NCBI RefSeq assembly: GCF_943193025.1 | Contig: NZ_CALPCQ010000014.1 | Coordinates: forward strand, 1 to 52,448 | Origin: Lactobacillus agrestimuris | Lineage (GTDB): Bacteria; Bacillota; Bacilli; Lactobacillales; Lactobacillaceae | Reading direction: 5' to 3' | DNA length: 52,448 bases | Part shown: positions 1 through 52,448 of the stretch, one piece after another | Position numbering within the stretch: the stretch's first letter is position 1 | How the letters are laid out: each line of letters starts with the position of its first letter | Notes under the pieces: generated by a model | The model's database searches: none | Told to the model about the DNA's origin: nothing | What the model saw: only the letters and a program-made list of their open reading frames with translations | Translations under genes and position numbers: made by a program

Positions 1-77
1 AAACTCAGTAGAATATTTAGTCATAAAAAATACCTCACAATCATTAGATCTATGTCTAACAATTATGAGGCACTTCA
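1..77 (-). mobile_element. IS3-type insertion sequence end with first codons of transposase OrfA (cut by window edge)
   Basis: On the minus strand an ATG at 24-22 opens MTKYSTEF and runs off the window. That N-terminus fits the helix-turn-helix OrfA of IS3/IS150-group elements. Upstream lies a GTGAGGT ribosome site, and before it a terminal-repeat-like stretch, TGAAGTGCCTCATAATTG, at 77-60. A 16-bp stem with three G-U pairs (arms at 65-50 and 43-28) ends in a T-run directly before the ATG. The right end of the window has the same plan. The element end at about 77 is inferred, because no target duplication can be checked. Only eight codons are visible. Confidence 0.7.
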
Positions 78-116
78 TTTGAACTTGAATCCTTTTTTGA
101 ATATCAAAATTTTTGA

Positions 117-584
117 TTACTCTTCGGATAAAGCATCTTGGACTTCTTTAGTACGACAAACTAAGACATCACAATTAGCGGTTCTAGTAACGTATTCGGT
201 AATACTACCGATCAATAATCGTTCAACTGCATTTAAACCAGTTGCACCAACGATAATTAAATCAATATTATTCTTAGAAGGGAAGTCATGAGCGATAATT
301 GTTTTGGGTGAGCCAAATTCGATATCGTATTTAACATTTTCAATCCCAGCCTTCTTAGCACGGTCTACGTATTCTTCTAATCGCTTCTTAGCATCGTTAG
401 ATACTTGTTCAACCATAGCAGTATCAAAGCTAGATACATTTTGGAATGATCGAGTATCGACAACATGTAAGATGTCTAAAGTTGCATGGTTACGTTTTGC
501 AATTGCAGCAGCTTTACTGAAAGCTAAGTCCGCTTCTTTTGATCCATCGACTGAAACTTGAATATGTTGATATTGTGAAAGCAT
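117..584 (-). CDS. Universal stress protein, UspA family
   Basis: This 155-aa single-domain protein has the usual length for a one-domain Usp. It carries the ATP-binding signature G-2x-G-9x-G-S at residues 113-127 (G113, G116, G126, S127) near the C-terminus, and the N-terminal strand IQVSVDGSKEA is typical of the Rossmann-like alpha/beta fold. Usp proteins of this type bind ATP, act in the cytoplasm and help survival under stress, but the exact biochemical role is not established. The start has an AGAGGTG site about 8 nt upstream. It follows a 92-aa membrane protein gene and the 6S-like RNA on the same strand, which is the arrangement described for lacto-usp RNAs. A TGGTAAAAT extended -10 near 630-622 could give it its own promoter. 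No strong terminator separates it from the IS end. Confidence 0.93.
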   Translation of the reverse strand: MLSQYQHIQVSVDGSKEADLAFSKAAAIAKRNHATLDILHVVDTRSFQNVSSFDTAMVEQVSNDAKKRLEEYVDRAKKAGIENVKYDIEFGSPKTIIAHDFPSKNNIDLIIVGATGLNAVERLLIGSITEYVTRTANCDVLVCRTKEVQDALSEE

Positions 585-650
585 AATATAAGCACCTCTT
601 TCTGATCTCTACTCTTATTTTACCAAAAAAATTGAACTTCGTTATTAATT

Positions 651-929
651 TTAATTCTTTTGATTAATTAATAGACTAAAGATTAAAATTGTTAATGAAC
701 CCAAAATCAGCGTAACTAAGTTAAGATATGTATTCCCTAAAAATAGGATTAGGATCCCAATTACACTGTCTACAAGCAGGGCAATAGAAGTCCACTTAAA
801 GATTCCTGCCAACTTAGGATTACCACCTACATCATATATCAAAAAATGACCACCGCGTCGGTGCCATAAATACCAGGCGGTTAAGACTAAAATAATGATA
901 AAGATTGTCATTACTATTTTAATTAGCAT
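651..929 (-). CDS. Small membrane protein of unknown function upstream of usp
   Basis: This 92-aa hydrophobic protein has three likely membrane segments: about residues 3-22, 45-63 and 67-88. A basic WHRRGG stretch follows the first. I do not recognise the family. A GGGAG ribosome site lies about 8 nt before the ATG at 929. The gene sits between the 6S-like RNA (with its terminator at about 985-950) and usp, all on the minus strand. The published lacto-usp RNA motif is described as preceding an operon of a hypothetical gene and a usp gene, and this gene fills the hypothetical slot. Its expression would need read-through of the RNA terminator or a local promoter. A stress-linked membrane role is only a guess from context. 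Confidence 0.75.
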   Translation of the reverse strand: MLIKIVMTIFIIILVLTAWYLWHRRGGHFLIYDVGGNPKLAGIFKWTSIALLVDSVIGILILFLGNTYLNLVTLILGSLTILIFSLLINQKN

Positions 930-949
930 CTATTAAACTCCCTATGAAA

Positions 950-985
950 AAAGACGGTCAAGAAGGACCGCCTTTTTTTGATTTT
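950..985 (-). terminator. Terminator of the 6S-like RNA
   Basis: On the minus strand GGCGGTC and GACCGTC form a 7-bp stem with one G-U pair around CTTCTT, followed by TTTTTT. The A-run on the other side makes it usable in both directions. Confidence 0.8.
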
Positions 986-989
986 CTAA

Positions 990-1184
990 AGAAACCTGAG
1001 TTAATCAAACATAGCTAATGACGCTTGTTGAACCCGCAATGTTCAAATATTTAGTTGGTATCGCAGCGAATATGGATCCTGAGCAATGTCAGTATTCCGA
1101 TTCGGTAGTTATTTACCAACCACCACGTCTTCTAGTTTGATCGGTCAACTTTATACATTTGAGCTTGTCGATCAACTCAGATCA
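990..1184 (-). ncRNA. ssrS: 6S-like RNA (lacto-usp motif)
   Basis: No open frame explains this stretch, yet it has a strong promoter at one end and a terminator at the other. CTGAGTTGATC at 1180-1170 pairs with GATTAACTCAG at 1006-996 (11 bp, one G-U). This closes an RNA of about 190 nt, the closing-stem layout and length of 6S RNA. 6S RNA binds the housekeeping RNA polymerase holoenzyme by mimicking an open promoter. Two context facts support the call. The RNA lies directly downstream of rarA, and in Bacillus a 6S gene is near rarA (yrvN). It also precedes a hypothetical gene plus usp, which is the published setting of the lacto-usp motif, itself proposed to be a divergent 6S RNA. Exact ends are inferred. 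Confidence 0.8.
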
Positions 1185-1187
1185 CTT

Positions 1188-1219
1188 ATTATACTAAGTA
1201 AAAATACGCTAAATGTCAA
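1188..1219 (-). promoter_or_regulatory. Strong promoter of the 6S-like RNA
   Basis: A perfect -35 TTGACA lies at 1219-1214. The -10 is TAGTAT at 1196-1191 (17-bp spacer) or the perfect TATAAT at 1193-1188 (20-bp spacer). The start would be near 1184. It begins about 30 nt after the rarA stop on the same strand. Confidence 0.8.
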
Positions 1220-1246
1220 GCGATTGAAAGGGGATACATTAGCATA

Positions 1247-2554
1247 CTAGCGCTTATCTTTAAGGCCTTCTGCTTGCATTTTTCGTAAAATCTGGTACTG
1301 CTGTTTGAGACCTTTTTCAATTTTTGAATTACCTTTTGGATCAAAGTATTGACTTCCAACAAGATTATTTGGGAGGTATTGTTGAGCAATCCAATCCCCT
1401 TGGTAATCATGTGGGTAAAGATATTCGAGACCGTGTCCAAGTTTTTCAGCACCTTTATAGTGAGCATCTTTAAGGTTGTTTGGTATTGAACCAATCTTTT
1501 TAGTTCGAACATCAGAAAGAGCAGAGTCAATTGCAGAAATTGCACTGTTGCTTTTGGGAGAAAGTGCTAATTCTATAACTGCATTTGAAAGCGGAATTCT
1601 TGCTTCGGGAAAGCCTAGGGTTTGTGCTGCCTGAATTGCAATAAAAGCATGTTGAGCAGCTGCTGGATTAGCTAGGCCAATATCTTCATAAGCAATAACG
1701 GTTAATCGCCTGCAAATTGAAATTAGGTCACCAGATTCAACTAATCTAGCTAAATAGTGAAGAGCAGCATCAGTATCAGAACCCCTAATTGACTTTTGAA
1801 AAGCAGAGATTAAATCATAATGACCATCACCATCTGAATCGAAGTTTTGACTTTTCATTTGAATTGAATCGGCCATTTCTTTTTGAGTAATAACCATTGA
1901 TTCAGTATTTTTTCCAGCCTCAATTAATTCTTGCTTAGTAGATCTAACTGCCAGTTCTAGGCCGTTAAGAGTAGCTCTTAAATCCCCATTGCCTTTCTCT
2001 ATTAAAAGAGTTTTAGCAGCAGGAGATAATTCAGCATGATAACTTCCTAAGCCATTCACATCGTCATTTAAGGCTCGATCGATGGCTAGACTGGCATCTT
2101 CTTCTGATGGTGGTTTTAATTCAAAAATTTGACAACGTGATCTGATAGCAGGAGAAATTGAAATATATGGATTCTCAGTGGTAGCACCAATTAAAATAAT
2201 CTGACCTGATTCAAGAAGAGGCAAGAGAAAATCCTGCTTAGTTTTATCTAAACGGTGAATTTCATCTAAAAGTAAAATTACAGTTCCGCTCATTTTTCCT
2301 TCTTCAGCAACCTGTTGAAGGTCTTTTTTGCTATCAGTTGCAGCATTGAGTTTTCTGAAAGCATATTTAGTAGATCCAGCAATTGCACTTGCAATACTTG
2401 TTTTTCCAATTCCTGGAGGACCGTATAAAATCATTGAAGAAAGTAGCTTAGCTTCAACCATCCGCCGAATAATTTTTCCAGGGCCAATTAAGTGTTGCTG
2501 ACCAACAACTTCATCTAAATTTTTTGGCCGCATTCGATAAGCTAATGGTTTCAT
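1247..2554 (-). CDS. rarA: Replication-associated recombination protein RarA (MgsA/YrvN), AAA+ ATPase
   Basis: This 435-aa protein has the length and layout of RarA: an AAA+ domain with Walker A GPPGIGKT (residues 45-52), Walker B LLLDEIH (DE at 97-98), a sensor-like GATTENP segment, then the C-terminal tetramerisation region ending near the LGHGLEYLYPHDY motif typical of the family. RarA acts on stalled replication forks together with SSB and recombination proteins, at the nucleoid. The start overlaps the yueI stop by 4 nt (ATGA), so the two are co-transcribed and probably translationally coupled. The 6S-like RNA promoter lies just beyond its stop codon, with no separate terminator seen between them. 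Confidence 0.96.
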   Translation of the reverse strand: MKPLAYRMRPKNLDEVVGQQHLIGPGKIIRRMVEAKLLSSMILYGPPGIGKTSIASAIAGSTKYAFRKLNAATDSKKDLQQVAEEGKMSGTVILLLDEIHRLDKTKQDFLLPLLESGQIILIGATTENPYISISPAIRSRCQIFELKPPSEEDASLAIDRALNDDVNGLGSYHAELSPAAKTLLIEKGNGDLRATLNGLELAVRSTKQELIEAGKNTESMVITQKEMADSIQMKSQNFDSDGDGHYDLISAFQKSIRGSDTDAALHYLARLVESGDLISICRRLTVIAYEDIGLANPAAAQHAFIAIQAAQTLGFPEARIPLSNAVIELALSPKSNSAISAIDSALSDVRTKKIGSIPNNLKDAHYKGAEKLGHGLEYLYPHDYQGDWIAQQYLPNNLVGSQYFDPKGNSKIEKGLKQQYQILRKMQAEGLKDKR

Positions 2555-3021
2555 CGTTTACCTCCAAAAAGTCTCTGCCAAAAGTTAGGTTTACTACCAG
2601 AACTATTTTCTAATTCCATCTTTGGCATTTCGGGAGGGTATACTTGCATAATTTCAACCCTTGGTTTGTTAATAGCATCTTTTGCAACTACTAAAATGGC
2701 AGTATCATGCAGACCGGTTTTTGCTGTTTCATTATTTACCAGAGTAAATTTGATATCTTTTTTACAACAAATTGCTTCAACTTTATCTAAGAAGGGGATA
2801 TTATCCATTTTTCCGTTGATTAAAATTGTATAACCATGATAATCATCTATGTGATCCAAAAAGATCTGAGTTAATTTAGGATCTTTGACTTCAGTATTAT
2901 CCATTCGAACCAAGACTCTTTCTCTAAGAGAGCCTAAAAATCTTCTACGTTCGTCTGGTTTGGTTTGTGGAGTTATACCACTAGCGGCATTTTCCACACG
3001 CTTTGTTAAATCCTCAGTCAT
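2551..3021 (-). CDS. yueI: YueI family protein (DUF1694)
   Basis: This 156-aa cytosolic protein has the family hallmark near its N-terminus, a PDERRRFLGSLRERV stretch (about residues 22-36) where family members carry a P-x-E-[KR]-R-x-[FY]-L-G-T/S-x-R-E-R-V run. No membrane segment or known catalytic motif is visible. The C-terminal tail is linker-like and ends in a basic WQRLFGGKR. The function of the family is unknown to me. The gene heads a two-gene unit with rarA (ATGA overlap). A good AGGAGGTGAAA ribosome site precedes the ATG, and an extended -10 lies at 3057-3049. Confidence 0.8.
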   Translation of the reverse strand: MTEDLTKRVENAASGITPQTKPDERRRFLGSLRERVLVRMDNTEVKDPKLTQIFLDHIDDYHGYTILINGKMDNIPFLDKVEAICCKKDIKFTLVNNETAKTGLHDTAILVVAKDAINKPRVEIMQVYPPEMPKMELENSSGSKPNFWQRLFGGKR

Positions 3022-3048
3022 AATTTCACCTCCTGATCGAATATTAAT

Positions 3049-3057
3049 ATTATAGCA
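3049..3057 (-). promoter_or_regulatory. Extended -10 promoter for yueI-rarA
   Basis: TGCTATAAT (perfect TATAAT plus the TG extension) lies 28 nt before the yueI start, just beyond the rpsD terminator. No good -35 is seen, as expected for an extended -10 promoter. Confidence 0.55.
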
Positions 3058-3059
3058 AT

Positions 3060-3096
3060 AAAAAAACTTTTCCCAGAAGGGAAAAGTTTTTTCTTA
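3060..3096 (-). terminator. Terminator of rpsD
   Basis: AACTTTTCCC and GGGAAAAGTT form a 10-bp perfect stem around a 4-nt loop, flanked by an A-run and T-run, so it can act in both directions. It lies 16 nt after the rpsD stop. Confidence 0.9.
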
Positions 3097-3111
3097 ATAT
3101 AAATCCAAGTA

Positions 3112-3723
3112 TTAAAGTAACTTGTTGTACCATTCAACAACAAGAGCTTCGTTGATGTTAGGATCCATTTCGTCACGTTCTGGTAAACGAACAAGTGAAC
3201 CTTCCATCTTGTTGTCATCAAATGTTACGTATGATGGACGACTAGTTACTGCATCAAGAGCGTCCTTAACTTGTTGTAAGTTCTTTGACTTTTCCTTCAA
3301 ACCAATAACTTGGTTTACGTTAACTTCGTATGAAGGAATGTCAACACGCTTACCATCAACAGTAATGTGACCGTGGTTTACCAATTGTCTTGCTTGTTCT
3401 CTAGTAGTAGCTAAACCAAGACGGTAAACAATGTTGTCCAAACGACGTTCAAGTAAAATCATGAAGTTAGTACCATGTTCACCTTCACGGATCTTACCGG
3501 CGCGAGCAAACATAGTTCTAAATTGACGTTCGTTTAAACCGTACATCCAACGTAACTTTTGCTTTTCGTGAAGTTGTTGGCCGTATTCTGATAAACGACC
3601 ACGGCTGTTAGGACCGTGTTGACCTGGAGCGTAGTTACGACGAGCAAGTTCCTTACCAGTACCTGATAAAGAAATACCTAATCTTCTTGAACGTTTCCAA
3701 CTTGGACCTGTATATCTTGACAT
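3112..3723 (-). CDS. rpsD: 30S ribosomal protein S4
   Basis: The 203-aa product begins [16 protein letters not shown], the classical S4 start, and carries an S4 RNA-binding domain around residues 93-155. S4 is a primary 16S rRNA binder at the 5' domain and, in Firmicutes, represses its own mRNA. An ATG further upstream at 3738 is rejected because it overlaps the Shine-Dalgarno GGAGGA (3737-3732) that serves the ATG at 3723. The gene stands alone, with its own promoter, long structured leader and terminator, as in Bacillus. It diverges from ezrA. Confidence 0.97.
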
Positions 3724-3897
3724 AAAAAAATCCTCCAATAAAATCTAATAATTTTTGGAGTAAAATATTACAAATAAGTTCAACATTCGTGCATCTTGAT
3801 TTGATTTTCACCCGTTGCAGCGTGGGTTACTCGTTCACTTAAAAGCGTATCAAGATGTTGACGTTCTTGTCACTTATAGCTGCAAATATTTTACACG
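3724..3897 (-). ncRNA. S4 autoregulatory leader of rpsD
   Basis: About 170 nt of untranslated leader is highly structured. Outer arms AATATTTTA (3893-3885) and TAAAATATT (3769-3761) are perfectly complementary. Inside them ATAAGT/ACTTAT and CATCTTGAT/ATCAAGATG pair (3800-3792 with 3858-3850), capped by an ACCC/GGGT hairpin. Firmicute rpsD genes are known to have an S4-binding leader that controls translation or termination. The position and size fit, but the detailed fold here is my own hand pairing. Confidence 0.75.
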
Positions 3898-3903
3898 CTG
3901 ATT

Positions 3904-3932
3904 ATTATATAAGCCTCCAAAGAATAAATCAA
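3904..3932 (-). promoter_or_regulatory. Promoter of rpsD
   Basis: -35 TTGATT (3932-3927), 17-bp spacer, perfect -10 TATAAT (3909-3904). Predicted start near 3897. Confidence 0.75.
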
Positions 3933-3967
3933 GAAAAAGCAAGCTTTTATCCCGCTTTTTTCAATGG

Positions 3968-3979
3968 TTTGGTATAATT
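3968..3979 (+). promoter_or_regulatory. Extended -10 promoter of ezrA
   Basis: TTTGGTATAAT has TG one base before TATAAT, about 25 nt before the ezrA ATG. No clear -35. It is divergent from the rpsD promoter. Confidence 0.6.
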
Positions 3980-4002
3980 ATCTTAGTTTTGGAGGATTTT
4001 TT

Positions 4003-5715
4003 ATGTCATCAATTCAAACTTTAATTGTTATAGCAGTCATTATCGTAGTTGTGCTTATTATTGCGTTTATGCTGATTATGAATCGGAAGCAACTTCGCGA
4101 AATTGAAGCAATTGATGAAGCTATGGATAAGATTGAAAAAATGCAACTAGCTCAAGATATTAAACGACTTGATAAGATGGATCTAGCTGGTGAAAGTTTA
4201 ACTACGCTTAATACTTGGCGTAAATCATACCAAGAAGCTGAAACCAGTAAAATTCCAGAGGTTCAGCACTTAGTAGAATCTGCGGCTGATCAAAATACCT
4301 CTTACCATCTTTTTAAAGCTCGTAAAAGTATCAAGCAGGCACAGGAAATAATTAAGCCTACCTTGGAAGATGCCCAAAATACTAAGGCTGTTTTTACTGA
4401 TCTGCTTGAATCTAACCGTGAAAATCAGATTCAATATGATGCTTTGATCAAGTCTTATCGTGAAACTAGAAAAACTATTTTAGCGGATTCTTTTGAATAT
4501 GGCGCAGCACTTGACACGATTGAAAATGATTTGGCTACTATGGAAAGTGATTTCGAAGAAGCTAAGAACTTGTCGTCACAAGGTGACCACGTTGAAGCTA
4601 AGAGAGTTTTAACCAAGATCAAGATGGATCTTACCTCTTTAAAGGATCAGCTTCCTAAAATTACTGAAGCTCATCATCAGCTTAATACTGTCTATCAAGA
4701 CCAGCTTCGTGAATTATCATCAGTTTACAAAGAAATGATCTCTCAGAAGTTCTACTTCGCAGACAGTGACGTTTTAGGCAAGATTAAAGATATTCACGAT
4801 GAGATTAGTGAAGCTAGGGGACTACTAGCTGATTTAAAAGTCGATGAACTTGCAAAAGAAAATGAAAAAATTTCTAAGCATATCGATGAGCTATACTCAA
4901 TCTTGGAAAAGGAATACAAGGCACGTCCATTTGTTGAAAAGAATCAAAGTAAGATGCTTGCTTTAATTTCTCATCAACAAATTGCTTCCAAAAATTTAGT
5001 TGAAAAATTACATCATATCGATGAAAGTTATGAATTAACTCATGGTGAGCTTGATGAAAGTCGTAAACTTGAAAAAGAAATTAATGAAATGAGTCGTCAA
5101 TATACTGTAGAAACTCAAAGAATTGCTGATGGCAAGGGAGTTTATTCAGAAATTCAAAGTTCATGGCTTGCAATGCTTGATCGTATTCGTCAAATCGATG
5201 ATGAACAAAAGCGTATGTCTGAAGATGTTGATGGTCTTTATGATTCGGAAAATGTCGCTAATGATTCAATTAAGCAATTTAAGCAAGAAGTTTCATTAGT
5301 ATATCGCCGTCTTCAACGTCGTAAGTTGCCGGGCGATCCAGATAGCTTTGTTCAAATGTACACTTTAGTCGTAAATGAGATTGGTCATGTTGATAAAGAA
5401 CTAAACCGAGTACGCATCAATATGGAAAAGATTTCTGACGAATTGATTCAAATTTCAGATGATGTTGAAAGATTAAAGCGAGAAGCCGACGATATCATTA
5501 ACTCAGCTAACTTGGTTGAGTTAACTATTCAATATTCAAATCGTTATTCCGATAAAGAATCAATTCAGCGCGCACAAGAAAAAGCTACGCAATTATTTCA
5601 ATATGACTACAACTATAAGGAAGCCTTAGATACTATTGCGACAGCTATTGAAAAGGTTGAGCCAGGTTCATATCAAAGAATTGAAAACTCGTACTATTCA
5701 GAGAAAAACAAATAA
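4003..5715 (+). CDS. ezrA: Septation ring formation regulator EzrA
   Basis: This 570-aa protein has one N-terminal membrane helix (about residues 5-27, no signal cleavage), followed by a long charged, heptad-rich cytoplasmic region with spectrin-like coiled coils. Length and topology match EzrA. EzrA is a membrane-anchored FtsZ-binding protein that limits Z rings to mid-cell and helps recruit penicillin-binding proteins. The start at 4003 is chosen because GGAGGATTTTTT lies just upstream. An in-frame ATG at 3964 would place the promoter inside the gene. ezrA lies next to rpsD and the nifZ-thiI pair, a conserved Lactobacillus order. It is far from the main division cluster at 21-34 kb. Confidence 0.95.
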   Translation: MSSIQTLIVIAVIIVVVLIIAFMLIMNRKQLREIEAIDEAMDKIEKMQLAQDIKRLDKMDLAGESLTTLNTWRKSYQEAETSKIPEVQHLVESAADQNTSYHLFKARKSIKQAQEIIKPTLEDAQNTKAVFTDLLESNRENQIQYDALIKSYRETRKTILADSFEYGAALDTIENDLATMESDFEEAKNLSSQGDHVEAKRVLTKIKMDLTSLKDQLPKITEAHHQLNTVYQDQLRELSSVYKEMISQKFYFADSDVLGKIKDIHDEISEARGLLADLKVDELAKENEKISKHIDELYSILEKEYKARPFVEKNQSKMLALISHQQIASKNLVEKLHHIDESYELTHGELDESRKLEKEINEMSRQYTVETQRIADGKGVYSEIQSSWLAMLDRIRQIDDEQKRMSEDVDGLYDSENVANDSIKQFKQEVSLVYRRLQRRKLPGDPDSFVQMYTLVVNEIGHVDKELNRVRINMEKISDELIQISDDVERLKREADDIINSANLVELTIQYSNRYSDKESIQRAQEKATQLFQYDYNYKEALDTIATAIEKVEPGSYQRIENSYYSEKNK

Positions 5716-5744
5716 TTGAAGCTAATTAATAATTAGGTTACAAT
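5716..5744 (+). promoter_or_regulatory. Candidate promoter between ezrA and the cysteine desulfurase gene
   Basis: TTGAAG (5716-5721), a 17-bp spacer and TACAAT (5739-5744) directly follow the ezrA stop. The predicted start near 5751 lies just before the terminator hairpin at 5761. Confidence 0.4.
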
Positions 5745-5760
5745 TAATAAGTAACTAATT

Positions 5761-5788
5761 AACGGTCACATATGTTGACCGTTTTTTT
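5761..5788 (+). terminator. Terminator between ezrA and nifZ (possible attenuator)
   Basis: AACGGTCA (5761-5768) and TGACCGTT (5776-5783) form an 8-bp perfect stem around CATATGT, followed by TTTTT. The SD of the next gene (AAAGGGGA) follows directly. Confidence 0.8.
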
Positions 5789-5804
5789 AAAGGGGAAATT
5801 ACTT

Positions 5805-6965
5805 GTGATATATTTTGATAATAGTGCTACAACAAAAATCGACCCAAGCGTTTTAGCTACTTACAACAAGGTAGCAACTGACATTTGGGGGAATCCATCT
5901 AGTTTGCATAAATTAGGTGATAGAGCGCACCAACTCTTAGAATCATCACGTAAACAAATTGCTGAATTGTTGGGTAGTAAGCCACATGAGATTTTCTTCA
6001 CATCAGGCGGAACCGAATCCAACAATTGGGCGATTAAGGGTACGGCTATTCAAAAAAGAGAATTTGGTAAACATATCATCACTTCAAGTGTTGAGCATGC
6101 TTCAGTAGCTAATAGCTTTACTAGTTTAGAAAACTTGGGTTATCGTGTAACCCGTCTTCCAGTTGATAAAGAGGGTAGAGTTAATGTAAATGACTTGAGA
6201 AATGCGATTGATTCAGATACTACACTTGTTTCAATTATGGGTGTAAATAACGAAATTGGAACTATCCAACCAATTGAAGAAATCAGCGATTTGCTTGAGA
6301 ATTATCCAACTATTCAATTCCACGTTGATAATGTCCAGGCTTTAGGTAAGAATATTTGGGATCGCGTCTTCACTCCTCGAGTAGATTTAACCAGCCTTTC
6401 AGCTCATAAATTCCATGCTCCAAGAGGAATTGGAATTTTATACAAAAAAGAAGGTAAGATGCTTACTCCACTTCATGATGGAGGTGGTCAAGAAAAGGGT
6501 CTTCGTTCAGGTACTGAAAACTTACCCGCAATTGCTGGTATGGCAAAGGCAGTGAGATTATTACTTGAGAATGAAGCCGAAAAGGCTGATAAAGAAGCCG
6601 CTATTAAGAAGCGCATTGTTGATTACTTGCAAGATAAGCCCGGTATTAAGATCTTTTCACCAGTAAGCGATGGCTTTGCACCGCATGTACTTTGTTTTGC
6701 CTTAGAAGGAATCCGTGGAGAAACCTTAGTACACACACTTGAAGATCAAGATATTTATACATCAACTACCTCGGCCTGTGCATCTAAGACCGCTGATGAG
6801 GCAAGTACTCTTGTATCTATGAAAATTGATGATAAAATTGCTACTAGTGCAATTCGTTTGAGCTTCGATGAAAGCAACACTCTTGAAGAAGCAGACGAGT
6901 TTATTAAAGTGTTCGATAAAATTTATGATCACTTTGCTAAAATTAATCATTTAGGAGAGAATTAA
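5805..6965 (+). CDS. nifZ: Cysteine desulfurase, NifS/IscS class (NifZ type, partner of ThiI)
   Basis: This PLP enzyme takes sulfur from cysteine and passes it on as a persulfide. The 386-aa product from GTG 5805 begins [14 protein letters not shown], the class start. The PLP lysine is in [10 protein letters not shown] (mid-protein) and the sulfur-carrying cysteine in TSACAS (C-terminal third). An upstream ATG at 5772 is rejected because it sits in the loop of the terminator hairpin and adds non-family residues. AAAGGGGA lies 8 nt before the GTG. The next gene, thiI, overlaps by one base (TAATG). In Bacillus the NifZ-ThiI pair makes 4-thiouridine in tRNA, so that role is inferred here. It is the only cysteine desulfurase in the window; mnmA, 33 kb away, has none next to it. 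Confidence 0.92.
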
Positions 6966-8185
6966 TGGTTCAATACACTGAAATTTTGGTTCGTTACGGC
7001 GAATTATCCACCAAGGGTAAGAACCGTAAGGACTTCATTGGTCGTTTGGCGGGCAATGTTGAGAGAGTCTTAAGAGATTTCCCTCAAGTAAAAATTCACC
7101 CACGCCACGACAGAATGCACATTGTCTTAAATGGCGCACCATTTGAAGAAGTTGATAAGCGGCTTAAGAAGGTCTTTGGTATCCAAACTTATTCACCTTC
7201 AATCAAAGTCGAGAAAAATATCGAAGCAATTGAAGAGACTTCTTTAGAATTGATGAAGGCTACTTTCAAGCCTGGTATGACCTTTAAAGTTAATACTAGA
7301 CGTGGAGACCACAAATTTGAATATGATACTAACCAAATTAACAATATGGTTGGTGATTACTTGTTCAAGAATATGGATGGCCTTAAGGCAGAAATGAAGC
7401 ATCCTGATATTGTTTTGCGTGTTGAAGTAAGACAAGATGCTGTTTACATTTCTAGCGAACTCCTTCATGGTATCGGAGGGATGCCAGTTGGTACTGCCGG
7501 TAAGGCAATTATGATGCTTTCAGGTGGAATCGATTCACCAGTTGCTTCATACCTTGCAATGAAGCGTGGAGTAGAAATTGAAATGGTTCACTTCTTTAGT
7601 CCTCCATACACTACTGAAAAGGCACTTGCTAAAGCCAAAGAATTAACTGGTATTTTGGCAAACTACTCTGGCAAGATTAACTTCATTGCTGTTCCTTTTG
7701 CAGAAATTCAAGAAACAATCAAGGAAAAGCTCCCAGAAGGTTACCTCATGACTGTTCAAAGAAGATTTATGCTTCGTTTGGCTGATATTATCCGTGAAAA
7801 ACGTGGTGGTTTAGCTATCTTTAACGGTGAATCAGTTGGACAAGTTGCTTCTCAAACTTTGGAATCAATGGTTGCAATCAATGATGTAACAACTACACCG
7901 GTTCTTCGTCCAGTTGCAACAATGGATAAGACTGAAATCATTGCTCGTGCTGAAGAAATTGGTACTTTCGATCTTTCAATTCAACCATTTGAAGATTGTT
8001 GTACAATTTTTGCTCCACCACGTCCAAAGACTAAGCCCAAATTGGATAAGGCTCGTGAATATGAAGCTCGTCTGGATGTCGATGGACTTATTCAAAGAGC
8101 GTTAGACGGAATTGAAATTACTCCAATTCATGCTAACCAGAAGTTCTTGGCTGATAAAGCTGAAGAAGATTTAAATTTATTATAG
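6965..8185 (+). CDS. thiI: tRNA 4-thiouridine synthase ThiI (no rhodanese domain)
   Basis: This 406-aa protein has the N-terminal ferredoxin-like and THUMP RNA-binding domains (about residues 1-165) and then the PP-loop ATP pyrophosphatase domain with SGGIDSP at 186-192. It adenylates U8 of tRNA for sulfur transfer. The protein stops after the PP-loop domain, so the rhodanese domain present in E. coli ThiI is absent, as is usual for Firmicutes. [12 protein letters not shown] near the C-terminus carries family-typical cysteines. It overlaps nifZ by one base, giving a tight two-gene sulfur-transfer unit that ends in a strong terminator. A role in thiamine synthesis is not implied without a rhodanese domain. 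Confidence 0.95.
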
Positions 8186-8190
8186 AAACT

Positions 8191-8222
8191 AAAAACGTGA
8201 GTCGTTGACTCACGTTTTTTTG
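8191..8222 (+). terminator. Bidirectional terminator between thiI and the MutS2-like gene
   Basis: ACGTGAGTC (8195-8203) pairs with GACTCACGT (8207-8215) around GTT, with an A-run before and TTTTTT after. It serves the two convergent genes. Confidence 0.9.
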
Positions 8223-8224
8223 CA

Positions 8225-10099
8225 CTATTTAGACTTTTTATTTAATTTCTTCCATGCTTTCTTCGAACCACGATCAAGATCCTTTTGTAATTTGAATTCG
8301 TGCCAATCATCAATGAAAAGTAAATCAAGATTATAATTTTCAGGATACAGATCTTTGGCCAATCTTCGCAATTTTACTCGCTTAGCAGGAACAGTTTGCA
8401 GTTTCTTATCAAGAAAGACCACAATCTGATTGACTTGATCGCTCGGACCATAGTAAATTGCTTCACGTTTAAGAGCGGATAAGTAGACGATGTCTCCCTT
8501 ATGAAAATTGGGTTCTTTATGTTCTGAACGCTGTTTGTGTTTGAAAGAAACTTTACTCTTCTTGGTTGGCAACACTCCAGTATCGAGAATCTTATGCGCA
8601 GATTTAAGTACTTTTTGGCTCATTCCGCATCTATTTGCAATCCATAATGCATTACTATCACCGGACTTATTTAAAAGTAGGTGGTAAGTGGGTGTTAGTT
8701 CATTAGCATCAAAATCCATTGCAGCAGTGATAAAGGCCGAGTTTTTCAAAGAATAATCCTTAATCGAACTATAGTGGGTCGTAGCAATCACAAGGCAGCC
8801 GCGCATCTGGAGTTCTTGTAGTATAGCAATTGCAATTGCACTACCTTCATTTGGATCGGTTCCGCTGCCAATTTCATCAAACAGAATCATACTATATCTT
8901 TGTGCGTTTTCAACAATCTTAGCAATTTCAGTCATTTCAGCTGAAAAAGTTGAGAGTGAATTATCAATATCTTGATGATCACCGATTGAAGTGAAGACGT
9001 GATCACTCAAAGGTATGTTGCAAATTGACTTACTTGGTAAAAAGAGTCCCATTTCAGTCATTTGAACAGATAAGCCAATAGTCTTGAGCGTAATTGTCTT
9101 TCCGCCAGCATTTGGTCCAGTAATGATTAAACCACGTTCTGGATTACCTAATTCAACTGAGAGAGGCACTGGATTTTCTAGTAAGGGATGACTCATTTGT
9201 TGCAAGTTCAAAATATTCTCCTGATTAATTTCAGGTCGTAGTCCATTGATTGATAAGGAATATTTAGCCCGAGCTAAAATAATATCAAGTTCAGTAATTA
9301 TTTCCATATTTTGCCTAATTGAGGTCAAATCATCAAAGACTTTGGCGGATAATATCCCTAAAATTTGTAATTCGATTGCTTCAATTTGTCCTTCAAGCGT
9401 AGTTTTTTTCTGGATTAAATTAGCAATCTTTCTTGGTTCAATATAAACAGTCTTACCATTACTTGAACTAGTGATAATTGTGCTAGGTAGCTGATTTTTG
9501 AAAGAGTTCTTGATTGGTAGAGTGTAGTGACCGTCTTTTTCAACGATCATACTATCTTGCAAATACTTGCGAATGGTCTTGGATTGTAAGTAATGATTGA
9601 GAACTAGTTTAATCTGCTCATTGATTTTTATAAGTTGCTGACGCATTCTGGCTAGATCTTTATCAGCATTTGCAGAAACTTGACCATGCTCAATTTTGTC
9701 ATAAATAGATTCTTCAGTTCGATCTAAGATGATTAGATTGTCTCCATAGCTAGCAAGTGTGCATGCAATATCACGGTTCTTATCAAAAAAGCGTGCAATT
9801 AAGCGAGTAACTCTGATAAAGTCAGCCAGTTTTTCAAATTCACTTGGATTCAAAATTAGACCTTTTTCAATTTTATTTAGTAGTGGAGTGATGGAATCTG
9901 ATGAGATAAAAGGTAAATGTGAGCGCCGACTTAAGATGTTAACCATTTCTTCAGTTTCGTTAAGTAAGGCGGTAACCTTACTTAAATTATTAGATAAAGG
10001 GCGCAATAAAAGAGCGTGCTTAGCTTCAGGTGATGTTGCAAATTCTGCAACAAGTTCACGAACACGGTAAAATTCAAGTTCATCTTTTTTAATATTCAT
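8225..10099 (-). CDS. MutS2-like ATPase lacking the Smr nuclease domain
   Basis: The 624-aa product starts MNIKKDELEFYRVRELV like MutS2. It has a MutS-type core with clamp/coiled-coil regions and the ABC ATPase with Walker A GPNAGGKT (about residue 327) and Walker B FDEIGSGTDP (about 406). Canonical MutS2 is about 780 aa and ends in an Smr endonuclease domain. Here the protein ends in a basic KKAWKKLNKKSK tail after a KOW-like segment, so the Smr domain is missing. It is not MutS proper, since there is no N-terminal mismatch-reading domain. MutS2 proteins act on recombination intermediates or collided ribosomes; which applies here is unknown. Most lactobacilli also have a full mutS2 elsewhere, so this may be a paralogue. 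The SD (GAGG) is 13 nt from the ATG, which is long. Confidence 0.8.
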   Translation of the reverse strand: MNIKKDELEFYRVRELVAEFATSPEAKHALLLRPLSNNLSKVTALLNETEEMVNILSRRSHLPFISSDSITPLLNKIEKGLILNPSEFEKLADFIRVTRLIARFFDKNRDIACTLASYGDNLIILDRTEESIYDKIEHGQVSANADKDLARMRQQLIKINEQIKLVLNHYLQSKTIRKYLQDSMIVEKDGHYTLPIKNSFKNQLPSTIITSSSNGKTVYIEPRKIANLIQKKTTLEGQIEAIELQILGILSAKVFDDLTSIRQNMEIITELDIILARAKYSLSINGLRPEINQENILNLQQMSHPLLENPVPLSVELGNPERGLIITGPNAGGKTITLKTIGLSVQMTEMGLFLPSKSICNIPLSDHVFTSIGDHQDIDNSLSTFSAEMTEIAKIVENAQRYSMILFDEIGSGTDPNEGSAIAIAILQELQMRGCLVIATTHYSSIKDYSLKNSAFITAAMDFDANELTPTYHLLLNKSGDSNALWIANRCGMSQKVLKSAHKILDTGVLPTKKSKVSFKHKQRSEHKEPNFHKGDIVYLSALKREAIYYGPSDQVNQIVVFLDKKLQTVPAKRVKLRRLAKDLYPENYNLDLLFIDDWHEFKLQKDLDRGSKKAWKKLNKKSK

Positions 10100-10154
10100 T
10101 TGTATTGTTCATCCTCAAGAAAAAATAAGAGTAGTTGTTTATCTTTGAGTTTTT

Positions 10155-10186
10155 CTAGAGAGAACACAATAGTCTATTCTCTCTAG
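10155..10186. repeat. 10-bp perfect inverted repeat upstream of the MutS2-like gene
   Basis: CTAGAGAGAA and TTCTCTCTAG surround a 12-nt loop. An overlapping AGTCTA/TAGACT pairing offers a second fold. It lies about 55 nt before the MutS2-like start in its presumed 5' leader. No T-run follows on either strand, so it is more like an operator or RNA stem than a terminator. Confidence 0.6.
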
Positions 10187-10425
10187 ACTATCTAACGGTA
10201 CTAGTCATAAAGCATATTTCCTTTTATTTGTTCTAATTTATTTGATATCTCAAGATTACTACGGAAAGATGTAATTGTCATTAAAAATATATAGGAGGTA
10301 ACTTTGAATGGTTAAAAATTAAAGACTCTGATTATGAATTATAAGAAATCAAGTTATCATTTATTAGGTAGAGCGAAAGCCCTACTTTTTTTGATATACT
10401 AGACCTATAGAATGTGGGTGACAAT
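10187..10425. other. Gene-free stretch with an orphan ribosome site and a terminator-like hairpin
   Basis: No sizeable open frame is present. A consensus ribosome site AGGAGGTAA near 10293-10301 is followed by ATG GTT AAA AAT TAA (10309-10323), a four-codon frame. Then come GTAG-A-GC GAAA GC-C-CTAC and seven Ts (10370-10392), a short imperfect terminator. An extended -10 TGATATACT at 10392-10400 leads into the pseudouridine synthase gene. It could be a decayed gene or a leader peptide with attenuator. Confidence 0.5.
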
Positions 10426-11136
10426 ATGCGAATCGATAAATATTTAGCCAATATGAATGTAGGCTCTAGAAAAGAAGTCCATCAGTTGATCAAAAAGGGT
10501 CTGGTGATGGTAAATGATGAAGTGGTTAAAACGCCAAAGCAAAAAGTAATGGAAACTGACGTGGTGACAGTTAACGGTGAAGAAGTTATTTATCAAAAAT
10601 ATCATTACTTCCTATTAAATAAACCAAAAGGTGTGCTTTCGGCCACAGAAGATCGTAGTCAAAAGACAGTTATTTCACTACTTAAACCTGAAGATCAATA
10701 TCAAGGAATTAGTCCAGTAGGTAGACTAGATAAAGATACAACCGGTCTACTTTTATTAACAAATGACGGACAACTTAATCATGAATTACTTGCGCCAGCT
10801 AAGCACGTTGATAAGGTTTATCGAGCCAAAATTGCTGGTGTTGCTAATGATGAAACAGTTAAGGCATTTGAAAAAGGATTGACACTTGGCGATGGAACTA
10901 AACTTAAACCAGCTGTGCTGAAGATCTTAAAACAGGATGTTGCAAGTGATAGTAGCGAAATTGAGATTAGGATTCAGGAAGGAAAGTATCATCAGATTAA
11001 GCGAATGTTCGCGGCTCAAGGGATGAAGGTAGTAGAGTTAGATCGAATCTCAATGGGTAATTTGACTTTACCAGCTGATCTTAAACGAGGTGAGTATATT
11101 AAGCTTAGTTTAGATGAGGTAGAGAGTATTAAATGA
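10426..11136 (+). CDS. rsuA: rRNA small-subunit pseudouridine synthase, RsuA family
   Basis: The 236-aa product has an N-terminal S4 domain (MRIDKYLANMNVGSRKEV, residues 1-60) and the RsuA-type catalytic domain with GRLDKDTTGLLLLTNDG, whose D is the catalytic aspartate. The insert-free domain and the KVYRAKI and EGKYHQIKRMF motifs fit RsuA rather than RluB. RsuA isomerises U516 of 16S rRNA in E. coli; the site here is inferred. The ATG at 10426 is preferred over a GTG at 10414 because family members begin M-R-L/I-D-K and GGTGA lies at suitable spacing. Its stop overlaps the next gene by 4 nt (ATGA). Confidence 0.88.
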   Translation: MRIDKYLANMNVGSRKEVHQLIKKGLVMVNDEVVKTPKQKVMETDVVTVNGEEVIYQKYHYFLLNKPKGVLSATEDRSQKTVISLLKPEDQYQGISPVGRLDKDTTGLLLLTNDGQLNHELLAPAKHVDKVYRAKIAGVANDETVKAFEKGLTLGDGTKLKPAVLKILKQDVASDSSEIEIRIQEGKYHQIKRMFAAQGMKVVELDRISMGNLTLPADLKRGEYIKLSLDEVESIK

Positions 11137-12243
11137 GTAATATGAAGAAATTACTATCATTAATCTTTTTAACAATATTTCCATTCACTTGCGGCTTTAT
11201 GAATATTGCTCACCGCGGTGACAACCAACAGGGAATATACGCTGAACACAGTTATATTTCTTACGACCGTGCAGTTTCAGCCCAAGTGGATTATTTAGAA
11301 CTTGATTTGCAAGAAACAGCAGATCATCAACTTGTACTCAGTCACGATGATAATCTAAGTCGTATTTTTGGCGTCGATCGAAAAATTGAAGATTATTCCT
11401 ATGATCAGTTGAAGGACTATTTAAATCAAAGTAATGAGTCGATTCATCGACTTGAAGATGTTTTCAATCGTTATCAAAATAATACGCAAGTTAAGTATAT
11501 GATTGAACCAAAAGCAGGCAATAAGTTAGCTGCTAAGCAATTAATCAAACTCATTAAGAAGTACAAGCTTCAAAAGCGAGTTTTATTAGAGTCTTTTTCC
11601 AAAGAGACCTTAGCCAAGCTTAAAAATCTTGCTCCAGAAATTCCTCGAGTACAACTTGCTGGTAATTATGAAGAGCTTGCCACAAGCAAAGATTATGCAA
11701 GTAGTATTTATTCCAGTCGCATAGCTAAATATCTTGCAAGAAAGGGTGATGGCTATCTGCTTTGGGGGAGTCAATAGCAAAAAGCAGATGGAGAAGTTCT
11801 TGAATCCAGATAAAGGAGTTACGGGAATCTTAACTGATCATCCAGTAAGATTAGCTGATTTATTACACAAGCATGATATTTTTAAGCTTGATTATAATTC
11901 CTATCAATTTCCAATTGAAAAATTGGTAGCCGACGTTCAACTGAAAAATGGCAATTTCCTTGCAGCTGATAAAATGAAACTGACAGATAATCAATTGTCT
12001 TATTTCGTTAAACCTGGATTATGGATCAAGCAGGATCAATTACGCTTATCGAATTCTACGGCTCCTAGAGCAAAAACAGGCTTGATTAAACTTAATCATG
12101 AGACAGCAATTTATCCTGATTTAACTTTTAAACATCCAACTGGAAAAATTTTACGTGCTGATAGTCAGTGGAATTACTATGGTATTGCAATAATTAACGG
12201 AAAAACTGTCTATAACTTAGGCGGGGCCCAGTGGATTAAATAG
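11133..12243 (+). pseudogene. Frameshifted secreted glycerophosphodiester phosphodiesterase with S-layer-like C-terminal domain
   Basis: The first frame (11133-11777) encodes a signal peptide (about residues 1-22, MKKLLSLIFLTIFPF core) and a GDPD domain with NIAHRGD, the LELDLQ metal-binding acids and SHDDNLSRI. It stops after LLWGSQ. The next frame continues the same domain (GVNSKKQMEKFL, then GVTGILTDHP) and adds about 100 residues resembling the Lactobacillus SLAP cell-wall domain, ending NLGGAQWIK. Removing one G from GGGGG at 11764-11768 restores WGVNSKKQ and a 369-aa protein. Such enzymes release glycerol phosphate from deacylated lipids or teichoic acid. It may be a sequencing error, a true mutation or slippage. 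It overlaps rsuA by 4 nt. Confidence 0.85.
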
Positions 12244-12251
12244 AATTTTCA

Positions 12252-12260
12252 TGCTATAAT
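12252..12260 (+). promoter_or_regulatory. Extended -10 promoter of the valS T-box operon
   Basis: TGCTATAAT lies just after the GDPD stop, with a weak TGGATT at -35 (17-bp spacer). It starts transcription at the 5' edge of the T-box. Confidence 0.6.
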
Positions 12261-12269
12261 TTTTAGCAA

Positions 12270-12493
12270 AGCAAGAATCAAGAGGGGTCGACTTCACAAC
12301 AGAGAAAGGTCCAAGTCGCTGAAAGGCCGGAAGATGACTAGTAGCTTGATTAGCTGATTAATTGAAAATAAAAAGTAGATTAGTCCGGCTTTAGCACCGT
12401 TATCGCGTTAAGAGAAGTGTATTTGAATACACTTAACGTAGGTGGTACCGCGGTTAATCTAATCGTCCTAGACTTTTTGTCTAGGATTTTTTT
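12270..12493 (+). promoter_or_regulatory. T-box riboswitch controlling valS
   Basis: The conserved T-box AGGTGGTACCGCG is at 12440-12452, the UGGN site for uncharged tRNA. The stem I base is AATCAAG paired with CTTGATT. The triplet GTA just before the 3' arm is a plausible valine specifier. The terminator TCCTAGAC (12466-12473)/GTCTAGGA (12479-12486) plus T-run is opposed by the antiterminator that includes the T-box. Uncharged tRNA-Val should allow read-through into valS. Confidence 0.93.
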
Positions 12494-12512
12494 ATTGGAG
12501 GAAATTATTTAA

Positions 12513-15152
12513 ATGACAGATTTAGCACCTAAATACAACCCTAATGAGGTTGAAAAAGGCAGATATCAAACTTGGCTTGATGAAAATTTATTCAAGCCTT
12601 CTGGTGACAAAAAAGCCCACCCATATGCAATTGTTATTCCACCACCAAATGTAACTGGTAAGTTACACCTTGGTCACGCTTGGGATACTGCTATTCAAGA
12701 TACTTTGATCAGATTCAAGAGAATGCAAGGTTACGACACTTTATACCTTCCAGGTATGGACCATGCCGGAATTGCTACTCAGGCTAAGGTTGAAGCACGT
12801 CTTCGTGAAGAAGGTAAGGATCGTCATGAGCTCGGTCGTGACAAGTTCCTTGAACAAGTTTGGGATTGGAAAGATGAATACGCAAACATTATCAAGGGCC
12901 AATGGGCTAAGATGGGACTTTCTCTTGATTACTCACGTGAAAGATTTACTTTAGATGATGGCCTTTCAAAGGCTGTTAAGAAGGTCTTCGTTCAGCTATA
13001 CAACGAAGGATTAATTTACCGCGGCGAATACATCATCAACTGGGATCCAAAACTTGAAACTGCACTTTCAGATATTGAAGTGGTTCACAAAGATGATAAG
13101 GGTGCTTTCTACCACATTAAGTATCCATTCGCAGATGGTTCAGGTTTTGTAGAAATTGCTACTACTCGTCCTGAAACCATGTTTGGTGATACTGCTGTTG
13201 CAGTTGCTCCTGGAGACGAAAGATATAAGGATTTAGTTGGTAAAGAATTAATCTTGCCACTTGTAGGTCGTCATATTCCAATTATCGAAGATCAACACGT
13301 AGATCCTGAGTTTGGTACTGGTCTTGTTAAGATCACTCCAGCTCACGACCCTAACGACTTTGCTGTAGGTAACCGCCACAACCTTGAAAGAATCAACGTG
13401 ATGAATGATGACGGTACTATGAATGAAGAAGCTGGCAAATATGCTGGGATGGATCGTTTTGAAGCGCGTGATGCCTTAGTTAAGGATCTTGAAAAAGAAG
13501 GCTACTTAATCAAAATTGAACCAATCGTTCACTCAGTTGGTCACTCAGAACGTTCAGGCGTTCAAGTTGAACCACGTCTTTCAAAGCAATGGTTCGTTAA
13601 GATGAAGCCACTTGCTGACAAAGTTCTTGAAAATCAAGAAACTGCTGACAAGGTAAACTTCGTTCCTGAAAGATTCGAAGGTACTTTAAAACAATGGATG
13701 GAAAATGTTCACGACTGGGTAATTTCACGTCAATTATGGTGGGGACACAGAATTCCAGCTTGGTATAATAAGAAGACTGGTGAAACCTACGTAGGCGTTG
13801 ATGCACCTAAGGATATTGAAAATTGGAAACAAGATCCAGATGTACTTGATACTTGGTTCTCAAGTGCCTTATGGCCATTTTCAACTTTAGGTTGGCCTGA
13901 TGAAGATGCAGAAGACTTTAAGCGTTACTTCCCAACCAATGCTTTGGTTACTGGGTATGATATCATTTTCTTCTGGGTTTCAAGAATGATTTTCCAAAGT
14001 TTACACTTTACTGGTAAACGTCCATTTAACGATGTTGTTCTTCATGGTCTTATGCGTGATGAACAAGGACGTAAGATGAGTAAGTCACTCGGTAATGGTG
14101 TTGACCCAATGGATGTTGTTGATAAATACGGTGCTGACGCCCTTCGTTGGTTCCTTCTTAATGGTACTGCTCCAGGTCAAGATACTCGTTACGATCCTAA
14201 GAAGTTATCAGCTGCTTGGAACTTCATTAACAAGATTTGGAACGCAAGCCGTTTCGTAATTATGAACTTGCCAGAAGATGCTAAGCCAGCTCATATGCCA
14301 GATACTGCTAACTTCGACTTAGCAGATAGCTGGATCTTTGATCGTTTGAATCATGTAGTAACTGAAGTTAACCGTCTATTTGACGAATACAAATTCGGTG
14401 AAGCTGGTCGTGAACTTTACAACTTTATCTGGAATGACTTCTGTGATTGGTACATTGAAATTTCTAAGGTTGCTTTAAATGGTGACGATGAAGCTTTGAA
14501 GTCAAGAAAACAAGATAACCTTATTTGGATTCTTGATCAAATCTTACGTCTTCTTCACCCAATCATGCCATTCGTAACTGAAAAGTTATGGCTTTCAATG
14601 CCTCATGATGGTAAATCAATTATGACCGCTTCATACCCAGTTGCTCATAAGGAATTTGAAAACAAACAAGCTGACGATGAAATGGCCTTCTTAATTGAAA
14701 TGATCAAGGCTGTACGTAACATTCGTATGGAGGTTAACGCACCAATGTCATCAGAAATTGACATTATGGTTCAACTTGACGATGCCGCAAATGAACATAT
14801 TTTACGTGACAACGCAGAATATGTTGAAAGCTTCTTGCACCCTAAGAACTTAGAAGTTGCTACTGAAATTTCAGCTCCTAAGCTTGCTAAGACTGCCGTA
14901 ATCCCAGGCGCTCAAATTTTCGTTCCACTTACTGAACTTGTTAATGTTGATGACGAATTAGCTAAGATGGAAAAAGAAGAAGAGCGTTTAGTAAGCGAAG
15001 TAGAACGTGCTCAAAAGAAACTTGCTAATAAGGGATTTGTTGACCATGCTCCAGAGGCAGTTGTTAACAAGGAAAAGGAAAAGATGGCAGACTATGAAAG
15101 CCAATTAGCTGGTGTTCGTGAAAGAATTCAAGAATTGAAGGAAAGCAAATAA
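12513..15152 (+). CDS. valS: Valyl-tRNA synthetase
   Basis: The 879-aa class I synthetase charges tRNA-Val. It has the ATP-site motifs KLHLGH (HIGH type, about residues 52-57) and KMSKS (about 521-525), the CP1 editing domain between them ([16 protein letters not shown]), an anticodon-binding domain and the C-terminal coiled-coil arm (residues about 815-879) that separates ValRS from IleRS. TTGGAGGAAA precedes the ATG. The T-box leader directly upstream confirms the amino acid. folC follows after one base, so the two are probably co-transcribed, as in many lactobacilli and Bacillus. Confidence 0.98.
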
Positions 15153-15153
15153 A

Positions 15154-16416
15154 GTGATTTTTACTGATGCTAAAAGCGTGATTCAGCATTTATATGCCCT
15201 ACCAATTTTGCATCCTAAGAATGACCTTTCCTATATTCGAAAAGTTCTAGCTAAATTAGGTGATCCTCAAAATGACGTGAAAACAATTCATGTTACTGGA
15301 ACTAACGGTAAAGGGTCAACCAGCTATTACTTAAGCAATCTATTAAAAAAGGCCGGTCAAAAGACTGGCCTTTTTGTCTCACCGTACATTAGAGCTTTTA
15401 ATGAGCGGATTCAGATAAATGGAGAATTCATTCCGGATGAGAATTTGGTCAAACTAGCTAATCAAGTTGAAAAGGTAATTGATGAACTTCGAAAATCTGA
15501 TCCTGATTTTTCTTTAGTAACCTTTGAATATGAAGTAGCACTAGCTTTTTTATATTTTTCAAAAGAAAAGTGTGATTATACTGTCATTGAAGTTGGAATT
15601 GGCGGCAAACATGATAAGACTAATGTTATTTATCCTGAACTCAGCATTATTACAACTATTGGCCTTGATCATGAAAAAATTATTGGTCCAACAATTGAAG
15701 ATATAGCTAAAGAAAAAAGTGGTGTCATCAAGGCGAATAGTCCAGTTGTTTTAGGAAATATTTCTGATAACGTTCTTTCAATTCTTGAAGCTAAAGCCAA
15801 AAAAGAAAATTCTTCTGTTTATTTATTACAGCGAGATTTTAAGATTAAGAATTCTTGTAAGTTGGAATACAGCTTTCAAAATAGGAAACTGGAATTCAAT
15901 CATCGACCTGAAGTCGAAGAATATGATATTGCGATTGCGACAACTGCGTTTCTATTGTTAGATTTGCCTTTATCCAGTAAAGATCTTGAAGCTGCAATTA
16001 ATGCAACTGTCATTCCAGGCCGTTATCAATTGATTGAACAGCATCCTGACATTATTCTTGATGGAGCGCATAATATTCAAGCGATGAACAATTTGCTTAA
16101 TTTTGTCAGGAAGAGTTATGCCAATGTCACTCGTATTAAGGTTCTGATTGCAATGATGAAGGATAAGGATTTAGAAAAAGTATTTTCACTATTTAAGAAT
16201 GAAGAAGTAACTTTAACTAGTATTCCTTATCCACGTGCGGCCAAGCTTGATGATTTTCCAAAAGATGTTCAAACAAGGTATCCTTATGTAAAAGACTACC
16301 AGAAGGCATTTAGATTGCTTCAGGATGATTTAAAGGATGATGAAGTCTTACTTGTTACAGGGTCATTTTACTTAGTTAGTGGGATTCTAAATATGGAGGA
16401 TAAAGATGAAAGTTAA
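15154..16416 (+). CDS. folC: Folylpolyglutamate / dihydrofolate synthase
   Basis: The 420-aa Mur-ligase-like enzyme adds glutamates to folates in the cytoplasm. The P-loop TGTNGKGS is at residues 48-55. The mid-domain EVGIGGKHDKTNVI and LDGAHN motifs are family marks. The start is a GTG one base after the valS stop, using AAGGA inside valS, so translation probably depends on valS. Codons 65-75 encode a 13-bp hairpin with an AAAA loop and a T5 tail that looks like an intrinsic terminator inside the gene (15346-15375). The 3' end overlaps the HAD gene by 11 nt. Confidence 0.95.
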   Translation: MIFTDAKSVIQHLYALPILHPKNDLSYIRKVLAKLGDPQNDVKTIHVTGTNGKGSTSYYLSNLLKKAGQKTGLFVSPYIRAFNERIQINGEFIPDENLVKLANQVEKVIDELRKSDPDFSLVTFEYEVALAFLYFSKEKCDYTVIEVGIGGKHDKTNVIYPELSIITTIGLDHEKIIGPTIEDIAKEKSGVIKANSPVVLGNISDNVLSILEAKAKKENSSVYLLQRDFKIKNSCKLEYSFQNRKLEFNHRPEVEEYDIAIATTAFLLLDLPLSSKDLEAAINATVIPGRYQLIEQHPDIILDGAHNIQAMNNLLNFVRKSYANVTRIKVLIAMMKDKDLEKVFSLFKNEEVTLTSIPYPRAAKLDDFPKDVQTRYPYVKDYQKAFRLLQDDLKDDEVLLVTGSFYLVSGILNMEDKDES

Positions 16417-17083
16417 CGGAATAGTTGACGATATCAAGGGCGTAATTTTTGATATGGACGGATTATTGGTTAATTCAGAAAAGCTATATTGGGAAGCTAA
16501 TATTCAAGCGACCAAAGAAGCTAAATTGGGTCTTCCAGATGATTCTTATCTCAAACTTGCAGGTGCAACTGTTAAGGAAATGCAAGAGTTTTACCACCGC
16601 TATTTTAAAACTGAAAAGCAGCGAGATGATTTTATTAAGCGAACTGACGATTTGGTTTGGGAATGGACAGATCAAGGAAAGCTTAAACTTCAACCGGGCG
16701 TTCAAGAAGCTTTAGATAAATTTCAGGATTTAGGTCTTCACATGGCGATTGCTTCAAGTAATTATAAAGATGTGGTAGATCATGTCTTGTGGGTGACTGG
16801 AATTAGAAATTATTTTGATTTTGAATTAACTTATTTAGATGTTCAAAAGGGTCACATTCAGGCAAAACCTGCTCCTGATATTTATCTTGCTGCGGCCGAA
16901 AGAATTCATATTCCAAAAGAGAATTTATTAGTTTTTGAAGATTCTTCAACTGGTGTTCAAGCGGCAAGTAGTGCAGGTCTAAAAGTAGTGATGATCCCTG
17001 ATTTATTGCCACCTTCAGAGTTTGATAAGAATAACGCTACAATGATTTGTAAAAACTTTTTTGAATTTCTTAAGGAAATTTAG
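16406..17083 (+). CDS. HAD superfamily hydrolase, beta-phosphoglucomutase-like
   Basis: The 225-aa protein opens with the HAD nucleophile motif FDMDGLLVNSE (D16, D18), has motif II in IASSNYKD, the lysine in KPAPDIY and the acidic motif FEDSSTGV. The helical cap between motifs I and II makes it subfamily IA, like beta-phosphoglucomutase or small sugar-phosphate phosphatases. Substrate is not predictable. An aspartate two residues after the nucleophile (DMD) is present, so catalysis is intact. It overlaps folC by 11 nt and has GGAGG in the folC end, so it belongs to the valS-folC unit. radC follows after 39 nt with its own -10. Confidence 0.85.
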   Translation: MKVNGIVDDIKGVIFDMDGLLVNSEKLYWEANIQATKEAKLGLPDDSYLKLAGATVKEMQEFYHRYFKTEKQRDDFIKRTDDLVWEWTDQGKLKLQPGVQEALDKFQDLGLHMAIASSNYKDVVDHVLWVTGIRNYFDFELTYLDVQKGHIQAKPAPDIYLAAAERIHIPKENLLVFEDSSTGVQAASSAGLKVVMIPDLLPPSEFDKNNATMICKNFFEFLKEI

Positions 17084-17122
17084 AGATTTTTTGCGTACCT
17101 TATAATGAGAGGGGAATTTTAA

Positions 17123-17746
17123 ATGAAATTTTTTAAAAGAAATCATTATAGAGTAAAAACAGACGTAGAATTGTTAGCACACCTTTTTAATCAACTAGAG
17201 GATAGTGGAATTGAAAGTTTGGCTGAATTAAGAGAAAGGTTAGCTGAACTTGAAATTACTTCTTTTGCCGATTTATTAACTTATACTTCTGGTCCAGACT
17301 GTGATGAAGAAGTTGCATTGACGATGGAAGAAATTATTGATCGACTAAGAATTTCTGAACAAAAAAGGGATGAAATATTAACTTCTAGTAATGAAGTTGG
17401 AAGATATTTGGCTAACAAAATGTTTGGTCTTAAGCAAGAAGAATTTTGGGCATTTTATTTTGATAATGGCAATCGAATCATTGCGGAAAAAAGAATTTCT
17501 GTCGGTACTTTAGACAGATCAATGGCTCATCCTCGTGATATTTTTAGATGGGCGGTAGTTTTTAACAGTTCAGCGATTATTGTTGCTCATAATCATCCGA
17601 GTGGCCGACTTACTCCATCAAGTGGTGATCTTCGAATGACTGAGAATTTAAAACAGGCGGCCAAATTGATGAAAATAGATCTGTTAGATCATTTTGTTAT
17701 CGGAAAAGGACAATATTTAAGCATGAGAGAGACCGAAATGTTTTAA
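17123..17746 (+). CDS. radC: RadC family JAB-domain protein
   Basis: The 207-aa protein ends in a JAB/MPN domain with the zinc motif H-x-H-P-S-G-x7-S-x2-D (HNHPSGRLTPSSGD, about residues 155-168). N-terminal residues 15-85 resemble the short helix-hairpin-helix part of RadC. RadC was once linked to DNA repair but the activity is unproven. The gene lies between the valS unit and mreBCD, a typical Bacillus/Lactobacillus place. TATAAT at 17101-17106 without a clear -35 and a GAGAGGGG ribosome site suggest at least some independent expression. Confidence 0.92.
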   Translation: MKFFKRNHYRVKTDVELLAHLFNQLEDSGIESLAELRERLAELEITSFADLLTYTSGPDCDEEVALTMEEIIDRLRISEQKRDEILTSSNEVGRYLANKMFGLKQEEFWAFYFDNGNRIIAEKRISVGTLDRSMAHPRDIFRWAVVFNSSAIIVAHNHPSGRLTPSSGDLRMTENLKQAAKLMKIDLLDHFVIGKGQYLSMRETEMF

Positions 17747-17800
17747 ATTATTAAAAATTTTTAGGAAATTTCTCCGAAAATCCGTTTTGCCTAAAGTTTA

Positions 17801-17809
17801 TGCTATAAT
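17801..17809 (+). promoter_or_regulatory. Extended -10 promoter of mreB
   Basis: TGCTATAAT 40 nt before the mreB GTG, preceded by a TTGCCT that is too close (11 bp) to be a normal -35. Confidence 0.6.
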
Positions 17810-17848
17810 TATTCAAGATTTAGACCGCAATATTAAGGAGAGATTTTC

Positions 17849-18853
17849 GTGTTTGGATTAGGTTCAAAGAATATTGGTATTGACTTAGGTACAGCTAATA
17901 CCCTTGTATATATGGAAGGTAAGGGAATTGTTTTAACAGAACCTTCTGTAGTTGCTAAGAACACACAAACTGGCGAAGTTATCGCTGTGGGTTCAGAAGC
18001 AAAAGAAATGATTGGTAGAACTCCTGGTTCTATCCGTGCAATCCGTCCAATGAAAGACGGTGTTATTGCTGACTACGATACTACTGCAGCAATGCTTAAG
18101 TACTTTATGGAAAAGACTGTTGGTAATTCTAAGCCATCAGTTATGATCTGTGTTCCTTCAGGTGTTACTGAAGTTGAAAAGCGCGCAGTCATCGATGCAG
18201 CTCGTGTTGCAGGTGCTCGTGAAGCTTTTGTTATTGAAGAACCATTTGCTGCCGCAATTGGTGCAGGTCTTCCAGTTATGGAACCTACTGGTTCTATGGT
18301 TGTTGATATCGGTGGTGGTACTACTGATGTTGCCACTATTTCATTAGGTGGTATTGTTTCATCAACTTCAATTCGTCAAGCTGGTGATAAGTTCAACAAC
18401 AGCATTATTAACTACGTTCACTCTAAGTTCAATTTACTTATTGGTGAAAGAACAGCTGAAGATGTTAAGATTCAAATCGGTTCAGCATCTGTTGAAAGAT
18501 CTAAGGAAATTGAATCAATGAGCATTCGTGGTCGTGATTTAGTTACTGGATTACCAAAATCAATTGATATTGAAGCTGAAGATGTTGCAAAGGCGATTCA
18601 AGATGTTGTTCAAGATATTATTGTTGCTATTAAGGAAACTTTGGAACAAACTTCCCCAGAAATTGCTGCCGATGTAATTGATCATGGTATTGTTTTAACT
18701 GGTGGTGGCGCTCTTCTTAAGAATCTTCCAGATGTTATTTCTGAAGCAACTAAGGTTCCTGTATTTATTGCTCAAGATCCACTTGAATGTGTAGCAATTG
18801 GTACTGGTGAATCCCTTAAGAACATTGAAGTAATGCGTAGAAGTCATAAATAA
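17849..18853 (+). CDS. mreB: Rod-shape actin homologue MreB
   Basis: The 334-aa actin-fold protein has phosphate 1 GIDLGTANT at the N-terminus, phosphate 2 [10 protein letters not shown], and the adenosine motif [10 protein letters not shown]. MreB forms membrane-bound filaments that guide lateral-wall synthesis in rods. The length is full. The start is GTG 17849 with AAGGAGA 9 nt upstream, and the product begins [17 protein letters not shown] as in relatives. It is followed by a hairpin and then mreC and mreD, so the three make one unit with partial termination after mreB. Confidence 0.97.
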
Positions 18854-18860
18854 TCAATAA

Positions 18861-18881
18861 AACCGGTCGAGGCCGGTTTTT
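18861..18881 (+). terminator. Hairpin between mreB and mreC
   Basis: AACCGG TCGAGG CCGGTT plus TTT. A short 6-bp stem close to the mreC start (18900); it probably trims mreB message or gives partial termination. Confidence 0.65.
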
Positions 18882-18899
18882 CTATAGGATAAATTCCGT

Positions 18900-19754
18900 A
18901 TGAAAAAATTTTTACAAAACAAAAAATTATTAACGTCATTTATAGTCGTATTTGTCGTTTTAATCGTTTTAGGCGGAAGCGTGAGCTTACGTAATCGAAG
19001 AAATACGCCATTATTAATTCAAAGCTTGGGAAATGATATTGTAGCCGTTGGATCCAGAATTGTTGGAGGCCCAGTTAGTTTGATTTCTGGAGGTCTTAAT
19101 AATGTTAATGATCTTTTAAATGTTCAAACTGAGAATAACCATTTGAAGAGTCAAGTTACTAATCTTGGTCAAACCAAGGCCGAAAATCAGGCTTTAGAAA
19201 GTGAAAATAAGCAGTTAAAAGAAGCTTTAAAAATAAAGGATACTTTAACTGGCTATACTCCAATTAATGCATCTGTGATCTCAAGATCATCAGATACTTG
19301 GTCAGATTTATTAGTAATTAATAAAGGATCATCTGCTGGTGTTCAAAAGAATCAAGCTGTAATGTGTAATGGTGGAGTTATTGGTAGAATTATTGAGGTT
19401 AACGCCGCTTCTTCCAAAGTTGAATTAATTACTACAACTGATAAATCGGCTAACCGATTTGCTGTTGAAGCTAAGACGAGCAATGGTAAGACAGTTCATG
19501 GTATTATCACTGTTAACTCAGATAATGGTTTAGCATTTACTCAAGTTGTCGATAGCCGTAAACTTAAAAAGGGTACCAAAATCTATACCAGTGGTATGGG
19601 AGGCAATTCTCCTAAAGGCCTATTAGTTGGTACAGTTGCTGCTACTACTCGTGATTCATTTGGTTTATCTGATTTGATTAAGATTAATCCTTCAGGGGAT
19701 GTGAATGATCCTTCAGTTGTAACCGTAATTAAGAGAGAGGTGGCAAATAATTAA
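18900..19754 (+). CDS. mreC: Rod-shape determining protein MreC
   Basis: The 284-aa protein has an N-terminal membrane helix (about residues 10-28), a coiled coil (about 75-105, NNHLKSQVTNLGQ onward) and the paired beta-barrel extracellular domain with the family GVIGRIIEV and GMGGNSPKGLLVG segments. MreC links the cytoplasmic MreB filament to wall synthases outside. Length and order are standard. The SD is weak before the ATG (ATAGGATAAATT). Its stop overlaps the mreD ATG by one base (TAATG). Confidence 0.96.
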   Translation: MKKFLQNKKLLTSFIVVFVVLIVLGGSVSLRNRRNTPLLIQSLGNDIVAVGSRIVGGPVSLISGGLNNVNDLLNVQTENNHLKSQVTNLGQTKAENQALESENKQLKEALKIKDTLTGYTPINASVISRSSDTWSDLLVINKGSSAGVQKNQAVMCNGGVIGRIIEVNAASSKVELITTTDKSANRFAVEAKTSNGKTVHGIITVNSDNGLAFTQVVDSRKLKKGTKIYTSGMGGNSPKGLLVGTVAATTRDSFGLSDLIKINPSGDVNDPSVVTVIKREVANN

Positions 19755-20290
19755 TGCGCATTTTAAGGAAATGGGCGTTAGCCATCGCTTTATTTGTTGC
19801 ACTACTATTTGATGGAGTGTTAGCACAATATTTGCACCAATTCTTAACGATTGGACGATATGGTGCATCACTTACACTTCTGCCAATCGGAATTATGTTA
19901 ATTGCCTTGTTTGATGATACTAATTCCAACGAAATTTGGTTGGCCCTTGGTGCGGGAATAGTAGCCGATATTGCAACTTTAGGTATTGTCGGTGTTTACA
20001 CGGTATTCTTTCCGCTTGCATCCTGGGCTTGTCAAAAAGTAGCTCGCTTCTTACCCGAAATTTTTTGGTCTCGCTTAATTGTGGTAATCATTGGTTTGAC
20101 CATTTTGGATATATATAGTTGGTTAATTTTGACGATGGTGGGAATTATTTCTGTTCCAGTTAAAATAATGCTGATTAGTTTATTAGTAAATGCAGGTTGG
20201 TCAATCATTTTCTTCGTTGCCACGTATTGGATTTGGGGCAACTTAGCGGAAAGATATCCATTCTTGATCGATTTAAACGCTTATAGATAA
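19754..20290 (+). CDS. mreD: Rod-shape determining protein MreD
   Basis: The 178-aa integral membrane protein has about five predicted helices spread over the full length. Sequence is poorly conserved in this family; the call rests on size, topology and the mreBCD order. MreD is part of the elongasome and is thought to balance MreC in activating PBP2. The ATG overlaps the mreC stop by one base and AGAGAGG in mreC serves as ribosome site. A strong terminator follows, which closes the operon. Confidence 0.93.
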   Translation: MRILRKWALAIALFVALLFDGVLAQYLHQFLTIGRYGASLTLLPIGIMLIALFDDTNSNEIWLALGAGIVADIATLGIVGVYTVFFPLASWACQKVARFLPEIFWSRLIVVIIGLTILDIYSWLILTMVGIISVPVKIMLISLLVNAGWSIIFFVATYWIWGNLAERYPFLIDLNAYR

Positions 20291-20293
20291 AGA

Positions 20294-20328
20294 AAAGAGA
20301 CTTTAGAAATTTCTAAAGTCTCTTTTTT
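20294..20328. terminator. Bidirectional terminator after mreD
   Basis: AAGAGACTTTAGAAA and TTTCTAAAGTCTCTT form a long perfect stem with a T-run, shared with the converging 44-aa gene. Confidence 0.92.
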
Positions 20329-20336
20329 CATCCGAT

Positions 20337-20471
20337 TTAAAACTGACCAGATGACATCATTGAATTGATTACTGGAATTAAGATACCGAATAAAGTAACT
20401 AAGGCCATAAGTAAAGCCATAATAATAGTTAACTTTTGAAAGCCGGATTTCTTTTTTCTTTTACGAGCCAT
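20337..20471 (-). CDS. DUF4044 small membrane protein (44 aa)
   Basis: This short gene on the minus strand encodes 44 residues: a very basic start MARKRKKKSGFQ, one membrane helix of about 22 residues (TIIMALLMALVTLFGIL), and a short tail ending SSGQF. That matches the DUF4044 small proteins of lactobacilli, function unknown. AGGAGGAAT lies 7 nt before the ATG, and a well-formed promoter is found 30 nt further up, so it is very likely translated. Positive-inside topology places the tail outside. It lies between mreD and DUF3397, next to the division cluster, so a cell-envelope role is a fair guess only. Confidence 0.82.
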   Translation of the reverse strand: MARKRKKKSGFQKLTIIMALLMALVTLFGILIPVINSMMSSGQF

Positions 20472-20493
20472 GAATAATTCCTCCTATTAAAAT

Positions 20494-20546
20494 ATTTTAT
20501 GCTTATTAATGGTTTTTTTCAACGTGAGAAAAGGTTAGAATAAAAT
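20494..20546. promoter_or_regulatory. Divergent promoters with overlapping -35 boxes (DUF4044 leftward, DUF3397 rightward)
   Basis: Minus: TTGAAA (20522-20517), 17 bp, TAAAAT (20499-20494). Plus: TTCAAC (20518-20523), 17 bp, TAAAAT (20541-20546). The two -35 elements share 5 bp, so polymerase cannot occupy both at once. The rightward start falls near 20551, right at the GGAGG of the next gene, leaving a leader of about 12 nt. Confidence 0.65.
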
Positions 20547-20562
20547 CTATGGAGGATTTGCG

Positions 20563-20892
20563 ATGTTTTCAATTTTTATGATACCGATCATCGGATTACT
20601 ATTAGATCTACTTTTAAATAAGCTCTTTCCTAAAGCAATGTTCCGTGGTTACGATATTTTACCCTTTTTCTTTATTCCAGCATGTGGGATGATTACCCAC
20701 CATCAAAATAACCCATCTTTTCTACCATATGGCTTTTTATTCTTTTTTATTTTAGTAATAATTATGACTGTAGAGCTTGCAATAAAGAATAAGAATATCT
20801 CTTTAGGAAAAACTTTAAGACAGATTTGGAGATATTTATCAATTAGCTCCGTATTTTGGTATTTTGGCCTTTTATTTTTGATGATTATTTAA
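20563..20892 (+). CDS. DUF3397 family membrane protein
   Basis: The 109-aa protein has three or four membrane segments (about residues 2-20, 30-47, 52-71 and 90-109) and fits DUF3397, a family found just before mraZ in lactobacilli. Function unknown. GGAGGATTTG precedes the ATG with a short spacing. It has its own promoter and terminator, so despite the location it is probably not part of the dcw transcript. Its strict neighbourhood with mraZ across the genus suggests a link to wall synthesis or division, but nothing in the protein shows an activity. Confidence 0.78.
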   Translation: MFSIFMIPIIGLLLDLLLNKLFPKAMFRGYDILPFFFIPACGMITHHQNNPSFLPYGFLFFFILVIIMTVELAIKNKNISLGKTLRQIWRYLSISSVFWYFGLLFLMII

Positions 20893-20901
20893 TATATGAT
20901 T

Positions 20902-20941
20902 AAAAAGCTCTTCGATTTAAAAAATCGAAGAGCTTTTTTTT
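20902..20941 (+). terminator. Terminator after the DUF3397 gene
   Basis: AAAAAGCTCTTCGATTT pairs with AAATCGAAGAGCTTTTT, followed by further Ts. It isolates the dcw operon from upstream transcription. Confidence 0.92.
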
Positions 20942-20993
20942 ATTGATTTATAATTCAATAAAAATGCAAAAAAAAACATTTTTTTCGGACATG

Positions 20994-21023
20994 TTGTGGT
21001 AGGAAGTGGTGAAATGTGGTAAA
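20994..21023 (+). promoter_or_regulatory. MraZ operator: three 10-nt direct repeats
   Basis: TTGTGGTAGG, AAGTGGTGAA and ATGTGGTAAA follow each other with exact 10-nt phasing of the GTGG core, about 25 nt before mraZ. MraZ is known to bind tandem GTGG-containing repeats in front of its own operon and repress it. No clear -10/-35 pair is visible here, but the promoter must overlap these repeats. Confidence 0.85.
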
Positions 21024-21048
21024 TTATTAATTGGAAGGGGGCTAGACC

Positions 21049-21480
21049 ATGTTCATGGGTGAATATCATCATAATTTGGACAGTAAAGGTCGTTTGATTA
21101 TACCGGCTAAATTACGTGGCCAAATTGGTGAAAAAATGATATTCACAAGAGGAATGGAGGGCTGTATTTTCGGTTACACAATGGAAGTGTGGCATGAAAT
21201 TGAAGCCAAGTTAGCGAAACTTCCGTTGACTAAGAGAAATGTTCGCAGTTTTATGCGATTATTTTACTCTGGTGCGATGGAAAGCGAGTTCGACAAGCAA
21301 GGGCGTGTCAATCTGACCACTACATTAAAAAAGCATGCCGAGCTTAAGAAAGAATGTGTTATTGTAGGTGTTTCTAACCGAATTGAAATCTGGTCAAGTG
21401 AGCGCTGGGAAGAATTCTCAGAAGCTGCTAACCAAAACTACGATGATATCGCAGAAGATTTGGACGACATTGAACTATAA
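21049..21480 (+). CDS. mraZ: Transcriptional regulator MraZ
   Basis: The 143-aa protein has two MraZ/AbrB-like half domains: MGEYHHNLDSKGRLIIPAKL (residues 2-21) and SGAMESEFDKQGRVNLTTTL (about 72-91), each with the D-x-x-G-R DNA-contacting motif. MraZ forms a ring-shaped oligomer and represses the dcw operon by binding tandem repeats, and three such repeats lie directly upstream. It is the first gene of the cluster and GGAAGGGGG is its ribosome site. rsmH follows after 3 nt. Confidence 0.97.
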   Translation: MFMGEYHHNLDSKGRLIIPAKLRGQIGEKMIFTRGMEGCIFGYTMEVWHEIEAKLAKLPLTKRNVRSFMRLFYSGAMESEFDKQGRVNLTTTLKKHAELKKECVIVGVSNRIEIWSSERWEEFSEAANQNYDDIAEDLDDIEL

Positions 21481-21483
21481 ATT

Positions 21484-22431
21484 ATGGAATTCAAACACAC
21501 CAGTGTACTCTTACACGAAACTATAGATAATTTAAAACCTAAAGATGGTGGTCTTTATGTAGATGCTACGTTCGGCGGTGGAGGCCATGCGAAGTATTTG
21601 CTCAGTAAGATTAACTCAGGAACATTAATAGGTTTTGACCAAGATGAATATGCAATAAAGGCAGCAGAGTTAAACTTTGCTGATTTATTGAGAGATGATA
21701 GTAGCCCAAGGCTAAAGCTAGTACATGATAATTTTAGTCATTTGGAAAGTAACTTGGTTAAGCTAGGTTACTCAGATGGCATAGATGGCATTTACTATGA
21801 TTTAGGGGTCTCATCTCCTCAGTTTGATCAAGCTGACCGCGGATTTTCCTATCGATATGATGCAAGGCTTGATATGAGAATGGATCAAAGTCAATCTCTT
21901 GATGCTTATGAGTTAGTTAACACTTTGGATCAAAAAGATCTAGCAAATATTTTGTATAAGTTTGGTGATGAAAAATATTCTCGCCAAATTGCCAGAAAAA
22001 TCGTTGAAAAGCGTAAGGTTAAGCCAATTGAAACTACTTTTGAATTAGTAGATATCATAAAAGAAGCGATACCTGCGTTTGCACGTAGAACCGGAGGTCA
22101 TCCCGCGAAAAAAAGCTTCCAGGCTTTGCGGGTGGCAGTTAACCACGAATTAGAAGTCCTACAAGAATCCCTTGAAGAGGCGATAAAAGCTCTGCGCCCC
22201 GGAGGACGGATAAGTGTGATTACATTCCAATCTGATGAAGACAAGATAGTAAAAAAGATTTTTAAAAAATATTCTGAAGTCGAAGTTCCAAGAGGGATGC
22301 CGATAATTCCTGATGATTTGAAACCGACACTTCGTTTGGTAAATCGCAAACCGATTACAGCTTCTACAACAGAATTAGAAGACAACAACCGCTCACACAG
22401 TGCGAAGTTACGGGTTGCAGAAAAGATATAA
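21484..22431 (+). CDS. rsmH: 16S rRNA (cytosine-N4-1402) methyltransferase RsmH (MraW)
   Basis: The 315-aa S-adenosylmethionine-dependent enzyme methylates N4 of C1402 in the ribosomal decoding site. The SAM loop is DATFGGGGHAKYLL (about residues 27-40). LGVSSPQFDQADRGFSY and HPAKKSFQALRVAVN are strong family signatures. Length is standard. It starts 3 nt after mraZ with only a weak ribosome site (GGACGA inside mraZ), so coupling is likely. ftsL follows after 9 nt. Confidence 0.97.
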   Translation: MEFKHTSVLLHETIDNLKPKDGGLYVDATFGGGGHAKYLLSKINSGTLIGFDQDEYAIKAAELNFADLLRDDSSPRLKLVHDNFSHLESNLVKLGYSDGIDGIYYDLGVSSPQFDQADRGFSYRYDARLDMRMDQSQSLDAYELVNTLDQKDLANILYKFGDEKYSRQIARKIVEKRKVKPIETTFELVDIIKEAIPAFARRTGGHPAKKSFQALRVAVNHELEVLQESLEEAIKALRPGGRISVITFQSDEDKIVKKIFKKYSEVEVPRGMPIIPDDLKPTLRLVNRKPITASTTELEDNNRSHSAKLRVAEKI

Positions 22432-22440
22432 AGAGGAAAG

Positions 22441-22806
22441 ATGATGGCTGATAGTTCTGCAAGAAGAATAGAATTTGAACCCAACGAACAAGTAAATGTT
22501 GGAAACAAACGACGAATTGTTCTTAATCCACGTCAAGTTCGTTGGACGTTCTTTGAAAAAACGTTAATTGTTATTGGAAGTATAGTTACCTTGGGAATGA
22601 TGATTTTCCTTGTTTCTTCTAGTATCTCTGTAACCTCAGCACAACATAAGCTTTCTGAAGTTCAACAGAGAATTACTAAAGTAGAAAATAGCAACGCTGA
22701 TTTAAGTCAACAGATTGGTAAACTTTCATCAAGTGCTCGATTGAATGAGATAGCACGTGCTAAAGGTCTAACTTTGAATGAAAAAAATATTAGGACAATT
22801 CGTTAA
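22441..22806 (+). CDS. ftsL: Cell division protein FtsL
   Basis: The 121-aa bitopic protein has a cytoplasmic N-terminus, one membrane helix (about residues 42-62) and an extracellular leucine-zipper-like coiled coil (about 68-105). FtsL sequence is poorly conserved, so the call rests on topology, size and place between rsmH and the division PBP. It forms a complex with DivIC/FtsB and DivIB that activates the septal synthase. Two ATGs stand in tandem (22441, 22444) behind AAAGAGGAAAG; either may be used. The stop overlaps the next ATG by one base. Confidence 0.93.
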   Translation: MMADSSARRIEFEPNEQVNVGNKRRIVLNPRQVRWTFFEKTLIVIGSIVTLGMMIFLVSSSISVTSAQHKLSEVQQRITKVENSNADLSQQIGKLSSSARLNEIARAKGLTLNEKNIRTIR

Positions 22807-24971
22807 TGAAAAAGAAAAATAGTAATTTAAAATTACAAAAAACCAAAGCCCACGGCTACCGCTTTACGGTGGGGAGAGTTCTCCAAATGGCCGTGGCTTT
22901 GGTTTTTCTTGTATTTATGGGTAGATTTTTATATATCGGGATTTCTAAAACAGTTGATGGAGAAAACTTATCCGCTCGGACCAAACAACTGTATCAAAGA
23001 AATGAAGTATTGAAGGCAACGCGAGGAAGTATATATGATAGCAATGGCTTATCCCTTGCTGAAGATTCGCATTTGTATACTGTATACGCAATTTTAGATA
23101 AGTCTTCAATTAATTCTGATAATAAGCCTGAATATGTTGTAAATAAAGATAAGACTGCTAGAGAATTAGCAACAGTACTTCCGATTTCTGAAGATAAGAT
23201 TTTGGAATATTTAAATCCAAAACATAAGGCCTTTCAGGTTCAATTTGGAACAGCCGGAAGTAATTTGACTAAAGAACAAAAAACAAAAATTGAGTCAATG
23301 AAGTTACCTGGGATTAAATTTATTGAAACGCCTTCAAGATTATATCCAAATGGTGTATTTGCATCTCATATTGTTGGTTTAGCTCAACCAGTCTACAATA
23401 AAAATTCGTCCTCACCTAATTTAGTTGGAACAATGGGACTTGAAGCTTGGTATAACAATATCTTATCTGGTAAAGATGGATATAGGATTTCATCTGTTGA
23501 TGCTTCTGAAAATCAATTACCAAATAAGTCTCAAACATATAAACCCGCTAAAAACGGAGATAATTTATATTTAACAATTGATTCGCAATTACAAACTTTC
23601 TTAGAAGAACGCCTTTCAGATGTTCAAAAGAAATATAATCCTGTAAGTCTGACGGCAGTTGTTGAAGATATGAAGACCGGAAAAATTTTAGCAGCTTCAC
23701 AGCGTCCAACTTTTAATCCGCAAACAAAGAAGGGGTTAACGAACGCTTATCGGGATATTTTAGTTCAAGATAATTATGAAGCTGGTTCTGTTTTTAAAGT
23801 TTTAACTTTAGCTGCAGCGGAAAATAGTGGTAATTATAATCCAAATGAATATTACCGCTCTGGTTCTGTTAATGTTGGTGGTGCGACTATTAATGACTGG
23901 AACAAATCCGGATGGGGAACTATCCCAATGTCACAAGCCTTTGCACGTTCAAGTAATACCGGTTTTGTTCACTTAGAACAAAAGATGGGTGCAAAAACTT
24001 GGAAGAAGTATCTCAAGCGTTTCAGAATTGGACAAAAAACTGGAGTAACTTTACCTGGTGAACAACCTGGTTTGGTATCATTTAATACTTCAACCGATCA
24101 GGCGGTAACTAGTTTTGGTCAGGGTGTTAGTGTTAACGTAATGCAAATGATGCAGGCCTTTAGTTCATTAGGTAATAATGGCCAAATGGTTAAACCACAA
24201 TTTGTTGATAAGATTACTAATTCAGAAGGCAAAACTATTAAACCATATAAGGTGGAAAAAGTTGGTGCTCCAGTTTATACAGAAAAAACTCGCAAAGTGA
24301 TCATTGATAATATGAAGCGAGTATTAAATAAGCAAATTGGAACTGGGTATGCTTACCATATGAATGGCAAAGATATCGCTGTTAAAACAGGTACAGCTCA
24401 AATTGCTAATCCTAAAGGTGGCGGCTATATGAAAGGTGACAGTAATTATATTTTCTCAGTAGTTGGAGTTACTCCAACTAAGAATCCACGTTACTGCATT
24501 TACTTGACAATGAAGCAGCCACGTAACATGACACAGCCAGCAGAATCAATTTTAGCCTCTATTTTTAAGCCAATGATGAATAGAATCATTGTTATGTCGA
24601 AGAATCAACATGTAGATTCCTCAATCACTAAGATACCGGATGTTAAGGGCAAGAGTTCATCTGAAGCCAAATCTGCTATTAATAAAGCAGGATTTGAACC
24701 TTTCCAATTAGGAACCGGTGACAAGGTGACTGCTCAGGGTATTAGCGCAGGTGAAAGGCTTGAAATTGGTAGTAAGGTATTCTTCTTAACTTCTGGCAAA
24801 ATTAAATGTCCTGATATGACTGGTTGGGATCTAGAAGATCTGCATCAGTTTGAGAATTTGACAGGAGCAAAAATTACTATTTCTGGTACTGGAAAAGTTA
24901 AGAATCAAGACATTAAAGTTGGTACAATTATAAATACGGGTAAAAAAATAAAAGTAACTTTAAAGGAGTAA
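22806..24971 (+). CDS. pbp2B: Division transpeptidase PBP2B with two PASTA domains
   Basis: The 721-aa class B penicillin-binding protein has an N-terminal anchor (about residues 23-46), a dimerisation domain with [11 protein letters not shown], and the transpeptidase domain with SxxK GSVFK (S at about 328), SSN (about 382) and KTGT (about 527). Two C-terminal PASTA repeats cover about residues 605-721 ([20 protein letters not shown] and [12 protein letters not shown]). It crosslinks septal peptidoglycan with FtsW. The ATG overlaps ftsL (TAATG). Codons 11-34 hold an 18-bp near-perfect inverted repeat with a T-rich 3' arm (22838-22907), unusual in a coding region. Confidence 0.96.
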
Positions 24972-24975
24972 AAAT

Positions 24976-25935
24976 ATGCTAGTAAGCATTATTGCATTAG
25001 TTAGTTCGCTTGCAATAACAGCGATCTTTGTTCCCTGGTTGATTATCTTTATGAGATCACATCACGAAGGACAAGAAATTAGAGATGAAGGACCTAAGTG
25101 GCATCAAAAGAAGTCAGGTACACCTACAATGGGTGGGACGATCTTCGTTTTAGCCGCAGTCATTTCTACACTCTGGGTATCAATCTGGCAAGGTGAATTA
25201 AATAAGACCATTTGGATTTTAATTATTTCACTTCTTGGATATGGAATTATTGGTTTCTTGGATGATGGTTTGAAGCTTTTCTTCAAGCGTAATTTAGGTT
25301 TACGCGCATGGCAAAAATTAGTTTTACAAATTTTAATTGCCTTTTTAATCGTTTGGATTGCTGCTTCAGATCACTTTAGCTTAAGCTTGTATATTCCATT
25401 TGCTGGTGTTGTAAATAGTGCAGCTTTGTTCATTATTTTTGTTATCTTCTGGCTAGTTGGATTTTCTAATGCAGTTAACCTTTCAGATGGACTTGATGGA
25501 CTTGCTACAGGTTTATCAATCGTTGCTTATGGAACATATGCATATCTTGCATATGTACAAAATAACTTAAGTGTATTGATTTTTTGTATGAGTGTCATCG
25601 GCGGTTTGATTGCCTTTCTAATCTATAATCATAAACCTGCTAAAATTTTTATGGGAGATGCGGGTTCACTTGCATTAGGTGGAGGATTGGCAGTAGTAAG
25701 TATCTTGTTAAATCGTCCATGGTCATTACTTTTAATTGGTATTGTCTTTGTTTGTGAAACTGCTAGTGTAATCATGCAGGTAATATCATTCAAGACGACT
25801 GGAAGAAGAATCTTTAAGATGACTCCAATTCACCACCACTTTGAAATGCTAGGATGGTCAGAATGGAAAGTTGATATAGTGTTCTGGTTAGTAGGTTTAG
25901 TAGGAAGCATTTTGTATATTTGTATTTGGGGATAA
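24976..25935 (+). CDS. mraY: Phospho-N-acetylmuramoyl-pentapeptide transferase MraY
   Basis: The 319-aa polytopic membrane enzyme moves phospho-MurNAc-pentapeptide from UDP to undecaprenyl phosphate, forming lipid I. About ten membrane helices are present. Family motifs are [13 protein letters not shown] (about residues 45-57), FLDDGLKLF, the catalytic region [25 protein letters not shown] and the histidine patch [18 protein letters not shown] precedes the ATG, 4 nt after pbp2B. murD follows after 2 nt from its real start. Confidence 0.98.
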
Positions 25936-25937
25936 AA

Positions 25938-27317
25938 ATGAAAGAAATTGATACTTATAGAAACAAAAATGTATTAGTTTTAGGTTTAGGAAAAAGCGGA
26001 TTTGCAGTAAGTGAATTATTGTTAAAACTTGGTGCAAAGTTAACTTTGAATGATAAAGCTGACTTAGACGAAAATCCCAAAGCTAAAGAATTAGAAGCTC
26101 AAGGCGTACGAGTTATTGGTGGATATCATCCAGTTGAAATGTTAGAAGAAGAACATTTTGATTATTTGGTAAAAAATCCAGGGATTCCATATGAGAATCC
26201 AATGGTTGCCAAAGCGGAGGAATTATCTATTCCAATTATTACTGAACCTGAAGTTGCTCTAAGCTGTTCAGAAGCACCTTACGTTTGTGTGACTGGTTCA
26301 AATGGTAAAACTACTACAGTAATGCTCACTCAACAAATTTTAGATCATCATCTTCAAAAGTCCGGTCACCATGCTTATGCAGTAGGTAATATTGGTGTGC
26401 CAATTTCTGAAGTAGTTACTAAAGCAACCAAGGATGATATTTTAGTTGTTGAAATTTCAAGTTTCCAATTACTTGGAGTAACGGATATTAAGCCTAAAGT
26501 TGCAGCCATTGTAGATATTTACAATAATGTCCACTTGGATTATCACAAGACTTTTGAAAATTATGTTGATGCAAAATTAAGAGTAACTAAGTTTCAAGAT
26601 AGTACCGATTTCTTTATTGCTAACTTTGATCAAAAAGATATTTTGGGAAAAGAAAAGGTAACTACAAAAGCTAAGACCCAAACTTTCTCAGAAAAAGATA
26701 AATCAGCCGATTACTTTATTGGCGATGAATATCTTGAATCACAAAATGAAAAGATTATAAAAATTGATGATATAAAATTACCGGGAATTCATAACTTACA
26801 AAATAGTTTAGTAGCAATCGCTATTTCAAAGATTATGGGTGCTGATAATGATGATATTAAAGCGGTTCTTACCACATTTTCTGGTGCAAAACACCGCCTA
26901 CAATATGTGATGACGCTTGATGGCAGAAAGATCTATAACGATTCAAAATCTACTAATATTGAGGCTGCGACTGTAGCTATTCCTTCATTTAAAGAACCTG
27001 AAGTATTAATTGCCGGTGGGTTAGATCGTGGATTTACTTTTGATGATTTAATTCCATTGTTTAAGAAACATGTAAAGGCCATTGTTTTATATGGTGAAAC
27101 ACGATATCTTTTAGCTGATAGTGCTAGAAAGGCTGGAATTAAAGATATAGTAATTGAGAACACTCTTCAAGAGGCAGTGCCTAAGGCATATGAATTGACT
27201 GAACCTGGCGATGTTATGCTGTTATCACCTGCATGTGCTTCATGGGATCAATTTAGAACTTTTGAAGATCGTGGTGATTATTTTGTTAAATTTGTTAAGG
27301 AATTGAAGACTAAGTAA
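25938..27317 (+). CDS. murD: UDP-N-acetylmuramoylalanine D-glutamate ligase MurD
   Basis: The 459-aa cytoplasmic Mur ligase adds D-glutamate to UDP-MurNAc-L-Ala. It has the N-terminal Rossmann domain (VLVLGLGKSGFA), the P-loop TGSNGKTTT (about residues 118-126), a central EISSFQL motif and the C-terminal LLSPACASWDQF signature specific to MurD. The ATG at 25938 is chosen since GGGGAT stands before it. A start at 25920 would add MYLGIK from the mraY end and lacks a ribosome site. murG begins one base after the stop. Confidence 0.97.
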   Translation: MKEIDTYRNKNVLVLGLGKSGFAVSELLLKLGAKLTLNDKADLDENPKAKELEAQGVRVIGGYHPVEMLEEEHFDYLVKNPGIPYENPMVAKAEELSIPIITEPEVALSCSEAPYVCVTGSNGKTTTVMLTQQILDHHLQKSGHHAYAVGNIGVPISEVVTKATKDDILVVEISSFQLLGVTDIKPKVAAIVDIYNNVHLDYHKTFENYVDAKLRVTKFQDSTDFFIANFDQKDILGKEKVTTKAKTQTFSEKDKSADYFIGDEYLESQNEKIIKIDDIKLPGIHNLQNSLVAIAISKIMGADNDDIKAVLTTFSGAKHRLQYVMTLDGRKIYNDSKSTNIEAATVAIPSFKEPEVLIAGGLDRGFTFDDLIPLFKKHVKAIVLYGETRYLLADSARKAGIKDIVIENTLQEAVPKAYELTEPGDVMLLSPACASWDQFRTFEDRGDYFVKFVKELKTK

Positions 27318-27318
27318 G

Positions 27319-28425
27319 ATGAGAGTAATTTTTACTGGTGGCGGAACTGGTGGCCACATTTACCCAATTATGGCGATTATTGAACGTCTTAAAGAACTTG
27401 GAATAAGTACAGATGATGAGATTTTATTTGTAGGTACTGAAAAAGGTTTGGAATCAAAGATTGTACCTGCGGCTCATGTGAATTTTAAGACAATTAGAAT
27501 TCAAGGTTTTAATAGAAAGCATGTTTTAAAAAATTTTGAAACAATCGAATTATTCTTTAAAGCTACCAAAAAAGCAAAGCAGATTATTGAAGAATTTAAA
27601 CCAGATTTAGTATTTGGTACAGGTGGCTATGTCAGCGGTGCAATGGTTTATGAAGCATCTAAGATGAATATTCCTACAATGATTCATGAGTCAAATTCAG
27701 TTGTCGGCCTGGCCAATAAGTTCTTGGGTCATTATGTTGATAAAATAGGTTATACTTTTGATGATGCTGCCAAGCAATTTTCTGAAAAGAAAAAATTAGT
27801 TAAAACTGGTAATCCGAGATCACAACAGGTTCTTGCATTGAATAATGAAAGAATTGACTTGAAAAAGGAATTCGATTTTAACCCAGAAATTCCGACTGTC
27901 TTAGTATTTGGTGGTTCACGTGGAGCCTTGGCGATTAACAGAATTATGCTTAAATCAATTGTTGAATTAAAGAAGAAACCATATCAAATTATTTGGGCTA
28001 CTGGAAATTATTACTATGATGCAATTGAAAAGAAATTACAGGGCGTTGATTTAGGTAAGAATATTAAAGTATTGCCATATATCAAAAATATGCCTGCATT
28101 ACTTCCAGAAATGACTTGTGTAGTCTCAAGATCTGGTGCAACCAGTATTGCTGAAATTACAGCTTTAGGTGTACCTGCGATTTTAATTCCAAGTCCAAAT
28201 GTTACTCATAATCACCAAATGAAGAATGCAATGGATTTGGAAAAAGCAGGTGCAGCCTTGGTTCTTCCAGAGGATGATTTAAATCCAAATAATTTTGTTG
28301 CATCAATTGATCACATTTTGCTTGATCAAAAGTATGCCGATGAGATGAAGAAGGCATCTAAGGCCTTAGGTGTACCTGATTCTACAGATCAGATTATTAA
28401 AGTAATGGAAGAAATAAGCAAGTAA
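27319..28425 (+). CDS. murG: UDP-GlcNAc:lipid I N-acetylglucosaminyltransferase MurG
   Basis: The 368-aa peripheral membrane glycosyltransferase (GT-B fold) makes lipid II. N-terminal GGGTGGHIYP binds the acceptor phosphate, GTGGYVSG and HESNSVVGLANK follow, and the donor site motifs FGGSRGA, RSGATSIAE and NVTHNHQ are all present. Standard length. With mraY and murD upstream it completes the membrane-linked precursor steps; murC, murE, murF, murB and ftsW are not in this window. ATG is one base after the murD stop. Confidence 0.98.
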   Translation: MRVIFTGGGTGGHIYPIMAIIERLKELGISTDDEILFVGTEKGLESKIVPAAHVNFKTIRIQGFNRKHVLKNFETIELFFKATKKAKQIIEEFKPDLVFGTGGYVSGAMVYEASKMNIPTMIHESNSVVGLANKFLGHYVDKIGYTFDDAAKQFSEKKKLVKTGNPRSQQVLALNNERIDLKKEFDFNPEIPTVLVFGGSRGALAINRIMLKSIVELKKKPYQIIWATGNYYYDAIEKKLQGVDLGKNIKVLPYIKNMPALLPEMTCVVSRSGATSIAEITALGVPAILIPSPNVTHNHQMKNAMDLEKAGAALVLPEDDLNPNNFVASIDHILLDQKYADEMKKASKALGVPDSTDQIIKVMEEISK

Positions 28426-28440
28426 AGGCAGGTGAGGTAG

Positions 28441-29301
28441 TTGCCCAAGAAAGATATAACGAAAATTGATCCGAGAAAAGAACTTTCTCCATACTTGAAT
28501 CATCAAACAAGTAAGAAAAAAAACAAGAATCGTAAAAAAGTAACGAAGGTTTCTGCCTCGCTTTCCGGTCTCCAATCAGAACGAAGAAAATCTTTGTTTA
28601 AAGGATTGGGACTAATATTGGGAATATCAGTTATAGCGATAATTATCTTCGGCTATTATGTTTCACCTTTAGCTAATATTAATAGTGTAGAGGTAAAGGG
28701 TGCCCCAGATTTACCAACAAAAGAAGTAGTTGCTAATTCAGGGATTAAATCTGATGAAAAAATCTTTGATTATTTGTTCAATTCAAAAAAAGTTGATGAA
28801 AAATTATCAAAGAAATATCCTGAAGTTGATGGTGTAAAGATAAGTGTTAAACATCTTAATAATTTAGTTTTACAAATTAATGAGTATCCAACAATCGGAT
28901 ATATTAAAGATGGGAGCAAATATCGAAAAATTTTATCAAATGATGATATTGGAAGTCAGTCCCTGAATTGGAAAAACATTAATCAAGAGAAACCAATTTT
29001 TGTTGGTTATACTAAAAAAATGTCCTTGAAGAATGACTTGAAATTGTTTAACAGTTTCCCAGAAGATTTCCGTCAAGAAGTAAAATTATTGACTGGAAAA
29101 GGAGCTCGCACAAATCAAATAATTTTAGTCATGAAAGATGGCAATGTGGTCATTGGTAATACAGCAACTTTAAAGAATAAAATTCTTTACTATAATTCAA
29201 TTAAAGCAAAAGCTGGTAAAAATAGCTTAATAGATTTGGAAGTTGGGGCATTTAGTAGACCACTTACCAAAGGTGAAATGAAAGCATATGGAATAAACTA
29301 G
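28441..29301 (+). CDS. divIB: Cell division protein DivIB (FtsQ)
   Basis: The 286-aa bitopic protein has a strongly basic cytoplasmic start (residues 1-52, rich in K and R), one membrane helix (about 57-76), then the extracellular POTRA domain (INSVEVKGAPDLPTKEVVANS) and the beta domain. DivIB joins FtsL and DivIC in the divisome. The start is TTG 28441, with AGGTGAGGTAG at a short distance; no ATG fits upstream. It follows murG by 15 nt, and ftsA comes next after 62 nt with its own -10. Confidence 0.95.
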   Translation: MPKKDITKIDPRKELSPYLNHQTSKKKNKNRKKVTKVSASLSGLQSERRKSLFKGLGLILGISVIAIIIFGYYVSPLANINSVEVKGAPDLPTKEVVANSGIKSDEKIFDYLFNSKKVDEKLSKKYPEVDGVKISVKHLNNLVLQINEYPTIGYIKDGSKYRKILSNDDIGSQSLNWKNINQEKPIFVGYTKKMSLKNDLKLFNSFPEDFRQEVKLLTGKGARTNQIILVMKDGNVVIGNTATLKNKILYYNSIKAKAGKNSLIDLEVGAFSRPLTKGEMKAYGIN

Positions 29302-29321
29302 CTGTTTTATATGAATTTTTA

Positions 29322-29330
29322 TGTTAAAAT
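29322..29330 (+). promoter_or_regulatory. Extended -10 before ftsA
   Basis: TGTTAAAAT in the 62-nt divIB-ftsA gap, 33 nt before the ftsA start. An internal promoter would raise ftsA-ftsZ expression above the upstream genes. No good -35. Confidence 0.45.
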
Positions 29331-29363
29331 TTCTTGAAGGTAGTTATTAATGGAGGCTTAAAT

Positions 29364-30734
29364 TTGGATAATTCAAAACTGTTAGTAGGTCTTGATATAG
29401 GAACTACTAGTGTAAAAGCAGTTGTTGCAGATTCAGGAAAAGTGATTGGCGCTGTTTCAACTCCCAACGAAGGAATGAGACATGGTCAAATTGTTGATAT
29501 TGATCAAACGGCTGCTGCAATTAGTACAGCATTAAAAGAAGTAGCAGAAAAAACCAATTCTAATATTTATCGTGTAGTGACAGGTATACCAGTAGGTATG
29601 CTCCAACTTGAAAGTGCAACAGGATTAATCAGTGTTGCTGATAATGGACAAGAAGTTGGTAATGATGATGTTAAGCGGGTTTCTCAAGCAGCAATTAGAT
29701 CGGCTGTTAAAGATGGTAGAGATCCAATTACATTTTTGCCAAGTAGATTTTTGATTGATGGCAAAACTGATGTCGATGATCCAAGGAAGATGATCGCTCA
29801 TTCTTTAGCAGTAAGAGGTATTCTACTTACTGCTCCAACTGGTGCACTTCACAATATTAGAAAAGCAATTGAACGAGCAGGCTACAAGAATAATTTTTTT
29901 GTTCCAACTCCACTTGCAATTGCTAGTGTCGCGCTTGATGAAGGTGAAAGAACATTTGGTTCTATTATCTTGGATTTAGGTGGTGGAACTACTACAGCCA
30001 CAGTTATTCAAGATAATCAAATTAAATATGCTAATATTGATCCTGAAGGTGGAAAAGACATTAGTAATGATATATCTGTGGTTTTAAGCATTTCAAAGAA
30101 GGATGCAAATCAATTAAAACTTGATTATGGATATGCTGATCCAAATCTAGCCTCAAAAAATGATAAATTTGCAGTTAACAGCGTTGGCTCAAATGGTCAA
30201 CAAATGATCGATGAAGTTTATTTGAGTGAAATTATTAACGCACGTTTGATGCAGATTTTAAATAGAGTTGGTAAAGGCTTAGCAAAAACTAATGCACTTA
30301 AGTTACCAGGTGGTATCGTAATCACGGGTGGTAGTAGCTTACTTCAGGGAATTGATCATTTAGTTGCTAATACCTTAGGAATTAAAGCGAGAATTTATCA
30401 ACCAGATCAAATGGGAATGCGGAATCCGGTTTATGCAGCAGCATATGGAATCGTAAATTATTCTTATAGAATGTCAGAAATCGATTTCATCGTTACTGGA
30501 GCGATTTATGGTGGTACAGATACTGTACCATCTGAAAAACAAGGTTCAACTCAAGCTACGAATAACGGAAATATCAAAAATTTGAAAAGAAATCCGGCTT
30601 CTAGTGAAAGTGAACAGAAAGAAGCATATAATAATAGTAAAACTTCAGAGAGAGAAGATTCTCCTGAAAAAGAAAATAATCCAAAAAATAGAGCAGGAAG
30701 CATAAAAGACTTCTTTAAAAAATTCTTTGACTAA
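29364..30734 (+). CDS. ftsA: Cell division protein FtsA
   Basis: The 456-aa actin-fold protein anchors FtsZ to the membrane. Motifs: phosphate 1 VGLDIGTTSVKAVV, phosphate 2 ILDLGGGTTTA, adenosine GGIVITGGSSLLQG. The C-terminal tail is long and polar and ends in the amphipathic membrane helix AGSIKDFFKKFFD. The start is TTG 29364 (MDNSKLLVGLDIG) with TGGAGGCTT correctly spaced; the ATG at 29334 would overlap the -10 region. ftsZ follows after 14 nt. Confidence 0.96.
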   Translation: MDNSKLLVGLDIGTTSVKAVVADSGKVIGAVSTPNEGMRHGQIVDIDQTAAAISTALKEVAEKTNSNIYRVVTGIPVGMLQLESATGLISVADNGQEVGNDDVKRVSQAAIRSAVKDGRDPITFLPSRFLIDGKTDVDDPRKMIAHSLAVRGILLTAPTGALHNIRKAIERAGYKNNFFVPTPLAIASVALDEGERTFGSIILDLGGGTTTATVIQDNQIKYANIDPEGGKDISNDISVVLSISKKDANQLKLDYGYADPNLASKNDKFAVNSVGSNGQQMIDEVYLSEIINARLMQILNRVGKGLAKTNALKLPGGIVITGGSSLLQGIDHLVANTLGIKARIYQPDQMGMRNPVYAAAYGIVNYSYRMSEIDFIVTGAIYGGTDTVPSEKQGSTQATNNGNIKNLKRNPASSESEQKEAYNNSKTSEREDSPEKENNPKNRAGSIKDFFKKFFD

Positions 30735-30748
30735 AGGTGGGTAATTAG

Positions 30749-32107
30749 ATGGATTTTACATTCGATTCAGACGACAATAAAAATGCTGTCATTAAGGTAA
30801 TCGGTGTCGGTGGAGCCGGCGGTAACGCAGTAAATCGAATGATCGATGATGGTGTTCAAGGTGTTTCATTTATTGCTGCTAACACTGATGTACAAGCTTT
30901 GAACAGTAATAAAGCAGAAGAAAAGATTCAACTTGGACCTAAATTAACTAGAGGTTTGGGTGCTGGTTCACATCCAGAAGTTGGTCAAAAGGCTGCAGAA
31001 GAAAGTGAACAAACAATTGAAGATGCACTAAAAGGTGCAGATATGATTTTTATCACCGCTGGTATGGGTGGTGGTACAGGAACTGGTGCGGCTCCTGTAG
31101 TGGCTAAAATTGCTCGTGAGACTGGTGCTTTAACTGTTGGTGTTGTTACAAGACCCTTTAGTTTTGAAGGACCTAAGCGTTCAAGAAATGCGGCTGAAGG
31201 AATAACTCAATTAAAGCAATATGTTGATACCCTAGTTATTATTGCAAATAATCGTTTGCTTGAGATGGTTGATAAGAAGACTCCAATGATGGATGCCTTT
31301 AAGGAAGCTGATAATGTCTTGAAGCAAGGTGTTCAAGGTATTTCAGACTTGATAACTTCAACTGACTACGTTAACTTGGACTTTGCTGATGTTAAGACAG
31401 TTATGGAAAACCAAGGTGCAGCCTTAATGGGTATTGGTCGTGCTAGTGGTGAAAATAGAACTGTTGAAGCTACTAAATTAGCTATTTCTTCACCTTTACT
31501 TGAAGTATCAATTGATGGTGCTAAGCAAGTACTTTTGAACATTACTGGTGGTCCTGATTTAACTTTATTTGAAGCTCAAGATGCTTCAGAAATTGTATCT
31601 AAGGCCGCAGGGGATGATGTAAACATTATCTTTGGTACTTCAATTAATCCAAATCTTGGTGATGAAGTTGTTGTTACAGTTATTGCAACTGGTATTGACT
31701 CGGCTATTGAAGAAGCGGCTTCAAAGCAACTTCCTGGTAGAAGTCATCAAATTAAGGCTCAGACCAAGAAAGAAGAAAATAGTGAAACTACTGAAGAAGC
31801 AAGACCAAAGAGCCAGATTGGTCAAACTGTTCAGCCAAATGAAGATATGGATGCAAGCACTCTTGAAACAGCTCCTGTTAATCCAGCACCAAAGCATGAC
31901 ACAATGGTAGATCCAACTAGTGTTTGGGGCTTGAATGATAGTGAACAAAGTTCAAGAAGAAATCAAACTGAACCAGATGAGAATCACAATAATAATTTTG
32001 ATTCATTTGCTAATGATGATCAAAATAGTATTTCTCAAATTGAAACCAGTGTACAAGATGATGACAGCAACGATATTCCATTCTTTAAGCACCGTAATGA
32101 GAACTAG
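30749..32107 (+). CDS. ftsZ: Cell division protein FtsZ
   Basis: The 452-aa tubulin homologue forms the Z ring. GTP-binding signature GGGTGTG is at residues 107-113, with N-terminal [14 protein letters not shown] and the NxDxxD-type T7 loop [12 protein letters not shown]. After the globular part (about 320 aa) comes a long acidic Q/N-rich linker of about 110 residues, then the C-terminal peptide [11 protein letters not shown], which binds FtsA, SepF and EzrA, all encoded in this window. AAGGTGGGT is the ribosome site. sepF follows after 15 nt; ylmD and ylmE, which stand between ftsZ and sepF in Bacillus, are absent. Confidence 0.98.
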
Positions 32108-32122
32108 TAGGAGGAATAAATC

Positions 32123-32563
32123 ATGGCTTTTGACAAATTAGGTAAATTCTTCGGAATTTCTGATGAAGAAGATATGACAGACGAAGAAAGTTATTCTGAT
32201 GCTCAACAAGATCTCGAAAATGATCAAATTCCTATGAATAATCTAAATCGTGACAATGTTGTTTCAATCAAATCAGGTATGTCATCTACTAAGAGCCAAA
32301 TTGTCCTATACGAACCAAGAGTATATTCTGATGCTAAAGATGTTGCCCAAAATTTATTGCAAAATAAGGCTGTTGTGATTAACTTTGGTAGAATGGAAGA
32401 TAGTTCTGCAAGAAGAATTGTTGACTTTATTACTGGTACAGTTTATGCATTAAATGGAGAAATTCAACGCATTGGTGATAAGATCTTTTTAGCAACTCCA
32501 CCTAAGTTTGTAACAGATGGCAAAATTAGTGAATTACTTGATAAGAAAGATAATTTAGGGTAA
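32123..32563 (+). CDS. sepF: Cell division protein SepF
   Basis: The 146-aa protein has an N-terminal amphipathic start (MAFDKLGKFFGISDEE) that inserts in the membrane, an acidic linker and the C-terminal SepF core (about residues 55-140) with NFGRMEDSSARRIVDFITGT and GEIQRIGDKIFLATP. SepF polymerises into arcs and bundles FtsZ at the septum. AGGAGGAAT precedes the ATG. Its stop overlaps the next ATG by one base (TAATG). Confidence 0.96.
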   Translation: MAFDKLGKFFGISDEEDMTDEESYSDAQQDLENDQIPMNNLNRDNVVSIKSGMSSTKSQIVLYEPRVYSDAKDVAQNLLQNKAVVINFGRMEDSSARRIVDFITGTVYALNGEIQRIGDKIFLATPPKFVTDGKISELLDKKDNLG

Positions 32564-32859
32564 TGGTAGTTTATAGTATTATTTCTATAATTGATTGGTT
32601 GATATGGCTATATTGTTTACTTATTGTGATAAGTGCAATTTTAAGTTGGGTACCAATGCTTTATAATTCAGCAATTGGACAATTCTTAAATAAGATCGTC
32701 GATCCTTACCTAAGTTTATTTAGACGAGGCCCATTACAAACACTTGCAAATAATACAGGCATTGATATTTCACCAATTATTGCAATCTTTGTTCTATATT
32801 TTATTCAAGATTATGTTTTGAGATGGGTAGCTAATATTTTATTTAAATTGGTTGGATAA
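32563..32859 (+). CDS. ylmG: YggT family membrane protein YlmG
   Basis: The 98-aa protein has two membrane regions (about residues 5-30 and 67-93) and the YggT signature ISAILSWVPM with the P-Y-L-S-L-F-R-R run (about 47-54). It lies between sepF and ylmH in almost all Firmicutes. Function is not firmly known; roles in division, chromosome distribution and membrane protein quality have been proposed. It overlaps both neighbours by one base (TAATG), so translation is coupled to sepF. Confidence 0.93.
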   Translation: MVVYSIISIIDWLIWLYCLLIVISAILSWVPMLYNSAIGQFLNKIVDPYLSLFRRGPLQTLANNTGIDISPIIAIFVLYFIQDYVLRWVANILFKLVG

Positions 32860-33656
32860 TGGAAAAAAGACAAGCTAGTAGCTTTTATCCTCACTTCAAT
32901 CAAGATGAAAGACCAACTATTGATCATATAGTTGGTCTTTTTAATAACTTGATTTTTAAGCAACAAACTATTTTGACCGACTTTTTAAATCCTGGGGAAA
33001 GGGAAATTCTTAAAAAGATAGTTGGAAATGATGCGTTTGTTCAAGAGTTTGGTGGATATGAAGATGCGGAGAAAAAGCGCGTATTAATGAGTATAGAATG
33101 GATTAATGTTAATCCATTTGATTTTAAAATAATTCCTTTAGAAATAGACTATCCCACAAAATTCGCTAAGTTAACCCATAGTTCAATCTTAGGCACTTTA
33201 GCAAATTCAGGAGTGGAGTTGGATACTTTTGGAGATATTATCACTGATGGCAATGGAAAATGGCAATTCTTTATAAAAGAGGAATTATTAGAATTCTTTA
33301 AAAATGAAATCAATAGAATTGGAAGAACTCAAGTTAAATTGAAAGAAATAACTTTCAAAGATGTAGTTCAACCAGAAGATAATTCGATTGAACGAACAGA
33401 AATTGTTTCTTCATTAAGAGTCGATGCACTTTTGGCCAGTGTAAGCAAAAAGAGTAGAGGCGAAATTCAAAAAGTTATTGGTGAAAAAGAAGTTAAATTA
33501 AATTGGCATGATATTCAAAATTCTAATATAATGATTAAAGAAGCCGATATATTAAGTTTGCGTCACTTCGGTAGAATAAGAATTGAAGGGATAACCGCAA
33601 CTAGAAAAGGTAAATATAGGGTGGTGTTTAGAATTTGGCAAAACATGAAAAGATAG
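32859..33656 (+). CDS. ylmH: S4-domain RNA-binding protein YlmH
   Basis: The 265-aa protein has an N-terminal alpha/beta part and a C-terminal S4 RNA-binding domain (about residues 183-245: SLRVDALLASVSKKSRGEIQ, with EKEVKLNW). In Bacillus YlmH has been connected to rescue of stalled ribosomes as well as to division by location. The ATG overlaps ylmG by one base. Codons 17-28 carry a perfect 13-bp inverted repeat with a T5 tail (32908-32942), the shape of an intrinsic terminator. The end overlaps divIVA by 22 nt. Confidence 0.92.
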   Translation: MEKRQASSFYPHFNQDERPTIDHIVGLFNNLIFKQQTILTDFLNPGEREILKKIVGNDAFVQEFGGYEDAEKKRVLMSIEWINVNPFDFKIIPLEIDYPTKFAKLTHSSILGTLANSGVELDTFGDIITDGNGKWQFFIKEELLEFFKNEINRIGRTQVKLKEITFKDVVQPEDNSIERTEIVSSLRVDALLASVSKKSRGEIQKVIGEKEVKLNWHDIQNSNIMIKEADILSLRHFGRIRIEGITATRKGKYRVVFRIWQNMKR

Positions 33657-34480
33657 ATCAACTTACACCGATGGATATTCATAATAAGGAATTTAAACAT
33701 CGTGGACGTAATGGTTATGATCGTTATGAAGTAGATAGTTTTTTGGATCAAATAGTAGATGATTATGGTGATTCTTTAGATGAAGTTGTTGATTTAAAAA
33801 ATCAAATGGCTTCATTGAATGATAAGGTTACTGAACTTCAAGCGAAAGTTAATAAGTATGAGCAAAAAGAAAGTGAAGTAAATCAAGCTTTAGTTTCTGC
33901 TCAACAAACAGCAAATAAAATTATTGCAGATGCAAAGGCTGAAGCAGAAAAGTCTGTTAAAGATGCCAAAGATCAATCGATGACTGATACTAATTATCAA
34001 AGACAGCAACAAGATGTTCTTAAGTATGATTATGATCGCTTAAAGAAGGAAATTGGTGAATTTAGAACCAACATGCAAGCTATGTTGCAAAAAGAAATTG
34101 ATAATTTAAGTGATGATCAATGGCAACACGCACTAGACAAATATTTTAAGACACCAAGATTCTATCCTGAAGATGGCTCAGAACCGGTTCCTACTGCTGA
34201 AACTCAGGAAGAAGAATTTGCACGTGAAGCACGTTTAGCCGACGAATTCACAGATGATCTTGACGAAAATGATTATGAATTAGTTGACGATGATGTTGAC
34301 ATTGATGACGATGATGAAGTAGACTCTAGTGAAGAGGTTGTTGAAGCAGATGATGATTCTGAACCACAACCTATGACGGGTGATAGTTCAAATCATGAAA
34401 CAATCAATACTGAAGCACCTGCCAGAAAAGATACTGGAGTAAACATTGTATTTCCAGATGATTATAAAGATCATAATTAG
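33635..34480 (+). CDS. divIVA: Cell division initiation protein DivIVA
   Basis: The 281-aa protein begins with the DivIVA lipid-binding module (LTPMDIHNKEFKHRGRNGYD and EVDSFLDQIVDDY, about residues 10-45), then coiled coils to about residue 165 and a very acidic D/E-rich tail (about 195-250). DivIVA senses negative curvature at poles and septa. The start is TTG 33635, with GGGTGG about 9 nt upstream inside ylmH; a downstream ATG (M13) would cut the family start. The acidic tail is longer than in Bacillus (164 aa total there). It closes the dcw cluster. Confidence 0.94.
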   Translation: MAKHEKIDQLTPMDIHNKEFKHRGRNGYDRYEVDSFLDQIVDDYGDSLDEVVDLKNQMASLNDKVTELQAKVNKYEQKESEVNQALVSAQQTANKIIADAKAEAEKSVKDAKDQSMTDTNYQRQQQDVLKYDYDRLKKEIGEFRTNMQAMLQKEIDNLSDDQWQHALDKYFKTPRFYPEDGSEPVPTAETQEEEFAREARLADEFTDDLDENDYELVDDDVDIDDDDEVDSSEEVVEADDDSEPQPMTGDSSNHETINTEAPARKDTGVNIVFPDDYKDHN

Positions 34481-34679
34481 ATCGACAGTAAAACTAAATG
34501 ACAGTTTAGCGAGTTAGTGATGGTGAAAGACTAACATAAGAGTCGGATAGTTGATCGGCTGCCAATGTATCTAAACGTTAATTGCACGATACGCAATGTT
34601 TAAGTGGGGCATTTTATGCTCAATTTAGGTGGTACCACGATTAACCTCGTCCTAATTCGGACGAGGTTTTTCTTTTTTA
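34481..34679 (+). promoter_or_regulatory. T-box riboswitch controlling ileS
   Basis: T-box core AGGTGGTACCACG is at 34627-34639. The terminator is CCTCGTCC (34645-34652) paired with GGACGAGG (34659-34666), then a T-rich run. The stem I base is likely GATCGAC with GTTGATC. The isoleucine specifier triplet was not fixed: ATA just before GTTGATC is in the position where the valS leader has GTA, but AUC would be expected. No clear promoter lies between the divIVA stop and the T-box. Confidence 0.92.
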
Positions 34680-34696
34680 CAGAAAGGAAAAATTGA

Positions 34697-37480
34697 ATGA
34701 GAATCAAAGATACATTGAATTTAGGAAAAACTAAATTCAAGATGCGTGGAAATCTTCCTGTTCGTGAAGCTGAATGGCAAAAGCAATGGGAAGATAATGA
34801 TTTATATGAACAAAGATTAAAGTTGAACGAAGGTAAACCTCGTTTTGATTTACATGATGGCCCTCCATTTGCTAACGGAAATATTCACATGGGTCACGCA
34901 TTAAACAAGATCTCAAAGGATATTATTGTTCGTTACAAGAACATGGATGGCTACTACGCACCATACGTACCCGGTTGGGATACTCACGGTCTTCCAGTTG
35001 AACAACAACTTGCTAAAAAAGGTGTTGACCGTAAGTCAATGGATCGCGCAAAATATCGTGAGCTTTGCCGTCAATTTGCGGAAGAACAAATTCAAAAGCA
35101 AATGACTGACTTTAAGCGCCTTGGTGTAATGGCAGATTGGGATCATCCATATATTACTTTGCAACCTGAATTCGAAGCAGAAGAAATTCGTGTCTTTGGT
35201 GAAATGTTTAAGAAGGGTTACATTTACAAGGGTAAGAAACCTGTTTACTGGTCATGGTCAAGTGAGTCAACTTTAGCAGAAGCAGAAGTTGAATACCACG
35301 ATATCAAATCACCAAGAATCTATGTTGCATTTCCAATTTTAGATGGCAAGGGAATTCTTGATCAAGATACTTCACTTGTAATTTGGACCACTACTCCTTG
35401 GACTATTCCAAGTAACGTTGGTATTACTGTTAACCCTAAATTTGATTACTCACTAGTTGAAGTTGATGGTAAAAAATACGTTATCGGTGCTGACCGCCTT
35501 AAGGCTGTAGCTGAAGACTTAGGTTGGAAAGATTACAAGGTTTTGAAGGACATCAAAGGTACTGAATTTGACAAGATGACTTACAAGCATCCGCTTTACG
35601 ATGTAACTGGTCTTGTAATGAACGATACTTATGTTACTGATGATGATGGTACAGGTCTTGTTCACAACGCTACTGGTTTTGGTGAAGATGATTACAATGT
35701 TGGTCGTCGCTATGGATTACCAGTATTTAGCCCAATGGATGCACAAGGTAAGTTTACTGATGAGGTTCCAGATCCAGACCTTGTTGGTGTATTTTATGAA
35801 GACGCTAATAAGATTGTGACTGACAAGCTTGAAAAGGCCGGTGCACTTCTTAAATTAAGTTTCTTTACTCACTCATATCCACACGATTGGCGTACTAAGA
35901 AGCCTGTAATTTACCGTGCTACTACTCAATGGTTCGCATCAATTGATAAGTTTAGAGATCAAATCCTAGATCAAATTGAGAAGGCCAATTTCATCCCTTC
36001 ATGGGGTAAGACTCGTCTTTACAATATGATTAAAGACCGTGGTGACTGGGTAATTTCTCGTCAACGTGCTTGGGGTGTTCCACTTCCAATTTTCTATGCT
36101 GAAGATGATACTCCAATCGTTACTCCAGAAACCATTGAACATGTTGCCAAGATTTTTGAAAAAGAAGGATCAATTGCTTGGTACAAGCGTTCAGCTAAGG
36201 AATTACTACCAGAAGGCTTTACTTCTGAACATTCACCACATGGTGAATTTAAGAAGGAAACAGATATCTTAGATGTTTGGTTTGACTCAGGTACATCATG
36301 GGCAGGTGTCATGAAGCTTAGAAATGGTCTTGACTTCCCAGCTGATCTTTACCTTGAAGGTAGTGATCAATACCGTGGTTGGTTCAACTCAAGTTTAATT
36401 ACTTCTGTTGCTACTACTGGGTTAGCACCTTATAAACAAGTTCTTTCACAGGGATTTGTTTTGGATGATAAGGGCCATAAGATGAGTAAGTCACTTGGTA
36501 ATACTATTTTGCCAAACGATGTAATCAAAAAGATGGGTGCAGAAATTATTCGTTTGTGGGTTGCTCAAGCAGATACTTCATCAGACGTTGCAGTTTCATA
36601 CGACATCTTGAATCAATCGGCTGAAAGCTACCGTAAGATCAGAAACACTTTCCGTTACATGCTTGCTAATACTAGTGACTATGATCCAAAGGAAAACCGT
36701 GTAGCTTATGATGATCTTCGTAGCGTTGATCAATATATGGAAGTTAAACTTAACGATCTTATCAAGGATTGTTTAGCAGCATACGACAAGTACGACTTCT
36801 CAACTGTGTTTAAGCGTGTATTCAACTTCATTTCAAATGATTTATCATCATTCTACTTGGATTTTGCTAAGGATGTACTTTACATTGAAGCTGAAAACAG
36901 TCATGCACGTCGTTCAATGCAAACTGTAATCTACGATGCAGCAGTTAAGATTGCCAAGATTTTGACTCCAATTTTGCCACACACTATGGAAGAAATTTGG
37001 GGCTTCTTAAAAGAAAACGGCGAATACATTCAATTATCTGAAATGCCTGAAGTTGAAACTTTCATTAACCGTGAAGATTTACTCGAAGATTGGGGTAAGT
37101 TCATGAAGCTTCGTGATGATGTCCTTAAGGCCTTAGAAGAAGCTAGAAATGAAAAGTTAATCGGTAAATCATTTGAAGCAGCTGTAACTGTCTACCCAGA
37201 TGATGAAATGAAAGATGTTCTTAAGAAGCTTAATGCTAACTTTAGAGAAATCTTGATCGTTTCGAACTTAACTATTTCTGATGAAGAAGCACCTGCAGAT
37301 GCTAAAAAATTCGCAACTGCTTCAATTGTAGTTAAGCCAGCTGAAGGTGAAGAATGTCCACGTTGTCGTATGATTAGAACTGATATCGGTGTAGATCCTA
37401 AATTGCCACAACTTTGTGGACGCTGTGCTAAGATAGTGGAAGAAAACTATCCAGAAGCAGTACAAGAGGGTCTTGAATAA
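34697..37480 (+). CDS. ileS: Isoleucyl-tRNA synthetase
   Basis: The 927-aa class I synthetase has HMGH at residues 64-67, the editing domain with [16 protein letters not shown] at about 595-599, an anticodon-binding domain and a C-terminal zinc-binding knot with four cysteines (CPRC about 887-890 and CGRC about 907-910). The zinc knot and length make it the bacterial type 1 IleRS. AGAAAGGAAA precedes the ATG. Placed after divIVA as in Bacillus, but the T-box lets it respond to uncharged tRNA-Ile on its own. The small csp gene overlaps its stop by one base. Confidence 0.98.
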
Positions 37481-37686
37481 TGAAACACGGTATTGTTAAA
37501 CAGTTTGATGAAGGCAGTGCATATGGTTTTATTGAAGATGATATCAATCATAAATCATACTTTGTCTTCTATACAGCTATTAAAGAAGAAGGTTATAAAC
37601 GTTTAGAAGTTGGTCAAAAGGTAAAATATCAGTTAGCACAAGGTAAAAAAGGATTACAATGTGTTAATGTCTATTTGGCCGATTAA
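37480..37686 (+). CDS. Small cold-shock-domain protein (divergent Csp)
   Basis: The 68-aa product has the size of a cold-shock protein. Its start, [21 protein letters not shown], aligns with the Csp start, where K-W-F-N precedes K-G-F-G-F-I. Here the RNP1-like motif is YGFIEDD and the RNP2-like motif is SYFVFYTAI instead of V-F-V-H-F. Several nucleic-acid-binding aromatics are thus changed or shifted. The end G-K-K-G-L-Q-C-V-N-V resembles Csp G-x-x-A-x-N-V. It overlaps ileS by one base and depends on the ileS transcript. A true CspA-type RNA chaperone role is plausible but not certain. Confidence 0.8.
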   Translation: MKHGIVKQFDEGSAYGFIEDDINHKSYFVFYTAIKEEGYKRLEVGQKVKYQLAQGKKGLQCVNVYLAD

Positions 37687-37704
37687 ATAAGACAGGGGTT
37701 AAAG

Positions 37705-38277
37705 ATGGATTTAAAAGAAACTGAAATTTCATCCCAACCTATCTTTAAAGGTAGAATTGTTGACCTTTCAGTCAGAACAATTAAACTTCCAAATGGTGAA
37801 AAAGCCACAAGGGAAGTAATTAAGCACCAGCCAGCAGCAGCTGTTATTGCTATAAATGAAAATAAACAAATGTTATTAGTCAAACAATGGCGTGAACCAA
37901 TTAAGCAGCTAACATTGGAAATTCCTGCTGGTTTGATTGATTCAACCGATGCTAGTCCACTTGATGCAATGAAGAGAGAACTTAACGAAGAGGGTGGATA
38001 TAGGGCAGAATACTGGGAAAAAGTAATGGAATTTTATTCTTCTCCTGGTTTTACTGATGAGAAAATGTATCTATTTTATTGTGATACATTAACCAAACTT
38101 GAAGAGAAGCGTTCTCTTGATGAAGATGAATTTTTGACTGCTGAGTGGTATAGTCTTGATGAACTTAAAAAGATGCTTTCAGAAGGTAAAATAGTTGATG
38201 CAAAGACCATCTATGCTATTACTTTCTGGGAAAATATGTTATTAAGTGGTCAAAAGATGAAGGAAACTAATGACTGA
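37705..38277 (+). CDS. nudF: Nudix hydrolase, ADP-ribose pyrophosphatase type
   Basis: The 190-aa cytosolic enzyme has an ADP-ribose pyrophosphatase layout: an N-terminal beta region, LLVKQWREPIKQLTLEIPAG, then the Nudix box ending RELNEEGGY. In the box the upstream Glu of the G-x5-E part is replaced by Asp or Ser (GLIDSTDAS), while the metal-binding R-E-x-x-E-E core is intact. FYSSPGFTDEKMYLFYCD matches the ADP-ribose subgroup. It should hydrolyse ADP-ribose to AMP and ribose 5-phosphate. ACAGGGGTTAAAG precedes the ATG. The next gene overlaps by 8 nt. Confidence 0.88.
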   Translation: MDLKETEISSQPIFKGRIVDLSVRTIKLPNGEKATREVIKHQPAAAVIAINENKQMLLVKQWREPIKQLTLEIPAGLIDSTDASPLDAMKRELNEEGGYRAEYWEKVMEFYSSPGFTDEKMYLFYCDTLTKLEEKRSLDEDEFLTAEWYSLDELKKMLSEGKIVDAKTIYAITFWENMLLSGQKMKETND

Positions 38278-38593
38278 AAAAAGAGCTGATTATCGTAAAA
38301 AGCAGGCAAAAGGCAAGAATAATCTTTTGAATAAGGTTAAAGCTGCCTTTGATGATAGTTCAACTGTTGATACAAGCGATGTAGACGTAAATCCAGATTT
38401 CACTAGAGATCAGTCTGAAAGAAGACCATTAGAAGGAAATGGGTTAGAAGATTACCAAAAAGTTGCGGTAAATTCACCTTCACCTTCAATTTCTGATGAG
38501 AAAAGGTTACGTCTTAAGAAAAGATTGAATATCTCAATCTTTGTAGTTACCATATTAATCATCTTAGTGTTATTAGCACTGTTTTATTTATAA
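38270..38593 (+). CDS. Unknown protein with one C-terminal membrane helix
   Basis: The 107-aa protein has a basic, lysine-rich start (residues 1-25), an acidic, serine-rich middle and a single strongly hydrophobic C-terminal helix (about 88-106), so it is a tail-anchored membrane protein with the bulk in the cytoplasm. I do not recognise the family. It overlaps nudF by 8 nt and precedes mtnN by 18 nt, and this nudF-X-mtnN order is, to my knowledge, common in lactobacilli. Codon use matches the neighbours, and the SD is in the nudF end (GAAGGAAA). Confidence 0.75.
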   Translation: MTEKRADYRKKQAKGKNNLLNKVKAAFDDSSTVDTSDVDVNPDFTRDQSERRPLEGNGLEDYQKVAVNSPSPSISDEKRLRLKKRLNISIFVVTILIILVLLALFYL

Positions 38594-38611
38594 AGTGAAT
38601 TGAGGAAGAAA

Positions 38612-39307
38612 ATGAAAATTGCGATTATTGTGCCAATGCAAGAAGAAGCAGAATTTTATCGTAAGCATTTTCGCTCAGAAGACAGAGAAATGTTCGGATC
38701 AACTGAATTCGAGCATTTTTCTGTTAATGGTAATGATATTTACCTTGGCCTGAGTGGAATTGGTAAGGTTAATGCTGCAATGAATTTGGCAAGTTTATTA
38801 AGTAATGTAGACATTGATATGATATTCATGACTGGATCAGCCGGATCAATGCAGGATAGTGTTCGTAAAGAAGATTTGATTTTACCAAGTGAATTTGCAT
38901 ATCATGATGCTCACAATACATTAGCTGGTAATTATGTAGAAGGACAAATTCCACAGGAACCTGCCAGATATGAATTGAGTTCAGATGAACGAAATAAGTT
39001 TGCTAAATATTTAACTGATAAGGGTGTTAAATATAAAGAAGGCTTAGTTGTAACTGGTGATTCATTTATTGCATCGGATGTACAAAAGAATGAAATTAAA
39101 CAAAACTTTAAAGATGCACTTGGAGTTGAAATGGAAGGTGCTGCTTTTGCACAAGTTGCTAGCCACTTTAACGTTCCATTAGTAGCAATGAGAGCAATAT
39201 CTGATAATGGCGATGACAATGCGGATGATGATTTTGATGCATTTGTTAAAAAGGTTGGCGCTAAGGCAGCTAAATTAATTTGTGACTATGTTGAAAATCT
39301 AAATTAA
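38612..39307 (+). CDS. mtnN: 5'-methylthioadenosine/S-adenosylhomocysteine nucleosidase
   Basis: The 231-aa enzyme cleaves adenine from methylthioadenosine and S-adenosylhomocysteine, giving S-ribosylhomocysteine for LuxS. It begins MKIAIIVPMQEEAEF with the catalytic Glu12 region, contains FMTGSAGSM, VTGDSFIAS, GVEMEGAAFAQVA (substrate-binding Met/Glu) and RAISDNGDD with the catalytic Asp. The ATG at 38612 is preferred to the TTG at 38600, because TTGAGGAAG there is the ribosome site itself. Last gene of the ileS transcript. Confidence 0.96.
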   Translation: MKIAIIVPMQEEAEFYRKHFRSEDREMFGSTEFEHFSVNGNDIYLGLSGIGKVNAAMNLASLLSNVDIDMIFMTGSAGSMQDSVRKEDLILPSEFAYHDAHNTLAGNYVEGQIPQEPARYELSSDERNKFAKYLTDKGVKYKEGLVVTGDSFIASDVQKNEIKQNFKDALGVEMEGAAFAQVASHFNVPLVAMRAISDNGDDNADDDFDAFVKKVGAKAAKLICDYVENLN

Positions 39308-39311
39308 GGGG

Positions 39312-39340
39312 TTGCTTTCAAAAAGAAAGTAACTTATTAT
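39312..39340 (+). promoter_or_regulatory. Promoter of the DUF1831-mnmA unit
   Basis: TTGCTT (39312-39317), 17-bp spacer, TATTAT (39335-39340), 19 nt before the ATG at 39359. Confidence 0.65.
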
Positions 39341-39358
39341 AAATAAGTGAGGATAACT

Positions 39359-39700
39359 ATGGCAAATACAGTTATAATCAATGGCGATAAACGTAAGTTT
39401 ACATTGAGTTCAGACGTAAAGCTTTATTCATTAATGGATGTTGGCTTTACTAAAACCAAAAAAGGTAATTATAATTATGAACATCCTTTGTACAATGATT
39501 CACCATATGATGCACCAACTAAATTGAAGATGACTGTTGATAAGGATTTATCACATTTAACAATGGTTGTTACTGATAGAACTGGTTTGCAAAAGGTTAA
39601 TATTTTTAAAAATAAACAATTAGCGAAAACTGTAGAACTTTTAGATTTTATTTTAGAAGATCTAGAGGATCGCAATATAATTGTTCCAGTGAAGGACTGA
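39359..39700 (+). CDS. DUF1831 family protein
   Basis: The 113-aa soluble protein has mixed alpha/beta composition and no cysteine or catalytic signature. I match it to DUF1831, a Lactobacillales family seen beside mnmA. GTGAGGA before the ATG at 39359 decides the start; an in-frame ATG at 39347 would overlap the ribosome site. mnmA follows after 4 nt. In other lactobacilli a cysteine desulfurase gene is often the third member of this group; here none is adjacent. A helper role in tRNA thiolation is inferred only from neighbourhood. Confidence 0.7.
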   Translation: MANTVIINGDKRKFTLSSDVKLYSLMDVGFTKTKKGNYNYEHPLYNDSPYDAPTKLKMTVDKDLSHLTMVVTDRTGLQKVNIFKNKQLAKTVELLDFILEDLEDRNIIVPVKD

Positions 39701-39704
39701 TTAG

Positions 39705-40832
<1,128 letters not shown>

Positions 40833-40839
40833 TGATTAT

Positions 40840-40874
40840 AAAAAGAGTAAGAAAATTTTTCTTACTCTTTTTTT
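40840..40874 (+). terminator. Terminator of mnmA
   Basis: AAAAAGAGTAAGAAAA and TTTTTCTTACTCTTT form a long stem with a T-run, leaving only 12 nt before the next ATG. Confidence 0.9.
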
Positions 40875-40886
40875 GAAGGAGTTTTT

Positions 40887-41705
40887 ATGTACAAATTAAT
40901 TGCTTGTGACTTAGATGAAACTTTATTAAGTGATGATGTAACAATTTCTCAAAGAAATATTGATGCAATAAAAGCAGCATTGAATAAAGGCATCAAGTTT
41001 GTTCCTGCCACAGGAAGAGGGTACAATTCAATACAAAATGTTTTAAATGATCTAGATTTAAAGGATAAAGCAAGCGAGTATGTGATATCGTTTAATGGCG
41101 GTTGTATTACTGAAAATAAAGATAATAGAATAATAAAGTTTGCTGGCCTAGAGTATTCGGAAGTAAAAGCGTTGTTTCAAATTGGTAGAGAATTTGATGT
41201 CTGTATCCATGTTAATACTAAAAATAAGTTGTTTATCTATAATGCTAATGATGATGAATTGAATTATGTAATGGCCCGCAACTCTTTTGAAGTTATTAAA
41301 GATCCTGATGATTTATCTTTTTTAAAGAATGAGGATGTTGCAAAGGTAATTTACGGTAATACTGATCTAGATTATTTATCAAGGATTGAAAAAGTTATTA
41401 GAGAAAAAGGCTACAACCTAGATATTTCATATTCATCAAATAGATATTTAGAATTAAATCCTCAAGGAGTCAATAAAGGACAGGGATTACATGAATTAGC
41501 TGCCAATTTAGATATTGATCTTGCAGATACAATTGCAATAGGTGATAATTTTAACGACCTATCAATGATTAAGACTGCTGGTTTAGGTGTTGGAATGAAA
41601 AATGTCAATCCTAAGATAAAACAATATTGTGACTTTATTACTAACTCAGATAACAATGAAGGTGGAGTTGGAGAAGTTATTGAAAAGTTTATTCTTGATA
41701 AATAA
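40887..41705 (+). CDS. Cof-type HAD phosphatase
   Basis: The 272-aa protein has HAD motif I CDLDETLLSDD (D8, D10), a large type IIB cap domain in the middle and motif IV IGDNFNDLSMIKTAGLGVGM. This is the Cof/YidA group, which dephosphorylates sugar phosphates, FMN or pyridoxal phosphate. Substrate not predictable here. GAAGGAG lies 5 nt before the ATG, right after the mnmA terminator. With no own promoter seen, expression may depend on read-through or on a promoter inside mnmA. Confidence 0.9.
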   Translation: MYKLIACDLDETLLSDDVTISQRNIDAIKAALNKGIKFVPATGRGYNSIQNVLNDLDLKDKASEYVISFNGGCITENKDNRIIKFAGLEYSEVKALFQIGREFDVCIHVNTKNKLFIYNANDDELNYVMARNSFEVIKDPDDLSFLKNEDVAKVIYGNTDLDYLSRIEKVIREKGYNLDISYSSNRYLELNPQGVNKGQGLHELAANLDIDLADTIAIGDNFNDLSMIKTAGLGVGMKNVNPKIKQYCDFITNSDNNEGGVGEVIEKFILDK

Positions 41706-41731
41706 ACAGAAGAATATAATTAGAAATTTTT

Positions 41732-41739
41732 GCTAAAAT
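41732..41739 (+). promoter_or_regulatory. Extended -10 before the histidine phosphatase gene
   Basis: TGCTAAAAT 27 nt before the ATG at 41766; no good -35. Confidence 0.5.
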
Positions 41740-41765
41740 AGATTCATAAGGAGCGGGATATAATT

Positions 41766-42425
41766 ATGCAAATTTATTTTGTTAGACATGGGAAAACTGA
41801 ATGGAATTTAGCAAGTAGATTTCAAGGCGGTCACGGCGACTCACCACTTTTGGATCAAAGTTTAGAAGATATTAAAAAGCTAGGTAAGTACTTAAGAGGT
41901 ACAAAATTTAGGGGGATATTTTCAAGCCCCTTACAGCGTGCGTTTAATACCGCCCAGGGAATTGATGATGCAATGAATGCAAACTTACCTGTTGTTATTG
42001 ATGAACGTCTTAGAGAGTTCAATTTAGGCGATATGGAAGGTATGTTATTTGATGATGCAAGTAAGAAGTATCCAGTACAGATGGATAATTTTTGGCATCA
42101 TCCAGATAAGTATGACCCTACGGAACTAAATGGGGAAGATTATCCTCATGTAATTGCGAGAGGTAAAGATTTTGCTCAAGAAATGGCTAAGCGTTTTCCA
42201 GAAGAAAATGATAAGATCTTAGCAGTAAGTCACGGAGCAGCATTGTCTGCTATTATGGGTGGATTATTAGGTTACCCACTAAAAGATGTGCGTAAGCGTG
42301 GAGGCTTAAGTAATACGAGTTTAACCATCCTGGAAACAGATGATGGTGGAAAGAGTTTTAAACCTGTTTTATGGAATGAAACTAGTTATTTAGAAAGAAA
42401 ATTATCAAAAACGGATTCACTATAA
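41766..42425 (+). CDS. Histidine phosphatase family protein (phosphoglycerate-mutase-like)
   Basis: The 219-aa protein has the RHG motif FVRHGKTEWN (R7, H8, with H8 as the phospho-acceptor), the second arginine in FSSPLQRAFNTA, and the second histidine in AVSHGAALSAIMGG. These define a cofactor-dependent phosphatase fold. The spacing suits a phosphatase of the PhoE/GpmB type rather than glycolytic mutase. Substrate unknown. AAGGAGCGGG is the ribosome site. It overlaps the next gene by one base and heads the unit with the TPR gene and recD2. Confidence 0.92.
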   Translation: MQIYFVRHGKTEWNLASRFQGGHGDSPLLDQSLEDIKKLGKYLRGTKFRGIFSSPLQRAFNTAQGIDDAMNANLPVVIDERLREFNLGDMEGMLFDDASKKYPVQMDNFWHHPDKYDPTELNGEDYPHVIARGKDFAQEMAKRFPEENDKILAVSHGAALSAIMGGLLGYPLKDVRKRGGLSNTSLTILETDDGGKSFKPVLWNETSYLERKLSKTDSL

Positions 42426-43072
42426 TGAATAAAAAAATATCAGACCTATATAATTCGGGCAATGTTGACGAAGCAGTCAAATTATTGATTAAAGAAATAG
42501 ATTCTCATCCTAAAGATACAGAAAACTATTTACAGCTTTCGACTTATTTAATTGAGCAAGGGAGTGTTGATCAGGCTCAACAATTATTAGAACAAGCACA
42601 ACATTTAGTTAAAAATCCAATAGACTTAGCTTATAATTTGGCAGTTTGTTATTACATGCAAGGTGATTTTGATAAAGCAATTGCGTTACTTGATCAGGTT
42701 CCAAATGATGATTTAACCCTTTATCAAAAGGCCTTAGTGTACTTTAAGTTGGGACAACATCAAAAGGCACTTGCATTTGCTCTAACTATAAAAAATGTCG
42801 ATGAAAAGGTTAAAGAACTAATTGGCGATATTTGGCTTGGGTTAGGGCAATTGGAAGATGCAGAAAAGACATATAAGTCTATTCCAAAAGATAAAAGAAC
42901 TGCAAAAATATATTTCTTGCTTGGAATAACTGTTTTTTCAAAAAATCGTGATCAAGCTGAGAAATATTTTAATAAGTCTAAACAAATGGATTCGAAGTAC
43001 TATCAGCAAGCGAAGAATCAATATGGCTCGATTCTAAAATTAATTAGTGACAAGGGTAAAAAAGATGAGTAA
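42425..43072 (+). CDS. Tetratricopeptide repeat protein
   Basis: The 215-aa soluble protein has about five tandem TPR units, for example NVDEAVKLLIKEIDSHPKD and GDFDKAIALLDQVPNDD. TPR arrays are scaffolds for protein contacts; no catalytic domain is present. The gene sits before recD2 in Bacillus (yrrB) and lactobacilli, so a link to RecD2 or tRNA modification is inferred from location. Start overlaps the phosphatase stop (TAATG), and the 3' end overlaps recD2 by 8 nt. Confidence 0.88.
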   Translation: MNKKISDLYNSGNVDEAVKLLIKEIDSHPKDTENYLQLSTYLIEQGSVDQAQQLLEQAQHLVKNPIDLAYNLAVCYYMQGDFDKAIALLDQVPNDDLTLYQKALVYFKLGQHQKALAFALTIKNVDEKVKELIGDIWLGLGQLEDAEKTYKSIPKDKRTAKIYFLLGITVFSKNRDQAEKYFNKSKQMDSKYYQQAKNQYGSILKLISDKGKKDE

Positions 43073-45446
43073 TAGTTTTACCGGAAAAATTAATAATATT
43101 GTTTTTGAAAACGATAAGGATCTATATAAAATTTTAGATGTCGAAATAATTGGCAAATTAGAAGATTATTCTAAGGATTCTATCAAAGTAGTGGGAAATT
43201 TTGGTGATATTCAAGTTGGTTCAAATTATGAATTTACCGGTTTTTTTGTTGTTCATGAAAAGTTTGGAAAACAGTTTCGAGCAGAAAAGTATAAGCAAGT
43301 ACTTCCTCATGAGGAGGGAAGTTTAACAAAATATTTAAGTTCAAATAAGTTTCCTGGTATTGGTAAAAAGGCTGCAGAAAAGATTATTGATGAAGTTGGT
43401 CTCAACGTATTAGATGTCTTAAAAGAAAATCCCGCTAAAATTGATACGCTTAATTTGACCGCAAAACAAAAAGATAGTTTGTTGTCTGGAATTAATACAA
43501 TGGACTCTTTTTCAGAAGTTACTTTAAAATTGGCCCAATTTGGACTTAATCGAAAAGTGGCAACGCGCTTATATCAGTTGTACCATGGTGAAACAGTTGA
43601 AAAAATAAGAAAGGATCCGTACTTTGCAATTGCTGATGTTTCTGGTTATGGTTTTAAAATAGCTGATCAAATTGGTCGAGAATTAGGTATTTCTGCAGAT
43701 GATCCAAAAAGAATTGGTGGAGCAATTTTTCAAGTCTTAAATGATGCTTTAAATAGTGATGGTAATACATATGTTGAATTGTCAACTTTATTAGAAACTG
43801 TCAAGGAATTACTCAATTTAGACTTATATGATCCAATTGCTGAAGAAGTTAATACGCTCCAAAGTAATGGAAAAATTGTAGTAGATGGTAATAATGCTGC
43901 TTTAAGCAATATTTATCAAGCAGAGCTAGGTATTGCTCGTTCTATGAAACACTTAGTTGATAGACAGGATAACCAAGAAAATGAGCAGTATGATGAAGAT
44001 AAGATTGAATCTGCAATAAACGAAGCAGAAAAAGAGCTTGAAATTGAATATGATCAAACTCAAAAATTGGCAATTAAAAACGCAGTTAATAGTCCAATCT
44101 CAATCTTAACAGGTGGTCCAGGTACCGGTAAAACTACTATTATTAATGGAATTATTTTAGTTCTTCGCAAACTTGCTGATATTCCGGCTTCAGCTTTATA
44201 TAGCGATGATCCTCCTTTTCTTTTAGCGGCACCTACAGGTAGAGCAGCAAAAAGAATGAGTGAAATTACTGGAATTGCTGCGAAAACTATTCATAGATTG
44301 CTTGGGATGGGAATTGGTGATAATAGTATTGATGACTTGAATGAATTGAATGGGGAGATATTAATTATCGATGAGATGTCGATGGTTGATATGTTCTTGT
44401 TTAGACAATTGATTTCCAGCATCAATATGACAAGACACATTGTTTTTGTCGGGGATAAAAACCAATTACCTTCAGTTGGTGCGGGAAATGTTTTTAGTGA
44501 TTTAATTAAATCTAAGGCTTTTCCGACTACTATTCTTAAACAAATTCACCGACAGGGAGATGATTCAAGTATTATTACCCTGGCACATGATGTAAATGAA
44601 GGCAGTAACCCAGATATTTTATTTAAAAAGACTAAGAACTATTCTTTTATCCCATGTAAGCCAGGCCTTGTTGGGGATGCAGTAAGACAGATTGTAGAGC
44701 TTGCCTTAAAGCGTGGCTTTAAAAAAGATGATATTCAAGTATTAGGTGCGATGTACCATGGTATCGGTGGAGTAAATAATTTGAATGATATAATTCAAGA
44801 AATTATGAATCCACCGACAGAAAAAAGCAAGTATCTTGAAGCTCATGATGAGATTTTTCGAATTGGTGATCGAGTTTTACAATTACAAAATAATTCTGAA
44901 AAAGATATATATAATGGGCAAATTGGACAAGTAATTGGTATTGATGAAGATGATTCTAAAGCATGCTTAATAGCTGATTTTGATGGACGAGAAGTAGAGT
45001 TTGGTAGAAAAGATTTAATGGATTTAACTAGAGCGTATGCAATTACAATCCATAAATCACAAGGCTCAGAATTTCCGTTAGTAGTATTGAATTTAACAAT
45101 GCAAAATTATGTCATGTTGAAGAGAAATCTTTTATATACTGCTATTACCCGTGCTGAGAAAAACTTGGTTCTTATTGGTGAGCCTAAAGCATATATTACT
45201 GCATTAAATACACCTGGAAATGATCGGAAAACGGGTTTAATAGCTAAATTACAGAAGTTGTTAGGAATTGAATCCGAAAAGACAAAATCAGTAACAGATG
45301 GTGTAAAAGTAGGTGAACAAGACCAAATCGCTTCGACCGAAAGTTTTACCAATGAAAACCAGGATTATGTTCTAACAAAAGAAAAAATATATTCTGGTTT
45401 AATTGATCCGATGATAGGTATGGAAGGAATTTCTCTAAAACCTTAA
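43065..45446 (+). CDS. recD2: ATP-dependent DNA helicase RecD2
   Basis: The 793-aa SF1B helicase is RecD without RecB/RecC. It has an N-terminal OB-like and helix-hairpin-helix region (FPGIGKKAAEKIIDEVG and SGYGFKIADQIGREL), Walker A GGPGTGKTT (about residues 350-358), Walker B IDEMSM, GDKNQLPS, a TIHKSQGSEFP motif and YTAITRAE. RecD2 unwinds 5' to 3' and modulates replication fork repair. ATG 43065 is chosen because the product then begins MSNSFTGKIN; the GTG at 43047 lies in the TPR frame overlap. A strong terminator follows. Confidence 0.97.
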   Translation: MSNSFTGKINNIVFENDKDLYKILDVEIIGKLEDYSKDSIKVVGNFGDIQVGSNYEFTGFFVVHEKFGKQFRAEKYKQVLPHEEGSLTKYLSSNKFPGIGKKAAEKIIDEVGLNVLDVLKENPAKIDTLNLTAKQKDSLLSGINTMDSFSEVTLKLAQFGLNRKVATRLYQLYHGETVEKIRKDPYFAIADVSGYGFKIADQIGRELGISADDPKRIGGAIFQVLNDALNSDGNTYVELSTLLETVKELLNLDLYDPIAEEVNTLQSNGKIVVDGNNAALSNIYQAELGIARSMKHLVDRQDNQENEQYDEDKIESAINEAEKELEIEYDQTQKLAIKNAVNSPISILTGGPGTGKTTIINGIILVLRKLADIPASALYSDDPPFLLAAPTGRAAKRMSEITGIAAKTIHRLLGMGIGDNSIDDLNELNGEILIIDEMSMVDMFLFRQLISSINMTRHIVFVGDKNQLPSVGAGNVFSDLIKSKAFPTTILKQIHRQGDDSSIITLAHDVNEGSNPDILFKKTKNYSFIPCKPGLVGDAVRQIVELALKRGFKKDDIQVLGAMYHGIGGVNNLNDIIQEIMNPPTEKSKYLEAHDEIFRIGDRVLQLQNNSEKDIYNGQIGQVIGIDEDDSKACLIADFDGREVEFGRKDLMDLTRAYAITIHKSQGSEFPLVVLNLTMQNYVMLKRNLLYTAITRAEKNLVLIGEPKAYITALNTPGNDRKTGLIAKLQKLLGIESEKTKSVTDGVKVGEQDQIASTESFTNENQDYVLTKEKIYSGLIDPMIGMEGISLKP

Positions 45447-45452
45447 ATCAAA

Positions 45453-45490
45453 AAGTGCGTAAGACTTATAAATCTTACGCACTTATTTTA
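45453..45490 (+). terminator. Terminator of recD2
   Basis: AAGTGCGTAAGA (45453-45464) and TCTTACGCACTT (45473-45484) form a 12-bp perfect stem, then ATTTTATTTTT. Confidence 0.9.
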
Positions 45491-45607
45491 TTTTTGGTTT
45501 TTATTTCTTGCAGGAACTGTCTTTTTGATCATATTTAAGCTAGATGCTGTAAGGAACAAAACCAAAAAAGAACAGATAGTTAGTAAAATATGTAGCAATA
45601 TGGTCAT
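45488..45607 (-). CDS. Possible 36-39 aa single-helix membrane peptide
   Basis: On the minus strand a short frame encodes MTILLHILLTICSFLVLFLT, then a polar, basic tail with K/R residues (IKKTVPARNKNQK). The layout of one helix of about 20 residues plus a cationic tail resembles type I toxin peptides or other small membrane proteins, but I recognise no family. AAGGA fits best with a TTG at 45598 (8-nt spacing) rather than the ATG at 45607 that abuts it. No clean promoter upstream. The stop lies in the recD2 terminator tail. Confidence 0.35.
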   Translation of the reverse strand: MTILLHILLTICSFLVLFLTASSLNMIKKTVPARNKNQK

Positions 45608-45735
45608 CCTTTCGATATCATCTCTACAGTGAAAATAATAGTTAATAAATGTGAATTTTTTATGATGATTTATTTACGAATTAAATAAACCAAAATATAT
45701 TGACTGATAATAATAGAATTGGGTAAAATTTCATT

Positions 45736-45788
45736 GTTAGAGTCAAATCAATGCCATAATTCCTAAGTTTTAAACTTAGGAATTTTTC
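45736..45788 (+). ncRNA. Candidate short RNA 1 (about 53 nt)
   Basis: A promoter TTGACT (45700-45705), 18-bp spacer, TAAAAT (45724-45729) is followed only about 20 nt later by a terminator stem ATTCCTAAG (45759-45767)/CTTAGGAAT (45775-45783) with T5. The only frame inside is two codons. It could be a tiny RNA, or simply a stop for transcripts arising from an otherwise spurious promoter. Confidence 0.45.
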
Positions 45789-45842
45789 TATTTTTTTCAA
45801 TATAAACTTGTAAAATAAAAGAACGAGTGTTATTATTTAATA

Positions 45843-45923
45843 AGTACGTGAGATAGGCTCATGTGCAACTATACAATATGTTTCTTCAAAGTCGCCTAGG
45901 TCTCTTAAATGGCGACTTTTTTT
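45843..45923 (+). ncRNA. Candidate small RNA 2 (about 80 nt)
   Basis: Promoter TTGTAA (45808-45813), 17-bp spacer, TATTAT (45831-45836). The transcript would start with a 7-bp hairpin ACGTGAG (45846-45852)/CTCATGT (45858-45864), have a single-stranded middle, and end with AAAGTCGCC (45888-45896)/GGCGACTTT (45911-45919) plus a T7 tail. No ribosome site or frame fits. This is the usual layout of a trans-acting small RNA. Confidence 0.55.
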
Positions 45924-45985
45924 ATGGTCAAAAATTAATAAATAAGATATGATAATAGGGTAATAGCTATAGAAGAGGAAAAGTA

Positions 45986-46372
45986 ATGATTAATAATGCT
46001 GACGATATAAAATTTATTAAAAACGGAATTGGTAATTGGATCAGTGAAAATACTCAGATTATTCCTATAAGTGATGATACCTATGAAATTGCAACAACTG
46101 AGATTGACTCTTATGGAGATACGATCTATTGTTTTGTCAAAAAAATGGAAGATCTTTACCAAATAGGGGATGAGGGTCGAATTTTATTCAAACTAGATCC
46201 AGGTGCTGATGATGTGGATCTTTATCGAACAGCAGAAGAAATTGCAATTGGTGCAGGTTTTGATTTTGATGAAGAGACTTGCGAAATATCTGTTACAACA
46301 GATAAAGATAATTTGGTTCAAGCTATAATTAAGTTGTCGCAATTACAGATAGCAATTTCATATTTAGGATAA
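45986..46372 (+). CDS. DUF1828 domain protein
   Basis: The 128-aa acidic cytosolic protein fits DUF1828: a central DTIYCFVKKMEDLYQIGDEG stretch (about residues 50-69) and a C-terminal helix with VQAIIKLSQLQIAIS. Members occur singly or next to DUF1829 in lactobacilli, often near mobile or defence-like genes, but function is unknown. Here it stands alone, after a gene-free region and before a bidirectional terminator. AGAGGAAAAG precedes the ATG. The composition (E/D rich, few basic residues) could suit a DNA-mimic or regulatory partner, which is a guess. Confidence 0.72.
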   Translation: MINNADDIKFIKNGIGNWISENTQIIPISDDTYEIATTEIDSYGDTIYCFVKKMEDLYQIGDEGRILFKLDPGADDVDLYRTAEEIAIGAGFDFDEETCEISVTTDKDNLVQAIIKLSQLQIAISYLG

Positions 46373-46387
46373 ACTTATAATACAAAA

Positions 46388-46425
46388 AAAGAAATGTATC
46401 AAATTAGTGATACATTTCTTTTTTT
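46388..46425. terminator. Bidirectional terminator between DUF1828 and dagK
   Basis: AAAGAAATGTATCA (46388-46401) and TGATACATTTCTTT (46408-46421) form a 14-bp stem flanked by A- and T-runs for the two converging genes. Confidence 0.92.
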
Positions 46426-47371
46426 ATTTTTGTAAATAAAAGTGATCAATTTTAAAGCTTATGTCATAGGTAGTTTTTGGACCATTTTCTCCATCAATTT
46501 GGCAATACTCCTTATTATAAGTCTTAACTCGAATTTCTTTTGCTTCAATACAATGAAAATGTGGATCGTTGACATGTGAACCATCTTTAAAAAGTTTTGC
46601 AAAGAGACGTAAAAATTTACCTAGACTAGGTTTTTGAACTACTATTGTCGATAATCTATGATTATAAATATTTGCACTAGGTAAGATAGGGACGCCACCG
46701 CCAAAATAAGGATGATTCGTTGTAGTTGTAAAATAAACATTATCAAAGTGTTTTTCGCCTTGGTAATCAAATACACTTACTGAAAATGTATCTTGATTTT
46801 TTAAAGCATTAAAAACATTTATGATGTAGGTCAAATTTCCAACATGGATTTTGTTAAGCTTCCTTTTAAGAGAGTGGGTATTGGTACGATTTACGATATA
46901 TGCATCAAAGCCAATTCCAAAATTATTAACAAAATAAGTTCTAGAAGTATTTAAATCATTATCGATAAAAGAGCCACAGTCAACCATTTCTGGCTTTTTT
47001 TGTTTTACCAAATTTGCTAATAATACTTCAGGATTATTAGTTAGTTTTGCTGCACGAGCAAAATCATTACCAGACCCCGCAGGTAAATATGAAACTGGAG
47101 TTTCAGGATGGTTTGATCTTTTTATTCCGTTGACTACTTCATTAAGGGATCCGTCTCCACCAATAACTAATAAAATTTCCTTTTTATTATGTTCTTGATC
47201 GGAATATTTTTTTGCAATTTCAGTAAGGTCACCAGGGCGTGAACTACTATATAAATAATTTCTTATTTTTCTTTGAATTAGCAACTTTTTTAATTTTGAA
47301 AAAATTTTAAGTGCTTTACCATTCCCAGCAACAGGATTTAATAAAATATGTATTGTGATATTATTAGTCAT
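46424..47371 (-). CDS. dagK: Diacylglycerol/lipid kinase (DagK family)
   Basis: The 315-aa protein has the NAD-kinase-like catalytic fold with LNPVAGNG near the N-terminus and the nucleotide loop GGDGSLNEVVNG (residues 71-82), then PAGSGNDFARA and the C-terminal beta-sandwich with QIDGE. It phosphorylates diacylglycerol or a related lipid, recycling it from lipoteichoic acid synthesis. The ribosome site before ATG 47371 is poor (AAGAATAAAA). It lies 54 nt after rnjA on the same strand, behind a terminator, so it may get only read-through. Confidence 0.9.
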   Translation of the reverse strand: MTNNITIHILLNPVAGNGKALKIFSKLKKLLIQRKIRNYLYSSSRPGDLTEIAKKYSDQEHNKKEILLVIGGDGSLNEVVNGIKRSNHPETPVSYLPAGSGNDFARAAKLTNNPEVLLANLVKQKKPEMVDCGSFIDNDLNTSRTYFVNNFGIGFDAYIVNRTNTHSLKRKLNKIHVGNLTYIINVFNALKNQDTFSVSVFDYQGEKHFDNVYFTTTTNHPYFGGGVPILPSANIYNHRLSTIVVQKPSLGKFLRLFAKLFKDGSHVNDPHFHCIEAKEIRVKTYNKEYCQIDGENGPKTTYDISFKIDHFYLQK

Positions 47372-47390
47372 TTTTATTCTTGAATAAAAT

Positions 47391-47415
47391 AAAACCCCCG
47401 AAAAGGGGATTTTTA
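47391..47415 (-). terminator. Terminator after rnjA
   Basis: On the minus strand ATCCCC TTTTC GGGGGTTTT, a short C/G-rich stem with a T-run, between the rnjA stop and dagK. Confidence 0.8.
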
Positions 47416-47425
47416 TATTAGATTT

Positions 47426-49105
47426 TTATTTTTTCTCAATAATCATCGGCAAAATCATTGGTCGACGTTCAGTTTTAGAATACAAGAAGTCAGAAAGATT
47501 TTCGATAATAGCTTTTCTAATATCACTATCTTTTGGCTTGTCTGATTTTGCCATTTCATTACGCAGTACATGGTAAACGTGTTTTTGAGCTTGGCTGATT
47601 AATTCAGTTGATTCTCTCATGTATACAAAACCACGACTTAAAATATCAGGTCCTGCAAGAACACGCTTATGTTTATAGTCAATAGTTGCAACGGCAACCA
47701 CTAATCCTTCTTCAGAAAGGATTTGACGATCGTGAACAACTACATTACCAACATCTGCTGTACCAGAAGTATCAACGTAAACATCTCCGGCAGGAATATG
47801 TCCAGCGATTCTTGAGCCTTCTGGGCTAAAGCAGACAACTTCACCATTACTTAAAACAAAAGTGTTTTTTGCAGGAACTCCAGCTTCTTGTGCCAATTCA
47901 GTATGGATAACCTGCATACGATATTCACCGTGAACAGGAATCATGTATTTGGGTTTAGCCAATTCAACCATCATCTTAAGTTCTTCTTGACCACCGTGAC
48001 CAGAAGTATGGACGTTATTTACACGACCATGAATTACATTAGCTCCACCTTCCATTAATTTATTAATAAGGTGGTTAACGCTCAATGTATTTCCTGGAAT
48101 AGGGTTGGATGAGAAGATAACAGTATCGTTTGGTTGAAGACTAATTTGTCTGTGAGTACCATTTGCAATTCTGGAAAGTGCAGCCAATGGTTCACCTTGA
48201 GAACCTGTACAAAGGATCATAGCCTTCTCAGGAGGAGTACGGTTAATTTCATCTGCATCAACAATTAATCCATCAGGTAGATCTAAATAGCCAAGATCAA
48301 TACCATTTTGAACACCATTTTCCATACTTCTACCAAAAATCGCCACTTTACGGCCCGTGTCAATCGCAGCCTTAATTGCAGTTGATACACGATATAAGTT
48401 TGAGGCAAATGTGGCAAAAATGATTCTACCGTCAATTCCAGTAATTATGTCATGAAGAGATTTAGCAACAAATCTTTCAGATTTTGTAAATTGTGGAACT
48501 TCAGCATTTGTTGAATCTGACAAGAGTGCAAGTACGCCTTCTTGACCAAGTTCTGCCATCTTTTGAAAGTCTGGAGAAGGTTGATTCATTACAGGTGTAA
48601 GATCAAACTTGAAGTCTCCTGTAAAAACTACAGCACCTAATGGAGTATGAACCGCAATTCCTAAAGTATCAGGAATTGAGTGGGTAGTTCTAAAGAATGA
48701 AACGCTAAGTTTCTTAAATTTTAGAACGGTATCTTCGTGTTCTTCATGAAGTTCAGTGGTATTTAAAATCCCATGTTCATCAAGCTTGCCTCTAATTAAA
48801 GAGAGAGCGAATGGAGTAGCGTAGACAGGAATTTCAGGAATCTTTTCAAGAAGAAAAGGAATTCCACCAATGTGATCTTCGTGTCCGTGACTAACTACCA
48901 AAGCCTTGATCTTTTTTCTGTTCTTCACTAAATATGAATAATCAGAGATAACGTAATTAATACCTAAAAGGTTATCTTCAGGGAATTTAATACCACAGTC
49001 CATAATGATGATTTCATCTTGATATTGGACGCAATACATGTTTTTACCGATTTCGTTTAAACCCCCGATTGCGAAAACGGCAACTTCATTATTTTTAATT
49101 CTCAA
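47426..49105 (-). CDS. rnjA: Ribonuclease J1
   Basis: The 559-aa metallo-beta-lactamase/beta-CASP nuclease processes and degrades RNA by endo- and 5'-to-3' exonuclease activity. The zinc site HGHEDH is at residues 73-78, with MDCGIKFPED before it, the beta-CASP part with TGSQGEP, and PVHGEYRM. The C-terminal domain is standard. The gene follows rpoY with 5 nt between, as in Bacillus (ykzG-rnjA), which favours RNase J1 over J2. The ribosome site is inside the rpoY end and is weak (AAGAAGTAATAATA). Confidence 0.95.
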   Translation of the reverse strand: MRIKNNEVAVFAIGGLNEIGKNMYCVQYQDEIIIMDCGIKFPEDNLLGINYVISDYSYLVKNRKKIKALVVSHGHEDHIGGIPFLLEKIPEIPVYATPFALSLIRGKLDEHGILNTTELHEEHEDTVLKFKKLSVSFFRTTHSIPDTLGIAVHTPLGAVVFTGDFKFDLTPVMNQPSPDFQKMAELGQEGVLALLSDSTNAEVPQFTKSERFVAKSLHDIITGIDGRIIFATFASNLYRVSTAIKAAIDTGRKVAIFGRSMENGVQNGIDLGYLDLPDGLIVDADEINRTPPEKAMILCTGSQGEPLAALSRIANGTHRQISLQPNDTVIFSSNPIPGNTLSVNHLINKLMEGGANVIHGRVNNVHTSGHGGQEELKMMVELAKPKYMIPVHGEYRMQVIHTELAQEAGVPAKNTFVLSNGEVVCFSPEGSRIAGHIPAGDVYVDTSGTADVGNVVVHDRQILSEEGLVVAVATIDYKHKRVLAGPDILSRGFVYMRESTELISQAQKHVYHVLRNEMAKSDKPKDSDIRKAIIENLSDFLYSKTERRPMILPMIIEKK

Positions 49106-49110
49106 TATTA

Positions 49111-49332
49111 TTACTTCTTATCGAACGACGTTAATTTGAAATCAGCGTGTTCTTGTTCGTATTTTAATGAGTTTCCAGTTAATTCTTGGATGAGTTCAAT
49201 GTTGTAGGGGGTGTTATCCTCAACCATAATTCTGGCTTCTACTTGATTGTCAGCCTCAATGTAGAGTGTTTGAGTGGTTTCTCTACGTGGGTTAACAATC
49301 TTGTCTTTTTGATATAAAACTTTGTAGATCAT
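49111..49332 (-). CDS. rpoY: RNA polymerase epsilon subunit RpoY (DUF1447)
   Basis: The 73-aa protein matches the small RpoY/YkzG subunit: [20 protein letters not shown] and [14 protein letters not shown] are family marks. RpoY binds Firmicute RNA polymerase and may protect it. It is always placed just before rnjA, as here. AAGGAGATT precedes the ATG. Its leader holds an 8-bp hairpin (49373-49395) and a TGATAAAAT extended -10 (about 49417-49409). Confidence 0.93.
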
Positions 49333-49371
49333 AATTATTAATCTCCTTATAAATTGTAAAACGTTCTAAAT

Positions 49372-49417
49372 AATGAGTATTCAAAAAATACTCAATAGCT
49401 AATAAAATTTTATCATA
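49372..49417 (-). promoter_or_regulatory. Promoter and leader hairpin of rpoY-rnjA
   Basis: Minus strand: extended -10 TGATAAAAT, then TGAGTATT-TTTTG-AATACTCA, an 8-bp stem with no useful T-run after it, 40 nt before the rpoY ATG. It may protect the mRNA 5' end or be an RNase J control site. Confidence 0.45.
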
Positions 49418-49490
49418 TTTATAGGTTCAAGTATAGAAACAAGTTTAGAGCCTTTTTTAAGAAAAATATAAAATTAAATCACAAGTCCCA

Positions 49491-49519
49491 TTGACTTAAA
49501 ATAACGTTAGATATAAGAT
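49491..49519 (+). promoter_or_regulatory. Promoter of candidate small RNA 3
   Basis: TTGACT (49491-49496), 17-bp spacer, TAAGAT (49514-49519), in a 368-bp gap between two leftward genes and pointing rightward. Confidence 0.6.
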
Positions 49520-49525
49520 AAAAAA

Positions 49526-49623
49526 TGTAGTAAGTATAAAACTCACTTACTTGTGTTGAGAAGTCTCTTCAATCTTCTTAATTCCCTAATTGATTAAAGG
49601 CAAAGTAGGTAATGCCTTTTTTT
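49526..49623 (+). ncRNA. Candidate small RNA 3 (about 98 nt)
   Basis: The predicted transcript has a 5' hairpin AGTAAGT/ACTTACT (49529-49551), a possible GAAG/CTTC hairpin around 49560-49570, and the terminator AAAGGCA (49596-49602)/TGCCTTT (49613-49619) with a T7 tail. No ribosome site and no frame longer than a few codons. It is antisense to nothing known, since rpoY and def are read leftward on either side. Confidence 0.55.
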
Positions 49624-49629
49624 CGATAA

Positions 49630-49657
49630 TAAAAGCACCCAGTTTGGGTGCTTTTTT
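49630..49657. terminator. Terminator of def (bidirectional)
   Basis: AAAAGCACCC and GGGTGCTTTT around AGTTT; T-runs on both sides. It lies 43 nt after the def stop on the minus strand and also backs up candidate small RNA 3. Confidence 0.85.
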
Positions 49658-49700
49658 ATTTATCTATTAAAAAACAAAATTTTGATTTAAAAATAACTGA

Positions 49701-50255
49701 TTAAGAAATAACGATGGTATCATCATCTAAAGCGAAAGGATTTTCTTTATTAATTCTGTCATAGAAAAGATGTCCATTTAAGTGATCGATCTCGTGGCTT
49801 GCGACAATTGCAGGATAATCTTTTAAGCGAATTGTTTTTTCCTCACCGTCAACGGTGTAGTAATGGATGGTTAATTTATCGGGTCTTGGAACATAACCAT
49901 TAATAACTTTATCGACGCTTAAACAACCTTCTCCTTCACTTAAACAAACTTGACGGACGGATTCAGAAATAATTTCTGGATTTACGAAAGTTTCTTTAAA
50001 GAGAATATTTCCTTCATCATCTGGTACCAGAAGTGAGGCCATTTTTACTCCTTCACCAACTTGTGGTGCAGCTAAACCAACACCTGCACGAAGTTGATGT
50101 TTTTCAGCGATCTTTGGATCTTGAGAGTTAACCAGGTATTCCATCATATCGTCAGCAAGTTTTCTGTAGTGATCACTTAATGGAAAAGTTAAATCGTCTG
50201 CAACTCTACGCAAAACCGGATTTCCATCACGAGTGATATCTTTCATTAAAATCAA
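49701..50255 (-). CDS. def: Peptide deformylase
   Basis: The 184-aa metalloenzyme removes the formyl group from new proteins. All three motifs are intact: GVGLAAPQ (58-65), EGCLSV (109-114, with the metal-binding Cys) and HEIDHLNG (154-161, two metal His and the catalytic Glu). The insert between motifs 1 and 2 marks it as a type II Firmicute enzyme. TTG 50255 is preferred as start ([11 protein letters not shown]) because AAGGAGAC is 8 nt away, while the ATG at 50246 would be 17 nt away. Divergent from typA. Confidence 0.96.
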
Positions 50256-50291
50256 TTTTAAGTCTCCTTATATATTATTTTGTCTATATTA

Positions 50292-50321
50292 TTTGTACCA
50301 TAAATTAAAGAAGTTTGTCGA
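50292..50321 (-). promoter_or_regulatory. Candidate promoter of def
   Basis: TCGACA (50321-50316), 18-bp spacer, TACAAA (50297-50292) preceded by TGG. The match is moderate. Confidence 0.45.
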
Positions 50322-50355
50322 AATTTTAAAACTAATAATAAGTTTCCTTAAAACG

Positions 50356-50384
50356 TTGACCCTATTAGTTGTAGGTGGTAAAAT
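50356..50384 (+). promoter_or_regulatory. Promoter of typA
   Basis: TTGACC (50356-50361), 17-bp spacer, TAAAAT (50379-50384). Predicted start near 50391, giving a leader of about 100 nt. Confidence 0.75.
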
Positions 50385-50390
50385 CATAAA

Positions 50391-50468
50391 TCGAAACTAT
50401 AGAGATTTTAAGCACTTCGATGAGGCGCTTCGGCGCTACCGAAACTGTGACGAAGTCACAGTTTTTTT
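50391..50468 (+). promoter_or_regulatory. typA leader with terminator (probable attenuator)
   Basis: The leader contains GCGC-TTCG-GCGC (50425-50436), a very stable cUUCGg hairpin, and then AAACTGTGA (50442-50450)/TCACAGTTT (50456-50464) with a T5-7 tail, a full intrinsic terminator 25 nt before typA. ACTTCG at 50414-50419 can pair with CGAAGT at 50451-50456, and TTCGG (50429-50433) with CCGAA (50439-50443), both of which would disturb the terminator. It does not resemble a T-box or any riboswitch I know. Confidence 0.65.
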
Positions 50469-50493
50469 ATTGAAGATCGGGAGGATTATACTT

Positions 50494-52335
50494 TTGTCAG
50501 AAAAAAGAAGAGACGATTTAAGAAATATCGCCATTATTGCTCACGTTGACCACGGTAAGACTACTTTAGTTAACCAATTACTTAAGCAATCAGATACATT
50601 ACCAGAACACATGAACCTTGAAGATCGTGCAATGGATTCAAATGATATCGAACGTGAACGTGGTATTACTATCTTGTCAAAGAATACTGCTGTTAAGTAC
50701 AAGGGGACTACTATTAATATTTTAGATACTCCAGGACACGCAGACTTTGGTGGGGAAGTAGAACGTATTATGCACATGGTTGATGGTGCACTTTTACTTG
50801 TCGATGCATATGAAGGTCCAATGCCACAAACTCGTTTCGTTTTGAAGAAGGCTTTGGAAGCTGGCGTTAAGCCGATTGTTGTTATGAATAAGATCGATCG
50901 ACCAGGTGCTCGTCCACAAGAAGTTCTTGATGAAGTACTTGAATTATTCATCGAACTTGGTGCTAATGATGAACAACTTGACTTCCCAGTCGTATATGCT
51001 TCTGCTTTGAATGGTACTTCATCATACGATCCAGATCCTGCTAAGCAAGAAGAAACAATGGATCCAATTTTTGATACTGTAATCAAGAACATTCCAGCCC
51101 CACTTGATAATGATGATGAACCACTACAATTCCAAATTACTATGCTTGATTGGGATGACTATGTAGGTCGTATCGGTGTAGGTCGTGTTTACCGCGGTAA
51201 AGTTAAAGTTGGTGACAACATCACTGTTATGAAGCGTGATGGATCAACTCAAAACTTCCGCGTTACTAAATTATTTGGTTTCTTCGGTTTGAAACGTAAT
51301 GAAATTAATGAAGCTAAAGCAGGTGATATCATCGCTATTAGTGGTATTAATGATATTTATGTTGGTGAAACTATTGCTTCTGCTGATAAGCCTGAAGCAT
51401 TGCCAGTTCTTAAAATTGATCCACCAACACTTCAAATGGACTTTGTTGCTAATGACTCACCATTTGCTGGTCGTGAAGGTGATCAAGTAACTCCTAAGAA
51501 ACTTGAAGATCGTTTAATTCGTCAAACTCGTACTGATGTTTCATTAAAGGTTGAACCAACCGATCAAATTAATGCATGGACTGTTTCAGGTCGTGGTGAG
51601 TTGCACCTTTCAATTTTGGTTGAAGAATTACGTCGTGAAGGTTTCGAATTACAACTTTCACGTCCAAAGGTTATTTACCGTGAAATTGATGGAGAAATGT
51701 GTGAACCATTCGAATCTGTTCAAGTTGATACTCCAGATGAATATGTTGGATCAGTAATTGATTCTCTTTCACAAAGAAAGGGAACCATGCAAAACATGGA
51801 AACTACTGGTAATGGCCAAACTCGTTTGGAATTTTTAGTTCCTTCACGTGGCTTGATTGGTTATAACAATGAATTTATGTCTCAAACTGGTGGTTATGGT
51901 ATTATGAACCATACTTTTGATTCATACAAACCAGTTGTTAAGAATTGGGAACCAGGTCGTCGTAACGGTGCTTTAGTATCAATTAACCAAGGTCAATCAA
52001 CAACTTACTCACTTCAATCAGTAGAACAAAGAGGTGTATTGTTCATTGGTGCTGGTGTTGAAGTTTACGAAGGTATGATTGTTGGTCAATCAAGTCGTGA
52101 ACGTGATATTGCTGTTAATGTCACTAAGGGTAAGAATTTAACTAACACTCGTGCTTCTGGTAAGGACCACGCAGCGGCTATTAAGACACCTAAGAAGCTC
52201 ACTTTGGAAGAAGCAATTGAATTCTTGAACGATGACGAATTATGTGAAGTAACTCCTGAATCAATTCGTTTACGTAAACAAATTTTGAATACTTCAGAAC
52301 GTCAAAAGGCAGATAAGAAGCGTAATCGTAACTAA
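50494..52335 (+). CDS. typA: Translational GTPase TypA (BipA)
   Basis: The 613-aa ribosome-associated GTPase has the G1 loop AHVDHGKT (16-23), RGITI (switch I), DTPGHADFGGEVER (G3) and NKID (G4), then EF-Tu/EF-G-like domains and the BipA-specific C-terminal domain. It helps ribosome assembly and growth at low temperature or stress. The start is TTG 50494 (MSEKRRDDLRNI) with GGGAGGA 8 nt upstream; a longer frame to 50233 runs through the promoter and terminator and is rejected. The 3' end lies 36 nt before the IS end with no clear terminator of its own. Confidence 0.97.
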   Translation: MSEKRRDDLRNIAIIAHVDHGKTTLVNQLLKQSDTLPEHMNLEDRAMDSNDIERERGITILSKNTAVKYKGTTINILDTPGHADFGGEVERIMHMVDGALLLVDAYEGPMPQTRFVLKKALEAGVKPIVVMNKIDRPGARPQEVLDEVLELFIELGANDEQLDFPVVYASALNGTSSYDPDPAKQEETMDPIFDTVIKNIPAPLDNDDEPLQFQITMLDWDDYVGRIGVGRVYRGKVKVGDNITVMKRDGSTQNFRVTKLFGFFGLKRNEINEAKAGDIIAISGINDIYVGETIASADKPEALPVLKIDPPTLQMDFVANDSPFAGREGDQVTPKKLEDRLIRQTRTDVSLKVEPTDQINAWTVSGRGELHLSILVEELRREGFELQLSRPKVIYREIDGEMCEPFESVQVDTPDEYVGSVIDSLSQRKGTMQNMETTGNGQTRLEFLVPSRGLIGYNNEFMSQTGGYGIMNHTFDSYKPVVKNWEPGRRNGALVSINQGQSTTYSLQSVEQRGVLFIGAGVEVYEGMIVGQSSRERDIAVNVTKGKNLTNTRASGKDHAAAIKTPKKLTLEEAIEFLNDDELCEVTPESIRLRKQILNTSERQKADKKRNRN

Positions 52336-52353
52336 TAAAATACTTATTATGAA

Positions 52354-52374
52354 AAAGTCACTACTTCATAGTGA
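52354..52374 (+). repeat. Hairpin at the typA/IS junction
   Basis: TCACTA CTTCA TAGTGA, a 6-bp stem whose 3' arm runs into the first bases of the IS end. No T-run follows. It may be the remains of the typA terminator, cut by the insertion. Confidence 0.4.
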
Positions 52375-52448
52375 ACTGAGACCCAAAAGTTAGACGCTTT
52401 TGGGTCTTTTGTTATGTCTAAATTATCTAAACAACAAAAATTAGAAAT
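52372..52448 (+). mobile_element. IS3-type insertion sequence left end with start of transposase OrfA (cut by window edge)
   Basis: TGAACTGAGACCCAAAAG (from 52372) looks like an IS3/IS150-group terminal repeat. GACCCAAAAG (52379-52388) and CTTTTGGGTC (52397-52406) form a 10-bp stem with a T4 tail, then ATG 52414 opens MSKLSKQQKLE, an OrfA-like N-terminus that leaves the window. The sequence differs from the left IS, so it is a different element, but the plan (terminal repeat, hairpin with T-run, transposase ATG) is the same. Confidence 0.7.

Follow-up and report, generated by a model that had tools for sequence, protein, structure and literature searches.

Between rarA and usp in the 52,448-nt contig of Lactobacillus agrestimuris analysed here (the window), a stretch of the minus strand matches the Rfam family Lacto-usp (RF01710), and the question is whether this motif is the 6S RNA of these lactobacilli. 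It has been reported that the rod-like 6S RNA mimics an open promoter and holds the sigma-A polymerase, templates a short product RNA (pRNA) once nucleotides return, and then refolds and leaves (PMC8876501). A 6S RNA between rarA and uspA in LAB, with a pRNA motif and a terminator, was already published in 2021, and a 210-nt RNA of L. delbrueckii was recognised as 6S in the same work (Cataldo et al. 2021, PMC8414754). Neither lacto-usp nor RF01710 is mentioned in the text of that paper. An open-literature search for these two terms, supplements lying outside it, returned only Weinberg et al. 2010 (PMC2864571), where the lacto-usp motif is listed.

The idea that lacto-usp is 6S is probably already known. 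The supplement of the Weinberg paper, or an encyclopaedia entry, is said to have proposed that lacto-usp may be 6S. What is added here is a demonstration, by sequence comparison, that RF01710 and RF00013 (6S / SsrS) look like one family. This would join two RNA families that are still separate in Rfam, and the genus Lactobacillus (gut, dairy) would gain an identified 6S RNA under the existing lacto-usp label, with its exact pRNAs predicted. It also draws attention to a small conserved membrane protein encoded between 6S and usp without a visible promoter. We consider it very likely that the gene on the minus strand (1219-947) is a homologue of 6S genes and that its RNA acts as 6S.

The RNA gene and its consensus structure

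The minus-strand order, read 5' to 3', is the end of rarA, a promoter, the core RNA, a terminator, an RBS with the 92-aa gene, and usp. This agrees with the first-pass annotation, which had put the RNA between rarA and usp and named no strand. The features are:

1247..2554, minus strand: rarA, the upstream neighbour (MgsA_C and AAA domains)
1191..1219, minus strand: sigma-A type promoter of the 6S/lacto-usp RNA, TTGACA (1219-1214), 17 nt, TAGTAT (1196-1191); 10 of 12 consensus matches
991..1184, minus strand: 6S RNA core (lacto-usp RNA), 194 nt, 5' end placed from the promoter; alignment with 17 relatives and covariation of the apical arm
1171..1183, minus strand: closing stem, 5' strand; consensus structure, helix 1, 97.4% of cells paired
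993..1005, minus strand: closing stem, 3' strand; consensus structure, helix 1
1126..1150, minus strand: putative central bubble, 5' part, limits set by eye; it contains the pRNA template AGUUGACCGAUC (1150-1139); template block almost invariant, same block in some Rfam 6S loci
1139..1152, plus strand: predicted pRNA 14-mer GAUCGGUCAACUUU; hand comparison with the published B. subtilis pRNA and the LAB motif
1052..1142, minus strand: match to Rfam Lacto-usp RF01710, covering the apical arm and the bases at which copying into pRNA would begin; 93.3 bits, E 2.6e-15
1028..1046, minus strand: predicted hairpin UUGAAC/GUUCAA within the 3' part of the bubble; 16 of 20 loci have six pairs of this kind
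947..978, minus strand: intrinsic terminator of the 6S/lacto-usp RNA, 13-pair hairpin and U-run; fold, relatives compared by eye
651..929, minus strand: gene for a small protein of 92 aa, judged a membrane protein by eye and outside any Pfam family; its start codon lies 17 nt past the terminator U-run
617..625, minus strand: extended -10 element TGGTAAAAT upstream of usp; TGnTARAAT in 21 of 21 lacto-usp loci
117..584, minus strand: usp, universal stress protein; PF00582, 116.8 bits

The consensus promoter claimed in the first-pass annotation was recovered at 1219-1191. A promoter with 10 or 11 of 12 matches lies at the same position in all 19 lacto-usp loci scored, its -35 hexamer being mostly TTGACA (TTGACT in two loci and TTTACA in one). 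The annotation had further described an 11-bp closing stem, an RNA of about 190 nt and a terminator, all within 990..1219. The stem exists and has 13 pairs in the consensus (1183-1171 with 1005-993) rather than 11; the length suits the core of 194 nt and not the transcript through the terminator, which would be about 238 nt; and the terminator, also real, sits outside that range at 978-947. A simple scan listed its hairpin for the opposite strand only, while the fold gives 13 pairs, and a terminator-like hairpin with a U-run is seen by eye at the same position in relatives. The folding energy of 1184-946 was better than that of 200 out of 200 shuffles (z -5.3), and the closed core and the terminator coexist side by side in the fold.

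In the Rfam scan of the window RF01710 was the sole match above a cut-off; membership requires more than 50 bits, and the motif occurs once in the genome. Matches to SQ2397, Thr_leader, STnc40, SraG and L20_leader near the RNA were rejected, with scores far under the cut-offs; for SQ2397, Thr_leader and STnc40 the printed alignments stop on the terminator hairpin. Many lacto-usp loci also carry a UUUCUUUAGAAAAU-like stretch between the closing stem and the terminator (980-994 of the window, minus strand), which may mark the site of 3' processing or belong to a promoter.

The consensus structure was derived from an alignment (A1) of 18 full-length sequences, namely the window, 13 of the 15 lacto-usp loci of other genomes of the family, and four named Lactobacillus loci. 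L084 and L086, too close to L085, and L127 were left out, and L004 was excluded because its rarA has no RNA behind it, the RNA of the same genome being L127. Loci were oriented by rarA before alignment, and L095 by the small gene. The consensus is made up of the closing stem with its 13 pairs, an apical arm that covaries, and seven pairs without any variation that join the template to the 3' side. Of the 771 cells of the named pairs, 97.9% are paired. Changes on both sides were found in 14 of 43 pairs, compared with 8.8 in shuffles, and the covariation score was 0.298 against 0.167 in shuffles and at most 0.062 in slid versions of the structure; the number of further pair types was not above chance (38 vs 36.2, reached by 102 of 500 shuffles). 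Within the closing stem one pair changed on both sides and eight on one side. The seven template pairs never vary and are thus uninformative for covariation. The known 6S rod has 160-200 nt with a closing stem, a central bubble and an apical arm; the RNA of the window has 194 nt, with the stem and the arm given by consensus and covariation, and the central bubble would be present by homology.

Single-sequence folds of the 18 RNAs concur on the closing stem and often diverge in the middle, where an open central bubble is not clearly visible. The minimum-energy fold of the window's RNA rearranges part of the apical arm. In these folds the pRNA template is mostly paired, with an unpaired probability of 0.07-0.47 over the 18 sequences and 0.3 in the window. 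A template predicted to be mostly paired in the free RNA, together with arms that have diverged beyond the reach of RF00013, would suit an RNA that descends from 6S and has changed its role, for example by losing the pRNA template function. This seems highly improbable to us, as few segments of the 18-sequence alignment are as conserved as the template block, which is consistent with continued use, and the six UUGAAC/GUUCAA-type pairs of the 3' bubble hairpin are kept in 16 of 20 loci (the other four have a different local hairpin). An RNA that still acts as 6S is the reading followed below.

Homology to accepted 6S RNAs and the pRNA template

The first-pass annotation had looked to a match with both Rfam models as support. 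RF01710 gave it; RF00013 gave no match in the window or in the whole genome even at E <= 10. The RF01710 model has only 90 positions, beginning at the pRNA-start bases inside the template and ending with the apical arm, so that the closing arm and the greater part of the template are left out. Because the family as modelled is only this apical part, cut inside the pRNA template, the likeness of lacto-usp to 6S was hidden, and Rfam separates the two. RF00013 probably fails here because both arms diverged in this genus; the arm sequences differ from those of the RF00013 RNAs. The miss was counted as a matter of model reach and not of family definition; homology was obtained with other models.

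Two covariance models were built for this comparison, R1 from 18 lacto-usp RNAs only and R2 from 14 RF00013 loci only (alignment A2). These 14 were taken from 30 RF00013 loci (L097-L126), the top scorers among the 106 genomes in which RF00013 matched. The E-values of both models are rough. Over 70 loci (381 kb) R1 gave 29 matches at E <= 10, and 23 of them are in register with Rfam 6S genes; the top 19 are all on RF00013 genes, and the best off-locus match has 15.4 bits. The matched genes belong to 18 of the 30 RF00013 loci, four named loci (L009, L014, L025 and L035) and Lysinibacillus (L038), some of the matched rows being identical or near-identical in sequence (L009/L114/L115). L038 is the 6S gene of Lysinibacillus composti, outside Lactobacillales, and its R1 match (E 0.35) is in register with its 87.5-bit RF00013 gene. 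R1 had no match at 12 of the 30 RF00013 loci and at three named RF00013 genes (L007, L008 and L011, whose RF00013 genes were unlisted under faster filters).

In the reverse direction R2 matched 15 of the 21 lacto-usp loci and had no match at the other 6. The 5' start was at most 2 bases from the expected one in all 15, with 6 matches full-length and 9 short at the end, and the 3 off-locus matches of R2 all ranked under these 15. The window's own RNA scored 14.7 bits with R2 over 1186-1005 (E 0.07 in the locus set and E 0.98 in the whole genome). R1 gave it 214.9 bits, but the window belongs to the training set of R1. With R1 leading to 6S loci and R2 to lacto-usp loci, the comparison argues for full-length homology of lacto-usp with accepted 6S RNAs and relates the window's RNA in both directions to RF00013, which includes B. 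subtilis 6S-1.

The pRNA template was compared at the sequence level with published motifs. Of 20 lacto-usp loci, 19 have a predicted pRNA that begins with GAUCGGUCAAC, and in L095 it begins with GACCGGUCAAC. Among the 30 RF00013 loci, 7 share the eleven bases of GAUCGGUCAAC, another 11 have GUUCGGUCAAC, and 12 fall outside the pRNA pattern used; the pRNA predicted for the 6S RNA of Loigolactobacillus is identical to that of the window. The pRNA of B. subtilis 6S-1 is GUUCGGUCAAAACUA (PMC12005410) and starts from C40 (PMC8876501); nine of its first 10 bases are like those predicted in the window and one differs. For LAB, the reported pRNA motif has GG at positions 5/6, AA at 9/10 and an adenine adjoining the start (PMC8414754), and by eye all three are found in the window. 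L125 (G103, genus g5) has an RF00013 match in which the usual template pattern is missing; it contains GATCCATATTC, which in lacto-usp RNAs is found in the apical arm.

By analogy with the family, the RNA of the window would bind the housekeeping sigma-A RNA polymerase as an open-promoter mimic. Synthesis of the pRNA would begin opposite C1139 and yield the predicted 14-mer. Copying into this short RNA would lead to refolding and to release of the RNA from the polymerase, and the level of the RNA would be expected to rise under poor growth conditions.

Distribution in the family and an intermediate genus

With strict filters, RF01710 was found in at least 16 and RF00013 in at least 106 of 301 genomes of the family, and both together in none. 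The two counts are lower bounds, as the strict RF00013 survey missed L137 and L138 (56-57 bits by direct search), and among the lacto-usp genomes the laxer whole-genome RF00013 search covered only that of the window. Of the 16 lacto-usp genomes, 15 are from the genus of the window, and among named species L. kalixensis (87%) and L. kitasatonis (83%) have the closest rarA genes.

When R1 was run over the 301 genomes (strict filters, E <= 0.1), it matched the 16 lacto-usp genomes and 12 others. At seven of these 12 places RF00013 also matches at E <= 10 (L135-L138 and L140-L142), in three of them above the cut-off, while the other five (L131-L134 and L139) have no RF00013 match and have usp downstream; altogether rarA is present on 9 and usp on 11 of the 12 stretches. 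Eight of the 12 genomes are of genus g15, in which R1 scores 26-45 bits and RF00013 matches 3 of 8 (21-29 bits, E 0.035-2.8). By these model scores genus g15 is intermediate between lacto-usp and 6S. In one g15 locus, L142, the RNA is followed at a distance of 1.4 kb by a relative of the membrane-protein gene, and on its 4.1-kb stretch no rarA or usp was found.

The genomic place is also common to both kinds of RNA. Of the 16 lacto-usp loci in the family survey, all have usp and 15 have rarA next to the RNA; the 30 RF00013 loci (the best of 106) all have both genes, with one usp inverted. The named loci L002, L003, L005 and L006 all have usp; they were fetched by rarA and so were not counted for rarA adjacency. 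In the LAB 6S described by Cataldo et al. (PMC8414754), rarA lies upstream and uspA downstream, as in the window, and the pRNA motif, the 3' bubble hairpin, the downstream terminator and the single copy per genome are likewise shared.

L095 and L127 have no rarA beside the RNA. On the stretches examined, the RNA, the membrane-protein gene and usp stand together there with rarA absent upstream, and in the second genome rarA (L004) is elsewhere, probably about 45 kb off on the same contig. In these two cases the RNA and the two genes behind it may have relocated together as one block.

The genome of the window (97.8% complete) holds one RF01710 match, one R1 match, at the window's locus, and no RF00013 match, so another clear 6S gene, which would have spoken against the first-pass proposal, was not found. 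In the whole-genome ranking of R2, C6:35205-35382 came first (17.3 bits, E 0.24) and the RNA of the window second, neither being significant. C6:35205-35382 was rejected as a 6S gene: no RF00013 match is listed there at E <= 10, and it lies at the starts of two divergent ORFs, by eye a transporter and a regulator. Support for equating lacto-usp with the 6S RNA of these lactobacilli thus comes from the reciprocal models, the intermediate genus, the common pRNA template, the place and the mutual exclusion of the two families. For the window itself the sequence evidence for a 6S gene is homology to Rfam 6S RNAs, template, promoter, closing stem, covarying apical arm, terminator and place.

The membrane-protein gene and usp behind the RNA

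The gene directly behind the terminator encodes a 92-aa protein without a Pfam or NCBIfam family, a relative of which is labelled DUF3784 domain-containing by one source. By tblastn (E 1e-3) relatives were found in 19 of 20 lacto-usp loci and few RF00013 loci; small proteins (about 90-100 aa) whose hydrophobic start is similar lie behind many RNAs of both kinds, including many other Lactobacillaceae loci. The available part of Cataldo et al. (PMC8414754) holds nothing on this small membrane protein or on a usp promoter. Between the 6S core and this gene no promoter stood clearly above single-base shuffles in 19 loci (lowest fraction 0.12). As the start codon is close behind the terminator and no promoter is visible between them, the mRNA of the membrane protein probably arises by read-through of the 6S terminator.

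The same layout could be read as that of a cis-regulatory 5' leader, with lacto-usp controlling a usp operon through terminator read-through. Besides the lack of a visible promoter before the membrane-protein gene, the conserved order would suit such a leader: all 21 loci have usp downstream, 20 of them also have a relative of the membrane-protein gene there (L127 by eye), and the start codon of the latter lies 56-72 nt past the core RNA in 16 of 20 loci (two others are called from an earlier in-frame start and two are uncalled). Set against this are the full-length homology to 6S with its pRNA template, the fold in which closed core and terminator stand side by side, the RNA-seq and terminators that Cataldo et al. 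take as those of a monocistronic 6S (PMC8414754), and an extended -10 element that usp has for itself in 21 of 21 loci. We give a leader very little probability and retain the identification as 6S.

This element, TGnTARAAT, lies 28-41 nt before the usp start as given by tblastn in all 21 lacto-usp loci, many of which are close relatives, and in none of 40 loci of RF00013 or intermediate type (of 42 such loci, 2 are without usp in the right direction). It was recognised via its conservation; at the -35 place there are just 2-4 of 6 matches, and a plain two-hexamer scan found no usp promoter above shuffles in 19 loci (fractions 0.19-1.00). A looser pattern also fits L113, and shuffles fit it in 4-16% per lacto-usp locus. 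It is likely that usp has its own promoter. Given this conserved element, usp need not depend on the RNA, and read-through control of usp by the RNA was judged unlikely. The first-pass annotation had put a stress operon directly behind the RNA; the gene order is as it described, and the element of usp's own speaks against co-transcription of usp.

A stress switch could also be imagined, in which usp, with an extended -10 promoter and almost no -35, is 6S-sensitive, the 6S gene with its strong -35 escapes, and the membrane protein, arising solely by leak-through of the 6S terminator, tracks 6S transcription in its level; we regard this as speculative and rather unlikely. Promoters with an extended -10 or a weak -35 have been reported to be 6S-sensitive in E. 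coli, while two genome-wide studies saw no such link (PMC2848244, PMC5982834), and these reports bear solely on that reading. At about the same place before usp, 21 of 40 other loci have AACGTANRAT, which suggests two distinct usp promoter elements.
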